DNA from: a virus
Length of the DNA: 45,884 bases
IMG/VR virus record: IMGVR_UViG_3300033153_008048
Span: 1 to 45,884 of that record
Direction: 5' to 3' (one strand)
Shown here: positions 1-45,884 of the stretch, one piece after another
How positions within the stretch are numbered: position 1 is the stretch's first letter
How the letters are laid out: the number at the start of each line of letters is the position of its first letter
Notes under the pieces: model-generated
Told to the model about the DNA's origin: nothing
Database searches by the model: none
What the model saw: the letters and a program-made list of their open reading frames with translations, nothing else
Program-made: the position numbers and the translations under genes

Positions 1-114
1 CTGCGTTGGCGATGTCTGTGATGTTGGTCGGCAGCGTAGGATCGAAGTCCGCGATCGGGATCGTCTCTGGTAGTTTGACCGAGCTATCGATCTCGTCCTG
101 CTGCTGCTGATCGA
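1..114. repeat. Terminal direct repeat, left copy (circular closure)
   Basis: These 114 bases match 45771-45884 base for base, including the CTGCTGCTGCTGATCGA end. The minus-strand gene that leaves the window here continues in frame at 45770. This is what an assembler leaves when a circular or circularly permuted genome is opened. A packaged short terminal repeat is the alternative, but the repeat lies inside a fibre gene, which makes that unlikely. Confidence 0.93.
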
Positions 115-487
115 TCATGCGGCTGCGGTCGAACTCGTCCTCGTGAATCTCTGGGAAATACTCACCCTGGTTCCTGATGTCAGTAAGCTGCTTCAGCTCC
201 AAGACGCGGCGGATGGTCAGGGTGTAGTTGGTGAGCAGATCACCGCCGCCGTCGAGCCAAGCTTGGCCGGCATCGATCAGGGTCACATTCCCACCGGTTC
301 CATTGAGGACCCCGGAGACCGTGTAATCGACATCCTTAACCAGGGTGGCCGGGACCGGCGGTGAGGAGAGATCGCCGACGGTGACCAGGAGGTCTTCAGC
401 CTGAAGGATACGGAAAGCGTAGGGGTAGACCTTGGTCGCCCCGTCTCCAATATAGTCGTTTCTGTTTACGGTGGATGCGATCGTCAT
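1..487 (-). CDS. Tail fibre protein with T7 gp17-like N-terminal domain (N-terminal part; continues at 45770-45544)
   Basis: The ATG at 487 follows a GGGGGA Shine-Dalgarno site. The protein starts MTIASTVNRNDYIGDGATKV and goes on through YPYAFRIL, DVDYTVSG and GGNVTL. This is the typical N-terminus of T7 gp17-like fibres and similar adaptor proteins, which attach the fibre to the tail. The reading frame leaves the window at base 1 and continues in frame from 45770 to the stop at 45544, giving 237 residues on the circle. At 237 residues it is far shorter than a complete fibre. It probably acts as a collar-attachment adaptor for the 1191-residue fibre encoded just downstream. Residues of about 125-150 include a QQQQ run that lies in the terminal repeat. 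Confidence 0.85.
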   Translation of the reverse strand, partial: MTIASTVNRNDYIGDGATKVYPYAFRILQAEDLLVTVGDLSSPPVPATLVKDVDYTVSGVLNGTGGNVTLIDAGQAWLDGGGDLLTNYTLTIRRVLELKQLTDIRNQGEYFPEIHEDEFDRSRMIDQQQQDEIDSSVKLPETIPIADFDPTLPTNITDIANA

Positions 488-550
488 GGCTTTTCCCCCA
501 TATTATGGCTCAGTCTCGGCCAAAATAAAAGTAACTTTTATGTAGCATTT

Positions 551-3500
551 TCAGAAGGCCCCTTCGTCCTTCTCGCCCTGCTTGATTACATAGTCTGACC
601 ACCCCGCGACCTTCTTGAATCCTCTGACGAAATCCTCGGCACTCTGCGCGTCCTTCATCTCGGTCATCCCGTCGTAGACATTGATGCCCTGCTTGACCGG
701 GAGCCCCTTGATCAGGCCGGCAAGTTCACCGCCCTGGCGCAGGACATCGAGCCACATCTCCATGCTCAAGTCCTCGATGTCGACCGCCTGGATGAGCTGC
801 TGCCCCTCGCGGAATAGGCTGTCTAGGATCGTGCCCGAGGTCCAGGCTCTGAGGCCGAGCGCGGCGGAGAGCGCCGAGTGCATGAAGCCACCGAGGATGA
901 AGACACCGTTGAACGACCCCAGGAGCCCGGCCCTAATCTGCTCTTTGAGGCGGAACTCGAGGCCGTCTGATGCCCACTGGAAGAGCATCGGCAGGATGAA
1001 GTGGTAGATGATCATCGTCTTGATCCAATCCTGCGCCGTGATCCTGCCGGCGACATAGTCGTCGGTCGCGGAAAGCTCCTTGCGGAAATACTGGGTCGGC
1101 GCGGAGAGGAAGGTCGCCATGAGCCTCTGGATCGAGGACCCTCTCTGGAAGTAGGACTGCTGCGAGAGATCGGCAGACTGCTGCGAGGAGGTGAGCGCCT
1201 TCTCGAACTCGCGGATCGCCTCCTCATGGGTCTTGCCGAGCGTGTTCCGGTGATAGTTGTAGACTGGCCATCCACCGATATAAATCGCGCCACGGTCACC
1301 CCACCGCGTCATGAGCAGCAGGAAGTTCCTAAGGTTAGGATTCAACTGAAAAGCCGTCCACTCCTTCGAGTTCACGGCCTCGCGCAATTCGGGCGTGATG
1401 CTGAGTCCCCGTGAGAGCATCACCTCGGAATTCTCGAGGATACTGAGCTTCTCAAAGGTATCGGTCGCGAGATCACCGAGGCCGACCATGAAGTCCCTGG
1501 TGGGCATGGTATCGGCGAAGGCCGGGAAGGACATGAGCTGCTTGACCGCGATCGCGGGCTTGCCGGCCAGGACCGAGACGGTGTAGTTGTTCTTGATGAT
1601 GTTGAGCGAGGCCCAGTCGTTCGAGCGGTCTATCCCGCCCCGGGTGAAGTCCTCGATATTCCGGTCGATCATCGCGGTGACCTGCTTGCCGAAGTTCGCG
1701 GTGATGGCCTCGCGCACGGCGGCATCGTTAAAGATGCTATTAAACATCCTAATCTTCTTGGCCCACGCCTTGTAATGTTCGATCTGGGCGATGTGCTTCT
1801 GGATGATCTCGATATCGTTCTGCAGACCGAGTTCCCTGAGATTCTTCACGCGCTGCTTGCCGGCGGACGGGGTGATCGATCTCCGGTGCGCGATCTCGCC
1901 GAGCATCTCGTTCTCGAGGGCTTTGCGGTCCAAGACCACCCTGCGGATCGGGCTGTAGTTCTCGACCTGGGGGAGATTCACTCCGTTGATGTCGGAGTAG
2001 ACCGCGTTGAAGCCGGCGTAGTAGTCCCGGTAGAAATCGAGCTGCGCCTGGGCGAAGGCCTTGTCCTGCGGGGTTAGGAAGCCCTCGATCGCGGCCTTGA
2101 TCTCCGGGGTCCACCCCATCGATTTCTCGTGGGTGCCAAAGAGAGTGTCCTGCAGCCCCCGGTCTTGGAATTCCATCCACCGCTTCCTGGCCTCGGCGCG
2201 GGAGATGTTGAGCGTGATCAACTCCCCTTCGGTCTGACCCTCCTTCGGCTGCAGCCTGAAAGTCCCGAGATTCTGCTTCTCGGAGTCCGCCGCCCACCGC
2301 TCGGTGATCTCCCAGTCGCTCATCTCGCCCATGGCATCGGTCCACATCTTGCGGACCTTGAGGAGGTTCAATCGGTTCCCGCGCTTCTCCTCGGTCTCCT
2401 CGAGTTCTACGTCGGCAAGCTTGTTGAGCTGACTCTCGTTGGTCCGCGTGGACTTGTCGTTCCACGAGAGGCGGTTCATGATGTTGTTCCAACCCATCAG
2501 CCAGAGTGTGGCGCGGTTATACCATCCCCAGAGGGTGTCGTCCGCGTTCTCTTCCCCGGTCACCCTGATGCGATCCTTTGGCCGGCTGTCGATGATGCTG
2601 ACCGCGATCTTGCGCTTCTCCTCGAGGTCGGCCTCTTCACGCAAAAGCTTGATCTTGCTCAACTCCTTACCGCCCTGTTTGAGCGCCCGGATCGTGCGGA
2701 GGACATCCACCATCTGCTCGAGCGTCATCTCGTCACTGGCGGAGGTGAGCAGCAGCATCTTATTCTCGAGCGCCCGGACCACGCCTGGAATCTTGGTAGC
2801 GCCGGCATCATTGTCAGCGAGGTTCTTGTCAAGCTTTTCAGCCGCCTCGAGACCACTCAGCTTGGAGGCCTTCCGCATGGCGTTGAGCGTGTCCTGAATC
2901 AGCGGTGTGAAGCGGCCTTTTGGCACGGCCCCTTGGGTCCGAGGCTTGATGGTCTTCAGCTCCTTTCGGACAGCGGAGACGATCCTCCGCCGCGCCGATC
3001 GGTCCTCGAGGGCTTCAATCCTGGCCTCGATCGTGGGCATCGCACCAACGAACTTCTCCTGGCTCGTCATGGCCTTAATCGAATCAAGGAACTTGGCCTT
3101 GTCCGCCGGCTCGAGGCGGGAGCCCTGGATCAGATTTATGAGGTTCCTCTGGGCATTGGCGATCTCGTCCCGGGTCATCTTGGCGGCTTCCCGCGCCCCC
3201 TTGGCCTCTTTGCGGATTCCTTCCTTCAGGGCCTGGAACTGGGTCACCGTGGGCTCAACCGTGGGCTTAACGAACTCACCCACCCTCTTGCGCGTAGCAA
3301 GGGCCTCCTCAAGCTCTGCGATTCTGGCTTCGATACGGGTGATCTCTTCACCAGGGAACCCACCAACCCCAAGCTCTTCTTGACGGGTCCGTATACTGAG
3401 CGCCAGATCGAGTTGCTTATTCAGCTCCCTTTCGACCTCCACGACACTCATCGGGCCAGTCTCCTTAAAGCCGGCCTCCGCAATCTCCTGCTCCGTGGCA

Positions 3501-6500
3501 AGCATCCTAGCGAAGACTCCCCTGACCGCCGGCGACAGCTCGATCCCGAGTTCGCCCGCGTCCTTGATCACATCGAGCAGCCATGCCCTGAAACGCTCGA
3601 AGGTCCTGCGGAGAGATTTGCTCGGGGCTTGCCCCTCGAGGTGGAAGGCGACCCACCCGTCCGCGAACTTCTCCTGCTGCTCGACGGTCATGGTCTCCTG
3701 GTCCGCTTTGATATCGAGCCACTTCGCGAGGACATCCCAGTCCTTCTTGTAGGGCGCGGTGGCCTTGCCGCTGCGGATATAGTTCCAGTAGTTAACGAGG
3801 TACTCGTGCGCGGGCTCGTGCAGGATCGTGGACTCGTCCGCCGTAGGCATGATGCCCATTAGCTTCTTCGACGGGATGAAGAAGCCTCGCGGGGGGAACG
3901 GGTCCTTCTTGGCCGGCGGCGGGGTCTTGGCCTTCGGGTCGAACTCGGGGTCGGGCCGCGCTGCCTGGAAGAGAACCTTCTTTCCGCCGATCGGATCGAA
4001 GAATGTCTGCTCCTCGAGGGGAACGCCGGCGATGTCCTCGGTCGCCTCGTTCTGCGGCCCGAGCAAATCCTTACGTCCTTTCAGCGTTGCCTTGATGCAG
4101 TTCTTGCAAGCGGGGCAGCTCTTGCTCTTGACATCGCAGAGGAAGAATTTGTCGACCTCCTTCTTGAGGAGAGGCTTCTTGAGCTTCCACTGGTTCCCAA
4201 CGCGCTCGTAGGCATCCTCGTCGAGGCGCAGGAGCTTGAACGAAGACTTGCGGATGAAGCGCATCCTGGTCTCGAGGACCGGCAGCTTGAAACGATTCGC
4301 GAACTCGTTGGCCGCGTTCTGCGCGTCCTTTAGATCGGGATCGGTGGTCGCGAAGGATCGGATACGGAGAACGATCATCACCTCCGGGTGCGCGGCCTTG
4401 ATGCGGAGGAGGTTCTCCATCGTCCGCCACATATGGTCCGGGTACATGGGGTCGAGAGAGACCTGGAGGTTCTTCTGCGTCTCCGGGTTGAATCCCTCGA
4501 CGTTCTGCAGCTTGGTCGTGTAGAAGACATCCTTCTCCGCAGTGACCTTGTGCCCCTTCTTGTTCGACCGCTCGAGCAGAGCCTTGACCTGGGTGTGGGT
4601 GTGCGCCCAGTCCCTTGAGGGATCGCCCTTCTCACCGATCCGCAGCGTCTCTCCCTTCTGCAGGATTCCCTTGAGCTGCGCCTTGACGATGTGCTGATGG
4701 CTGATCTGCGCCTGGGCAGCGCCCTTGAGCGCGTAGCACTCGTAGCAGAAGTGATCGCATCCGACGACGGGATCGGCAACGAAGATGCCCTGTCCGCGAT
4801 TGACCGCCTTGGTGAGGTCCGTCGTTTCTTGATCGGCTCCGAGAAGACCCGCAGTTTTCTTATTTTGTTTTGGCGAGATGCTCGGAGCATAATCGAACTC
4901 ACGAAGCGGGCGCTCGATCTGTGCCGCGACCCTGATCTGGTCGAAGACAGAGAGCGCCTTGAAGGCTTCGTTCTGGAGCAGTGCGTCGATGATCTTAGCT
5001 GAGTTTGCCGGCGCGGCAATCTTTGGGAAGCCGTGCGCGGCTAACCAGTCTTGCGCCTCTTTGATCGTAACGATCGTTTGGGCGGGGACTCGATTTTGGT
5101 GGAGGTCCGCAACTTGAGCAGCCGCTTCGACTCCCGCAGGTTTTCTAGGGTCGAGTCGCTCCGTCTTTTGAAGATCAGCGACAGACTCTCCTTCTCTTTC
5201 TGTTGTGCCACGGTCTACACCTCTCTGTAGAAGCGCCCCGGGATCGAGGTTCGCATCGATATCGTTTATTATTCTTCCGGCAAATGTTCCGACCGGATAG
5301 TTCTTTGAAAAAATTGGTATAAGATCATCGCCGCTAACGTCGAGAAATATCTCCCGATCTTCTTCCCGAGATTCTTTAACGAGATCGGCAATAACCCCCT
5401 GCTGCGCCGATGTTGGCCTTCTCGCGATATGGATGGAGGTCTGGTCTCTCGTCACCGAAATTCTAATATTGCCGAAGCTGACAAATTGGGCGAGAGCTGC
5501 CGATGCGGGTGCGTTTTTTTCAAGGGCTTTGAATTGTGGCTCAAGCTCGTCGAAGAGAATCCCGACGGCACGGTGATCCTGACTCCTCTGACCGGGAGTT
5601 CCGCCCTCACGCTTCTCTGAGAAATCGAGCATGGAGCCATCTGGGAGGATGTAGCCGGCCTCTCTAAAATCGTCGGTAGTTCCGAATTCCTTCTTAGCCG
5701 CCTTGATAGATGGATGAGGCTTCGCCGGCTGCTCCAAGGCTTCTGGCTGCAGCAACCCCTCGGCCTCACCGCCTCCAACCACCCGGGCAGTCTCTCCGAA
5801 AGCCTCCTCGATCGAGATGCCGGCCCGCCGCGCCTCGCCCGCGATCGCCCGCGCCCGGGAAAGCGCGGCCTCCTCTATAGCCTCGGAACTGATGCCCTCA
5901 GGTCGTATGGCCTCAAACTGTTCCTTAATGGAACTCAGGACCGTCTGGAAGCCGGGATCAGCCTCGAGCCCGGGAGCCGGGACCGAGGCCAGGAGACCGG
6001 CCTGGACCTCCTCTGGGAGAGTGATCTCGCGGGCATCTAGTGCATCCTTCAGGGCCTGTGCCGGCGCTACCCCTTCGGCCACAGAAGCCTGGAAATCGCT
6101 CAGAATGGCCTCGAGGGGGGTGATATCCAACCCCGCAGCCTCCGCCGCTTCCACAAGTTCCGGGGGAAGCACCTCCTCGCGCAGAGCGGCCTCGGCCTCT
6201 GCGGCGGCTTCCTCAGGGGTGATGGCCGGCGCGGGGGCCTCTTCGGCCTCCTCAGGCTCCGGGGCCTGGGCCTTGTCCGCGATCGCCTGGGCCTCCACGT
6301 TGGTGATCTCCCGCATCTCGGGCTCCACCTTGCCCCTCGCGGCGTTGGCGGTCTGCATCGCATCGATCATCTTGCCCGTGCCGATCTTGGCGAGGCCGGG
6401 GAACATCAGGACCCCTGCGTTGACCAGGAGCTGATCCCCCTTGTGGATGGAAGCCTTTACGCGATCGAACATACTGTCTGGGTCCGCGCCGAAATCCTCG

Positions 6501-7582
6501 ACCCCAGTGATCGCCCGGATCAGGTCACCGAGCTGCTCCTCACCCATCTCCGCCAGAAATCCATCGTAGCCGCCCTTCGTCCAGAGCTGCCGCGCTTCCC
6601 GGCTTGCCCTGGCAGAGATGCCGGTGGTCGGGAGCTTCTTCTTGAGCGCCAGGAAGACCTTCTCGAGACTCGTCTTGACCGCCCTCGGGGTGATGAATTT
6701 CGCGCCTCGAACAAGCTCACCGCCGGCGACCTCGCTGAACATCTCGATCCAGGTGTCGCCCACAGCCTTCATGTAGGAGGTGACCGGCTTCTCCTTGGCC
6801 TCGACGAGCTGCGTCCGACCGTCCTTGGTGACCTCGAGTATCTCGTTGAGTTGCCGATCGGCGAAGTTGCCCGCGACACGATGCTGCAGGATGCCGGTTC
6901 TCACCGCACCGGAGGCGACTCCTGCGGCCACGCGGGTGCCGGCCTTGACAGCGGTCCTGGCTGCGGCCTGTTGGGAGAGCTTCTGAAGGAGCGGCTTGGC
7001 CGTGGCCTTGATGCTGCCCTTGAAAGTGGCTGCTGCGGGACCGGTCGTCACGAACTCAGCGATGAAGGGCGGCAGGAACATCACACCGTCCACGATCCTT
7101 GAAAGGGTGCTGACTCCCCGGATGCGCTCCTCCTCCATGGACTCGAGGGTGTCGAGCAAGAGCTGATCGTCGCCGGCCCGCTCAACGGCACCCCTCACGC
7201 TCTTGAAGATTCCCGCAGCGGCCTCAACGCCGCTGACGCGCTCGATCTCGCCCTCTCCCTCCGGGGTCAAGACGGCGGGGTCCTTCATCCTGCGCTGCGC
7301 GGCACGGAGAGCGCGGAGAGATTCGACCGTCTGCTTGGGGTTCCAGGGGACGGAGTTCCACTTGTCGGCGCGGAGGAACCGCTCTACCGGCCCGATCTCG
7401 CCCTGATTCCGCCACTTCGCGATCTTCTCCGGGGCGATATCGATGATGCCGTCGTCAAAGGGTTCGTTGAAATTGCGGGGGGTGCTGTTATAGTCGACGA
7501 GCCGAATAGTCTTCGGCTCGGCCTCTCCCTCATCGCCACCACGGACCACATCGTTGTAGTCCTTGAGGCGCATGGTCGTCAT
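551..7582 (-). CDS. Giant polyvalent internal virion (ejection) protein, 2343 aa, with radical-SAM/GP88-like and zincin-like domains
   Basis: This sits where T7-like phages have the largest ejection protein. It belongs to the large polyvalent proteins thought to be delivered with phage DNA. Visible segments in order: an Ala/Glu-rich stretch near residues 440-470; a conserved phage domain from about F633 (FGTTDD, then AGYILPDGSMLDFS); a metal-cluster domain with C942, C946 and C949 in CX3CX2C, followed by YALKG as in mycobacteriophage GP88, then strands such as FYTTKLQ, LQVSLDP and IVLRIRS, and a second cysteine set at C1149, C1156, C1159 and C1162; a zincin motif HEPAH at 1255-1259 followed by EKFADGWVAFHLEGQAPS; long helical regions; and a C-terminal domain near 2130-2180 (QQSADLSQQS, YFQRGSS, APTQYFRKE) with hydrophobic helices after it. 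It starts as TGATG with the upstream gene. Enzymatic activity is inferred. Confidence 0.85.
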   Translation of the reverse strand: MTTMRLKDYNDVVRGGDEGEAEPKTIRLVDYNSTPRNFNEPFDDGIIDIAPEKIAKWRNQGEIGPVERFLRADKWNSVPWNPKQTVESLRALRAAQRRMKDPAVLTPEGEGEIERVSGVEAAAGIFKSVRGAVERAGDDQLLLDTLESMEEERIRGVSTLSRIVDGVMFLPPFIAEFVTTGPAAATFKGSIKATAKPLLQKLSQQAAARTAVKAGTRVAAGVASGAVRTGILQHRVAGNFADRQLNEILEVTKDGRTQLVEAKEKPVTSYMKAVGDTWIEMFSEVAGGELVRGAKFITPRAVKTSLEKVFLALKKKLPTTGISARASREARQLWTKGGYDGFLAEMGEEQLGDLIRAITGVEDFGADPDSMFDRVKASIHKGDQLLVNAGVLMFPGLAKIGTGKMIDAMQTANAARGKVEPEMREITNVEAQAIADKAQAPEPEEAEEAPAPAITPEEAAAEAEAALREEVLPPELVEAAEAAGLDITPLEAILSDFQASVAEGVAPAQALKDALDAREITLPEEVQAGLLASVPAPGLEADPGFQTVLSSIKEQFEAIRPEGISSEAIEEAALSRARAIAGEARRAGISIEEAFGETARVVGGGEAEGLLQPEALEQPAKPHPSIKAAKKEFGTTDDFREAGYILPDGSMLDFSEKREGGTPGQRSQDHRAVGILFDELEPQFKALEKNAPASAALAQFVSFGNIRISVTRDQTSIHIARRPTSAQQGVIADLVKESREEDREIFLDVSGDDLIPIFSKNYPVGTFAGRIINDIDANLDPGALLQRGVDRGTTEREGESVADLQKTERLDPRKPAGVEAAAQVADLHQNRVPAQTIVTIKEAQDWLAAHGFPKIAAPANSAKIIDALLQNEAFKALSVFDQIRVAAQIERPLREFDYAPSISPKQNKKTAGLLGADQETTDLTKAVNRGQGIFVADPVVGCDHFCYECYALKGAAQAQISHQHIVKAQLKGILQKGETLRIGEKGDPSRDWAHTHTQVKALLERSNKKGHKVTAEKDVFYTTKLQNVEGFNPETQKNLQVSLDPMYPDHMWRTMENLLRIKAAHPEVMIVLRIRSFATTDPDLKDAQNAANEFANRFKLPVLETRMRFIRKSSFKLLRLDEDAYERVGNQWKLKKPLLKKEVDKFFLCDVKSKSCPACKNCIKATLKGRKDLLGPQNEATEDIAGVPLEEQTFFDPIGGKKVLFQAARPDPEFDPKAKTPPPAKKDPFPPRGFFIPSKKLMGIMPTADESTILHEPAHEYLVNYWNYIRSGKATAPYKKDWDVLAKWLDIKADQETMTVEQQEKFADGWVAFHLEGQAPSKSLRRTFERFRAWLLDVIKDAGELGIELSPAVRGVFARMLATEQEIAEAGFKETGPMSVVEVERELNKQLDLALSIRTRQEELGVGGFPGEEITRIEARIAELEEALATRKRVGEFVKPTVEPTVTQFQALKEGIRKEAKGAREAAKMTRDEIANAQRNLINLIQGSRLEPADKAKFLDSIKAMTSQEKFVGAMPTIEARIEALEDRSARRRIVSAVRKELKTIKPRTQGAVPKGRFTPLIQDTLNAMRKASKLSGLEAAEKLDKNLADNDAGATKIPGVVRALENKMLLLTSASDEMTLEQMVDVLRTIRALKQGGKELSKIKLLREEADLEEKRKIAVSIIDSRPKDRIRVTGEENADDTLWGWYNRATLWLMGWNNIMNRLSWNDKSTRTNESQLNKLADVELEETEEKRGNRLNLLKVRKMWTDAMGEMSDWEITERWAADSEKQNLGTFRLQPKEGQTEGELITLNISRAEARKRWMEFQDRGLQDTLFGTHEKSMGWTPEIKAAIEGFLTPQDKAFAQAQLDFYRDYYAGFNAVYSDINGVNLPQVENYSPIRRVVLDRKALENEMLGEIAHRRSITPSAGKQRVKNLRELGLQNDIEIIQKHIAQIEHYKAWAKKIRMFNSIFNDAAVREAITANFGKQVTAMIDRNIEDFTRGGIDRSNDWASLNIIKNNYTVSVLAGKPAIAVKQLMSFPAFADTMPTRDFMVGLGDLATDTFEKLSILENSEVMLSRGLSITPELREAVNSKEWTAFQLNPNLRNFLLLMTRWGDRGAIYIGGWPVYNYHRNTLGKTHEEAIREFEKALTSSQQSADLSQQSYFQRGSSIQRLMATFLSAPTQYFRKELSATDDYVAGRITAQDWIKTMIIYHFILPMLFQWASDGLEFRLKEQIRAGLLGSFNGVFILGGFMHSALSAALGLRAWTSGTILDSLFREGQQLIQAVDIEDLSMEMWLDVLRQGGELAGLIKGLPVKQGINVYDGMTEMKDAQSAEDFVRGFKKVAGWSDYVIKQGEKDEGAF

Positions 7583-9261
7583 CAGTCGGGGACCTCGATA
7601 ACGATGAACCCTTCGGAATCGATCTTGAGCATCTTCACCGTCTTGCCGTTGGCGGCTTGGGTGTCTCCGTCTCTCACGAACTGGATGCCATCCTTGTTAA
7701 CCTCGGCCACGGCGTTATCGCCGATCTCGAGAGCAGCGGCTTCTGACTCCTTGGAGGTGACCGACTTGTCCATGATCGCGTTGAAGAGGAACGAGAGCGC
7801 GTTGGCAGTCCCGACAGAATCGAGGCCGGCCTTGACCATGCGGCCATGGAAGCCCTTCAGAGTGCCGATCTTCTTGCTGTCAGTCTCGTCGTAGTTCTCC
7901 TGGGTGAACTGGTAGAAGCCCATCTCCTGCGCGGGGGTGAGATAGCCGGCGCTTTCGCTCACAAATTTTCGGAAGGCTGCGACACGGTCGCGATCATTGC
8001 CAGAAGCCTTCTGGACTAGCTTCCCCTTCTTGCGGTCGACCTTGGTCCCAGAGAGTTCGACGAACTGCTCGAATATCTGCCGGTATCGCTCGGACTTCTC
8101 ACGGGGATCGATCGCGGGATCGTTGTTCCTCTTGTTGAGGCGATTCGAGTGCCTCTCGTGGATCGCAGGGGTTATCGTGCCGGCGGCGAGAAGAGAGTCG
8201 AGCTGCTCACGCTTGAGCGATCCGCTCACCTGAGATATATAGAGAGTCCCGTCGACCTTCGCCGTGATTTCGGCCTTCTCCTGCTCCTCCTGACGCTTTA
8301 CCGCAGCCTCTTCGGAGACCTGACCCTTGATGTAGTTCCAGGCCTTCTGGCGCTTCTCCTCTGTCTTGAACTGGGAGTTGACGCTCTTCCGCATCTTCGG
8401 GAGGTCCCATCCGCCGCCCTTGGTCTTGAACTTCGTGCCGGTATTCTGGAACGCATCCCAGAGACCCGCCGAATCCTCGAGGAGCTTCTTGGTGCTGATC
8501 GTCTGACGCAGCTTGGTGACGGTGTCCTTGAGCAGGGAGCCCTCGACGCGATCGAGCATCTTCGTCGCGTTGTCGACATCGAGGTTGATCATATTGTTTA
8601 TGGCCCCGGTGGTGAGTTGGCCGGCGGCTTCCTTCGCATCAAGCTCCTTCTCCTCTGCCGATCTGCCATCGGGAGCGCCAAGCTCCTGAAGTCCGAGAGT
8701 CCTTGTCCTGGCGACATTCTCGACAGCCACGGCCAGTGAGTCTGGAGTCCTGTGCGCGGAGGCATCCTTTATCTGGAGCGCCACATTCGCGGTGTTCACC
8801 CTGGTGAAGTAGGTGTTGATCTCGGCGTTGGTGCGCGTCTCGACATGGCTCCTGAAATTCAAAGACTGGCTTGCGCTCGGGACCTTGAACATCGCCCGCT
8901 GCGCGTTGTTGAGGTCCGCCCCAAGCTCGTTCACCTTCTCGTCGAAGTCACTGAGGAACACCCCCGATTGTTCTGCAGCGTCTTTCCCTCTTACATTGTT
9001 GAAGGCCTCCTTCTGGCTGATCATGTACTCGCCGAGTTCGGTGGACTTCTCGAGGACGGCCAGTTTGTCGGCCTCGTCACGCTGCCTCAGGAGCTGATCC
9101 TGAACCTCCCTGGTGAACCCTCTGGTGGCCTTGGCGAGTCCCTGTGCCGCCGGCCCGCTCGTGAGGCGCTCGGCCTGACGCTCGGCTATTTCAGAACCGC
9201 CCCCCTGGATAGCCGGGAGAGGCTTAAGCGGAATCGGATTGGTCTCTGGAGCGCGTGGCAT
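7582..9261 (-). CDS. Internal virion (ejection) protein, 559 aa
   Basis: It lies between a gp14-like gene and the giant polyvalent protein, the position of T7 gp15-like ejection proteins. The sequence is highly charged, almost entirely helical in character, and has no membrane segment. Helical blocks such as KLAVLEKSTELGEYMISQKE and LRQRDEADK suggest long rods. I recognise no catalytic motif. The start overlaps the upstream stop as TGATG, and its own stop overlaps the next start the same way, so the three ejection genes look translationally coupled. The functional call rests mainly on position and composition. Confidence 0.65.
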   Translation of the reverse strand: MPRAPETNPIPLKPLPAIQGGGSEIAERQAERLTSGPAAQGLAKATRGFTREVQDQLLRQRDEADKLAVLEKSTELGEYMISQKEAFNNVRGKDAAEQSGVFLSDFDEKVNELGADLNNAQRAMFKVPSASQSLNFRSHVETRTNAEINTYFTRVNTANVALQIKDASAHRTPDSLAVAVENVARTRTLGLQELGAPDGRSAEEKELDAKEAAGQLTTGAINNMINLDVDNATKMLDRVEGSLLKDTVTKLRQTISTKKLLEDSAGLWDAFQNTGTKFKTKGGGWDLPKMRKSVNSQFKTEEKRQKAWNYIKGQVSEEAAVKRQEEQEKAEITAKVDGTLYISQVSGSLKREQLDSLLAAGTITPAIHERHSNRLNKRNNDPAIDPREKSERYRQIFEQFVELSGTKVDRKKGKLVQKASGNDRDRVAAFRKFVSESAGYLTPAQEMGFYQFTQENYDETDSKKIGTLKGFHGRMVKAGLDSVGTANALSFLFNAIMDKSVTSKESEAAALEIGDNAVAEVNKDGIQFVRDGDTQAANGKTVKMLKIDSEGFIVIEVPD

Positions 9262-9830
9262 CAGCGTATATCCCTCTCATGAACTCGACCTCTTGGAAGC
9301 GGGCCGCTATCAGTCCCGGTTGATGTGTCCTTTGTCCCAAAGCGTCCTCCGACACCGGACCTCGCCACATCCCTCGCGAAATTGAGACCGCCCGTGGCGA
9401 TGGTCTGCCTGACGGCGAATTCGGTCGCGGCCTTATCGAACTCGGCAGCGCCCTTGAACGAGAGAGCTTGCGCCCTGTATCCGAAGGCCTCCCTCCAGGC
9501 GTTGTTTCTGATCGTGAGTTTGTCGGCCTCGCTCATGGCGCGGGTGTCGACCTGAATCTCGAGCGCCGATCCAGAGTCCACCTCGATGCCTTGGGCTGCG
9601 AAGGCTGCTCTCTGGGAGCCGATGAGGCGAGTCGTCTGCTCATCGAGAACCTCTGCCGCCTTGTCCCCCCGGATCACGGCATCCTCGGCCCGAAGCTCCG
9701 CGATCTGTTGGTTATGCCTGAACCGCTGCTGCCTGAACTCCGAGGCGATCTCCTGCGCGTCCTTCGAGGCGATGACCTGCCCGTAATTGGAAAGTGCGCT
9801 GACCGCTAAAAATCCTCCCGTTTCTCCCAT
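9261..9830 (-). CDS. Internal virion protein, T7 gp14-like, 189 aa
   Basis: The ATG at 9830 has an AGGAGG site five bases upstream. The protein has a small hydrophobic, Gly/Ala-containing N-terminus (FLAVSALSNYGQVIASK), then a long helix (EFRQQRFRHNQQIAELRAED) and the segment IGSQRAAFAAQGIEVDSGSA. These are typical of small internal virion proteins following the tail nozzle gene in podoviruses. In T7 the equivalent protein forms part of the channel through the outer membrane. The C-terminus is Gly/Ser/Thr-rich and probably flexible. Confidence 0.75.
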   Translation of the reverse strand: MGETGGFLAVSALSNYGQVIASKDAQEIASEFRQQRFRHNQQIAELRAEDAVIRGDKAAEVLDEQTTRLIGSQRAAFAAQGIEVDSGSALEIQVDTRAMSEADKLTIRNNAWREAFGYRAQALSFKGAAEFDKAATEFAVRQTIATGGLNFARDVARSGVGGRFGTKDTSTGTDSGPLPRGRVHERDIR

Positions 9831-9831
9831 A

Positions 9832-12699
9832 TTACCTCCTGATCGGGATGTAACCCGAGGGTGCGATGGATAGGACCGAGAGGGGAAGCGGGTCCGTCTG
9901 ACGGATAAAGACTCTCCCGTTGGAATTCCAATTGGATTCGATTTTGATATCGACCGGCCCAGTCCTCAGGGCGACGGGATCATCATAGCCCTCTTCGCTC
10001 CTGATCTTCAGCTCGTAAAGGCCATCGAGTGAGTCGTCGGTCGCCGGCGCTTGTCGACCCGCGAACATCCCGCGAGAATCCTCGACCATGGATGTGATCT
10101 GGGAGATGTTCTTCTTCTTGTCGATCAGCGTCTCTCCGTCGGCCACATCGATATCGAGTGTCGTGAGATCAGCGGTGATGGGCTGACCGGCGTGTATGAC
10201 GACATAGGCCTTGGGGAGAGTGGCCTCGCCATCCGCGACAGTGATGAGATCGTAGGCATCGTTGTTCGGGTTCGCGGCCACGAAGCCGTCGCCGAGGACT
10301 GAGATTTCCTCACCCTCGAGGTGCCAGAGACCACCGATGACCTTGATGGCCTTGCCCCAGGATGTGATCGCGACTCCCTGCATGGCGACCGGGACATCTT
10401 TGTTCGGCCTGACGCTCACGACCGTAGGGCTCGTGTACCCCTCGATCGCGGCCCGGATCAAGGTGCCCCCCGATCCAACGAGATGGATTTCATTCCCCAC
10501 ATCCGTAGCGGCGAAGAACGAGGCGCTTGCCGTCATGGTCAGAGAATCCTCGTTGGTCCAACCGCCGGCGGCAGTAAGCGTCATCGTGGTCGCGGTGGTG
10601 TTGGCCCCGTCGTGGCTGAGAGACGAGTCGACGAAGACCGAGTCCTTGATGTCGGTGATCTTTCTGGTGTGCAGCCTCTCCAGGTATCTCCTGACGCTAC
10701 CGTCGATCGTCCTCTTGATCACGAGGTAGAGCGCGTCCTCGCTTCCCTCAGGGACCGACACCACGTTCTCCACGGTTCCGCCCTTGAAGTCGTGCTGATG
10801 CCATCCCCAGATCGCGTGTTCCTTGATGTAGGTCAGGCCGAGGAGCTTGCCGTCGTTGCGGGCGACCCACACGATCGAGTGAGGAATCTGCTGAAAGGCC
10901 CAGTCTGCGATGGCGTAGTTATCGAAGAGGTGCGCTGCGAAGACGGTGAGGTCGTTGCCCCTGTACCCATCGACCTCGAAATCAAAGCCAAGGTCTCGGA
11001 CAACGGTGCCACGAGCCTGGACGAAGAGCGCGGTGTTGTTGATGATCAGCGGGCGGAGGTCACCGCTGCCGCTGTAGGAGATTTGCTTCGGGTTTATCTC
11101 TCCGGGGAGCAGAGCGCCGGCGGAGTTCCCTTGGGCCGTCCACTCACCGGAGGCCGTGAAGATCACCAAGCCGCCAAGGTCGATCAGGTTCTTGACCGCG
11201 TTGACCTGGGTGCCGGCCAGATTCCAAGAGACAGCATCGTTGTCTTGGAGCGGTGATCGGATGGAGAAGTTCGCGAGGTTGCCAGTCTTAGAGCCCCATA
11301 TCTTCTCGATCTCGGTGTTGGTATTGGAGAACATTCTCCTCTGCTGAAAGTAGGCCACCGCCGATGGATACTTGTCGGTGGCATTGAACAGCCGTTGCTC
11401 GACCGGTGGGGTGTCGGAGATATCTGGCTCGAGCAGCCCCTCATCCCGAAATTTTGCAGAGCTTGTCGTGCCGATGTATCCGAAGATGCCGTTGGACTCC
11501 CGGTAGATGTTATAGGAGGACGCATCCTCGATGAGCGAAGCGCCCAGTTCGATCCTGATCGGGTTGGTCTTGGTCGGCGCGGACGCTGCGGGCAGCTTCA
11601 CTGCCTCAAGCCACGCCACCCCGCCCGAGGAGTAGGCCGTATGCCCACTCGAGTCTTCGCCGAGAAGTTTGAATGTGGTCGCGGTCACCACTTCGATATC
11701 GAAGGTTCGGCCCTCAAGCTCGATCATCCCACCGCCGTTATCGACGAAAATCCTGTCAGCGGGGATGGTGAGTCCTGTCTCGCTTACGAGGCCATGCGCG
11801 ACGGATGTGGTGACGACGGCGGGGTTGGCCTGGGTTATATTGGTTATGGTCAGAGCGGTCGGTGTCGTCGCGCTCCAACCCCTCCCCGGGAGAGACTCCT
11901 CGCCGGTGTCCTTATGGATGGCTGTCACCTTGTACCTGTAGGTGTCCGAGGCCACGCCGCCGACAAACGCAGTGACGTAATCTGGGGACGCGACCGAGGG
12001 GGCCGTGGTGAAGGTGTCGAGCGACCAACTGATATCTCCCAACCGAGAGAGGTTCCTCGGGCGATGTGAAGGATGGGCGATCGTGATCACATCGGCGGAC
12101 TGGGCGTAATTGAGCGTCGAGAGGTCGGCCTCCGGGTAGGGCGTGACGATCTCGTAGACCTTGGCGGATTCACCTCCAGAGACGTATGCATCGAAAGCCG
12201 TGGAGTCGAGGTCGGTCGTGCCGTCCATGTGCTGCAGGGAGTAGGTGGTCCCGCTCAGTACGGTGAGCTTGAAATTGCGACCGTTGACCTGGGTCATGCC
12301 CACGACATCGGCCACCTGGACCTCATCCCCGGAGGTGTATCCGTGAGCCCCGCTCGTGGTCACTACCGCAGGATCGGCCTGGGTGATCCCGGTGATCGTC
12401 TTCGCGGCCAAGGCCTGTTGCACCCCGTTCTTGTGGACCCGCATATAGAGGTCACCGAATTCGAGGACGTAGGTCTGCTCGGTGTTGAAGACGAACCGGA
12501 CGAGGCGAACCGTCTTCGATGGGAACTTGGTCTCGGAGAGGAACTGAGTCCCCGGCCTGTTATCGACACCGCCGTGCCGCTTCACGAAAAAATTACGGCA
12601 CTGCCGCAGACCGGTCTTGTATTTGGACTGGTCGGTGCGGGCGTAGATTGAAGGCGCGATCTCGCCGCCGGCCAGAGACCGCTGAGAGAGGATCGACAT
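9832..12699 (-). CDS. Tail tubular protein B / tail nozzle (T7 gp12-like), 955 aa
   Basis: The N-terminus contains SLAGGEIAPSIYARTDQSKY and RNFFVKRHGGVDNRPGTQFL, a hallmark of podovirus tail nozzle proteins. The remainder is beta-rich and of the expected size. Repeated segments such as ITGITQADPAVVTTSGAHG (near residue 100) and ITNITQANPAVVTTSVAHG (near residue 290) suggest a duplicated insertion domain of the kind seen in nozzle tips. The gene starts directly after the stop of the tail adaptor gene and ends two bases before the gp14-like gene. It would form the lower tail cone through which DNA leaves. Confidence 0.9.
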   Translation of the reverse strand: MSILSQRSLAGGEIAPSIYARTDQSKYKTGLRQCRNFFVKRHGGVDNRPGTQFLSETKFPSKTVRLVRFVFNTEQTYVLEFGDLYMRVHKNGVQQALAAKTITGITQADPAVVTTSGAHGYTSGDEVQVADVVGMTQVNGRNFKLTVLSGTTYSLQHMDGTTDLDSTAFDAYVSGGESAKVYEIVTPYPEADLSTLNYAQSADVITIAHPSHRPRNLSRLGDISWSLDTFTTAPSVASPDYVTAFVGGVASDTYRYKVTAIHKDTGEESLPGRGWSATTPTALTITNITQANPAVVTTSVAHGLVSETGLTIPADRIFVDNGGGMIELEGRTFDIEVVTATTFKLLGEDSSGHTAYSSGGVAWLEAVKLPAASAPTKTNPIRIELGASLIEDASSYNIYRESNGIFGYIGTTSSAKFRDEGLLEPDISDTPPVEQRLFNATDKYPSAVAYFQQRRMFSNTNTEIEKIWGSKTGNLANFSIRSPLQDNDAVSWNLAGTQVNAVKNLIDLGGLVIFTASGEWTAQGNSAGALLPGEINPKQISYSGSGDLRPLIINNTALFVQARGTVVRDLGFDFEVDGYRGNDLTVFAAHLFDNYAIADWAFQQIPHSIVWVARNDGKLLGLTYIKEHAIWGWHQHDFKGGTVENVVSVPEGSEDALYLVIKRTIDGSVRRYLERLHTRKITDIKDSVFVDSSLSHDGANTTATTMTLTAAGGWTNEDSLTMTASASFFAATDVGNEIHLVGSGGTLIRAAIEGYTSPTVVSVRPNKDVPVAMQGVAITSWGKAIKVIGGLWHLEGEEISVLGDGFVAANPNNDAYDLITVADGEATLPKAYVVIHAGQPITADLTTLDIDVADGETLIDKKKNISQITSMVEDSRGMFAGRQAPATDDSLDGLYELKIRSEEGYDDPVALRTGPVDIKIESNWNSNGRVFIRQTDPLPLSVLSIAPSGYIPIRR

Positions 12700-13311
12700 C
12701 TATTCCCTCGATGCCTCGAGTTCGGAGCGCGGAGGCTGACCGATGTCCTGCTCATTGGCCGCGTTGGACTGGGCGGCAGTGAGGTCGAGAGTGTAGAGGG
12801 CCATCACATCCCTGGCAAGCTTGAAGGGGTCTCCCCTGGTGATCCTGGGCGCGATCTCAACAGCAAGGCGCTTGGAGAAGGCTACGAGGAAATCCGGTGG
12901 GAAGCGAGACTCTTGTGTGATCCGCCGCGTGTACTCGACCTTGGCGGGGCTCTCGTTGGTGTAGATGAGCTGCCCTTCATCATCCTCCCCTATGATGTGG
13001 GGAATCTTCTGGTCCTGGCCGGGATTGGCTACGCCGCTCTGGAACCGCCTAAACATCACGCAGTCTGGCGGGTAGCGGTAGCTGTAGGCCCACTCGTCGG
13101 TCTCTGAGGGGTTGTCGGCCACGAGCGCCAAGGTGGCGAACCTGCGGGCGAAGGGCCAAGCGAAGTCTCGAAGCACAAGGTCGCGGATCGGGACGTAGAA
13201 GCGCCGGCAAGCAGAAGCCTCCGCGCTCTTCTCGTTTTCGAGGTTGCCGATCTCCTTGCTCACGCCAAGAGTCGACAGCGCCATGTTCGCTATCTCGGTA
13301 TCCGAGGCCAT
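12700..13311 (-). CDS. Tail tubular protein A / head-tail adaptor (T7 gp11-like), 203 aa
   Basis: The N-terminus DTEIANMALSTLGVSKEIGN followed by CRRFYVPIRDLVLRDFAWPF is typical of podovirus tail adaptors, which form the ring between portal and nozzle. The length matches the family. The start is an ATG at 13311 preceded by GGAGGGATAGGTC. It is immediately followed by the nozzle gene, as in T7. Confidence 0.88.
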   Translation of the reverse strand: MASDTEIANMALSTLGVSKEIGNLENEKSAEASACRRFYVPIRDLVLRDFAWPFARRFATLALVADNPSETDEWAYSYRYPPDCVMFRRFQSGVANPGQDQKIPHIIGEDDEGQLIYTNESPAKVEYTRRITQESRFPPDFLVAFSKRLAVEIAPRITRGDPFKLARDVMALYTLDLTAAQSNAANEQDIGQPPRSELEASRE

Positions 13312-13323
13312 GACCTATCCCTC

Positions 13324-13635
13324 CTACTTCTTCCCGAAGATTCCGCCGTCCTCGCCCTTGTCCTCGCCGAGGTCCTTGGCGGTGATCTGGAGGCCCATAT
13401 TCCGTGTCTTGTCGCTTCCCGAGTGTTCGCGGACGGAGACCGACTCGACCTTGACGCGGGCCTTGAGCAACAGGACCGTGCCTACAGCCGGCAGGTCATC
13501 GAGACCGAGCTTCTCCATGGAGTCTTCCTCTAGGTGGAGGCTGAGACCGTATGGGTATCTGGGCTCTTCCGGTTTTATTTCGGCGCAGACAGTCCCCCTT
13601 TCTTGTGGGGCCAACTTCATATTTTTGAGTGCCAT
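13324..13635 (-). CDS. Capsid staple-like protein, 103 aa
   Basis: Starts MALKNMKLAPQERG and contains RYPYGLSLHLEEDSMEKLGL and a C-terminal LQITAKDLG. I recognise this pattern from small head proteins annotated as capsid staple proteins in related podoviruses, placed between cement and tail adaptor genes. AGGAGGAGCC precedes the ATG. The likely role is binding across capsomers on the mature head. The family assignment is from memory of the motif and needs a profile search. Confidence 0.6.
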   Translation of the reverse strand: MALKNMKLAPQERGTVCAEIKPEEPRYPYGLSLHLEEDSMEKLGLDDLPAVGTVLLLKARVKVESVSVREHSGSDKTRNMGLQITAKDLGEDKGEDGGIFGKK

Positions 13636-13644
13636 GGCTCCTCC

Positions 13645-13959
13645 TTAGGAGAACTTCCCGATCCCCACAGCGGCCACACCGGCTGCGGTGGTGATCTTCC
13701 ATCCAGGGGTCGTCGCGTTCTTGGCGCGGGCCCCTATCTCGGCCCAGTAGACACCGATCGGAGTGTTGGCAGCAAGGAGCGGAATCGCACTGCCGTTGCC
13801 GTCCTTGATACTCACCGCGCTCGTGGCGGCGGTCGTGACGGTCATGGTGACACGCTCTAGGATGTCTCCCAGTGCGCCTGTCGGCCCGAGGACCTGATCG
13901 GTTTGACTGGCCGCGACGGCCTCGTAGTCCATATTGAAATCGAATCGTGGGCTTCCCAT
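13645..13959 (-). CDS. Small head protein, possible decoration protein, 104 aa
   Basis: A beta-rich, Thr/Ala/Gly-rich small protein (VTMTVTTAATSAVSIKDGNG) with no charged tails or membrane segment. It sits within the run of head genes and has a strong AGGAGGAG site before its ATG. I do not recognise the family. The context suggests a head decoration or completion protein. Confidence 0.7.
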   Translation of the reverse strand: MGSPRFDFNMDYEAVAASQTDQVLGPTGALGDILERVTMTVTTAATSAVSIKDGNGSAIPLLAANTPIGVYWAEIGARAKNATTPGWKITTAAGVAAVGIGKFS

Positions 13960-14016
13960 TAAACTCCTCCTCAGAAAGCATGGGGGGCCGAGGCCGAAAC
14001 CCCGACCCCCCCGCTA

Positions 14017-14259
14017 TCAGATTACCCCTTCCTTCTTCTTGTCGGGGTCGGACTTCTCGATCTTCACGGGCTTCCCTTCCTTCTCAGACACCTTGCGCAT
14101 CCAGGTGTCCGAGAACTGCTGCTCGGGTGTGAGGGTGAGCTTTTTCAACTTGCCCAGTTTATCCTTCGACACCCCGGTCCTGGTCGTCAACTCGAAGACC
14201 TGTCCCGGCTTGATGCGGCAGTTCCCGTAGTAACCGAGTTCTATTGCTTGAACTTTCAT
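14017..14259 (-). CDS. Small structural-region protein of unknown function, 80 aa
   Basis: Starts MKVQAIELGYYGNCRIKPGQ with a GGAGAACGAC site before the ATG. The N-terminal half looks like a small beta barrel (GQVFELTTRTG), and the C-terminus is Lys/Glu-rich. Similar short genes occur between cement and adaptor genes in related phages, but no function is known to me. Confidence 0.7.
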   Translation of the reverse strand: MKVQAIELGYYGNCRIKPGQVFELTTRTGVSKDKLGKLKKLTLTPEQQFSDTWMRKVSEKEGKPVKIEKSDPDKKKEGVI

Positions 14260-14290
14260 GTCGTTCTCCTTTCAGCGTTGCCTTGACTGG

Positions 14291-14728
14291 TTAGCTGATG
14301 GTATACCCGATCGGATAGGACTTATCGAGCTGCGGGTTCTTCGTGAGGAACGCCGTGAAGGAACCTGTGGTGAGGTTTCCGTTGGCCGGGGTGTAGTAAA
14401 CGCGGGTGAACTGCTCCCACGGGTTGTCACCCACGGCGGGAAGTCTGACCACGAACCGAGTACCGATCGCGGAGAGCGCCGGGAACACCCCGACGGCCAT
14501 CACGGTAAGCGGAGAGCCCATGGCTGCAAGCGCGTCGGTCTGAAGGATCACCGCCAGGGTCGAGTCCGACCCCGCGTCCGTCATCGCCACATCGCACTGC
14601 ACCACGAGGTACAGGTCCTCACCGACACCAAGTTCCCTTGCGGCCTGATGGTCGATGAGGTTGGTCGAAGCCGCAGCGGCGGTAACCGCCTGGGCATCCG
14701 AGTACAGATTTTCCTTATCATGGATCAT
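14291..14728 (-). CDS. Bbp16-like capsid cement protein, 145 aa
   Basis: The opening residues MIHDKENLYSDAQAVT, then STNLIDHQAARELGVGEDLY, match the Bbp16 family of Bordetella phage BPP-1, a cement protein on the outer capsid. The length is as expected. It lies directly downstream of the major capsid gene, and the ATG at 14728 is preceded by GGAG at eight bases. Confidence 0.85.
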   Translation of the reverse strand: MIHDKENLYSDAQAVTAAAASTNLIDHQAARELGVGEDLYLVVQCDVAMTDAGSDSTLAVILQTDALAAMGSPLTVMAVGVFPALSAIGTRFVVRLPAVGDNPWEQFTRVYYTPANGNLTTGSFTAFLTKNPQLDKSYPIGYTIS

Positions 14729-14755
14729 TTCATTTTCTCCTTTGGTCTCGTGGTC

Positions 14756-15757
14756 TTAGCTTACGAGCGCCTCGGTCTCGAGGATCGCATCGCAGGTGCG
14801 GACAGGGATGCCCCGGAACGTGGGGATCGAGTGGCCGTCGACATCCTTATATACGAGCCCGCCACCGGAGATCACATCGTCCCGGCGCTGAATGTCGAGC
14901 ATCTGGAAGACAGTCCGGTTCATGTAGAACGCGGGCTTGCCCATGCGGACGTTCGGGATGCGGTGGATCGCCCTGATCATCAGATCGATCAGGTCCGCAG
15001 CCGAGGTCTTGGTCACGAGCGCGGACACATCGATGTTGCAGATGCGAACCGCGAAGCGCCAGTCCTTCAGCGCAAGGCCGCACTTCCACATGAAGTGGTC
15101 GCGATAGGCCCTCATCCGATTGCCGGCGATACCGGCGGTCGTCTCCACCGTCTCGATCTGGAGGTCCTCATGCTCGAGGCCCGCGATCGATCCCTTCGGG
15201 AAGATGCCGAAGAGGGTGTTCTGTCCCCAGACGAGGAGCCAGATGGAGGTGTTGTCGCCTCCCACTCCGCCACCGACCAGGATGTTCTGGGCGTTGTTGG
15301 CAGAGAGACTGGAGTAGCGGACGGACAGTCCGGTGAACTCCTCGGAAGCGATCCCGCTGTTCCCGTAGAACAGGGTGCTTGCCTCTTCCTGGTTCATGGC
15401 CTCGATGAACGCCTGGGCTTCCGAGAGACGGAAGGCGGCGACATTGTTGTTGAGCTTCGCAAGCTCGACATCGACTTCGGACCACGCATCCATCATACCG
15501 ACGGCCTCGTCCACCTGTGCGGTGGTCGACTTCGACGGCTGTACGCCCTGGTTGATGAGCCTCCAGGCTACGGTGGGCAGACCGGTACGCATGGTCGTGC
15601 GGTGCCCCGTGGGCAAGTTGCCTTCCATCCACAACTGGTCCGCGAGGATTTCGTTGGTCTGCGAGAGCATCTCAACGATTGCGGGAACCTTGCCATCCGG
15701 GTCAAGACGTTTGGCCCAGTCGGCGAGGGTAAGGACATTGGAACCTAGGGTTGCCAT
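14756..15757 (-). CDS. Major capsid protein (GP7-type, HK97 fold), 333 aa
   Basis: Starts MATLGSNVLTLADWAKRLDP and contains LPTGHRTTMRTGLPTVAWR and VDVELAKLNNNVAAFRLSEA, a pattern I recognise from GP7-type major capsid proteins of BPP-1-like podoviruses. The C-terminus has GIPVRTCDAILETEA, typical of the family's P-domain end. A strong AAGGAGAAATAACC site precedes the ATG. It lies between the scaffold and the cement gene. No separate maturation protease gene is visible next to it. Confidence 0.88.
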   Translation of the reverse strand: MATLGSNVLTLADWAKRLDPDGKVPAIVEMLSQTNEILADQLWMEGNLPTGHRTTMRTGLPTVAWRLINQGVQPSKSTTAQVDEAVGMMDAWSEVDVELAKLNNNVAAFRLSEAQAFIEAMNQEEASTLFYGNSGIASEEFTGLSVRYSSLSANNAQNILVGGGVGGDNTSIWLLVWGQNTLFGIFPKGSIAGLEHEDLQIETVETTAGIAGNRMRAYRDHFMWKCGLALKDWRFAVRICNIDVSALVTKTSAADLIDLMIRAIHRIPNVRMGKPAFYMNRTVFQMLDIQRRDDVISGGGLVYKDVDGHSIPTFRGIPVRTCDAILETEALVS

Positions 15758-15760
15758 TGG

Positions 15761-16405
15761 TTATTTCTCCTTGGGTTTGGTGGTGTCACCGTAGAAGAGG
15801 ACCTCGTGGGATTTCTTTTCCTTCGCTTGCGCGTTAGGAAGGACGAGCTGATCCTCCGACATACTCTTCCCGATGCGGACAAGCATCCGCACGACATGGG
15901 GGTGGTTTCCCAACCCAGTCGTATTCAATGTTTCACTGAGTTCTGGAGCGAAGCGCTTCACGACCCGCTTAGAGAGTTCGGAGTTCTTCTCGAAGTCTTC
16001 TCCGCCTATCTCTTTGTCGGCCTTGAGTTCGTCGATCCAGGCGACTGCCTGTTTTGCCATCTTTGCCTTTTCCCCGTCGACGTAGGTCTTTACAGAATCG
16101 TTCTCGAGTTGCAGCTCCGCTTGTGCCTCTTCTGCGGTGAGTTTAAGCTCCTTTGAACGGGAGGCTATTCTCTCCACGGCATCAGCGTCGAGTAACGAGC
16201 CCTCAGGGAGCGTGAGATCGTACTTTTCGGGCACGATGCGTTCAGGCTCCGGGGGGTCCTTGGTCACGGTTTTGGGCGGCTTCTCTTCCGTCACCGGCGG
16301 GGTTTCCTCCCCTTCCTTTGTCTTGGGGGGAGTCTCCTCACCAGTCTTCGTCGCCGCAGCCGCGTTGGTTGATTCCTTTACGGGCGGTTTTTCTTCTTCA
16401 GCCAT
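15761..16405 (-). CDS. Capsid scaffolding protein, 214 aa
   Basis: A Glu/Lys/Pro/Thr-rich disordered N-terminus is followed by a helical segment (LKLTAEEAQAELQLENDSVK) and a C-terminus with HPHVVRMLVRIGKSMSEDQL. This composition, with its place directly upstream of the capsid gene, is characteristic of scaffold proteins. I see no serine protease motif, so it is probably scaffold only. Its start lies inside the end of the Bbp19-like gene. Confidence 0.8.
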   Translation of the reverse strand: MAEEEKPPVKESTNAAAATKTGEETPPKTKEGEETPPVTEEKPPKTVTKDPPEPERIVPEKYDLTLPEGSLLDADAVERIASRSKELKLTAEEAQAELQLENDSVKTYVDGEKAKMAKQAVAWIDELKADKEIGGEDFEKNSELSKRVVKRFAPELSETLNTTGLGNHPHVVRMLVRIGKSMSEDQLVLPNAQAKEKKSHEVLFYGDTTKPKEK

Positions 16406-16697
16406 TTGATCCCTCTCGTTTGCGAGATTCTTGCATCATCAAGATCAGTGCGTCGGGGTCGGACTCCATCACGAGAGCCTCGACCTGCAGAGAGAGAGCC
16501 CGCTTGCCCTCAAGGAATGAGCCTTGCGCGTTGCCGGTGAAGGTGACGGAGTGGATGCCGCCCATCCCGAGGATGTCCCAGATCACGACCCGTCCACTCG
16601 GGGAGCTGAGAACCTCGCGCATCGAATCATGGAGGCGCTTCTCGGTGAAGGTTGACTTGGCCTTCTCGTTCTTTGGATCGTTCTTCTGGCCGCTCAT
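16398..16697 (-). CDS. Bbp19-like phage protein, 99 aa
   Basis: The segment RVVIWDILGMGGIHSVTFTG followed by FLEGKRALSLQVEALVMESD matches the Bbp19 family, small proteins between portal and scaffold in BPP-1-like phages. A GAGGAGAAAG site precedes the ATG. Its role in the virion is not established. The stop overlaps the scaffold start by eight bases. Confidence 0.75.
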   Translation of the reverse strand: MSGQKNDPKNEKAKSTFTEKRLHDSMREVLSSPSGRVVIWDILGMGGIHSVTFTGNAQGSFLEGKRALSLQVEALVMESDPDALILMMQESRKREGSNG

Positions 16698-16766
16698 CTT
16701 TCTCCTCGGTGTAATAGCATGAAAGTCTGGTCTGATTCAAATATCCCGTCGGTAGAGATCATTCCC

Positions 16767-18542
16767 CTACGCTCCCTCTACGATCTGTCCCGCCTGGGAC
16801 TGGTCGATCAATCGCTTGAGCGCGGTGTCGTCCTCACCGATCTTGGCCTCGCCGAGGTCCTTGGCAGCAGCCGCGCCGGTCTTGATGGCCTCCATCTGCT
16901 GCTGTGCCGCTATAAGCTTTGCCCGTTTCTCCCTGCGCTTCTCGACCTCTTCGTCGGATCGTATGATGGAAGTCGGGACGCTCGTGCCATCCCCGTACTC
17001 GTCGATCATCTGGTCGATGTCGACCTTGTCCATATCGGCGGGATCACCGGTCTGCTGCGCGATGTTCCCTACGAAGCCGGCGAACCGCTCGATGGTCGCT
17101 ACCCCGATGAGCTTCTGCGCTTGGGCCATGATCGAGATGTACTCGACCTTCAGCTCCTTGTTCGAGAGACTCTCGGGGGGCGGAGGGATAACACCTTGTC
17201 GAGCCATGATCGCGAAGGTGATGTCGATGAGGGGGTCCAGAATATCCTGGTTGAGCTGCTCAAGGACGGGACCAAGAGCAAGAAGCTTCTCCTCTTTGCG
17301 CTCTGCGATCTCGGTCGCGGTGATCTGCCGGCGATCGGTTTCGATGAGCATGAGGAACAGGTCTTCGTAGAACGTGCGGCTGACCCTCTGGCGGACTTGG
17401 GTTTGCTTGCCTTCCCACTCTTGAATCTTCGGCTTGACCTCGTAGACTGCCCTGAAACCCTTCGAGCCTTCTCGCTCATCAGTGTAGTTCATCTCTCCTG
17501 GGAGAAGCGAGGTCCGCACACTCTTGAGGCTCGAGGGCCCCACGACCGGCGGGCTGATGGACTTCTCCATCGCTTGCATCGATCGCTTCTCACCGAGCTG
17601 CAACTGCTTGATGTCGCCGAGCGCCGTCATCCCGGGGCAATCGGTGGCGTAGACATCCTCGCCTGTCACCTCCCATCTACCGCAGAGCGCCGGGAACTCG
17701 TCGTACCCCTTCTCCCTTAGGAAGATGTCGTCCTTCGGGTTGAAGTGGATGGAGTTCTTCGCGTCCGGGGAACCCTTCTCGTAGGTGACCGACATGAACC
17801 TCTTGAACTTGGACTCGAGCTTCTTGGGGTCGTACTTGGGGTTGGCCTTGATGCAGTGGCAGACATCGATCCAGACCTCATGCTCACCCGTGTTCCACAT
17901 TTTCGTGACGGTCTCGCTCAGATTGCCGCCGACCACGATGCCGTCCTTGACTTCGCCGTACTCCTCCACGAGCTGCCTGACGGTCATGCGCCACTCACGG
18001 AAGAAGACGCGGACTCGGCGCTTGAAATCGTTGGCGATCATGTAGCTGCCGATCGGGAAAGGGGTCGTGCGGATCACGGTGTCGAAGTCCTCTTCCACCA
18101 TGAAAGCACCGGTGCCGAAGACTCCCATGTCGCCGTAGAGGATCGGGAGGGTGTTGTAGAGGTTTGATCGCAGGAAGACGGTCCTCATCCTCTGGGTCAC
18201 GATGTCGAGCCACGCCTTCACATCGCCCTGCTCGTTGAGGTCCGGGTCCGGGGTCGTGAGGCGGAACCATGGCCGCGCCGGGGAGGTGATGCCTCCCACC
18301 ATGCCGGCTCTGAGAGTCCGGGCGGCGAGGGTGGCAGTGGAGTCGATGATCTTGAGGTTGCGACGATCGCCCTTGTTCACATCGGATACGAAGAAGCGGC
18401 CTCGGCGCGGGAGGATGTAATCGTTGAGGTCCTGCCAGTGGGGCTTGAAGGTGGATCGCTCGTTGAGGAGTTGCGCCCGGAGATACTCGAGCCTGGAACG
18501 CTCTGTGATCTTGGTCTGCGTGTAGGGGTTCTCGTTAGCCAC
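16767..18542 (-). CDS. Portal (head-to-tail connector) protein, 591 aa
   Basis: Contains LLNERSTFKPHWQDLNDYIL, PRRGRF and LRAGMVGGITSPARPWFRL, then DMGVFGTGAFMVEED, the recognisable pattern of Head-tail_con portals of T7/BPP-1-like podoviruses. It forms the dodecameric DNA gateway at one capsid vertex and the docking site for terminase. The start is GTG at 18542 with GGAGGG six bases upstream; no ATG lies near. The C-terminus is charged and helical, as usual for the barrel region. Confidence 0.93.
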   Translation of the reverse strand: MANENPYTQTKITERSRLEYLRAQLLNERSTFKPHWQDLNDYILPRRGRFFVSDVNKGDRRNLKIIDSTATLAARTLRAGMVGGITSPARPWFRLTTPDPDLNEQGDVKAWLDIVTQRMRTVFLRSNLYNTLPILYGDMGVFGTGAFMVEEDFDTVIRTTPFPIGSYMIANDFKRRVRVFFREWRMTVRQLVEEYGEVKDGIVVGGNLSETVTKMWNTGEHEVWIDVCHCIKANPKYDPKKLESKFKRFMSVTYEKGSPDAKNSIHFNPKDDIFLREKGYDEFPALCGRWEVTGEDVYATDCPGMTALGDIKQLQLGEKRSMQAMEKSISPPVVGPSSLKSVRTSLLPGEMNYTDEREGSKGFRAVYEVKPKIQEWEGKQTQVRQRVSRTFYEDLFLMLIETDRRQITATEIAERKEEKLLALGPVLEQLNQDILDPLIDITFAIMARQGVIPPPPESLSNKELKVEYISIMAQAQKLIGVATIERFAGFVGNIAQQTGDPADMDKVDIDQMIDEYGDGTSVPTSIIRSDEEVEKRREKRAKLIAAQQQMEAIKTGAAAAKDLGEAKIGEDDTALKRLIDQSQAGQIVEGA

Positions 18543-18545
18543 TAC

Positions 18546-18878
18546 TTACCCTCCGAGGAGAGTCTTGCCGCTCTGTTGGATGCCGCCGATCTCGCCCAGA
18601 CCCTTGGGGCCCGTGAGGATCGTGCTGCGCCGGCCTTTGGCTGCGGCGGAGATAGCTCGTTGTCTGCGCCGGCCCGTGGTCCTCGCCGCTTCGGCTGCGG
18701 TCTCGGATTCCTCCTGATCCCTGCGGGCGGTGGCCTCGGCGAGGAGTTTCGTCTGCGACTCCTCCCGCTTCTTCGACTGCTTGGAGGCTTCTTTCCTCGC
18801 CGCCTTGGATTCGGATACCTGGAAGCCAACCCCGATCGCGGTCAGGATGGTCCCGAGAGCAGCATTGTTCTCGCCCAT
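18546..18878 (-). CDS. Small virion-associated protein of unknown function, 110 aa
   Basis: A short hydrophobic N-terminus (ALGTILTAIGVGFQVS) is followed by a long basic/acidic helix (ARKEASKQSKKREESQTKLL) and a Gly-rich tail. Similar genes sit beside the portal in related podoviruses. It starts as TAATG with the upstream acetyltransferase gene and has AAGGAGG nearby. I cannot assign a function. Confidence 0.65.
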   Translation of the reverse strand: MGENNAALGTILTAIGVGFQVSESKAARKEASKQSKKREESQTKLLAEATARRDQEESETAAEAARTTGRRRQRAISAAAKGRRSTILTGPKGLGEIGGIQQSGKTLLGG

Positions 18879-19342
18879 TATGAAATCCTCCTTGCGTAGC
18901 CCTTGCCGATGAGGGTGTATCCCATCCTCTTGAGCAGCGGGCTGAAGTCGTTGTGGACCGTCACATGGTGGTGGATCACGCGGACTCCATCTTCGGCAAG
19001 CGCCTGATCACACCACTTGAGAAATCGATAGCCATTCGTTCCACGCCGGCCAATGGAAGAGAGGAAGAAGGTGTCCTGGGTCGCCTCGATAGAAGTCTGC
19101 CGATGAAGGTGCGGAATGACCATGAAGGTCGCGTACCCAACCACGCGTCCCTGAAGCGCAGTCTCACGGGCGGTGAAAAGCCGAAGGATGCCGGCTCGTT
19201 CGATTGCAGCGTATTTGTCGAGTGCAGGGTCAAGCTCAATCTCTCTGAAGCTCCCGACCTCGCGCTGATGGTCTTGAGCCAGGGCCAGAAGCTCTGCGGT
19301 GAGCGGCGGTTCGAACAGTTCTCTTGCGAACTCAAGGCCCAT
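18878..19342 (-). CDS. GNAT-like acetyltransferase, 154 aa
   Basis: The length, beta/alpha layout and segments GRVVGYATFMVIPHLHRQTS and FLKWCDQALAEDGVRVIHHH, ending FSPLLKRMGYTLIGKGY, fit the GNAT fold. GNAT-like genes next to terminase and portal are frequent in this phage group; the substrate is unknown. A promoter-like sequence ends eight bases before its ATG, with no room for a ribosome-binding site, so the transcript may be leaderless. It is the first gene of the late head operon. Confidence 0.65.
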   Translation of the reverse strand: MGLEFARELFEPPLTAELLALAQDHQREVGSFREIELDPALDKYAAIERAGILRLFTARETALQGRVVGYATFMVIPHLHRQTSIEATQDTFFLSSIGRRGTNGYRFLKWCDQALAEDGVRVIHHHVTVHNDFSPLLKRMGYTLIGKGYARRIS

Positions 19343-19350
19343 TCGTGTAG

Positions 19351-19380
19351 ATTATGGCCCACGAAATGGGTGTGGGTCAA
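19351..19380 (-). promoter_or_regulatory. Candidate late promoter before the GNAT-portal-head operon
   Basis: On the minus strand TTGACC (19380-19375) is followed by an 18-base spacer and CATAAT (19356-19351). The ATG at 19342 begins eight bases after the -10 box. The spacer contains CCCA-TTTCG-TGGG, a short inverted repeat that could be an operator. It lies in one of the few gaps of the left block, between terL and the GNAT gene. Confidence 0.55.
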
Positions 19381-19419
19381 TGGCACGAGGAGGATTGTTA
19401 CATTCACCCGACGAGAGCG

Positions 19420-20874
19420 TCAGGCTCTGGAAGGATCGAAAGGATCGTAGTCGCTGACGTGGTTGGCCTTCTCGAACAAAATTTTGGTCACATGATCGCG
19501 GTAGACTGATGGAGCTTCAGCGATCGCGAATGTGAGGGCCAGGGAATCGGCCTTGTCCGGGCTGAATCCAAGCCGAGCCTTGATTTGCCTCTTGTCCTCT
19601 AGGATGAACTTGCCGTTTTTGAATGTGTATGTGGGCGCGGTCAGCTCTCTGACAAGCTCGGGATCGTTGGGCAGTACCGAGCCCCGCTTGATCCACTCGG
19701 CCATCTTGAACCACATCTCTGCCCGCTTGTTGAAGTAGCGCGGGTCTGATGCCTTGCCGCTGAAGTTCACTGGGATGTAGTTGAGGTTGGCCTGGAGGAG
19801 AGCGTCCTGGGTACTCGCTCCCCATCCGCCGGTGTCATCGATGAAGCACAGCTCGTGGTGCCATCGCTGCTCCGCCAGGGCGATCCGGGCTGCTACCTCA
19901 GGGCCCCGAGCGTTCCTCATCTCGGCCATGTTGAAGGCGACCAGACCTTGGCGCGGTGCCAGGATCGTGCGGTCATCACCGAAGCGGGCGCAGTCCACAC
20001 CGAGGCGCTTCTGGCTGAATCCATAGAGATGATCCTTGAGGTGGCGCTGCATGGCGCTGCGGACCTCGTCAGGCCCCAGGAGCGTGTTGATGGAGGCCGG
20101 CGGGAAGAGGCCGAGGATGTAGGACATGACCCACGGGTTGTCCCTGCCGAAGTCCTTGATCTGCTGCCGTGCCCAGGACTTGCTGATGCGCGGCGATCGG
20201 TCAGGATCGTCCGGGTCACCCGTGATCCTGATGACGTTCCATAGGTGAGAGAGCGTGGTGGCGGCGGCGTGGAGCATCCCCTCGAGGCTCGTTGGGTTGC
20301 CGGCCTGGATGATCTTGCCGAAGAGCGGCATATCAGCCAGAGCCTGTTCGCCGGCCCGCAGCACCGAGAGCGGGATATCACCTGACTCATCGATAAGGAC
20401 CAAGACGTACTTGGAGTGCAGCCCGGAGAGTGTGCGCCCCTGCTCCTCCGCGTTGGCCGTCTTCGACCACGACCGCGCCGACATGAACCAAGTCTCGGGG
20501 AACTCCTTCGATGAGATGCGCTCCTTGTTCCAGGTGAACTGGCGCTTGAGGAACTCGGAGTGGTTGTGCCACTTGGCGAACTCAGGCCAGAGGTTGTCCA
20601 TCAAGTTCTGGTAGGTGGTGGAGACCGCAGCGCCCTTGGGATGATGCTTGCTGTCCCCGTAGCACGAGAGGAAGTTCCACCCCATCCAGGTGAGGACGGT
20701 CGACTTCCCGGGGCCGGCACAGGCCTGGAGCGACTGCCTGATCTCGTTGGGCTTCTGGGAGGGGAAGACGCGGAGGGCTTTGCTCTGCCACTTGTCTGGG
20801 GTGGCCTGGAAGTTGTCCCAGACGAACTTCTCAGGGTTCTCGCGCCACGCCTTCAGGATGTAGTGGGACGGCAT
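19420..20874 (-). CDS. terL: Terminase large subunit, 484 aa
   Basis: The ATPase half has Walker A ACAGPGKST (K57) and Walker B YVLVLIDES (D162, E163). The nuclease half has acidic residues in LGVDCARFGDD (D294), FIDDTGGWG (D346, D347) and DKADSLALTF (D444). It pumps DNA into the prohead through the portal and cuts the concatemer. The length is normal. It is separated from terS by four small genes (a 48-residue protein, a lipoprotein, and DUF5662 among them), which is less compact than usual. Confidence 0.95.
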   Translation of the reverse strand: MPSHYILKAWRENPEKFVWDNFQATPDKWQSKALRVFPSQKPNEIRQSLQACAGPGKSTVLTWMGWNFLSCYGDSKHHPKGAAVSTTYQNLMDNLWPEFAKWHNHSEFLKRQFTWNKERISSKEFPETWFMSARSWSKTANAEEQGRTLSGLHSKYVLVLIDESGDIPLSVLRAGEQALADMPLFGKIIQAGNPTSLEGMLHAAATTLSHLWNVIRITGDPDDPDRSPRISKSWARQQIKDFGRDNPWVMSYILGLFPPASINTLLGPDEVRSAMQRHLKDHLYGFSQKRLGVDCARFGDDRTILAPRQGLVAFNMAEMRNARGPEVAARIALAEQRWHHELCFIDDTGGWGASTQDALLQANLNYIPVNFSGKASDPRYFNKRAEMWFKMAEWIKRGSVLPNDPELVRELTAPTYTFKNGKFILEDKRQIKARLGFSPDKADSLALTFAIAEAPSVYRDHVTKILFEKANHVSDYDPFDPSRA

Positions 20875-21392
20875 CAGCCCTCGCCCATCTCTCCAACCGT
20901 GTTCCTGAAGAGCTGCGAGAGCTGCGGGTTGATTCCAAAACGCTTCTCGTTCTTGTCGATGCTGACCCCGATGTTCCCGTCGGCATGGCGCTTCACCGCT
21001 GCCATCCAGTCGCAGAGCATCTCAACGATGTCGATCAGGTCCATGGATTGGATCGGGTCGTTATTGCTCTGGATACTGAAGCCGTTGATGTCGTTGAACT
21101 CAGGGTGGTGTTTGTTGACTCGGTAGTGGTGGTCGAGCGCGACCTTCATCCCATCGAGGCAAGCCTTGTACTCATCCGACCCGTAGGTGAGCCCATTGAG
21201 CTTCGGCGTATACTTGATGAAGATCGCCCGCTCGGGCTCCTCAAGCTTGGAGCGATCGTGAAGCCTCGCTCGATCGAGCAGCAGCTTCGAGAACTTGACC
21301 AGAAGATTCGAGACCTCCTGCTGATGCTTGCGCGTCTCCACCTCAAAGAACAGCTCCTGCTCCCTCTTCGTCTCTACGATTGTGTCGGTCAT
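20874..21392 (-). CDS. DUF5662 family phage protein, 172 aa
   Basis: The pattern LLVKFSKLLLDRARLHDRSK, ALDHHYRVNKHHPEF, MDLIDIVEMLCDWMAAVKRH and RFGINPQLSQLFRNT matches DUF5662, a helical family widespread in phages. The conserved His/Asp residues (HDRSK, HH, NKHHPE, DW) resemble an HD-like or metal-binding arrangement, but no activity is established. I start it at the ATG at 21392, which has GGAGGAGACACC upstream. A longer frame exists but lacks a good site and overlaps the next gene. Confidence 0.75.
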   Translation of the reverse strand: MTDTIVETKREQELFFEVETRKHQQEVSNLLVKFSKLLLDRARLHDRSKLEEPERAIFIKYTPKLNGLTYGSDEYKACLDGMKVALDHHYRVNKHHPEFNDINGFSIQSNNDPIQSMDLIDIVEMLCDWMAAVKRHADGNIGVSIDKNEKRFGINPQLSQLFRNTVGEMGEG

Positions 21393-21631
21393 GGTGTCTC
21401 CTCCTGCAGCCCCTTGAAGAGATCGCCCCACTCGGCCTCGGTCATCCTGGTCTTCTCGCAGGACTTCCAACTCCTGAACCAGAAGCGACCATCCTCCCGG
21501 CACCGCTTCACATCCAGACGAAGCTCCCCCTTGGTCTTGCTCGTCCCGATGCAGCCGCCCGCCATCAGCGACAGGACCACAATCGCGCCCAGGAATGCGA
21601 GTCCGTCCACGGCTTTCTTCAGTGATTTCAT
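21389..21631 (-). CDS. Putative small lipoprotein, 80 aa
   Basis: The N-terminus MKSLKKAVDGLAFLGAIVVL runs into SLMAGGC, a basic start, hydrophobic core and lipobox-like site with C27. The residue at -3 is Ala rather than Leu, so lipidation is plausible but not certain. The mature part is short, polar and Trp/Lys-rich (FWFRSWKSCEKTR). Phage lipoproteins can block superinfection or act as outer-membrane spanins. The place between terminase genes argues against an ordinary spanin. Start and stop overlap both neighbours as ATGA. Confidence 0.6.
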   Translation of the reverse strand: MKSLKKAVDGLAFLGAIVVLSLMAGGCIGTSKTKGELRLDVKRCREDGRFWFRSWKSCEKTRMTEAEWGDLFKGLQEETP

Positions 21632-21774
21632 TTGGTCCCCTTCTTCCTGCTCTCTATTTTTGGTGGCGGACGAAAGCCACGAATGACGGTCTCAAATACG
21701 GCAGGTTCAACGTCATGAGCGTAGTCACACGGAGGCCGCCAAATGCCATTGACCTTTTTCCATCCTTCGCTCAT
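21628..21774 (-). CDS. Small protein of unknown function, 48 aa
   Basis: The frame reads MSEGWKKVNGIWRPPCDYAH, then a Lys-rich C-terminus. Its ATG overlaps the terS stop as ATGA, and its stop overlaps the lipoprotein ATG as ATGA. This tight fit on both sides is the main support for a real gene. Function unknown. Confidence 0.65.
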   Translation of the reverse strand: MSEGWKKVNGIWRPPCDYAHDVEPAVFETVIRGFRPPPKIESRKKGTK

Positions 21775-22310
21775 TTCTTGTTCTCCGGTTTCCAGGTCTT
21801 CTCGAGGAGCTGCGACAGCGTCTCGCCGGTCTCATGCTCCACGCGTTCCACCCACAGCTTCTTGTTCTTGCCGAGCAGGTTCGTCGCGGCGATTTTATCC
21901 CAGAGCGTGATCTTCCTGGTGATCCCGACCTTGATGCGCTTCTTGGAGTCCTCGTCGTACTCCCAAAGCTCGTCGGTCTCGATGGAGCGGATGGCGCGTC
22001 GGAGGTCTAATGGGATTTCGGCGATCGGCTTAAGTGCCCCATTCTCATCAAACAGCTCAAGGACATCGGTGTTCTTGATCCTGTGCAGCTCAGTCAGGAT
22101 ACTATCGGAAGTGATCCTGGTCCGTTTTTCCTGTGCCTCGATCTCAGCTTCAACTTTGGACCGAATGTGAGGTTTGGTGAGGTTCTCATACCCTATTTCC
22201 TTTGCGCTTTTCTTGGAGTAGCCGGCGGCGATCGCTGCTTTGGTAGCGTTGCGATCCTTCAAGTATTCGACTATGAAGATTCGCTCCTTTGGGGTGAGCT
22301 TGCCGGCCAT
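21771..22310 (-). CDS. terS: Terminase small subunit (Terminase_2 type), 179 aa
   Basis: The N-terminus KLTPKERIFIVEYLKDRNAT, then KAAIAAGYSKKSAKEIGYEN and LTKPHIRSKVEAEI, is the classic HTH region of Terminase_2 small subunits. It recognises the packaging site and recruits TerL. The C-terminus (GETLSQLLEKTW) is typical as well. The start overlaps the upstream stop as TGATG. Confidence 0.9.
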   Translation of the reverse strand: MAGKLTPKERIFIVEYLKDRNATKAAIAAGYSKKSAKEIGYENLTKPHIRSKVEAEIEAQEKRTRITSDSILTELHRIKNTDVLELFDENGALKPIAEIPLDLRRAIRSIETDELWEYDEDSKKRIKVGITRKITLWDKIAATNLLGKNKKLWVERVEHETGETLSQLLEKTWKPENKK

Positions 22311-22465
22311 CAGTCTAGTTTACCATGCTTGCCCAGAATCCTCAAGAGGGCTCTGATCATCGGGTGCAGCAGAGGCTCGAATTCCTTGTCGAGTTTCGCA
22401 TTGGTCTCTCTCGCGCACTCCTCACGCTGACGCAAGAGTTTGGACGCGGTCATCTCATCACTCAT
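22310..22465 (-). CDS. Small protein of unknown function, 51 aa
   Basis: Starts MSDEMTASKLLRQREECARE and is helical and charged throughout. It ends TGATG with terS and overlaps the upstream gene by eight bases. A coupled small gene just before terS; no family recognised. Confidence 0.6.
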   Translation of the reverse strand: MSDEMTASKLLRQREECARETNAKLDKEFEPLLHPMIRALLRILGKHGKLD

Positions 22466-22838
22466 GCTTCGAATCCTCCTCGGCATCCCAACCGCTCTCG
22501 TGGTCGTGAGCCTCTCTCTTGCCTGGGTCCTCGTCTTTATCTGGGTGAGCCTTCGGGTCCCAACCCATTCTGGAGTTCAGCTCGAACTCGATGAAGCGGC
22601 AGTTCTCAATGGTGTGGTTCAGGTGAGACTTCTTCCGATCAAGACTGGGCTTCACCAACTTGTCGGCGTTGTCACGCTTCCACAGGAACTCAGCCTCATC
22701 CACATTGAGAAGCATCTTGATGCCCTTGGCACCGTAATACCTGAACCACTTCGACTTCGTGTCCGTGCATCGGCGCTTGGCCCAACAGATGTATTTGATC
22801 CACGGCTTCTTCAGGCGATACCGCTGCTCTGGGGTCAC
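22458..22838 (-). CDS. HNH/AP2-like small protein, 126 aa
   Basis: Contains WAKRRCTDTKSKWFRYYG, FLWKRDNADKLVKPSLDRKK and HTIENCRFIEFELN. The RRCT...YYG...SLDR...ENCRF order is the pattern seen around HNH and AP2-type DNA-binding proteins of phages. The HNH cysteines are absent, so catalysis is doubtful. I chose the GTG at 22838, which overlaps the upstream stop as GTGA; the longer frame upstream is only a shadow of the zinc-ribbon gene. The C-terminus is very acidic (DKDEDPGKREAHDHESGW). Confidence 0.65.
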   Translation of the reverse strand: MTPEQRYRLKKPWIKYICWAKRRCTDTKSKWFRYYGAKGIKMLLNVDEAEFLWKRDNADKLVKPSLDRKKSHLNHTIENCRFIEFELNSRMGWDPKAHPDKDEDPGKREAHDHESGWDAEEDSKHE

Positions 22839-22999
22839 AGCCCACTCGCCTCCCGGCAGAACTTGCACAGCGGTCGCTTCTTGCCCTTGCCCGCCATCTT
22901 GACCTCTTTGATCCCGTGGCACTGAGCGCAGACTCTCTGGGAGTTGCAGCCCGGGCAATGACCGATCGCCTTCTCGGTCCTGCACTTGGGGCATCTCAT
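22835..22999 (-). CDS. Small zinc-ribbon protein, 54 aa
   Basis: Four CxxC pairs occur in 54 residues: CPKC near the start, CPGC, CAQC and CKFC. This suggests two zinc sites. It begins as ATGA with the upstream gene and ends as GTGA with the next. Probably a nucleic-acid or protein-binding accessory factor; no specific family recognised. Confidence 0.7.
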   Translation of the reverse strand: MRCPKCRTEKAIGHCPGCNSQRVCAQCHGIKEVKMAGKGKKRPLCKFCREASGL

Positions 23000-23313
23000 C
23001 GAACACGCCTCGTGACCTTCCCACGGCTCTTGGCCTCGTTCTCGGTCTGCTCGTTGGTCACCGCGTACTGGTGGCCCTTCCGCTCTTCCCGGTGTTCCCG
23101 CCGGCGGAATGCGCGATCGGGGACCTCGGGTCTATCGATCACGAACTTGTTCACGGGCTTGGGCCGCTCCTTGACCCCACTGTACTCCCGGGCAGCGGTC
23201 TCCTCCTTCTTGCCCTCGCGCTTCTGCCACATCGAACTGAGGTACGCCAGTCCCGCAGCGATTGACAAACGACCGCCGCCCTTCCCGCTCTTACGCGCTT
23301 CTCCGCTCCTCAT
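22996..23313 (-). CDS. Basic protein of unknown function, 105 aa
   Basis: Rich in Arg, Lys and Glu (REHREERKGHQYAVTNEQTE), with a C-terminal KSRGKVTRRVR. Probably a nucleic-acid-binding or largely disordered protein. Its stop overlaps the zinc-ribbon start as ATGA, and its ATG lies inside the end of the upstream gene. Confidence 0.6.
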   Translation of the reverse strand: MRSGEARKSGKGGGRLSIAAGLAYLSSMWQKREGKKEETAAREYSGVKERPKPVNKFVIDRPEVPDRAFRRREHREERKGHQYAVTNEQTENEAKSRGKVTRRVR

Positions 23314-23594
23314 CCCTTACCTCCGCCGGCCTGTTTCTCGAACAGCTCCTGCGCGGCCACCCGGACAGCGTCCTCGAACCGCTTCTTGGTGTTCTCGAGC
23401 ATCGTGTTCATCGCGTCCTGGCATCCCTCAAAGGCTGCGACCAGGACCTTGACGCGCTGAACATCATCGTTGGGCATGATATCTCCTTCCTTCAGGCCCT
23501 TGCCCCATGCGACGGCGGCATCAAGCTCCCGCTGCATTTCCTTGAACTGGTCCGAGGTCGTCTGCGCTCCATCGATCGGTATTCCGTTATCCAT
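23310..23594 (-). CDS. Helical protein of unknown function, 94 aa
   Basis: Starts MDNGIPIDGAQTTSDQFKEM and is largely helical (VKVLVAAFEGCQDAMNTMLE). GGGAGGAAATAAA precedes the ATG, one of the better ribosome sites in this cluster. No family recognised. Confidence 0.65.
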   Translation of the reverse strand: MDNGIPIDGAQTTSDQFKEMQRELDAAVAWGKGLKEGDIMPNDDVQRVKVLVAAFEGCQDAMNTMLENTKKRFEDAVRVAAQELFEKQAGGGKG

Positions 23595-23595
23595 T

Positions 23596-23859
23596 TTATT
23601 TCCTCCCGAAATGTTTCCAAGCTCTTTCCGCCTGTGGATGAAGGCTCCACCACTTATGGCCGCAGTCCTGGCACTCGCACTCGTACTGAGTCCTGATCAG
23701 CTTCTGGATCGCCTTCAAGCGGCAATGCCCAGTCCCCGCCCAAGCCTTCCCGTGATCCTTAGAGCCCACGCGGTCCTTCTTCTTGCACATGGGGCAGCGA
23801 AGCGTGTGATTGATCCCCTGCATTATAAGAGCGTTGCCTGAACAGGATCGGCAGGGCAT
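23596..23859 (-). CDS. Zinc-finger protein of unknown function, 87 aa
   Basis: CRSC near the N-terminus, CPMC at about residue 22, and CECQDCGH near residue 60 give three cysteine sets, followed by WWSLHPQAERAW. It overlaps the end of the upstream winged-helix gene by 37 bases. Likely a small nucleic-acid-binding protein. Confidence 0.65.
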   Translation of the reverse strand: MPCRSCSGNALIMQGINHTLRCPMCKKKDRVGSKDHGKAWAGTGHCRLKAIQKLIRTQYECECQDCGHKWWSLHPQAERAWKHFGRK

Positions 23860-24209
23860 GACGGTTCAGGATCGCGGATGACCTTCCCCGATCCACGGCA
23901 GGTAGGGCAGCACACCGCCTCCGACCGCAGCGGCTTGACCGGCTTCTGGCCGGTGAACTCCCAGACATAGGACGATCGCTTGCTCACCCGACAGCGCCGG
24001 TATCCCGCCTTCTTGATGCAGCCGAGGCGCACAAGCTCCGCCATCCTCGGCGACGAGGTGTTCCTCTGGTCGCAGCATATCTGCTTGCTGATCTCCCCGG
24101 TCGTGAGCGGCTCCGATGCGAACATGAGAGCGCCGAGAATCTGGAGCTGAAGCTTCCCGATCAGCCCTTCCTGGCGAATCTCCTCGTACACCTGATTGGA
24201 GGTACTCAC
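23823..24209 (-). CDS. Winged-helix protein with C-terminal zinc motif, 128 aa
   Basis: Residues of about 20-75 form a winged helix: LQLQILGALMFASEPLTTGE, ISKQICCDQRNTSSPRMAEL, then VRLGCIKKAGYRR. The tail has CCPTCRGSGKV, a DnaJ-like CxxCxGxG knuckle. It resembles small phage regulators that combine an HTH with a zinc knuckle. I start it at the GTG at 24209, which overlaps the upstream stop as GTGA, rather than at an upstream ATG in shadow sequence. Confidence 0.7.
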   Translation of the reverse strand: MSTSNQVYEEIRQEGLIGKLQLQILGALMFASEPLTTGEISKQICCDQRNTSSPRMAELVRLGCIKKAGYRRCRVSKRSSYVWEFTGQKPVKPLRSEAVCCPTCRGSGKVIRDPEPSCPADPVQATLL

Positions 24210-24412
24210 TTGAGGTCCACCTTGGAGATGCCGTTCACCACGCACTTCTTGGTGGCCTTCATCACATAGAAGGCGAAGCCGGCATGGTGCCGAGCGTGAG
24301 AGGTCGCCGCCTTCTCAGCGTCCCCGTCCGCCTGGAAGGTCCGCGCCGACGGCCCCTTGGACAGCGGCTCGAAGTCCTGATTCACGACGATGTAGAATGT
24401 CTTATTCTTCAT
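24206..24412 (-). CDS. Small protein of unknown function, 68 aa
   Basis: Starts MKNKTFYIVVNQDFEPLSKG and looks like a small alpha/beta protein (FAFYVMKATKKCVVNGISKV). Start and stop overlap both neighbours (ATGA and GTGA), which sets the start. Function unknown. Confidence 0.65.
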   Translation of the reverse strand: MKNKTFYIVVNQDFEPLSKGPSARTFQADGDAEKAATSHARHHAGFAFYVMKATKKCVVNGISKVDLK

Positions 24413-24807
24413 GCGTTGGCCCCTGGTGTCGGCTTCGGCAAAGCGTCCGACGCGATCTTTTGGCAGTCGCACGAGCAGTCCCGCGAGAGACAAGCGATCC
24501 TTTTGAGGACTTCCGCGTACTCGGCAGTCTTCTCCCTGGCCGTGTTGCCCAACTCCACGAGACGGGCAGCGCCGATCATCATGCTGCGGGCCGCGTCGAT
24601 CAGGCACTCGCACTTGAACGCGGACTTCTTGTCGCAGTCGCATCCGTTGGTGATCACAGCGGCGGCGACCTGAAGGGTCATCGCGCTCTGGACGCGCTCT
24701 CCCTCCGGGCTCACGATCGCGATCTTGTCGAGCTTCGGTATCCCCTCGACCGGAATCTCGGTCCCCGGCTTCTTCAGACTGAACGGCTTCTTGTTGAACA
24801 GCTCCAT
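24409..24807 (-). CDS. Cysteine-rich protein of unknown function, 132 aa
   Basis: An AAGGAGGTGTAAC site fixes the ATG at 24807. Two cysteine clusters, CDCDKKSAFKCEC and CLSRDCSCDC, flank a helical stretch (ARSMMIGAARLVELGNTARE), suggesting metal binding. Function unknown. Confidence 0.65.
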   Translation of the reverse strand: MELFNKKPFSLKKPGTEIPVEGIPKLDKIAIVSPEGERVQSAMTLQVAAAVITNGCDCDKKSAFKCECLIDAARSMMIGAARLVELGNTAREKTAEYAEVLKRIACLSRDCSCDCQKIASDALPKPTPGANA

Positions 24808-24824
24808 GTTACACCTCCTTGATT

Positions 24825-25082
24825 TTATCCTGCCCCACACATCCCGTAGATGAGAACCCCGGCCAAAAAAAGCAGCGAGAATACGAGCAGCACCTTAGGC
24901 CCGATGTGGGGATCGTCCTTCACCCGAAACTTCTTGATCGGTCGGTCATCCATAGCTACGAATGGAGCCGGCCCCACCTTTGGAACATCCTCAGACACCT
25001 TCTCGCAGACCGGACATCTCTTCGGCTTGCGCTTGGCCCGCATCTTGAACCCGCAGTGGTAGCACCCGTACATCTTGATCAT
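24825..25082 (-). CDS. Zinc-ribbon membrane protein, 85 aa
   Basis: An N-terminal zinc ribbon (CYHCGFKM, then CPVCEK) is followed by a charged linker and a single C-terminal membrane helix (VLLVFSLLFLAGVLIYGM). The cytoplasmic ribbon and C-terminal anchor suggest a tail-anchored protein. Role unknown. The stop of the HNH gene and this start overlap as ATGA. Confidence 0.65.
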   Translation of the reverse strand: MIKMYGCYHCGFKMRAKRKPKRCPVCEKVSEDVPKVGPAPFVAMDDRPIKKFRVKDDPHIGPKVLLVFSLLFLAGVLIYGMCGAG

Positions 25083-25594
25083 CTCGGAAAGTCCTCCCTG
25101 TAGTCGGCCTCGTCTCGATTGATCGGCTCGTTGAGCTTCTCGGTGAATGCGACCTTGAGCTGCCGCAGCTCATCCATCGTCCACTTCACGATCCCGTGGC
25201 CGAGCTTGAGAATCCGCTCGTACTCCTCGTCGTCGAGCCCCTTGGTCCTCATGTACTCCCTGATCCTAAGGACCGTGTCGGCGGAGGCCGTCTCGTGGAC
25301 CCTCTGGTGGCACCCGTAGCAGAGCGTCACGCCGTTCAGGATCAGCCACCGGATCGCCATCGAGGCCCGCCGGTTCACGATCCAGTGGTGAGCGCACAGC
25401 CACTCTGGCGGCTCCTTCCCGCAGAGGACACACTTCCCGTCGCGCTTCCTCACGAGCTTTGACCAGAGAGCGTCGAGCGCGGACTTGATGATCTGGAGCG
25501 GGCTCCTCTTCCTGCGCTGTTTCTTCTTGCCTTTCTCCGCCTTGTCCTTAGAGTCGGTGCGCCTGATCCTGCCACGGATTCTGCCCCTGATCAT
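25079..25594 (-). CDS. HNH endonuclease, 171 aa
   Basis: A zinc-framed HNH domain is visible: CVLCGKEPPEWLCAHHW (C55, C58, H69, H70), N87, and CYGCHQRVH (C92, C95, H96, H100). The first 35 residues are strongly basic and would bind DNA. HNH enzymes near terminase genes can assist packaging cleavage; others are homing or recombination nucleases. The distance of three kilobases from terS leaves this open. Confidence 0.82.
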   Translation of the reverse strand: MIRGRIRGRIRRTDSKDKAEKGKKKQRRKRSPLQIIKSALDALWSKLVRKRDGKCVLCGKEPPEWLCAHHWIVNRRASMAIRWLILNGVTLCYGCHQRVHETASADTVLRIREYMRTKGLDDEEYERILKLGHGIVKWTMDELRQLKVAFTEKLNEPINRDEADYREDFPR

Positions 25595-25800
25595 TTCGCG
25601 TACCTCGGGTGCTTGTGGTGCAGCCTCGTGATGCTGCCCTTGCCCTTCTTCTTGCCACGGCGCTCGTAGACTTCCTTGTCGGTGGCAAGTTGCTCGAGTC
25701 GCCGCGCCATCACAACATCCTTGCGGTTCCAGGCGTGTCCCGCTCGGTTGCGGTAGTCCGCCGAGCTGTTCGGTTTCAGCTTCCGGTATTTTCTTGGCAT
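25591..25800 (-). CDS. Small basic protein of unknown function, 69 aa
   Basis: Arg/Lys/His-rich, from MPRKYRKLKPNSSADYRNRA to RLHHKHPRYAK. Likely nucleic-acid binding. Its stop overlaps the HNH start as ATGA. No clear Shine-Dalgarno precedes its ATG. Confidence 0.55.
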   Translation of the reverse strand: MPRKYRKLKPNSSADYRNRAGHAWNRKDVVMARRLEQLATDKEVYERRGKKKGKGSITRLHHKHPRYAK

Positions 25801-25887
25801 TTCAAATCCAAGGACGCGAAGGGGTTGCCTCGGCTCCTTCCACCCCCGGTGGCCTCAACTGTGAGGTGCCGTCGCGCCCAAAGTCCA

Positions 25888-26109
25888 TCAGCCCTTCCGG
25901 GCGAACCGACCGATCAGCTCGATCGGGTCCACGCCCTGATTGTGGGCGCTGTTCTTCACGCGGGTCACGGCCTGTTTGCTCCAGACCGCGCCGATGAACG
26001 CGAGAGCGACAATCTCGAGTCCCTTCACGAACTTCTTCAGCGCCGGGAGGTGGCCGCTCTCGCGGACCTCGTCGATGCTGACCCTGCTCTGATCTCTTGC
26101 TCCTGCCAT
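25888..26109 (-). CDS. Small protein with a hydrophobic segment, 73 aa
   Basis: I start at the ATG at 26109, which has an excellent AAAGGAGGTAGC site. An in-frame ATG at 26184 overlaps the upstream stop as ATGA and would add 25 residues. The middle has LEIVALAFIGAVWSKQAV, a possible membrane or amphipathic helix. Function unknown. Confidence 0.6.
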   Translation of the reverse strand: MAGARDQSRVSIDEVRESGHLPALKKFVKGLEIVALAFIGAVWSKQAVTRVKNSAHNQGVDPIELIGRFARKG

Positions 26110-26180
26110 GCTACCTCCTTTCCGTTTCCGATAGTAGATGCAGCTCCCTTCACCGGGAATCTGCTCGAAACAAAGGCCCC

Positions 26181-27161
26181 TCATTTCTTCAGGTCCTTAT
26201 CCATCTTGTCTTGCTCGACCCTCATGTGAAGAGCCTTGATGATCTGGGCTCCGAGCCTCCCGCGCCCGGGGAACTTCTTGATCAGCCACTCGCAGTAGGA
26301 GGGCTCGAGGTCCTGCACCTCCACGCCCTTGAACTCACCGAAAGGCATTCGAGTAGCGAGAGGGTTGAGGGGATGCTTCCCGCTCTTGAGTTGTCCACCG
26401 AGTTTTCCACCTTGTGGATAAGTCGACTGTCCGTTTTGCGGTGGTTGGTTCTGTAGGTTCTGTTCGGTAGGTCGGTTCGGTTCGGTTCGGTGTTGATGGG
26501 CAGTACCCGCCAAATCATGCTTTGTACCGTGACTAGTACCGTGTACAAGTTTTTTAAGCTTTTCTACGAATTGTTCTTCATTTCCAGTCACTTTTTCATG
26601 GCACTTTTTGCAGAGGGTCGCCCCATTTTCAAGGTCGTAGCATTTTGAGACATCATCGGTTACTCGATAAATATGGTGAGCGTGGAGATTTTTTCTAATC
26701 CCGCACAACAAACAGCGCCCATCTCTAGCCTTTATCGCTGCTGACCACTGTCCAAGATTCGTTATTCCAGATTTCCTTTGCTCTCCAGGCACTGGTTCTT
26801 TGACAAAACGACCTCTGATCTCCTCCCAAACAGAAGGATTCCGCTTGTATTTGCCCCGGAGCCAGGGCCCCGCGTAGCGCCACCAGTCGTGGACCCTGAG
26901 GTAAGGCTTCTTATCGACCCATCCTGAGGCCGTGAGCGCCTTCAGGAGCGACTTTCCCTTAGATGGCGGGCATCCCATGGCCCCCGCGATCCTGGCGGGC
27001 CCGTGGCGGCGGAGATCGCCGTCCTCCGCGTACTTCTGGCACCACCACCAAAATCTGTGCAGCTTCCCGATCGCGGTGTCCAGGTCCCATCCGGTCGCGC
27101 CCATCAGGTCTACGAGTTTCGGATGTCCTTCAAGTGCAGCGTGTGACTCGATCCATGCCAT
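26181..27161 (-). CDS. Replication-initiator-like protein with embedded HNH domain and DUF3820-like C-terminus, 326 aa
   Basis: Residues 1-125 (MAWIESHAALEGHPKLVDLM and following, with ASGWVDKKPYLRVHDWW) resemble the winged-helix N-terminus of phage replication initiators. Residues of about 133-205 are an HNH domain: C150, C153, H162, H163, N179, C184, C187, H188. A Gln/Asn/Pro-rich linker follows. The C-terminus, from M282 (MPFGEFKGVEVQDL, then YCEWLIKKF), looks like DUF3820. The DNA for about residues 125-215 is clearly more AT-rich than its flanks, so the HNH part looks like a late insertion. It is the second gene of the left block. Confidence 0.72.
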   Translation of the reverse strand: MAWIESHAALEGHPKLVDLMGATGWDLDTAIGKLHRFWWWCQKYAEDGDLRRHGPARIAGAMGCPPSKGKSLLKALTASGWVDKKPYLRVHDWWRYAGPWLRGKYKRNPSVWEEIRGRFVKEPVPGEQRKSGITNLGQWSAAIKARDGRCLLCGIRKNLHAHHIYRVTDDVSKCYDLENGATLCKKCHEKVTGNEEQFVEKLKKLVHGTSHGTKHDLAGTAHQHRTEPNRPTEQNLQNQPPQNGQSTYPQGGKLGGQLKSGKHPLNPLATRMPFGEFKGVEVQDLEPSYCEWLIKKFPGRGRLGAQIIKALHMRVEQDKMDKDLKK

Positions 27162-27178
27162 GCCGGTCTCCTGATCCT

Positions 27179-27466
27179 TTAAATGATGTAAGCGTAGCCC
27201 CGCCCTCTTACAGTCCTGATGAGCATCCTCCTACCATTGAGTTTTCGCCGCAGCCGGCTGATGTGAAGGTCGACAGTTCGCGTGGAGAGGCTCCCCTGGA
27301 CATCGTGCGGCCATCCCCAGACTTCGCGCATGATGCGACGGCGAGTGACGAGATGACCGTCTGCGCTCTTGAGGAGTTTGAGGAGCTTGAACTGGAGGTT
27401 GGTGAGGCAGACTTTTCGCTTGTCGATGCGGACGATGAGCCCTTCTTTTTCCAGAGTGAATTCCAT
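27179..27466 (-). CDS. Orphan OmpR/PhoB-type winged-helix regulator, 95 aa
   Basis: The whole protein is a Trans_reg_C domain: VCLTNLQFKLLKLLKSADGH, LVTRRRIMREVWGW, STRTVDLHISRLRRKLNGRR and TVRGRGYAYII. No receiver domain is present, so it cannot be controlled by phosphorylation in the usual way. It is the first gene of the left block, directly behind twin promoters, with AGGAGAACC before its ATG. Family members bind direct repeats of 11-bp period; such repeats occur at the right-block promoters. It may control the early/late switch. Confidence 0.82.
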   Translation of the reverse strand: MEFTLEKEGLIVRIDKRKVCLTNLQFKLLKLLKSADGHLVTRRRIMREVWGWPHDVQGSLSTRTVDLHISRLRRKLNGRRMLIRTVRGRGYAYII

Positions 27467-27497
27467 GGTTCTCCTGTGTATCAGCTACGACACAAAG

Positions 27498-27526
27498 ATT
27501 CTACACCAAGGAAAAAAAATTGTCAA
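27498..27526 (-). promoter_or_regulatory. Left promoter, proximal
   Basis: On the minus strand TTGACA (27526-27521), a 17-base spacer and TAGAAT (27503-27498) form a near-consensus sigma70 promoter. Transcription would start near 27491 and give a leader of about 25 bases carrying the AGGAGA site of the winged-helix gene. Confidence 0.8.
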
Positions 27527-27531
27527 GCAAT

Positions 27532-27559
27532 GGACCCCGCACCTTTCGATGTGGGGTCC
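27532..27559. promoter_or_regulatory. GC-rich inverted repeat between the two left promoters
   Basis: GGACCCC-GC-AC, an eight-base loop, then GTGGGGTCC form a nine-pair hairpin with a two-base bulge. It lies in the leader from the distal promoter, about 12 bases ahead of an eight-T run (minus-strand reading). It could be an attenuator or an operator. Confidence 0.5.
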
Positions 27560-27587
27560 GGGGCTACGGCATGGAGACCGTACAGAG

Positions 27588-27616
27588 ATTCTATCACGCG
27601 GAATCGGAAGTGTCAA
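27588..27616 (-). promoter_or_regulatory. Left promoter, distal
   Basis: On the minus strand TTGACA (27616-27611), a 17-base spacer and TAGAAT (27593-27588). The bases after the -10 box (CTCTGT) resemble those at the proximal promoter (CTTTGT), so the two look duplicated. Confidence 0.78.
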
Positions 27617-27651
27617 TTCCTCGTCGAGAAAAAAGAATTTGAAATTAGGTC

Positions 27652-27687
27652 TTGACAAATCGGGGTACAAGATGTAAGCTTACTGTA
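27652..27687 (+). promoter_or_regulatory. Right promoter PR1 with palindromic operator
   Basis: TTGACA (27652-27657), a 17-base spacer and TAAGCT (27675-27680). The -10 box lies inside the perfect palindrome GTAAGCTTAC (27674-27683). TTACT recurs 11 bases further on. The expected start point coincides with the ATG of the first gene at 27687. Confidence 0.8.
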
Positions 27688-27908
27688 TGGTTACTAATAA
27701 TCACAAAACAACGAAGGCCCGGAACAAGAGGATCGCACGATCTCTGGTTGAGATCATCGCGAAGGGCGACTCGCTCACTCTTATGAATTTCGGCAACGCG
27801 CTTCATGCTGAGATGTCAATGTATGGTGGAGCCGGCTCGGAAGAGCTTGAAGCGTTGGCAGACAAGATCGGCCTCATTGGGCTGAAAAAGATTAGTAAGG
27901 AGGGATGA
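27687..27908 (+). CDS. First right-block protein, unknown function, 73 aa; probably leaderless
   Basis: Starts MVTNNHKTTKARNKRIARSL, with a basic first third and a helical remainder. The ATG lies seven bases behind the -10 box of a consensus promoter, and no ribosome site fits between, so translation probably begins at the 5' end of the mRNA. It is likely one of the earliest proteins made. Stop and next start overlap as ATGA. Confidence 0.7.
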   Translation: MVTNNHKTTKARNKRIARSLVEIIAKGDSLTLMNFGNALHAEMSMYGGAGSEELEALADKIGLIGLKKISKEG

Positions 27909-28225
27909 TGAAAAGCGACAAGGAAGTGAAGGAGATGGTCGACCGGCTCGAGAGGTATAGGGCGGTCGTACCGCAGAAGGATTTCTTCGGCGGCGACAAC
28001 CACGGGAAGGCCGACGCGCAGATCGAGGAGCTGAAGGGCTACCTTGATGGCGATGACCTCACCGATCGGGTGGATGAACTGGCCGGCGAGGACCCCGACA
28101 TGGAAGATGAGATCGTCAAGGCCAGGATCGAGGCGCTCGACTGGGTCGAGGAGAACATCGACGATCCCCTGGTCGAGGAGTCGGATATCAAGATGTTCGC
28201 CGACAAGAAGGCGCGGGGGGAGTGA
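27905..28225 (+). CDS. Acidic helical protein of unknown function, 106 aa
   Basis: Starts MMKSDKEVKEMVDRLERYRA with GAGGG upstream. Very acidic in its second half (DELAGEDPDMEDEIVKARIE). It overlaps the upstream gene as ATGA and the next as TGATG. Acidic early phage proteins sometimes mimic DNA or inhibit host enzymes, but nothing specific supports that here. Confidence 0.65.
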   Translation: MMKSDKEVKEMVDRLERYRAVVPQKDFFGGDNHGKADAQIEELKGYLDGDDLTDRVDELAGEDPDMEDEIVKARIEALDWVEENIDDPLVEESDIKMFADKKARGE

Positions 28226-28509
28226 TGGCTTACAGAACGATGACTCCGCCCTACAAGGACATGGACCCCGTCTACGACAAGAAGGCGCGGTGCTTCATCT
28301 GCTACAAGGTGATCAAGGACGCGAAGACAGCGGCCTCGGTTCACATGGTGGATGGCGGTGCGATCCTGCACCCCGACGATGAGGAAGCCTATCAGGCCGC
28401 GCTGAAGGTCGACGGAGATGTCGAGGCGGGAGAGATGGGGGCGCACCTCGTTGGATCGGAGTGCGCCAAGAAGCTCGGAGAATTCGTGAGGAGGGGAATT
28501 GGGTCTTGA
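28225..28509 (+). CDS. Small cysteine-containing protein, 94 aa
   Basis: I start at the ATG at 28225, which overlaps the upstream stop as TGATG and has GGGGGG close by; a GTG three bases earlier is also possible. CFICYKVIKD followed by HMVDGG and a later SECAKKLGE could form one zinc site. Function unknown. Confidence 0.62.
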   Translation: MAYRTMTPPYKDMDPVYDKKARCFICYKVIKDAKTAASVHMVDGGAILHPDDEEAYQAALKVDGDVEAGEMGAHLVGSECAKKLGEFVRRGIGS

Positions 28510-28541
28510 CATTGCGCCCATACTCTGGTAATATTACTGCA
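28506..28541 (+). promoter_or_regulatory. Right promoter PR2 with palindromic operator
   Basis: TTGACA (28506-28511), a 17-base spacer and TAATAT (28529-28534). The -10 box lies inside the perfect palindrome GTAATATTAC (28528-28537). TTACTGCATG and a TTAC copy 11 bases later mirror PR1. The expected start point is at the ATG at 28541. Confidence 0.8.
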
Positions 28542-28573
28542 TGATTACAAATAACCAAGGGAGGTTGAAATAA
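28541..28573 (+). CDS. Possible 10-residue leader peptide MITNNQGRLK
   Basis: An ATG at the predicted 5' end of the PR2 transcript opens MITNNQGRLK and stops at TAA (28571-28573), one base before the start of the next gene. The first five codons parallel the start of the PR1 gene (MVTNN). It may be a remnant of promoter duplication or a translated leader. Confidence 0.35.
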   Translation: MITNNQGRLK

Positions 28574-28574
28574 G

Positions 28575-29774
28575 ATGAGCCATTTTACAGTGTTGGTGGT
28601 CGGAGAGAACCCAGAAAAGCAACTCGCCCCGTATCACGAGTTTGAATGTACCGGACAGGACGACGAGTTCGTGCAGGAAATCGACATCACAGAGGAAACG
28701 CGGTCTGAATACACCAAGGGTAAAGTGGGCCGTCTTCGCGACCCGGAGGGATTCCTCCACGACTCGTGCGACGACAAATTCTATCGCGACCCCACCGAGA
28801 AGGAGACGAAGGACATAGGGATTGGTGGGTCTGGATATGTCGGTAATCTCTACTACTGTTCCAAAGACTGGGGTGACGGGAAGGGCTACCGAGCCAAGGT
28901 CGGATTCATCCCCAACGGCTTTAAGGAGGTTGAAGTCAAAAGGAGTGAGGTCGAATCATTCCGCTCATTCGTCGAGGAATATCACGGAAAGACCATCGTT
29001 CCCTTTGGAGAGGAGCCTGACCTTAATGGTAGTGGCGACGGCATGGGTGAGAACGGTGGCAAGCACAAGTATGGTTACGCCTTGGTCGACAAAGAAGGCG
29101 AGGTTATAAAGATCGTCGATCGCACGAACCCCAACAAAAAATGGGACTGGCATCAGCTCGGCGGGAGATGGCGGGGAATGTTCAAGGTCAAGACTGGGGC
29201 GGATGCTCTGGTCGGGAATCCCGGTACTATCGAGAGGATTCATGGAATCAAAGAGCTGCCCAACGATGTGGCGGATCAGGCATACAAGCGCGATATCGAT
29301 TTCCAGGCCATGCGCGACGAGAAGGCCGATGAGGCCGGTAATCGTTACGATCGGCTGTCCAACCTCTTCGGCGGAAAGATTCCAGGGGTTGAGTTGCTCT
29401 GGAAGGATGTCCTGAAGGGCGAAGAGACCATCGAGGAAAAACGGAAAAAGTACAACGACCAGAGCGCACTCGTATCATTGGAAGCGATCCGCAAGCGCAA
29501 GGATTTGAATGAGGAAGACCGGAATCTGGTTGTTTGGTTGGACCTCGAGTCTTATCTCGGTGGTCGAGAAGCGTATGTTGGCCGAGCGATCCGAGATGCC
29601 GTCTGCACCTTCGCCGTGGTCAAGGATGGGAAATGGTACGAGCGCGGCGATATGGGTTGGTGGGGCTTCGTGTCTGACGAGAAGGACGGGGGAGCGTGGG
29701 CCAACGAGATGTACAAGCTCATCGAGTCGGTCCCTGGAGACACGCTCTTGTCGGTGTTCGATTGTCATATATAG
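28575..29774 (+). CDS. Conserved phage protein with MSHFTVLV N-terminus, 399 aa
   Basis: MSHFTVLVVGENPEKQLAPY and HEFECTGQDDEFVQEID mark a family I know as widespread uncharacterised phage and bacterial proteins. A second signature, KKWDWHQLGGRWRGMF, occurs near residue 190. It is Trp-rich in the C-terminal third. No catalytic motif is recognised. It has its own promoter (PR2) and GGGAGG ten bases upstream, so it is probably made in quantity early. Confidence 0.75.
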   Translation: MSHFTVLVVGENPEKQLAPYHEFECTGQDDEFVQEIDITEETRSEYTKGKVGRLRDPEGFLHDSCDDKFYRDPTEKETKDIGIGGSGYVGNLYYCSKDWGDGKGYRAKVGFIPNGFKEVEVKRSEVESFRSFVEEYHGKTIVPFGEEPDLNGSGDGMGENGGKHKYGYALVDKEGEVIKIVDRTNPNKKWDWHQLGGRWRGMFKVKTGADALVGNPGTIERIHGIKELPNDVADQAYKRDIDFQAMRDEKADEAGNRYDRLSNLFGGKIPGVELLWKDVLKGEETIEEKRKKYNDQSALVSLEAIRKRKDLNEEDRNLVVWLDLESYLGGREAYVGRAIRDAVCTFAVVKDGKWYERGDMGWWGFVSDEKDGGAWANEMYKLIESVPGDTLLSVFDCHI

Positions 29775-29783
29775 GGAACCCAA

Positions 29784-29978
29784 ATGAAATTCAGAAACGC
29801 TGAAGGTAAACTGATCGTGACCTGCCGGTGGAACCTCGCCGACCTCGATCAACCGAAGGAAACCTGTGGCCGTCCCACCAAGAAGCCGGGGGATCGCTGC
29901 TGCGAGACGCACGAACCGCTGCGCTGCATCTGGCCGATGTCGCTCCCGACCACGCCGGCGGAGAGGGATCAGCGATGA
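29784..29978 (+). CDS. Small protein of unknown function, 64 aa
   Basis: Starts MKFRNAEGKLIVTCRWNLAD. Cysteines and histidine in TCGRPTKKPGDRCCETHEPL suggest a zinc knuckle. It ends as ATGA with the next gene. Confidence 0.6.
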   Translation: MKFRNAEGKLIVTCRWNLADLDQPKETCGRPTKKPGDRCCETHEPLRCIWPMSLPTTPAERDQR

Positions 29979-30160
29979 AGAGGGCCGCGATGCTAGTAAT
30001 GGTGATCGCCTCGGCGCTATGCCCGAAGTGTTTCGAGCCGGCAGAGCTGTGGGAGGGTAGACCCGGGGAGTTCTCCCGGCGCAGGATCGCCAAGAAGGCC
30101 GGCATCATCACCTGTGAGTGCGGGTGCAGATTCAGAGTCGCATCACGCGGTGGGTGTTGA
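29975..30160 (+). CDS. Small zinc-ribbon protein, 61 aa
   Basis: The ATG at 29975 overlaps the upstream stop as ATGA. A hydrophobic start (MKRAAMLVMVIASALCPKC) leads directly into CPKC; a second pair is CECGC near residue 50. The hydrophobic start may be part of the fold rather than a signal peptide. Function unknown. Confidence 0.6.
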   Translation: MKRAAMLVMVIASALCPKCFEPAELWEGRPGEFSRRRIAKKAGIITCECGCRFRVASRGGC

Positions 30161-30191
30161 CAATTACAGTAATCGTGCTACAATCTTACTG
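30157..30191 (+). promoter_or_regulatory. Right promoter PR3
   Basis: TTGACA (30157-30162), a 16-base spacer and TACAAT (30179-30184). ATTACAGTAAT (30163-30173), a perfect inverted repeat, fills the spacer, and TTACTG follows at 30186. It drives the HTH gene and probably the exonuclease/RecT pair. Confidence 0.75.
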
Positions 30192-30214
30192 GAGACCCAA
30201 AGGGAGATAAGACC

Positions 30215-30406
30215 ATGAGCAGAAAGATAGCGGCGGAACGGAGGGCATGGCTCAAGAAGAACAAGCTCACGCCCCGAGAGTTCGCAGAGGGACTGGTTCC
30301 CCCGGAAGACATCGGGACCGTCTCGAGATGGTTTGGCCTGGGTCGCAACCCGCAGCGCAGGACAGCCAAGACCGTGAAGAAGCAGCATCCGTCGTTTCCC
30401 CTTTAA
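30215..30406 (+). CDS. Small HTH protein, 63 aa
   Basis: Starts MSRKIAAERRAWLKKNKLTP, then REFAEGLVPPEDIGTVSRWF. The layout of two short helices followed by VSRWFGLGRNPQRRTAK resembles a Cro/CI-like HTH with a basic tail. An AAAGGGAGATAAGACC site precedes the ATG. A candidate repressor for the palindromes at the right promoters, or a small DNA-binding early protein. Confidence 0.6.
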   Translation: MSRKIAAERRAWLKKNKLTPREFAEGLVPPEDIGTVSRWFGLGRNPQRRTAKTVKKQHPSFPL

Positions 30407-30433
30407 GGGGAGGGCGCTACGCATGGAGACTAA

Positions 30434-31360
30434 ATGATCACAGAAGAGCAGCGAAAAAAAAGGAAGGAGTCGATCGGATCGTCTGACGCGGCGGCGATCC
30501 TGGGGCTCTCGAGATGGAAGACCCCGCTCGAAGTCTGGAGTGAGAAGACCGGGGCGGTCGAGCCCGAGGACATCAGCGACAAGCTGCCGATCATCATCGG
30601 CAATGAGTTGGAGGATGTTGTAGCGAAGCTCTTCACGCTAAAAACTGGCAAGAAGGTCCACCGCGTGAACGAGACCGTCTACGACAAAGAGTTCCCATTC
30701 CTCGCGGTCAACCTCGATCGGCGCGTGGTCGGCGAAGACGCTGTCCTCGAGGCCAAGACTTGTGGGGCATGGGCCGCTAAAGAATGGTCCGGGGAAGAGG
30801 ACATCCCCCAGGAAGTGATCGTCCAGGTTCTCTTCCAACTAATGGTCACCGGGAAGCAGCGCGGATATGCCGCCGTCCTCATCGGTGGGAACCAGGACTT
30901 CAGGTGGAGAGTCGTCGAGCGCGACGAGAAGGTGATCAGGCAGATAAGGGTGAAGTGCGTGGAGTTCTGGCAGAAATATATCGTGCCGAGGGTCATGCCA
31001 CAGGTGGTGACCAAGGACGATGCCCCGGTCCTCTACAGGCTCTTCCCCCACGGTCAGGAGGTCGCCGCCATAGAACTCGGCGAGGAGGTCAACAGACTGG
31101 CGGACAGCATCAAGGGCCTCCAGGCTGACGAGAAGGTCCTGAAGGGTGTGATCGAGAAGGAAAAGAACATGATCAAGGCGATCATGGGAGAGAACGCTGC
31201 CGGGATGAGCGACCGCTTCAAGATCACCTGGAAGAACCAGACCACGCTGCGCCTCGACCAGAAGGAGCTGAAGGATAAGGAGCCCGACATCTACAGCCAG
31301 TACGCAACGCCGTCGCAGAGCCGTGTCCTCAGGATCGCGGCCATCAAACCCAAGAAGTAA
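30434..31360 (+). CDS. YqaJ-type (lambda Exo-like) recombination exonuclease, 308 aa
   Basis: The N-terminus RKESIGSSDAAAILGLSRWK followed by TPLEVWSEKTG is typical of YqaJ nucleases. Catalytic positions are visible: E58 in GNELEDVV, D95 in FLAVNLDRRV, E106 and K108 in VLEAKTCGAW, and Q131/Q135 in VQVLFQLMV. It resects double-stranded ends to give 3' tails. The C-terminal 90 residues are helical. It is followed nine bases later by RecT, its usual partner. Confidence 0.9.
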   Translation: MITEEQRKKRKESIGSSDAAAILGLSRWKTPLEVWSEKTGAVEPEDISDKLPIIIGNELEDVVAKLFTLKTGKKVHRVNETVYDKEFPFLAVNLDRRVVGEDAVLEAKTCGAWAAKEWSGEEDIPQEVIVQVLFQLMVTGKQRGYAAVLIGGNQDFRWRVVERDEKVIRQIRVKCVEFWQKYIVPRVMPQVVTKDDAPVLYRLFPHGQEVAAIELGEEVNRLADSIKGLQADEKVLKGVIEKEKNMIKAIMGENAAGMSDRFKITWKNQTTLRLDQKELKDKEPDIYSQYATPSQSRVLRIAAIKPKK

Positions 31361-31369
31361 GGAGAGAAC

Positions 31370-32464
31370 ATGGAGACCGAGAAGGGAGAAGCACCCGCCG
31401 CAAAATTAGGGAAGGCCCTCGCGACCGAGGAGGTCAAGATAAGGCCCGGGATGAGCCTCCACGCTCTTCTCAAGACGACCACGATCAAGAGCAAGTTCAG
31501 CGATGTCCTCGAGAAGAAGGCCCCGGCCTTCATGTCGAGCGTGGTCTCGGCGGTATCAGCAAACAAGCATCTACAGAACTGTGAGCCGATGTCGATCATC
31601 TCGTCTGCGATGGTCGCCGCGACCCTGGACCTGCCCATCAACCCGCAGCTCGGCATGGCGCACATGGTTCCCTACAAGGGAGTCGCGACATTCCAGATCG
31701 GGTGGAAGGGCATCTACCAACTCGCGATGCGATCGGGTCAGTACCTCACGATCAACATCGCGCAGGTCAACGAGGGTGAACTCGTCAAGCACGACAAGTT
31801 CAAGGGGACCATGGAGTTCGATGCCGAGCAGAAGAGGAGCGACAAGGTGATCGGGACTGTCCTCTACTTCAAGCTCCTCAACGGGTTCGAGAAGTGGTTC
31901 TACATGACCACCGTGCAGCTCGAGGCTCACGCAAAGAGATACTCGCAGAATTACAAAAAGTACGGGACCGGTGTCTGGAAGGACAACTTCCCGGCTATGT
32001 GCGAGAAGACCGTCGCGAAGCTCGGCCTCTCAAAGTTCGGCCCGCTGACCGTCGAGATGCAGATCGCGTTCAAGTCGGATCAGGCCGCGATCCTGCCAGA
32101 CGGTGAACCCGACTACATCGATGGCGCTCTGGCCGAAGAGGAGGAGACTTCCGCGACGGACACGGGCAAGGAAAAGAAGAAGAACGACACCAACAACTCC
32201 CAGTCGCAGGAGATGGCCCTCGCGAAGGAGGACCAGTACCTCGTCAAGGCTGTGATCGCCGGTAAGAGGGGCGACACCAAGGTCTGGATGATCGTGACCA
32301 TGATCGGCGCTCAGTTCGAGACCGATAAGCCTGAGGTCGAGGCGGTCGCGACTGCTGCGATCAAGAGCGGGAACCTCGTGAGGATCGTGGGAGACGACAG
32401 CAAGCAGTCCCAGGTCACCGAGATCGAGCCGCTCGGAAAGCCGAAGAAGACTCGCAAGAAGTAG
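31370..32464 (+). CDS. recT: RecT-type single-strand annealing protein, 364 aa
   Basis: Contains NCEPMSIISSAMVAATLDLP, NPQLGMAHMVPYKGVATFQI and GWKGIYQLAMRSGQYLTINI, the core signature of RecT. It anneals complementary strands made by the upstream exonuclease. The C-terminus after residue 250 is a Lys/Asp/Thr-rich linker followed by an extra domain (KEDQYLVKAVIAGKRGDTKV) not needed for the RecT core. Confidence 0.93.
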   Translation: METEKGEAPAAKLGKALATEEVKIRPGMSLHALLKTTTIKSKFSDVLEKKAPAFMSSVVSAVSANKHLQNCEPMSIISSAMVAATLDLPINPQLGMAHMVPYKGVATFQIGWKGIYQLAMRSGQYLTINIAQVNEGELVKHDKFKGTMEFDAEQKRSDKVIGTVLYFKLLNGFEKWFYMTTVQLEAHAKRYSQNYKKYGTGVWKDNFPAMCEKTVAKLGLSKFGPLTVEMQIAFKSDQAAILPDGEPDYIDGALAEEEETSATDTGKEKKKNDTNNSQSQEMALAKEDQYLVKAVIAGKRGDTKVWMIVTMIGAQFETDKPEVEAVATAAIKSGNLVRIVGDDSKQSQVTEIEPLGKPKKTRKK

Positions 32465-32530
32465 AAAGCCGGGGGGCAACGGCGTGAGGCACCCCCGCCC
32501 GATTTGCCGTTCAAGACTCAAGGAGGATGC

Positions 32531-33073
32531 ATGAAGATAATCGAAGCAATGAAGCTGCGGAAGCGACTGGTCATCAAGGCCGGCGACCTCCGCAAGAAGA
32601 TCAGCACGAACTGCGCGGGGATGGAGGATGAGGAGCCCGCGTACAAGGAGCCGATGGGACAGATCAAGGAGTGGCTCCAGTCCCACTTCGACATCGTGCA
32701 GCTCATGGGGGAACTCGCCATCGCGATCCAGAAGACGAACCTGGATACCGAGGTCACGATCGTCCTTGGCGAGAAAGAGGTCACCAAGAGCTTGGCCGAG
32801 TGGGTCCTGCGCCGGCGGGAACTGGCGAACATGGACAAGGCGGCTTGGCAGGGTCTCGGCGATCGCGGACTTCAGCCGAAGGCCTTCACCGACAAGACGA
32901 CCAACGAGCCCGTGCTGATCAAGATCAAGCGGTTCTTCGATCCCAAGCTGCGGGACGCGATGGTGGAGCTGTACACGCACGAGCCCTCGCGGATCGACGC
33001 GAAGCTCGAGACGGTGAACGCGACGACAGACCTCACGATCGATGTGAAGGTTGATGAAGACAAACTCGTCTAA
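32531..33073 (+). CDS. Helical protein of unknown function, possibly DIP1984-like, 180 aa
   Basis: CAAGGAGGATGC places the start at the ATG at 32531. The order EAMKLRKRLVIKAGDLRKKI, a negatively charged spacer, LAIAIQKTNLDTEV and LAEWVLRRREL resembles DIP1984/DUF6847 proteins, which are helical and of unknown function. The resemblance is from memory and needs a profile search. It follows RecT and precedes the structured non-coding region. Confidence 0.6.
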   Translation: MKIIEAMKLRKRLVIKAGDLRKKISTNCAGMEDEEPAYKEPMGQIKEWLQSHFDIVQLMGELAIAIQKTNLDTEVTIVLGEKEVTKSLAEWVLRRRELANMDKAAWQGLGDRGLQPKAFTDKTTNEPVLIKIKRFFDPKLRDAMVELYTHEPSRIDAKLETVNATTDLTIDVKVDEDKLV

Positions 33074-33177
33074 AGAACTCCTCCCGCCCAACCTCGCCTC
33101 GTCAGGCGATGAAGATGGGGTATGCTGTGGCACGGCGGGAAAGACGCAGAGACGGTTGGGGCCGAATGGCCGCGCAA

Positions 33178-33352
33178 CCAACAGATCAGCGAGGGGATCG
33201 GCAGCACTGCCCTCGTACAATTTTGGTTCTCGCCCACGGGTAGAGATAAAAACTGGAAAATGGGAACGCCAAGTCCTGAGCGATATCGGGTCACCAAGCG
33301 TGGGTAATACTCGCCATTTAAGCGAGTTGGGGTTCGAATCCCCGACTGTTGG
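33178..33352 (+). ncRNA. Expanded tRNA-like element 1 (candidate)
   Basis: CCAACAG (33178-33184) can pair perfectly with CTGTTGG (33346-33352). Inside are a hairpin in D-arm position (33190-33215), about 93 bases with no clear fold, a six-pair hairpin with loop CATTTAA (33309-33327; anticodon-like TTT, but A instead of U at position 33), and a T-arm TGGGG-TTCGAAT-CCCCG one base before the closing strand. The order is that of a tRNA with an insertion and no variable loop. Confidence 0.4.
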
Positions 33353-33557
33353 CCGGGGGAAACCTCGGGCAGCGTTAAGGTTCAAGGCTCCAGTCAGCAA
33401 GGGGTCAGGTTCAAGCCACTCATGGTTGAAGTCAGTAAGCGTCAAGGGTAAACCGGGATCGAACACCGCCCGGAATGTCCTCGAAAAAGTTGATGTTGTT
33501 CCCGTTGGTCCCAGAACTTCCGAGGCTTCCTTCTCGGGGGGCGAGAGCCACAATATT

Positions 33558-33745
33558 GAGATGCGGCATGGAGGGGTAGAACGATCGGTTTACGAGGGAC
33601 CGTCTGAAATGTCGAATCCCGCCGATCGACTGCTAGGTGAGTCCATGGTTCCTGCGACCGTGAGGTCGAGAACAGGGCGAAAACGAATAGGTCATTGCGA
33701 GACGCGACCGAAAGCCCCATCGTGGGTGTCGAATCCCACCATCTC
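33558..33745 (+). ncRNA. Expanded tRNA-like element 2 (candidate)
   Basis: GAGATG (33558-33563) can pair with CATCTC (33740-33745), directly after a five-pair T-arm with loop TGTCGAAT (33722-33739). A perfect 7-bp helix CGATCGG/CCGATCG (33582-33588, 33622-33628) and two further hairpins lie inside. D-loop-like GGGGTAGA occurs at 33573-33580. The same architecture as element 1; the closing helix is shorter. Confidence 0.3.
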
Positions 33746-33753
33746 TAACTTTA

Positions 33754-33806
33754 GTGATCCTCTACACCTAGGGATGGGTGTCCCGCAAGGGACTCGGGCG
33801 GATCAC
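33754..33806 (+). ncRNA. Compact three-way-junction RNA (candidate)
   Basis: A perfect 7-bp closing helix GTGATCC/GGATCAC encloses ACACC-(8)-GGTGT and CCC-GCAA-GGG with a GNRA loop. No known riboswitch or ribozyme consensus is evident. It lies just ahead of the ATPase gene and could shape its leader. Confidence 0.4.
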
Positions 33807-33857
33807 AGGGGGCCGGGGTTTGGAAGACTCCTGGTCTCCGCACTTTAGGAGGATACC

Positions 33858-35618
33858 GTGAAGATAAAATTCGCAGAAGGACTATCGTTCCCGATCGATG
33901 CAGCGACCCAGACCTTCGGGATTCTTGCCAGAAAAGGCGCGGGCAAGACCTATGCCGGCATGAAGCTTGCTGAAGGATTCGCGGAGAGCGGGCTTCCCTT
34001 CGTGGTCTTGGACCCTCTCGGCGTTTGGTGGGGTCTTCGGGCGAACCATGACGGGAAGAAGCCCGGGATACCTGTCGTCGTCATAGGCGGGGCACACGGT
34101 GATTTGCCGATAGAAGAGACTGCGGGCCGCATCCTGGCCGAGTTCGTTTCCTCTGGGACCTCGATGGTGATCCTCGATCTGAGCGATCTTAGGAAGGCAG
34201 CGATGGTCCGGTTCGCGACTGAGTTCTGCGAAGAACTCTTCGAGCAAGCTAATCGGAATAGAAGGCCTCTACATCTGTTCGTCGACGAGGCTCAGACATT
34301 CGCTCCGCAATTCATCGATCCGAGGAAGGCTCAGTTGCTAGGGGCCATGGAGGACTTGGTCTGCAAGGGGCGAAGCCGAGGACTCGGGATCACCATGATG
34401 AGTCAGCGCCCATCGATGGTCAACAAGAATCTCCTCAGTCAGGTGGAAGTCCTCGTCGCCATGCAGACATCTGGGAGGCACGATAGAAAGGCCCTCTTGG
34501 AGTGGGTCGACGCGAATGGTACTCCAGATGAAGCGGGGAAGCTGTTCAACTCCCTGGCAAAGCTCCACATCGGTGAGGCCTGGATATGGAGCCCTTCTTG
34601 GCTCCGCCACCTAGCCAAGCATAAAATCCTGAAGAAGTGGACCTTCGATTCGTCGAGAACTCCCAAGGTCGGTGAGACGAAACGCGAACCGAAGCGCCTA
34701 GCCAAGGTAGACCTCGAGGCGTTGCGCGGTCAGATGACCGAGACCGTCGAAAGGGCGAAGGCCAAAGACCCGACCGAGATGAAGCGCAGGATCGTCAAGA
34801 TGCAAAGTGAGAATGGCCGGCTGACCGCGAAGGTGGATCAGCTCACCACCAAGATCGAGTCTCTTTTGAAGATCAAGCCAGTAAGTCCTAAGGGGAAGAC
34901 CGTCTCCGAGGCCCAGATAAAACGCATCGAGAAAGTGGTCAGCAGAACAGAAAAGATATCGGAGCAAATCCGATCCCTTTGTGGCTCTGGATTCAAGGCT
35001 ACGGATGGATTACAAAAAGCTGCCGCCGATCTGCTCCAATCGACAGCAGTTCCGAAGGTACAGGCCATTCCCGTTGCTGTCCAAAAGCCATGGGTTCCTC
35101 GTACCACGACCCCCATGCCCCCGCCAAAGCTGCAGAGTAACGGGGACGACTCCCACCGGTTGGGAAAGGGTGAGACGGCGATCCTCAAGGTCATAGCCCA
35201 ATCACCAGACGGGGCAACGAGAGAGCAGATCACCGTCATGACCGGCTACAAGAGATCGAGCCGGGACACTTATTTGCAGCGCCTGACCCAGGCAAGCCAC
35301 GTTATCAGACGGGGAGATAGCCTATGCCCCACCGATGCGGGCATTTCTGCCCTCGGTACCGACTACGAGCCGCTGCCGACCGGCGAGGCATTGCGCCGGC
35401 ACTGGCTCGATCGGCTTCCTTCTGGAGAGAAAGCAATCCTCGATATCCTGATCAAGGCCTATCCAAACGCCTTGGAGCGGGACGCTATCAGCGAGTCCAC
35501 CGACTACAAACGATCGAGCCGGGATACCTACCTTCAGCGTTTGTCGGCGAGAAAACTCATCATTTCCGAAGGGCGGGGATTGGTGAGAGCATCAGATATT
35601 CTTTTCACGGAGGCGTAA
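33858..35618 (+). CDS. HerA/FtsK-type ATPase with two C-terminal winged helices, 586 aa
   Basis: Walker A GILARKGAGKTYAG (K30, T31) and Walker B LHLFVDEAQTFAP (D143, E144) with MMSQRPSMVNKNLLSQ and LVAMQTSGRHDRKAL identify a HerA/DUF87 hexameric DNA translocase. Residues of about 290-345 form a coiled coil. A Pro-rich linker leads to two repeated winged helices, each with YKRSSRDTYLQRL (from residues 464 and 550). GTG start with TAGGAGGATACC upstream. HerA ATPases usually work with a NurA-type nuclease; none is adjacent, although the YqaJ nuclease lies in the same block. Confidence 0.85.
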   Translation: MKIKFAEGLSFPIDAATQTFGILARKGAGKTYAGMKLAEGFAESGLPFVVLDPLGVWWGLRANHDGKKPGIPVVVIGGAHGDLPIEETAGRILAEFVSSGTSMVILDLSDLRKAAMVRFATEFCEELFEQANRNRRPLHLFVDEAQTFAPQFIDPRKAQLLGAMEDLVCKGRSRGLGITMMSQRPSMVNKNLLSQVEVLVAMQTSGRHDRKALLEWVDANGTPDEAGKLFNSLAKLHIGEAWIWSPSWLRHLAKHKILKKWTFDSSRTPKVGETKREPKRLAKVDLEALRGQMTETVERAKAKDPTEMKRRIVKMQSENGRLTAKVDQLTTKIESLLKIKPVSPKGKTVSEAQIKRIEKVVSRTEKISEQIRSLCGSGFKATDGLQKAAADLLQSTAVPKVQAIPVAVQKPWVPRTTTPMPPPKLQSNGDDSHRLGKGETAILKVIAQSPDGATREQITVMTGYKRSSRDTYLQRLTQASHVIRRGDSLCPTDAGISALGTDYEPLPTGEALRRHWLDRLPSGEKAILDILIKAYPNALERDAISESTDYKRSSRDTYLQRLSARKLIISEGRGLVRASDILFTEA

Positions 35619-35947
35619 TGACCACCAAAGACGAACAGACCGCCAAGCTCTTCAACGAGCAGCTCTACTGCCTGATGTGCCGGCGGTTCCACTTCCGCCC
35701 GATCGACGCGAAGTGCCAGGGCATCAGGAAACAGATTGAGCCGCTCCGGTTCAAGTTGCCGTCGAACTGCTCCCATATCAGGCATGGGGCTTGCCCGGAC
35801 TGCCACCTTAGGGCGCTCAGAGAGTTCCGCACCGAGGCCGAGGGAGAGATCGTGACTCTGTCCAAGCAGCTCCTCGAGTCCAGGGGCAGGATCACGGAAC
35901 TCGAGCATGAGGTCGGAGTGATGAAGGAGATGGCGGTGAAGCCATGA
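35618..35947 (+). CDS. Zinc-finger coiled-coil protein, 109 aa
   Basis: The ATG at 35618 overlaps the ATPase stop as TAATG and has CGGAGG upstream. Cysteine/histidine sets CLMCRRFHFR and CSHIRHGACPDCH are followed by a helix (EIVTLSKQLLESRGRITELE). Coupling to the ATPase suggests a partner role, an inference only. Confidence 0.65.
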   Translation: MTTKDEQTAKLFNEQLYCLMCRRFHFRPIDAKCQGIRKQIEPLRFKLPSNCSHIRHGACPDCHLRALREFRTEAEGEIVTLSKQLLESRGRITELEHEVGVMKEMAVKP

Positions 35948-36111
35948 AGGACTGCAAATACTTCCGAGTCCTTGAGGTCAGCCCCATGCTTTTCGTTTGG
36001 CTCTGCTCATGCGGGGGGCGCGGGGAAACTCCCATAAAAAAGAAGAATGCGGTGGCTTCAGGCAAGCGCCACATGGGTCAGCAATGCATAGCCGTTAGGA
36101 GGAAGCCATGA
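35944..36111 (+). CDS. Small cysteine-containing protein, 55 aa
   Basis: Starts MKDCKYFRVLEVSPMLFVWL, with CSCGG and later CIAVRRKP. It overlaps both neighbours as ATGA, which supports it as a gene. Function unknown. Confidence 0.6.
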   Translation: MKDCKYFRVLEVSPMLFVWLCSCGGRGETPIKKKNAVASGKRHMGQQCIAVRRKP

Positions 36112-37322
36112 ACGATAAAGAAAAACTAGATAGGATGCACGGTGATTTGATGGCGGGGCTCAGTCAGTTTGTCGCAACACCGGAGGAAGGGTACGTCGAA
36201 GCCCCCTACCTTGTGAGGAGAGACATTGAGAAAATCGGGAAGGAACTTGCCGATTTTAAGTCTTGGGGGATAATCGAAGTAGCAATAAGAAATCCCAACG
36301 TGGCTGAATACATGAAACACTGGGAAGGCAGAACCGAGAAAGCCGAAACCGCCCTCAAGACCTCCGAGGAGGCCAGGGAGAAAGCGGAGGGGGAACACGC
36401 CGAGGACCTGAAAGCGATGGAGGCAAGCCGAGACAATTATCGATCCGACCGGAACCAAGCTGTCGAGGAAACAAAGCAGTCCGAGGCGAGGCTCACCGAG
36501 GAGATTGAGAAGCTAAAGAAACATCTTTGTCCACAATGCGGGGGGCAGGGATGGTATACCGGTTCTGAGCATGATCCAAGTTGCGACGGCACCTGTGCCA
36601 ACTGCCCAGTTCCAGTCCAGGTCCAATGCGACTGTTCCTCGGTCCAGGTTATTCTGAGGGAGAAGGCCGAGCAAGCCCTGGCCGAGACCAAAAAGGAATT
36701 GCGGCACACCCGGAACACCGTATGCGCTCAGTCGAGCGAGGCAACACTACTCAGGCAAACCCTATCGAATACCGAGCAAGCCTTATCCATGGAGGAGAGG
36801 GAACTCGCCGGGAATAGACAGGCGTTGAGAGACGAGCAGGATCGTCACTCCAAATCTCAGGAAGCCCTAGCCGAGAAGGAGAAGCAAGAAGAGAATCTAA
36901 TGGACGGCCTGTGCCGTCTGGCTGGAATCAAACCGGATGGGGATTTCTCTTGTCGTGAAAATATTGCCCGTTCTATCAAAACAATCAGGTCGCACGATGC
37001 TGTGTGGGCTCGTTTCAAAAACGCATCTGTTGAGGACTTGCCATTCGTCATTGTCGGTCTTGAGGAAGCCCTCAAGACCTCCGAGGAGGCCAGGGAGAAA
37101 GCGGAGGTGAAGGGAAGGAAGCAGATTTTCCGATGGCTACAAACACTACCGAAGCCTAACGGAAACGATTGGGAATGGTTTAAGGGTGAGCTTGAAAATA
37201 AGATTGCCCAGGATCAGGTGGCGGTTGGGAAGCCCAAAGAGGATGAACCGATATGTTCCTGCATCCACGGCGCTGTTTTCCCCGACTGTGATGTGCATGG
37301 TGACAGGCCATCCCGGTCCTGA
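36108..37322 (+). CDS. Coiled-coil protein with DnaJ-like zinc centre, 404 aa
   Basis: Long coiled coils (residues of about 70-140 and 180-265) flank a cysteine-rich centre with CPQCGGQGWYTG, CDGTCANC and CDC, like the zinc centre of DnaJ. The segment ALKTSEEAREKAE occurs twice, encoded by an identical 40-base stretch. A C-terminal CSCIHGAVFPDCDVHG could bind another metal. Overlaps the upstream gene as ATGA. Function unknown. Confidence 0.65.
   Translation: MNDKEKLDRMHGDLMAGLSQFVATPEEGYVEAPYLVRRDIEKIGKELADFKSWGIIEVAIRNPNVAEYMKHWEGRTEKAETALKTSEEAREKAEGEHAEDLKAMEASRDNYRSDRNQAVEETKQSEARLTEEIEKLKKHLCPQCGGQGWYTGSEHDPSCDGTCANCPVPVQVQCDCSSVQVILREKAEQALAETKKELRHTRNTVCAQSSEATLLRQTLSNTEQALSMEERELAGNRQALRDEQDRHSKSQEALAEKEKQEENLMDGLCRLAGIKPDGDFSCRENIARSIKTIRSHDAVWARFKNASVEDLPFVIVGLEEALKTSEEAREKAEVKGRKQIFRWLQTLPKPNGNDWEWFKGELENKIAQDQVAVGKPKEDEPICSCIHGAVFPDCDVHGDRPSRS
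36351..36390 (+). repeat. 40-base exact direct repeat, copy 1
   Basis: Identical to 37068-37107, in the same gene and frame; encodes ALKTSEEAREKAE. Exact identity at the DNA level points to recent duplication or ongoing gene conversion. Confidence 0.92.
37068..37107 (+). repeat. 40-base exact direct repeat, copy 2
   Basis: Identical to 36351-36390. Recombination between the copies would delete 717 bases, including the zinc centre, without changing frame. Confidence 0.92.
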
Positions 37323-37323
37323 G

Positions 37324-37509
37324 ATGCCGAGAAAAGACACCGCCGCCACCAAGAAAAAGAAGGCAGAGCTTCGGATCGTCGGTCGAGAGATGAAGCGTTT
37401 GGGCAAGCGGCAAGAAGTGCTTGAGAGGCGCTATGCGCTACTGAACGCCGAAATAACATTCGCGTCCGACGGTAGCGCGGTGAATCTGCTGAAGGAGGGA
37501 AAACAATAA
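37324..37509 (+). CDS. Small basic helical protein, 61 aa
   Basis: Starts MPRKDTAATKKKKAELRIVG and is helical (KRLGKRQEVLERRYALLNAE). The ATG follows the upstream stop by one base, and the stop overlaps the next ATG as TAATG. Function unknown. Confidence 0.6.
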   Translation: MPRKDTAATKKKKAELRIVGREMKRLGKRQEVLERRYALLNAEITFASDGSAVNLLKEGKQ

Positions 37510-37754
37510 TGCCGATTGGAAACCCGTTTAGAAATCCGTTTGAGCAATATCCCAAACAAAACATTTACTGCAAGTCATGTGGAGCCACCGAAATCATTGT
37601 AGGGGTTCTTCCGAAACTTCCAGACGGTTGGGAGTGCTGTAAGGGGTTGTGGTGTTGTCCGGGCGAGAAGTGCAGGAAGTTCCTGAAAGAAGCCAAGTCT
37701 GAATTGGCTAGAAGGCAGAAGCCCAAACCGCCAGTGGATAAAGATGAAAGATAA
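37509..37754 (+). CDS. Cysteine-rich protein, 81 aa
   Basis: CKSCGATEI, then WECCKGLWCCPGEKC give six to seven cysteines, compatible with zinc binding. The C-terminus is Lys/Pro-rich. GGAGGGAAAACA precedes the ATG. Function unknown. Confidence 0.62.
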   Translation: MPIGNPFRNPFEQYPKQNIYCKSCGATEIIVGVLPKLPDGWECCKGLWCCPGEKCRKFLKEAKSELARRQKPKPPVDKDER

Positions 37755-37866
37755 ACAGGTGGTTGGGAATTATCTCTGCCCGAAGGATTGTCCACACATC
37801 AGCGAGTTGTGCCTTATGGGGCCATGCTCTATCGCTATCCCAAAGACCACCAAGGAGTCAACCTGA
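37744..37866 (+). CDS. Very small cysteine-rich protein, 40 aa
   Basis: Reads MKDKQVVGNYLCPKDCPHIS, then ELCLMGPC, so four cysteines occur within about 17 residues. It overlaps the upstream gene by 11 bases and ends one base before the next ATG. Conserved spacing of cysteines favours a real gene. Confidence 0.5.
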   Translation: MKDKQVVGNYLCPKDCPHISELCLMGPCSIAIPKTTKEST

Positions 37867-37867
37867 G

Positions 37868-38569
37868 ATGCCGAGGATAAGGTCATTCTCTTATGTCGTT
37901 CCGACAAAGGACGGGACCAGAGAGGGGAAGAGCGTCACCATCAATTACGATCCAAAGAGCGAGGTGTTCTACATTAATCTCCCAGAACACCTTGACCTCT
38001 CGGCGCATATGGGCAAGGGATCATCATATAACGGGGCGACGGCAGAGTCAGAATATCACAGGGACGGGCGCATCGAAAGTGATTTGGCATCTGGCGTTGA
38101 GGATGCGTTCAAGCATCTTTGCCGTCGCTACTGCGAGTCAGTGAAGAAGGCTCGGAAGGTCATCGCCTACACCTTGAGATGGTGTAAGCGGGGAGAGTGG
38201 GGGGAGCGGGAGCAGAACGGAATGGCATTCGACGATGGCACAGGTCTCGTCGTTCAGTGGGAAAAGGGTTGGGAGGTGAGGCTCGGAAAAGAGCAGTCCT
38301 TATTCTTCGACCACGATCCGACCGACCCGGAGAACGAGGGGCTCTGCACTGGACAATCGATGAAGATGGTTGGGCATCGCGGTGTCGATGATAACGGGGC
38401 ACTCCTTGACTGGACCCAGGAGCGAGAGGATTTCTTTGTCGCTCTTTCGGATAAGCTCGAGGCGATGATCGGCAGGGCTCGAAAATTCTTGGATGACCCA
38501 AAGACTCTGCAATTGGCCATAGATGCCGGCCACGGTTTGAAGATGATCGGCATGGAGAAGAAGAGATGA
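37868..38569 (+). CDS. Protein of unknown function, 233 aa
   Basis: Starts MPRIRSFSYVVPTKDGTREG. A mixed alpha/beta protein with FYINLPEHLDLSAHMG near the N-terminus and a helical C-terminus (FFVALSDKLEAMIGRARKFL). I chose the ATG at 37868, one base past the upstream stop. No family recognised. The stop overlaps the next start as ATGA. Confidence 0.65.
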   Translation: MPRIRSFSYVVPTKDGTREGKSVTINYDPKSEVFYINLPEHLDLSAHMGKGSSYNGATAESEYHRDGRIESDLASGVEDAFKHLCRRYCESVKKARKVIAYTLRWCKRGEWGEREQNGMAFDDGTGLVVQWEKGWEVRLGKEQSLFFDHDPTDPENEGLCTGQSMKMVGHRGVDDNGALLDWTQEREDFFVALSDKLEAMIGRARKFLDDPKTLQLAIDAGHGLKMIGMEKKR

Positions 38570-38760
38570 AATTCAAATACTTCGTGACCTGCGCCTGTCG
38601 GGTGTTCAGCCGGAACAAGACCAAGAAGCGGGCGATCGCCAGGGCCCACGGCACCTTCTGCGACAAGTGCCAAGCGGACCTCCGGGTGTCGATCTTGGTG
38701 CAGGTCTGGCCGTTAGCAACAGGAACCCAGAAACCGGGGAGCGGTGGGTTCTCTCTATAG
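38566..38760 (+). CDS. Small protein with zinc motif, 64 aa
   Basis: Starts MKFKYFVTCACRVFSRNKTK; CAC and FCDKC could form one zinc site. From about residue 34 its DNA is shared with another open frame. The final 20 residues look less protein-like, so the gene may end by frameshift into the next frame. Confidence 0.55.
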   Translation: MKFKYFVTCACRVFSRNKTKKRAIARAHGTFCDKCQADLRVSILVQVWPLATGTQKPGSGGFSL

Positions 38761-38921
38761 GGGGCCGCGATCTTCTGCGGGCGAGGATCGGCTACACAAA
38801 GAGGACCGTGCTGATCGTCGAAGTTATATCCTATGGATGCTATCGAATCCTGGGTGGCCTGAACATCGACCTAGCGGTCCTTGATTATCGCTACCGGAAA
38901 GCCGGGAGTGAGGAAGCGTGA
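38667..38921 (+). CDS. Overlapping protein of unknown function, up to 84 aa (start uncertain)
   Basis: The C-terminal part (GRDLLRARIGYTKRTVLIVE, then ISYGCYRILGG) looks like a small beta protein, and the stop overlaps the next start as GTGA, the local habit. The only in-frame GTG lies at 38667, with no ribosome site, inside the preceding gene. Either translation is coupled or the two frames are joined by a shift. Confidence 0.45.
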   Translation: MPSGPPGVDLGAGLAVSNRNPETGERWVLSIGGRDLLRARIGYTKRTVLIVEVISYGCYRILGGLNIDLAVLDYRYRKAGSEEA

Positions 38922-39187
38922 GGATGCTGAAGAGTATCGGCGAAAACGCCGTCCACATGAGATGGTCGAGGACCCTGGACAAAGAGTTCAAGCGGAACCG
39001 AGGGATCGGGGAACGCCCAAATCACCCGCTCTGCTTGGTTCCGGGCAAGCGAGAGTTCAAGACCACTCGTCGAGTGAAGGATGTCACCTGCCTATCCTGC
39101 CTCAGAAATCTCGCAAAGGCCGTCTGCGATGAGGTCGCGCTCAAAGAGGCCATCATCAAATGTTGGGTCAAGGCGCGGAAACGATGA
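38918..39187 (+). CDS. Small basic protein with cysteine motif, 89 aa
   Basis: A GTG start overlaps the upstream stop as GTGA, with GAGG nearby; an ATG two codons later is also possible. Basic, with CLVPGKREF, TCLSCLRNLAK and two further cysteines. Function unknown. Confidence 0.58.
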   Translation: MRMLKSIGENAVHMRWSRTLDKEFKRNRGIGERPNHPLCLVPGKREFKTTRRVKDVTCLSCLRNLAKAVCDEVALKEAIIKCWVKARKR

Positions 39188-39200
39188 AGCAGGAGTGGAG

Positions 39201-39299
39201 ATGACTGAAAAGACTTTTGATAGGTGGTTCCCTTTCGTTGGAGGATTCGCTGTATTGATCATGGGATTGTGGGCAATGGCCATGGATAGATGTGGATGA
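39201..39299 (+). CDS. Tiny membrane protein, 32 aa
   Basis: MTEKTFDRWFPFVGGFAVLI followed by MGLWAMAMDRCG is a single membrane helix with short polar ends. GGAGTGGAG lies just upstream. It may be an accessory lysis or signalling peptide; the short length limits confidence. Confidence 0.45.
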   Translation: MTEKTFDRWFPFVGGFAVLIMGLWAMAMDRCG

Positions 39300-39321
39300 A
39301 TGCCAAGGAGGATACGAAGCA

Positions 39322-39681
39322 ATGATCGTCCGCGTCGAGATTCACCCGCCGCTCATTATGAAGCCGATGTGGACCCCGCATCACGAGTTGGAGCAGCTCT
39401 ATCTGAAAGAGCCTATGTCCTTCGACATCGTCGCCGAGGGAGAAATTCCGATCTCGGAGTCGGTAAAGGTGCAGACGCTCCAGGTCCGGTGGAAGCTCTG
39501 GGCCGAGGTCAGGTGGCAGTGCATGAAGAAGGGGGAGAAGCTACGCTTTAGCGATGCTGAAGAAGGGCGATGGATACTCCTCCAGTATTGGCGACCCGTG
39601 CTACCCTACCAGACGGACCCCGCCAACCAGATAAGGACCCACTTCAGCGCCTACGAGTACGACCACAAGACCTACAAATAA
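39322..39681 (+). CDS. Protein of unknown function, 119 aa, last gene of the right block
   Basis: The ATG at 39322 has AGGAGG ten bases upstream. Starts MIVRVEIHPPLIMKPMWTPH and is Trp/Tyr-rich with beta character (VRWKLWAEVRWQCMKKGEKL). No family recognised. It ends four bases before the convergent terminator hairpin. Confidence 0.6.
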   Translation: MIVRVEIHPPLIMKPMWTPHHELEQLYLKEPMSFDIVAEGEIPISESVKVQTLQVRWKLWAEVRWQCMKKGEKLRFSDAEEGRWILLQYWRPVLPYQTDPANQIRTHFSAYEYDHKTYK

Positions 39682-39685
39682 AGAA

Positions 39686-39715
39686 CCGGCCCCAGGTTTC
39701 CGAGCCTGAGGCCGG
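39686..39715. terminator. Convergent terminator hairpin
   Basis: CCGGCC-C-CAGG, an eight-base loop, then CCTG-A-GGCCGG give ten pairs with opposed single-base bulges. It lies between the ends of the two convergent blocks. On the minus strand it is followed by TTCTTTATTT; on the plus strand the T-tract is weaker. It probably ends left-block transcription and helps end the right. Confidence 0.78.
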
Positions 39716-39741
39716 CCATTCGGATTCTCTTTGCCGAGAGA

Positions 39742-40230
39742 TCAGTCCAGGTCGTCTTCCTCATCGTCATCAGGATTCGCACCGGTCTTCGCCAGGGTCC
39801 TAGAGACTGACTGGGACAGGTTTGAGGCCAGGACCAGGGCTGCGGCCACCTGAGGGTCGCAAACCCCCGCTGCGGCCCCCGCCACGGCCCCCAGAGAGGC
39901 GATTATGTTGCCCCAGGTCTCCGTAGAGGCGATCCCGGGCTTCACGCCGCCAAGAGGGTCCTTGTGCTTCACGAAGCCTCTGGAGATGGCGTAGAGGGCC
40001 GCAGAGGCCGTCAGGACGATAGGGCCTATGGGCTCGGGGATCATGCCCCCGGCCTGGGCAGCGACCGCGCCGAGACCGGTCAGGACTGCAGCCCAGAACT
40101 CGGTCGACTTCCACGAGGACTTCTCGAGGGCCTCTTTGGCGCTGCCCCCCGCGTCGATCGCTTCCTGCACAACCTTCTTGCCCTTTAAGAGCATCTTGAA
40201 ATATCCGATCCATCCGAGCTTGAGTGCCAT
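39742..40230 (-). CDS. Putative holin-like membrane protein, 162 aa
   Basis: Two similar halves each start ST-E-x-W and carry a Gly/Ala-rich hydrophobic stretch: EFWAAVLTGLGAVAAQAGGM and ETWGNIIASLGAVAGAAAGV. The first half continues ALYAISRGFVKHKDP, the second ends in a strongly acidic tail (DDDEEDDLD). The last gene of the lysis group. A holin role is inferred from the hydrophobic pair, acidic tail and neighbours. Confidence 0.5.
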   Translation of the reverse strand: MALKLGWIGYFKMLLKGKKVVQEAIDAGGSAKEALEKSSWKSTEFWAAVLTGLGAVAAQAGGMIPEPIGPIVLTASAALYAISRGFVKHKDPLGGVKPGIASTETWGNIIASLGAVAGAAAGVCDPQVAAALVLASNLSQSVSRTLAKTGANPDDDEEDDLD

Positions 40231-40239
40231 GATAGCCTC

Positions 40240-40413
40240 CTAATTAAAGTCTCGGAACCGGTGATCGGCCCCAAGATGATCCCGCCGCATGATCCCGCAG
40301 TCGACGCAGTGCATCTTGTCGTAGCGGATCGGCTCACCCCTTTTACCAAATTGGACGGTCTTTGAATAGGAGACGCTTCGACCAAGAAGAAATCCGAGCA
40401 AGAATTTAAACAC
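40240..40413 (-). CDS. Small protein with zinc motif, 57 aa
   Basis: A GTG at 40413 opens MFKFLLGFLLGRSVSYSKTV and overlaps the peptidase stop by eight bases. A hydrophobic start is followed by MHCVDCGIMRRDHLGADH, a possible CxxC-HxxxH zinc site. The hydrophobic N-terminus could anchor it in the membrane. Confidence 0.55.
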   Translation of the reverse strand: MFKFLLGFLLGRSVSYSKTVQFGKRGEPIRYDKMHCVDCGIMRRDHLGADHRFRDFN

Positions 40414-40894
40414 TGATCTTCCTGATCAGCCGGCGCTTCCCGCCATCGATCCTGATCACCTGTCCGCATTTCTTGAGGGACCGGTATCCGGGGCCGAGGC
40501 TCATGTGGACCCACTCCGCGTAGCCGTAATCCCGCTTGAACCGCTCGAGGATCAATTGGCCGAAGGGAATCTTCTCATCGATGATCTTCTTGAGGATGTA
40601 CTCAAACAACTCCCCGGGTGTCATGGACGGGCTTCTGCCATCCCATGCCTGGGCCAATAGGTGCTGCGAGAGGTCGGACGATGGCGTGACGCGGTTGAGC
40701 GCCAGATGCCTAAAGCAGGAGTTCGTGATCATGCCGTCGGGCGGTCTGACCCTCTCGAGAAGATTGTTCGCGAGGTCCCTGATGGTGGGGAGGTAGAGAT
40801 TCGCCTGGAGGCGGTTCTGCTCGAGCAGCTTGGTGTTGTTGGTCTTGGTCAGCTCGAAGAAGCTGAAGTTGTCTGAGATCATGTAGTTGGTCAT
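40406..40894 (-). CDS. Peptidase M15-like endolysin, 162 aa
   Basis: The start at 40894 (ATGA overlap) gives MTNYMISDNFSFFELTKTNN, the usual opening of phage M15 peptidases. Zinc ligands are visible: H78 and D85 in SQHLLAQAWD, the place of SxHxxGxAxD, and H130 in EWVHMS. The family's Gly in the first motif is Ala here. It would cut peptidoglycan cross-links at lysis. Length is normal for the family. Confidence 0.78.
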   Translation of the reverse strand: MTNYMISDNFSFFELTKTNNTKLLEQNRLQANLYLPTIRDLANNLLERVRPPDGMITNSCFRHLALNRVTPSSDLSQHLLAQAWDGRSPSMTPGELFEYILKKIIDEKIPFGQLILERFKRDYGYAEWVHMSLGPGYRSLKKCGQVIRIDGGKRRLIRKISV

Positions 40895-41259
40895 TTGCCT
40901 AGGAACGCTTGAGCGGCCATGCTGAGAGCCGTAGATACCGCCAGGACTGCGGCTGTGAAAGAGGCGACGAACTTCCACCTCTGGGTAGCGCCGGTCCAGT
41001 GATCGGGCGCGGGGGCGGGGCCTGAATGACCACCGTGAATCTTGCTGTCGTCCACATGACCCCGGAGCTTCGAGCCGATAGCGTCGATGTGCTTCTCGGA
41101 ATTCTCGGATGCTTTCTTCTGGACGGCTTGATCGATCTGGATCGCCCTGATCCCAGAGTCCAGGTCCTTCACATCCGTCTTGAGATCGGCGACCTGCGGC
41201 GAAAGGGCAGAGAGCCCTGCAAGGATGTCGTCTAGCTTCCGCTCCTGGTGTGGTTCCAT
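40891..41259 (-). CDS. Membrane-anchored coiled-coil lysis-region protein, 122 aa
   Basis: Starts MEPHQERKLDDILAGLSALS, followed by a coiled coil (VADLKTDVKDLDSGIRAIQI) and a C-terminal membrane helix (FVASFTAAVLAVSTALSMAA). This is the layout of XhlA-like haemolysins and some spanin or holin partners. It precedes the M15 peptidase. A longer frame upstream is a shadow of the next gene. Confidence 0.6.
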   Translation of the reverse strand: MEPHQERKLDDILAGLSALSPQVADLKTDVKDLDSGIRAIQIDQAVQKKASENSEKHIDAIGSKLRGHVDDSKIHGGHSGPAPAPDHWTGATQRWKFVASFTAAVLAVSTALSMAAQAFLGK

Positions 41260-41266
41260 ATCGATT

Positions 41267-41761
41267 TCAGCTCCCGAAGAGGTCGCAGCCGACGACCTCC
41301 GGTTCACACTCTCTCCAGGTCCCGATCTGGCAGGACCTGATTCGGACCTTGAGCTTCCCGTCTTTTCCGACGACGACCCACCACTCATCCTCGTGGTAGC
41401 CTTCGAGCGCACGACTGAAGTAATCGAGCCATCCTGCGGCCTCTTGGTAAGGGAAACCATGGTCAACCCTCCCCTTTATCCTGTCGGCTTGGGACAAACC
41501 CACGAAGTCATCACAGTCGCAGGACTGTTTTATATACGAATACTTACCGATCGTCTCGTGAACTTTCTCGATCCACCGCTCCGCCCTGTCCTCGCGGAGT
41601 GCGATGTAGGTCATGTCTTTGAAGAGGCGCTTGAGGTGCTTCGGTCGGAACTCTCCGCTCATTGGGAGAGCATCGTATAGGACTCCGATCAACTCATCCC
41701 GCGTGATCTCGCGGGAACCCTCGAGGTAATCAGGTGACTTCAGGAAGTCGAAGAATCCCAC
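41267..41761 (-). CDS. DCDDF-motif protein, possible transglutaminase/cysteine-peptidase fold, 164 aa
   Basis: KYSYIKQSCDCDDFVGLSQA carries the DCDDF motif (C83) of phage papain-like and transglutaminase-like proteins. A possible partner histidine is H123 in EGYHEDEWWVVVGKDGKLKV. It lies between fibre and lysis genes, where cell-wall enzymes or fibre-linked proteins are common. Activity is inferred from the motif only. Confidence 0.55.
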   Translation of the reverse strand: MGFFDFLKSPDYLEGSREITRDELIGVLYDALPMSGEFRPKHLKRLFKDMTYIALREDRAERWIEKVHETIGKYSYIKQSCDCDDFVGLSQADRIKGRVDHGFPYQEAAGWLDYFSRALEGYHEDEWWVVVGKDGKLKVRIRSCQIGTWRECEPEVVGCDLFGS

Positions 41762-41959
41762 CTAGGCATCTTCCTCGCTGCCGGTGAGGGTGAATGTCCC
41801 GGTGAACTTCTTCCCCTCGGGAACGGTGTAGGTCGCCTGATCCACCCCATCCTTGCAGACCTTGATGACCACCCCGGCAGGGACGGCCTTCAGTTGGAGT
41901 TCGTGCTGAACCGATCGCGTGGTGCTGACCGACGCTGCGATTTCTTCTGGGTCTGCCAT
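41762..41959 (-). CDS. Small protein of unknown function, 65 aa
   Basis: AGGAGGCTAGA precedes the ATG at 41959. Starts MADPEEIAASVSTTRSVQHE and looks like a single beta sandwich (VPEGKKFTGTFTLTGSEEDA). A fibre-associated or head-fibre-like small protein is possible. Adjacent to the next gene with no gap. Confidence 0.6.
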   Translation of the reverse strand: MADPEEIAASVSTTRSVQHELQLKAVPAGVVIKVCKDGVDQATYTVPEGKKFTGTFTLTGSEEDA

Positions 41960-41960
41960 T

Positions 41961-44900
41961 CTAGCCTCCTGATCCGTAACAGATGATGCTGATGCGCTCG
42001 ACATCGACTTCCGTCGCGCTTTGGTTCGATACCTCGAATGACGCACTCCCGGCCAATACCCCGGTGCATTCTCCCCCGGCATAATCACAGGTATTGACGA
42101 AGTAGCTAGACCCTGCTGAGATAGAATGAGCCATTCCGGTGCAGTAATAGTTGGCATCAGCCATCGGAGTCGTCCAGTTCGCCCGGAATATCCCAGGGCC
42201 GACATCGGTGACGGAGCTGACGTTCACGCTGTTGATTACGGTATCGGTCGTCTGGTCATAGAGGAGCATCCCAGAGATCGCGGTCTGGGCTCCTACTCCG
42301 CCTCCAACTGTTTGACCATCCTGTCGAACCGCGAACAATGTGTCCCCATTCTGACTTGAGATCAGGAGAACATAGTCGTCGTCCGCAGTTTCGTTGGACT
42401 TGACCTCTAAGGTCGCATTGGGAGTGGAATCGTTGAACCCTGCTCGGAGATTGTCCCCGTTCATCAGGAACTGATAACTAGCCCCACCATTCTCGGTGAA
42501 CCCGAAGTGGTTTTGTGCCGGGACGATACCGAAGTACCACTCACCCATTCCACTCGACGAGCCGTACAGGGAACCATTCGTCCCCGAGTTGGCGATCCTC
42601 ATGCCACGATGATTTGGGAAGGCCCCACCCTGGAAGTAGGTCGCACGAATGTCCAGAGGGTAGTAGGCATCAGACCCACCGATACCAACCGCACCGCTGT
42701 TCTCGACGAAGAACATCCGTCCGTTGTTGGCACTGGATATTTTCAACGCCCACTTATCCCCTTCACCCTCACTTTTTATTTCCAGATTTGAGTCAGGATT
42801 CGTCTCATTGATTCCGACAAACCCAGTCTCATTCTGGATAACAAACGGCTCATTGGCGAAGTCGTCGAGGATGGAGAAGTTGTCGCTTGCGTTCTTCCCG
42901 ACCATCCAATCGGCGTTGGCATCGGTGTCGTAGTACCGAGTGTAGATGGCCTGATTGTCTGCACTGGCATAAATATCGATTGCTCTTCCGGCAAAATAGG
43001 ATGGCTTAGACATCTGGAAGGCGTAATTGGCGGGGTCAATCCCTATGCCGATTCTTCCGTCAACAATCAGGTCCACTCCGAGGTTGACATCGCCTTTGAG
43101 TAGAGACGGCCCGTCAACCGTCAAGGATGATCCCTCCACAGTCAACTGAGTGTTGATAGAGAACCCGTTGGTGTCGAGCTTATTTCCGAGCTTCGGGTCA
43201 GTGTCTTCCTCGATTGAGGAGATTCCCCCACCGGCGGTTCCGGTGGAGATGGGAACCCAACCTGCACCGTTATGGAGCATAAGCTTGTCATCATCGTCGT
43301 CGTAGTAGACCATGCCCTCTTCGGAAGCAGGAGTCGCTCCTGCCATTGGAGCGAAGGCGACCGTCGAGACGGCAACGCCATTCGCAGTGTGGACATCACC
43401 GACTGCATTCCCGGCAACATCCCCCGTCAGGTTGCCTATTATGGAAGGAGCTGTCAGGCTATGCACCCCGAGGTGTACATTCGCCGTGGCCCCGGAATAT
43501 GGGACGAAGTTTCCAACATCGACAGCGGAGGCCGGGAAAGCGGTCCCTGCGAAGGTTTGGTCGTCATACGAAACCGAAACCTCAGTGTTGGCGTTGCCAC
43601 CAATACGATAGGCCCATATTTTGTGGACGAGGCGGTCGGTCGCCAGGGTCGTGGTGGTTTCCACGATTCCGGTCGCATTCAGGTCTGCCTCCACACCTCC
43701 GAGAGTCGCTGAGTTCGAGGTTGAGATCGCGACCTCAGTCCCGTCAGCATGACGGATATACTCTATCGACTTAACGATAATCGAACCGGGGCCATCCGAT
43801 TGCCAGATATGGTTATGGTTGTTGATTATACCTGCGGGGATCGTCACCGCGCCAGGATACCCGATTTCGGTGATCCGAGAGATAACATTGGTCTGGTCGT
43901 CGGGATCGGTACTCAGCCCAGACAGTTCAATCAATGCCTTGGCAGACATCTCGTACACCGACTGAGACACCATATAGGTGTAGGTGGACCCCTCGATTCC
44001 CACATCAGCAGGGGTGGACACATACAGGTAAAAAGCCTCTCCTGATGTCCCGAGCCCCTCCATCTTTGAGGCATTACCGTAAAAGAAATCGCCAGAGGTT
44101 ATCGATCCTGTCGAATAGAGAGCGCCGAAGCTCCCGGTCCCGCCGGCACGAAGATTATTAGCGACCGTCGCAGAGGAAGCGTCCAGGCCACCGGAGAAGG
44201 TCCCGGTCGCGGCGATGATCCCGTACTCAGCCTTGATGTTGCCTTCGACGACTTCGAGCATCTCGTCCACGCCCGTGCCAGTGTTGATTCCAATGCGTCC
44301 GTTGGCATTGGCGTAGAGTCGAGTCTGCCCCGCAGTAATAAGGGCAACCGTGTTGGAGCCATTGGCCCCGATCCCGGTGTCAAGATCACTCCTATCGGGA
44401 ACGAGCGATGGGTTGATGAGTGAAGCATTCTCGTTCATCACCTTGCCCGCCGAAGTGTTGAACCCTGAGAGGCCAAGAACATCAATGTGGATTCTGGCCG
44501 AGCCGTTGAGGTCTATCCGCATTTCATCCGTGTTGTAGGGGTATATTCTCTGGATGGAACCGGCGGTGTCGAAGGATAGACCGCCCCCAGTACCCTGGCC
44601 CTTATCTAAGGAAAGTGCTTCTTGTGCGCCGGCTGCACCGAAATTAAATCCGACCCCGATGTTCCCCCAAGTCTCAAGCCGACTTTGGATCGTCATGCTC
44701 CCGGCGCGGATGTTCCAGTTGGTCCCCTGGGAAACGAGCGAGTTGTTGTCTATGTAGATATCGTCTTCAAACCGAGACTTCCCCTGAACGGTGAGCGAGG
44801 ACCCTGCAAGCGTCAGGTCACCGGTCATGGTGTCCCCCGCCTTAAGGACACGGCTATCAACATCCCCCTGGAGAGTTGCGGTATCGACCCCGATCTGAGC

Positions 44901-45536
44901 GATTTCTACATCGTTTGAATCAATCTGCCCCTGCAGAGAGGCAGTGTCGATACCGATCTGAGCAATCTCAACATCGTTGGAGTCGACCTGAGTCTGAAGG
45001 CTTGCGGTTGAGACCCCCACCTGGGCCAGGATATTCTGGTTGTCTCCAATGTCCACTGAGTTCTGATCAACGTCGATTCGGAGCGTACCGGTTGAAATCC
45101 CGAGTGCGTCGACCAAGTCCTGCAGGGCGACAGTCGACCCAGAGATGCCGGCGATCGCGACAGCGTTTGCGTCCACGTCAACCCTGAGGGAGGCAGTGTC
45201 CACGCCGATTTGGAAGAGGGTTGCGCCCACGGAGACACCGCTGACGATCACTTCGCCGCCGACCGTCTGGTCTCCAGTGATCAGCGCGTCCCCGTTGACC
45301 GTGATGCTCGATCCGTCGAGGGTGACCGGCACCCGGATGGTTAGACCTAGCTCACCGTCGAGGATTATCGTGTAGGTCGTAGGGGTCGTGGAGCTTGCCG
45401 CGACCTTGAACACCCCGGACAGGTTCTGAGTCGCCTTCCCGGTCGTGGTGTTGATGCTAGTGCCGTAGTAGATGCCGGCAGCGGAATAGGCCGCGAGTCC
45501 GACCAAAAGTCCAAGAGTTCTCAGTGTCCTCATCAT
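41961..45536 (-). CDS. Long tail fibre protein, 1191 aa
   Basis: Starts MMRTLRTLGLLVGLAAYSAA, a basic then hydrophobic stretch that looks like a signal peptide or membrane anchor, unusual for a fibre. Then comes a shaft of 21-residue repeats (VDSNDVEIAQIGIDTASLQ), and Gly/Ser/Asn/Thr-rich blocks with repeated motifs such as LEIKSEGEGDKWALKISSAN and LEVKSNETADDDYVLLISSQ. The end (YYCTGMAHSISAG, VDVERISIICYGSGG) is a likely receptor-binding tip. ATG at 45536, with TTAGGGAGAC upstream; another ATG is three bases later. It probably attaches through the T7-like adaptor encoded upstream. Confidence 0.8.
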   Translation of the reverse strand: MMRTLRTLGLLVGLAAYSAAGIYYGTSINTTTGKATQNLSGVFKVAASSTTPTTYTIILDGELGLTIRVPVTLDGSSITVNGDALITGDQTVGGEVIVSGVSVGATLFQIGVDTASLRVDVDANAVAIAGISGSTVALQDLVDALGISTGTLRIDVDQNSVDIGDNQNILAQVGVSTASLQTQVDSNDVEIAQIGIDTASLQGQIDSNDVEIAQIGVDTATLQGDVDSRVLKAGDTMTGDLTLAGSSLTVQGKSRFEDDIYIDNNSLVSQGTNWNIRAGSMTIQSRLETWGNIGVGFNFGAAGAQEALSLDKGQGTGGGLSFDTAGSIQRIYPYNTDEMRIDLNGSARIHIDVLGLSGFNTSAGKVMNENASLINPSLVPDRSDLDTGIGANGSNTVALITAGQTRLYANANGRIGINTGTGVDEMLEVVEGNIKAEYGIIAATGTFSGGLDASSATVANNLRAGGTGSFGALYSTGSITSGDFFYGNASKMEGLGTSGEAFYLYVSTPADVGIEGSTYTYMVSQSVYEMSAKALIELSGLSTDPDDQTNVISRITEIGYPGAVTIPAGIINNHNHIWQSDGPGSIIVKSIEYIRHADGTEVAISTSNSATLGGVEADLNATGIVETTTTLATDRLVHKIWAYRIGGNANTEVSVSYDDQTFAGTAFPASAVDVGNFVPYSGATANVHLGVHSLTAPSIIGNLTGDVAGNAVGDVHTANGVAVSTVAFAPMAGATPASEEGMVYYDDDDDKLMLHNGAGWVPISTGTAGGGISSIEEDTDPKLGNKLDTNGFSINTQLTVEGSSLTVDGPSLLKGDVNLGVDLIVDGRIGIGIDPANYAFQMSKPSYFAGRAIDIYASADNQAIYTRYYDTDANADWMVGKNASDNFSILDDFANEPFVIQNETGFVGINETNPDSNLEIKSEGEGDKWALKISSANNGRMFFVENSGAVGIGGSDAYYPLDIRATYFQGGAFPNHRGMRIANSGTNGSLYGSSSGMGEWYFGIVPAQNHFGFTENGGASYQFLMNGDNLRAGFNDSTPNATLEVKSNETADDDYVLLISSQNGDTLFAVRQDGQTVGGGVGAQTAISGMLLYDQTTDTVINSVNVSSVTDVGPGIFRANWTTPMADANYYCTGMAHSISAGSSYFVNTCDYAGGECTGVLAGSASFEVSNQSATEVDVERISIICYGSGG
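44860..45215 (-). repeat. 63-base coding repeats in the fibre shaft
   Basis: About three good and two decayed copies of a 21-residue unit of the form IGVDTASLQxxVDSNDVEIA. The DNA copies differ at many third positions, so the repeats are old or selected at protein level. They should form a trimeric coiled shaft whose length can vary by unequal recombination. Boundaries are approximate. Confidence 0.75.
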
Positions 45537-45543
45537 TGTCTCC

Positions 45544-45884
45544 CTAACCAAGTATAATCCAACCCGCATCGCCGGTTGTGATGTCGGCGGTGTAGAAAAC
45601 GTACTGCTTGATGTTCGTCGCCCACCCGAATCTCTGGACTGTCGGAGCAGCGATCGCTAGGGCTTTTAGGTTTTCGTAGGTGTCCGAGTTGAAAATCCGA
45701 TCCGCCGCTATGGCACCTGATATCCCGAGCGTGAGCCCGTTGGCCGCTGCGTTCAAGATGATGGCCGCTTCTGCGTTGGCGATGTCTGTGATGTTGGTCG
45801 GCAGCGTAGGATCGAAGTCCGCGATCGGGATCGTCTCTGGTAGTTTGACCGAGCTATCGATCTCGTCCTGCTGCTGCTGATCGA
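45544..45884 (-). CDS. T7-like fibre/adaptor protein, C-terminal part (continues at 1-487)
   Basis: The frame runs from the window end through TDIANAEAAIILNAAANG to the stop at 45544, ending TGDAGWIILG. On the circle it is the C-terminal part of the 237-residue protein that starts at 487. Bases 45771-45884 duplicate 1-114. The C-terminus lacks any receptor-binding domain. Seven bases separate its stop from the long fibre gene. Confidence 0.85.
   Translation of the reverse strand, partial: DQQQQDEIDSSVKLPETIPIADFDPTLPTNITDIANAEAAIILNAAANGLTLGISGAIAADRIFNSDTYENLKALAIAAPTVQRFGWATNIKQYVFYTADITTGDAGWIILG
45771..45884. repeat. Terminal direct repeat, right copy
   Basis: Exact copy of bases 1-114; see the left copy. 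Confidence 0.93.

Follow-up and report, generated by a model that had tools for sequence, protein, structure and literature searches.

The giant gene of this phage locus raises the question of whether a predicted virion ejection protein carries a radical-SAM enzyme. Several kinds of enzymes are known to be injected from virions, among them polymerases, ADP-ribosyltransferases, nucleases and methylase-helicases. Searches of the open-access literature yielded no account of an ejected virion protein with a radical-SAM domain, and if the reading given here is true, such an enzyme would introduce a chemistry new to virion-injected enzymes. Since it would have to acquire or retain its cofactor in adverse circumstances, when the cluster is assembled becomes a testable question. 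The window, by which we mean the whole stretch of DNA analysed, is the IMG/VR virus record IMGVR_UViG_3300033153_008048, with a length of 45,884 bases. From the computed fold, conservation and gene context, we consider it probable that a functional radical-SAM domain resides here in a virion-ejected protein.

The protein in question has 2343 residues and is read from one minus-strand reading frame that is open from end to end (551..7582). It belongs to PHROG 9880, and tblastn and BLASTP relate it locally to Bbp10 of Bordetella phage BPP-1 and to other giant phage proteins, mostly via an HExxH domain (residues 1232-1370, minus strand 3473..3889, with HEPAH at residues 1255-1259). No other part of the giant family is as well conserved, and judging from its motif this domain would be a zincin-type metallopeptidase. 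It did not match the Pfam MPTase profile, although HExxH is conserved among the giants, and the conservation of its alignment was too low to serve in the collection scan. Elsewhere, residues 629-736 (5375..5698, minus strand) share 41% identity with the giant protein of Rhodobacteraceae phage LS06-2018-MD07, and a C-terminal core (residues about 1824-2160, minus strand 1103..2113) is weakly similar to the giants of BPP-1 and Caulobacter phage; exact peptide patterns from the C-terminal 644 residues retrieved zero viral relatives. Adjoining the giant gene on the same strand are genes for a 559-aa cassette protein (7582..9261), the N-terminal half of which is related to BPP-1 Bbp11 (E 7e-6), and for an internal virion protein of PHROG 418 (9261..9830) related to Bbp12 (E 2.5e-15). 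Neither of the two contains cysteine. Past them come tail, capsid, protease and portal genes. The order of the cassette, Bbp12-Bbp11-Bbp10-type, is syntenic with phage BPP-1. Synteny and homology support the original prediction of an ejection protein, and the giant is probably injected into the host along with the DNA. Such injection of polyvalent proteins together with DNA is a proposal in the literature (PMC5512222).

As a giant multidomain protein encoded amid virion genes, the product is of the polyvalent type (Iyer et al., 2017, PMC5512222), a group that includes Bbp10-type proteins of BPP-1. It shares with this group the HExxH domain and, in its vicinity, enzymatic domains that can be swapped. 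Radical SAM, GP88, iron-sulfur and cysteine are all absent from the paper's main text. The giants of relatives bear the polyvalent domains LPD22, PBECR and ART-type. In the BPP-1 giant, a PBECR1 nuclease match at 643-729 precedes HExxH at 797, and in the window giant the radical-SAM domain ends near 1165, ahead of HExxH at 1255. Therefore, the segment directly ahead of the HExxH domain looks like a payload slot. The pairing of radical-SAM and HExxH domains in one chain looks secondary, because the HExxH domain has homologues in giant phage proteins that lack a radical-SAM domain; only one giant protein with a radical-SAM domain was found, on a single contig. An assembly chimera was considered and ruled out, since the frame is uninterrupted and giant phage proteins match the segments that flank the domain on both sides. 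As a separate observation, window 4799-5698 (residues 629-928) has a GC content at third codon positions of 0.55 versus 0.75-0.86 elsewhere in the giant gene; the start of this stretch matches the giant of Rhodobacteraceae phage LS06-2018-MD07, and the whole of it seems to have been acquired recently.

The radical-SAM domain covers residues about 929-1165 (4088..4798, minus strand), close to the span 4050-4790 proposed at first. It is delimited by an HMM match, an AlphaFold2 model of residues 905-1178 and a structural match. The giant protein has seven cysteines in all (C942, C946, C949, C1149, C1156, C1159 and C1162), and every one of them lies inside this domain; seven positions drawn at random would all fall within such a short stretch with P about 5e-6. 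The first three form CX3CX2C (4736..4759, minus strand), are the predicted ligands of a [4Fe-4S] cluster and are followed by YALKG, exactly as numbered in the original prediction. The other four are spaced C1149-x6-C1156-x2-C1159-x2-C1162 (4097..4138, minus strand). Between the two sets, RIGEKGDPSRDWAHT (residues 981-995, minus strand 4598..4642) contains GxxGDP, which ends strand 2 and stands in place of the radical-SAM GGE(P) motif. Among nine giants of relatives (L010-L018, 1694-3270 aa, some of which end at the locus or record end), eight have no cysteine, that of BPP-1 has one, and none has CX3CX2C. Because the giant family otherwise avoids cysteine, the cysteines of the domain look like an acquired, functional feature.

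The relatives of the domain are difficult to reach. The domain alone found no significant match in Pfam, PHROGs, NCBIfam or PDB sequences, and BLAST-type searches were likewise without a significant hit in phages, viral contigs, genomes and plasmids; the one plasmid hit, a weak one (E 0.5), was to a YgiQ radical-SAM protein. Relatives were recovered by DNA patterns for CX3CX2CYA, then GDPxxDWAH. Three close homologues with 34-37% identity keep all seven cysteines: two from uncultivated phages (L172, 269 aa, 35% identity over 241 residues, E 3.5e-34; L171, 266 aa) and one of 311-315 aa (L170) from a bacterial MAG labelled uncultured Silvanigrella. These stand-alone proteins retain both cysteine clusters as well as GDPxxDWxHT, TKLQ and QVSxDP. 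Close homologues occur in one of the 58 genomes of the phylum of that MAG, namely the MAG itself, and none was seen among plasmids or sequenced phages. A sister clade consists of at least 80 phage proteins (L174-L253) from uncultivated phage loci, with 20-27% identity to the domain and without a profile in the libraries used. One of its members, queried against 50,697 sequenced phages, gave no match. The sister clade retains the first three cysteines and a C-terminal trio. It differs from the domain in its first motif (about C-x10-C-x3-C), in having three C-terminal cysteines instead of four, and in its partner domains. An HMM built from the three close homologues, with the window sequence excluded, matches residues 929-1164 at E 4.5e-44 (Z set to 100,000), and one built from the sister clade alone, again with the window sequence excluded, finds the domain at E 2.4e-5. 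The weak family matches of the homologues are to radical-SAM models and are located at CX3CX2C. On the 119-kb phage contig that encodes L171, there is also a second radical-SAM-type protein, CNVGCKGCYALKG (L002 1101-2120).

The alignment of 40 rows has invariant D, G, C, C, C, Y, R, G, G, P, W, T, S and R as well as two invariant cysteines in its C-terminal part, and the sister clade has all of these in common with the domain. They include C942, C946, C949, C1156 and C1162, together with R981, G983, G986, P988 and W992; D987 is nearly invariant and C1159 is kept in at least 90%. The second set, also noticed in the original prediction, is preserved with all four cysteines in the three close homologues and as a trio in the sister clade. 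The auxiliary iron-sulphur site suggested for it is one possibility, and zinc is another; the model has a pLDDT below 55 at this place.

The fold was predicted by AlphaFold2 from the 40-sequence alignment (residues 905-1178). The model has a pLDDT of 79.8 and a pTM of 0.79, and its strands and helices alternate in the (beta/alpha)6 order of the radical-SAM partial barrel, as expected from the TIM-barrel pattern read earlier in the sequence. CX3CX2C comes right behind the first strand (model residues 35-37), and its spacing is equal across the close clade. Model residues 251-257 and 264-274, near the last cysteines, are of low confidence (pLDDT <55). A single-sequence AlphaFold run reached a pLDDT of only 42.5 and was not usable. 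Foldseek retrieved nothing from the PDB at E 0.001 or better; the radical-SAM reading of the fold comes from the matches of the second-look aligner VIA. Its best match is pyruvate formate-lyase activating enzyme (3c8f; Z 12.5, rmsd 3.4, 191 residues). The best 50 matches (Z 9.0-12.5) are presumably all radical-SAM enzymes, those after the top including NifB, viperin, QueE, spore photoproduct lyase, lipoyl synthase, MoaA and others. In the viral library BFVD, a radical-SAM protein from a Campylobacter phage ranks first (probability 1.00). A radical-SAM fold, as originally predicted, is thus supported by sequence, profile-profile and predicted-structure comparison.

The next question is to which radical-SAM family the domain is related. 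Profile-profile comparison of the four close members with the DUF5131-type phage set gave 97.9%, whereas the domain against GP88 gave 9-22% (8.7% for the four close members) and an unrelated negative control 0.1%; the E-values are those of single comparisons, and the DUF5131-type alignment mainly covers the first half of the barrel. The close clade against the separately aligned sister clade gave 98.7%, and GP88 against the DUF5131-type set gave 95.5%. With DUF5131-type proteins (PF07505/PF04055; NCBIfam rSAM_mob_pairA), the domain shares the CX3CX2CYA-x-K start, the order of the next strands and helices, a D-containing motif after strand 2 and TK after strand 3 (hhalign 98%, residues 934-1024). 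The DUF5131-type proteins seen are stand-alone, and the two that were checked (L067 and L115) match PF07505 and PF04055, whereas the domain lies inside a giant protein, is aligned in its first half only, and has no single-sequence Pfam match: it gave none to PF04055 and none to PF07505 at E 10, so the kinship appears by profile-profile comparison only. The original prediction had likened the domain to GP88 (PF17338) of mycobacteriophages. The motif order is indeed equal (C..C..CYA, R-I-x3-GD, TK, C..C..C), including the C-terminal CxxCxxC found in several GP88 members. However, PF17338 is unmatched up to E 10, the cysteine spacing is C-x5-6-C-x3-CYA in GP88 versus C-x3-C-x2-CYA in the domain, GP88 has GDF where the domain has GDP, and the profile-profile values fall far short of the 98% for the DUF5131-type set, so that membership in GP88 is very improbable. 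Judged from these comparisons, the domain is not a GP88 member; the two are cousins through DUF5131-type phage radical-SAM proteins, because both align strongly with the DUF5131-type set and weakly with each other. Of the GP88 likeness, motif order and distant kinship therefore stand, and family membership does not.

Other readings dispense with radical chemistry altogether. Two clusters of closely spaced cysteines could belong to a plain zinc-binding domain that resembles the radical-SAM motif by chance, but the partial-barrel model, the radical-SAM structural matches and the homologues with both clusters leave hardly any room for this, and the plain zinc-finger fold named beforehand as the contrary outcome did not appear. 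The domain may instead have retained the radical-SAM fold in a degenerate or structural role without catalysis, for example as a redox or metal sensor. Activity is known for no member, the overall identity is low, and a structural zinc might account for the second cysteine set. Nevertheless, across 40 proteins the three cluster cysteines, together with GxxGDP and further barrel residues, vary little or not at all, as one would expect of a working active site, and a non-catalytic role seems improbable.

A working enzyme could act on either side of infection. As we picture it, the radical-SAM domain would be the payload of a polyvalent Bbp10-type ejection protein; packaging, delivery, cluster, catalysis, release and substrate are what we infer around the computed features. 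C942, C946 and C949 would hold a [4Fe-4S] cluster, GxxGDP behind strand 2 would bind SAM, and cleavage of SAM would yield the 5'-deoxyadenosyl radical, with an auxiliary cluster or zinc possibly bound by the second cysteine set. The giant would be packaged alongside the other ejection proteins and enter the new host with the DNA, where the adjoining HExxH domain might release the radical-SAM domain, which would then be active with host SAM and host reductant. In its folded state, an iron-sulphur domain would probably fail to pass the tail intact; therefore, either the cluster would have to be reassembled after entry into the new host, or the enzyme is active where the phage is produced. In the latter case, its target would be phage DNA or, while particles assemble, a virion protein, and the giant would carry it along as part of the same chain. 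The need for unfolding at tail exit speaks for this, as do the ease of cluster loading at the site of protein synthesis and the ties of sister proteins to DNA-modifying enzymes. On the other hand, the other enzymatic domains of the giants have been proposed to work in the course of injection or afterwards (PMC5512222), and action in the producing cell appears the less likely course, though one to be reckoned with.

For the substrate of the proposed injected enzyme, the neighbourhoods of the homologues give some hints. In 73 of 80 sister loci, the protein is linked to a GNAT-DNA-methyltransferase, being fused to it in 39 and adjoining it in 34. The GNAT part is presumably such from its sequence appearance, without a profile match; the methyltransferase region was identified for one protein (L168) through PHROG 498 together with a PF01555 match below the threshold. 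The sister clade with its partner is a candidate for a new DNA-modification system. Because this association is nearly constant, a nucleic acid (DNA or RNA base) is our tentative best guess for the substrate. It is only a guess since the two close phage homologues (L171 and L172) adjoin MoxR-like ATPase and CobT-type VWA genes, not a GNAT-methyltransferase, and the window encodes no methyltransferase resembling the partner of the sister clade. Genes for the MoxR-like ATPase, the CobT-type VWA protein and the radical-SAM homologue itself are consecutive on two large phage contigs (L171 1659-5729; L172 1626-5732). A more speculative and rather unlikely extension is that an injected radical-SAM nucleic-acid-modifying enzyme alters incoming DNA or host nucleic acid in the first minutes of infection, for instance for restriction evasion, and represents an undescribed phage family whose other members serve in GNAT-methyltransferase modification modules.

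A few further genes were observed around these loci. L171 is accompanied by a reverse transcriptase at 7747-8568. In the window, a 404-aa open reading frame without a Pfam match (36108-37322, plus strand) has 13 cysteines (3.2%), and an acetyltransferase-like protein of PHROG 1249 (18878-19342, minus strand) is encoded between the terminase and portal genes. A YqaJ-type recombinase and RecT adjoin each other (30434-32464, plus strand) and form a phage recombination module.

What the first reader, a model, noticed from the sequence alone, without database searches (positions are those of the whole stretch)
33074..33857. 784-base structured, apparently non-coding RNA region in an otherwise fully packed phage genome
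Between the recT-linked gene and the HerA-like ATPase lies a stretch with at least ten good helices, two with GNRA loops, and three T-arm-like loops, one matching the tRNA consensus GGTTCGAATCC. Everywhere else in this genome the genes overlap or nearly touch. The open frame through it lacks the G/C-rich third positions of its neighbours. It is not a normal tRNA cluster: no canonical cloverleaf could be built. It could be an array of strongly degenerate or expanded tRNA-like RNAs, or an unknown RNA tied to the ATPase or recombination genes.
Basis: partly seen in the sequence, partly recalled or inferred. Interest (0 to 1): 0.85.

Follow-up and report, generated by a model that had tools for sequence, protein, structure and literature searches.

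The report
Orphan structured RNA in a phage
A virus of bacteria carries, squeezed between two genes, a 784-base stretch that makes no protein and instead looks like one large folded RNA decorated with hairpins that copy part of a transfer RNA; no relative of it is known, so what it does is still open.

Summary
33074-33857 is a non-coding gap between a DIP1984-like gene and a HerA-like ATPase gene. Its 265-codon frame scores like a wrong frame and matches no protein family. On the + strand only, it holds four GNRA-capped hairpins against about 0.1 expected (0 of 2000-3000 shuffles; the rest of the window has 0-1 per 784 nt). It folds more stably than shuffles (z about -2.1), with long-range helices.

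The tRNA resemblance is real but limited to T arms. 33325-33347 is a canonical T-loop hairpin, and 33709-33745 matches the 3' end of bacterial tRNA-Ser at 89%. With T arms removed, no tRNA similarity remains above chance. ARAGORN and the tRNA, GOLLD, ROOL and group I models find nothing.

No relative turned up in viral contigs, phages, plasmids or about 790 bacterial genomes, so covariation could not be tested.

Best reading: an orphan large structured phage RNA with T-arm-mimic hairpins, comparable in setting and size to GOLLD/ROOL but not a member of either. Rivals: a decayed tRNA array, or a long leader of the ATPase gene. Function is inferred, not shown.

The parts
33074..33857 (+). whole non-coding stretch, inferred large structured RNA
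   Evidence: no periodicity, non-coding codon score, GNRA enrichment, fold z about -2.1
33353..33368 (+). GNRA hairpin CCGGGG-GAAA-CCUCGG
   Evidence: pair probability 1.00
33655..33668 (+). GNRA hairpin CGACC-GUGA-GGUCG
   Evidence: 0.99
33764..33781 (+). GNRA hairpin ACACCUA-GGGA-UGGGUGU (competes with helix 33739-33747/33769-33777)
33780..33793 (+). GNRA hairpin GUCCC-GCAA-GGGAC
   Evidence: 1.00
33325..33347 (+). canonical tRNA T-arm-like hairpin, 8 bp, loop UUCGAAU
   Evidence: nhmmer tRNA profile E 0.0028 over the window; CM R1 13.3 bits, T arm only
33709..33748 (+). T-arm-like segment resembling the tRNA-Ser 3' end; extra G in the loop (UGUCGAAU)
   Evidence: blastn 89-93% to tRNA-Ser 3' ends, matches in 9 of 379 genomes, E about 2e-4 per genome
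33574..33625 (+). weak tRNA-Arg-like segment containing GUCGAAUCCC, T stem absent
   Evidence: local alignment score 38, equal to the 95th percentile of shuffles; colinear weak profile hits; conditional p 0.175
33084..33801 (+). predicted closing helix 33084-33089/33796-33801
   Evidence: pair probability 0.95
33114..33721 (+). predicted long-range helix 33114-33121/33714-33721 (8 bp)
   Evidence: 0.93
33133..33624 (+). predicted long-range helix 33133-33140/33617-33624 (8 bp)
   Evidence: 0.91
33224..33550 (+). predicted long-range helix 33224-33235/33539-33550 (12 bp)
   Evidence: 0.95; inverted repeat I1
33259..33506 (+). predicted long-range helix 33259-33267/33498-33506 (9 bp)
   Evidence: 0.97
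33739..33806 (+). possible 3' pseudoknot: 33739-33747/33769-33777 with 33754-33760/33800-33806
   Evidence: complementarity seen in sequence and folds; not statistically tested
33808..33839 (+). terminal hairpin just before the HerA-like gene's ribosome-binding site; no U tract
   Evidence: 0.94; no terminator
32531..33073 (+). upstream gene, DIP1984/DUF6847-like, unknown function
   Evidence: below curated cut-offs
33858..35618 (+). downstream gene, HerA-like ATPase
31370..32464 (+). recT

Best explanation
The stretch encodes, on the + strand, one large (about 0.75 kb) structured non-coding RNA of a podovirus-like phage. It lies inside the early recE/recT-DIP1984-HerA gene block. A branched fold (long-range helices, a closing helix joining the two ends) carries GNRA-capped hairpins, which typically dock into helices, and two hairpins that mimic the T arm of tRNA. 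Shown: non-coding, strand-specific excess of GNRA hairpins, T-arm mimicry. Inferred: it is made as part of the early operon transcript (no promoter or terminator of its own was found), released or left in place, and acts as an RNA in trans during infection. Its T-arm mimics would let it be bound or modified by tRNA-handling host factors, or serve as tertiary-contact modules. It would work in the manner of the large ornate phage RNAs GOLLD and ROOL, without being one of them.
For: Coding excluded on composition and by absence of protein families. Four GNRA hairpins on +, none on -; 0.1 expected, 0 of 2000-3000 shuffles, 0-1 in other 784-nt blocks. Fold energy z -2.1 on + (4 of 150 shuffles), while the flanking coding segments are at z -0.5 and +0.4. 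Long-range helices of 8-12 bp with probability above 0.9. T-arm resemblance beyond shuffles and on + only. A compact phage genome that keeps 784 nt of non-coding DNA exactly between two genes.
Against: No relative was found, so no covariation. The number of well-defined pairs is not unusual (15 of 120 shuffles reach it). No promoter or terminator. The frame through it is open for 265 codons (chance about 0.4%). Nothing ties it to a function.
Confidence: 0.5

Rival explanations
1. Remains of a phage tRNA gene array (tRNA-Tyr-, Arg- and Ser-like units) that has decayed by substitutions and small indels; the surviving structure is leftover T arms and variable arms, without present function.
For: T arms at 33325-33347 and 33722-33739; the segment 33709-33745 aligns with the variable arm, T arm and acceptor of tRNA-Ser at 89%; mean alignment score to 83 tRNAs 26.6 against a shuffle maximum of 23.9; element A upstream of its T arm is colinear with tRNA-Tyr at p about 0.01.
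Against: With T arms removed, similarity is exactly at shuffle level (max 28 against 28.6); decay should not spare T arms alone. tRNA models find no body. Strand-specific GNRA hairpins at four places are not explained. No intact tRNA is present, and dead DNA is unusual in a packed phage genome.
Confidence: 0.25
2. A very long structured leader of the HerA-like gene: it is part of the mRNA and controls translation of the ATPase, for example by pairing the CU-rich 5' end (33079-33086) with the AGGAGG ribosome-binding site.
For: Ends directly at the ribosome-binding site; 33079-33083 can pair with 33849-33853 (probability 0.50); same strand.
Against: Any CU-rich stretch pairs with AGGAGG; 780 nt is far longer than usual leaders; other HerA-like homologues have no such leader.
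Confidence: 0.15
3. An orphan protein of 265 codons with unusual composition (a young or overprinted gene).
For: The frame 33051-33848 is open throughout and sits like a gene: it overlaps the previous stop and ends 9 nt before the next start.
Against: No codon periodicity, no codon bias in any frame, no family.
Confidence: 0.04
4. A DNA-level element such as a replication origin or packaging signal.
For: Long non-coding stretch in the recombination/replication block.
Against: No iterons or AT-rich part; the structural excess is strand-specific and of RNA type (GNRA loops).
Confidence: 0.05

Closest known systems
GOLLD RNA (Rfam RF02032)
   Same: Phage/prophage, many members over 800 nt, ornate fold, tRNAs sometimes in the linker region (PMC12286853)
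   Different: No match to the model at E<=10; no tRNA nearby
ROOL RNA (Rfam RF03087)
   Same: Large structured RNA of phages and prophages, often near tRNA islands (PMC12286853)
   Different: No match at E<=10 (its control also rang nowhere); no tRNA island here
Phage tRNA arrays
   Same: T-arm hairpins with consensus loop
   Different: No cloverleaf, tRNA bodies not detectable
tmRNA and viral tRNA-like structures (from general knowledge)
   Same: RNA with a T arm but not an ordinary tRNA
   Different: ARAGORN finds no tmRNA (relaxed); no acceptor stem shown

Membership tests
GOLLD RNA | match to covariance model RF02032 | tested here: not met
   (E<=10)
GOLLD RNA | homo-oligomeric cage | not testable with these tools
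   needs cryo-EM
ROOL RNA | match to covariance model RF03087 | tested here: not met
   the control rang nowhere, so sensitivity is not proven; cmscan searches also negative
tRNA gene array | cloverleaf found by ARAGORN or RF00005 | tested here: not met
   relaxed ARAGORN at chance level
tRNA gene array | T arm with TTCRANN loop | tested here: met
   33325-33347; second with a loop insertion
tRNA gene array | D arm, anticodon arm and acceptor at the right distance | tested here: not met
   (only element A at p about 0.01)
group I intron | match to RF00028 | tested here: not met
tmRNA | found by ARAGORN | tested here: not met
any structured RNA family | covarying helices among relatives | not testable with these tools
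   no relative found in the collections allowed

The most novel reading that the evidence does not exclude
A new class of large phage RNA in which tRNA T-arm mimics and GNRA hairpins are modules of one ornate fold, perhaps assembling or capturing tRNA-handling host machinery during infection.
Probability: 0.25. Interest if true: 0.8.

Novelty: new variant of a known kind. Interest (0 to 1): 0.5.

Why it matters
Large ornate RNAs of phages are few, and their functions are unknown. Another unrelated one, in a small podovirus-like genome without tRNAs and with T-arm mimics, would show that such RNAs arose more than once. It would also offer a compact model in which deletion and pull-down could test what they do. 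If it is instead a decayed tRNA array, it would be a rare case of a compact phage keeping about 0.8 kb of dead tRNA DNA.

Tried and rejected
tRNA cluster: ARAGORN strict, relaxed, with introns, and shuffled controls; Rfam tRNA and an own type II tRNA model with filters off.

GOLLD, ROOL and group I models; all Rfam at permissive cut-off.

Protein reading of the frame.

Homologues by DNA, by neighbouring proteins, by two DNA patterns and by two single-sequence covariance models: none. The pattern hits were ordinary tRNAs or unrelated elements.

First impression of three degenerate tRNAs from full-length alignments: weakened, because the signal vanishes when T arms are removed. The library still contains tRNA-Ser of genome G283, which had been found by similarity to the region; the T-arm signal does not depend on it alone (tRNA-Tyr and Asn of L040 were not so chosen).

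Well-definedness of the ensemble as a test: not significant.

Low periodicity alone is weak evidence, since other stretches are also weak; the codon-usage score is the better test.

Full report
The window is an IMG/VR virus record of 45,884 bases with podovirus-like structural genes: head-tail connector, major head protein, terminase and tail protein. The stretch in question lies in the + strand early block: YqaJ/RecE-like exonuclease 30434-31360, RecT 31370-32464, a DIP1984/DUF6847-like protein 32531-33073, then the stretch, then a HerA-like ATPase 33858-35618.

Is it coding? The frame 33051-33848 is open for 265 codons and sits like a gene. An open frame this long arises in about 0.4% of Markov sequences of the same composition, which is the one point in favour of a protein. 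Base composition shows no 3-base periodicity. GC at the three codon positions is equal. A codon-usage score trained on the other genes puts the frame at -0.24 bits per codon against -0.26 and -0.16 in the wrong frames, while every other gene tested scores best in its own frame. No Pfam, PHROG, NCBIfam or PDB match, and only insignificant tblastn matches in phages (E about 1-3). I treat it as non-coding.

Is it structured? Hairpins with a GNRA tetraloop and a stem of at least 5 bp (at most one G-U) number four on the + strand: 33353-33368, 33655-33668, 33764-33781 and 33780-33793. There are none on the - strand. Shuffles give about 0.1, and none of 2000-3000 reached four. The rest of the window has 0.06 per 784 nt, and the result holds over several settings except stems of 6 or more without G-U. 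The fold energy is 2.1 standard deviations below dinucleotide shuffles on + (4 of 150) and 1.4 on -; flanking coding segments of the same length are at -0.5 and +0.4. Predicted long-range helices include 33224-33235/33539-33550 (12 bp) and a closing helix 33084-33089/33796-33801, all above 0.9 probability. The number of high-probability pairs overall is not unusual, so the exact fold is uncertain.

Is it tRNA? ARAGORN finds none, and relaxed settings give background numbers. Rfam's tRNA model gives nothing at E<=10. Yet tRNA resemblance is real. blastn against 379 genomes found tRNA-Ser 3' ends matching 33709-33745 at about 89%. Local alignments to a library of 83 tRNAs score higher than in 400 shuffles, on + only. 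A tRNA profile's two best places in the whole window are 33313-33346 (E 0.0028) and 33717-33745 (E 0.12). When the library is cut into the part before the T arm and the T arm with acceptor, all the signal sits in the latter: 5' parts max 28 against 28.6 in shuffles, 3' parts mean 22.6 against a shuffle maximum of 20.8. A type II tRNA covariance model run without filters aligns only the T arms. Upstream of the T arm at 33325 a colinear match to tRNA-Tyr has p about 0.01; the other two elements are not significant. So the RNA carries T-arm mimics, not tRNAs; descent from tRNAs remains possible.

Is it known? No Rfam family at gathering cut-off, and only two chance-level matches far below gathering at the permissive one; GOLLD, ROOL and group I separately negative (for ROOL the control search also rang nowhere). 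GOLLD and ROOL are the closest in kind: large ornate RNAs of phages and prophages, often near tRNA islands, forming RNA-only cages of unknown function (PMC12286853). Membership fails on the model match; the likeness is in size, setting and ornateness only.

Relatives. DNA searches of phages and plasmids, protein-guided searches of viral contigs and genomes, two DNA patterns and two single-sequence covariance models found none. Sixteen loci with HerA-like relatives were screened upstream of the ATPase: none has a comparable long non-coding stretch; the two with locally weak periodicity that I read (L022, L020) look like ordinary short genes. Covariation, the decisive test, therefore could not be made.

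Verdict. Mechanism beyond structure is inference.

Noticed in passing
L053:326-448 (+), L056:336-458 (-), L061:448-562 (+): Three viral contigs share a tRNA-like RNA of about 115 nt (7-bp acceptor-like stem, incomplete in one of the three; T arm GGTTCGAAYCC; CCCC-GCAA-GGGG hairpin; extra 7-bp helix instead of a normal anticodon region; 30 consensus pairs, 5 with changes on both sides). ARAGORN misses it, only a weak tRNA-Sec match (E 0.02), no match in phage records.
   Followed up: partly
L054, L058, L060, L064, L066-L069 (e.g. L064:3570-3650): A conserved non-coding element GCGTCAGGGATGGAAGCCCGCAAGGGCCAAGACC...GGCTTGG lies in or next to several hundred bases of low-periodicity DNA in eight viral contigs; no Rfam family in L064.
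   Followed up: partly
window 33764-33793: A hairpin with loop UAGGGAUG directly followed by a CCC-GCAA-GGG hairpin resembles the same pair of hairpins in L061/L053, but those loci were found by a pattern demanding part of it.
   Followed up: partly
window 28575-29774: phrog_10079 protein of unknown function, present in 47 phage records of Pseudomonas, Erwinia, Bordetella, Burkholderia, Caulobacter and others.
   Followed up: no
window 33858-35618: Phage HerA-like ATPase with homologues in viral contigs and in contigs of Nocardioides, Microbacterium, Acidobacteria and Gemmatimonadetes genomes.
   Followed up: no
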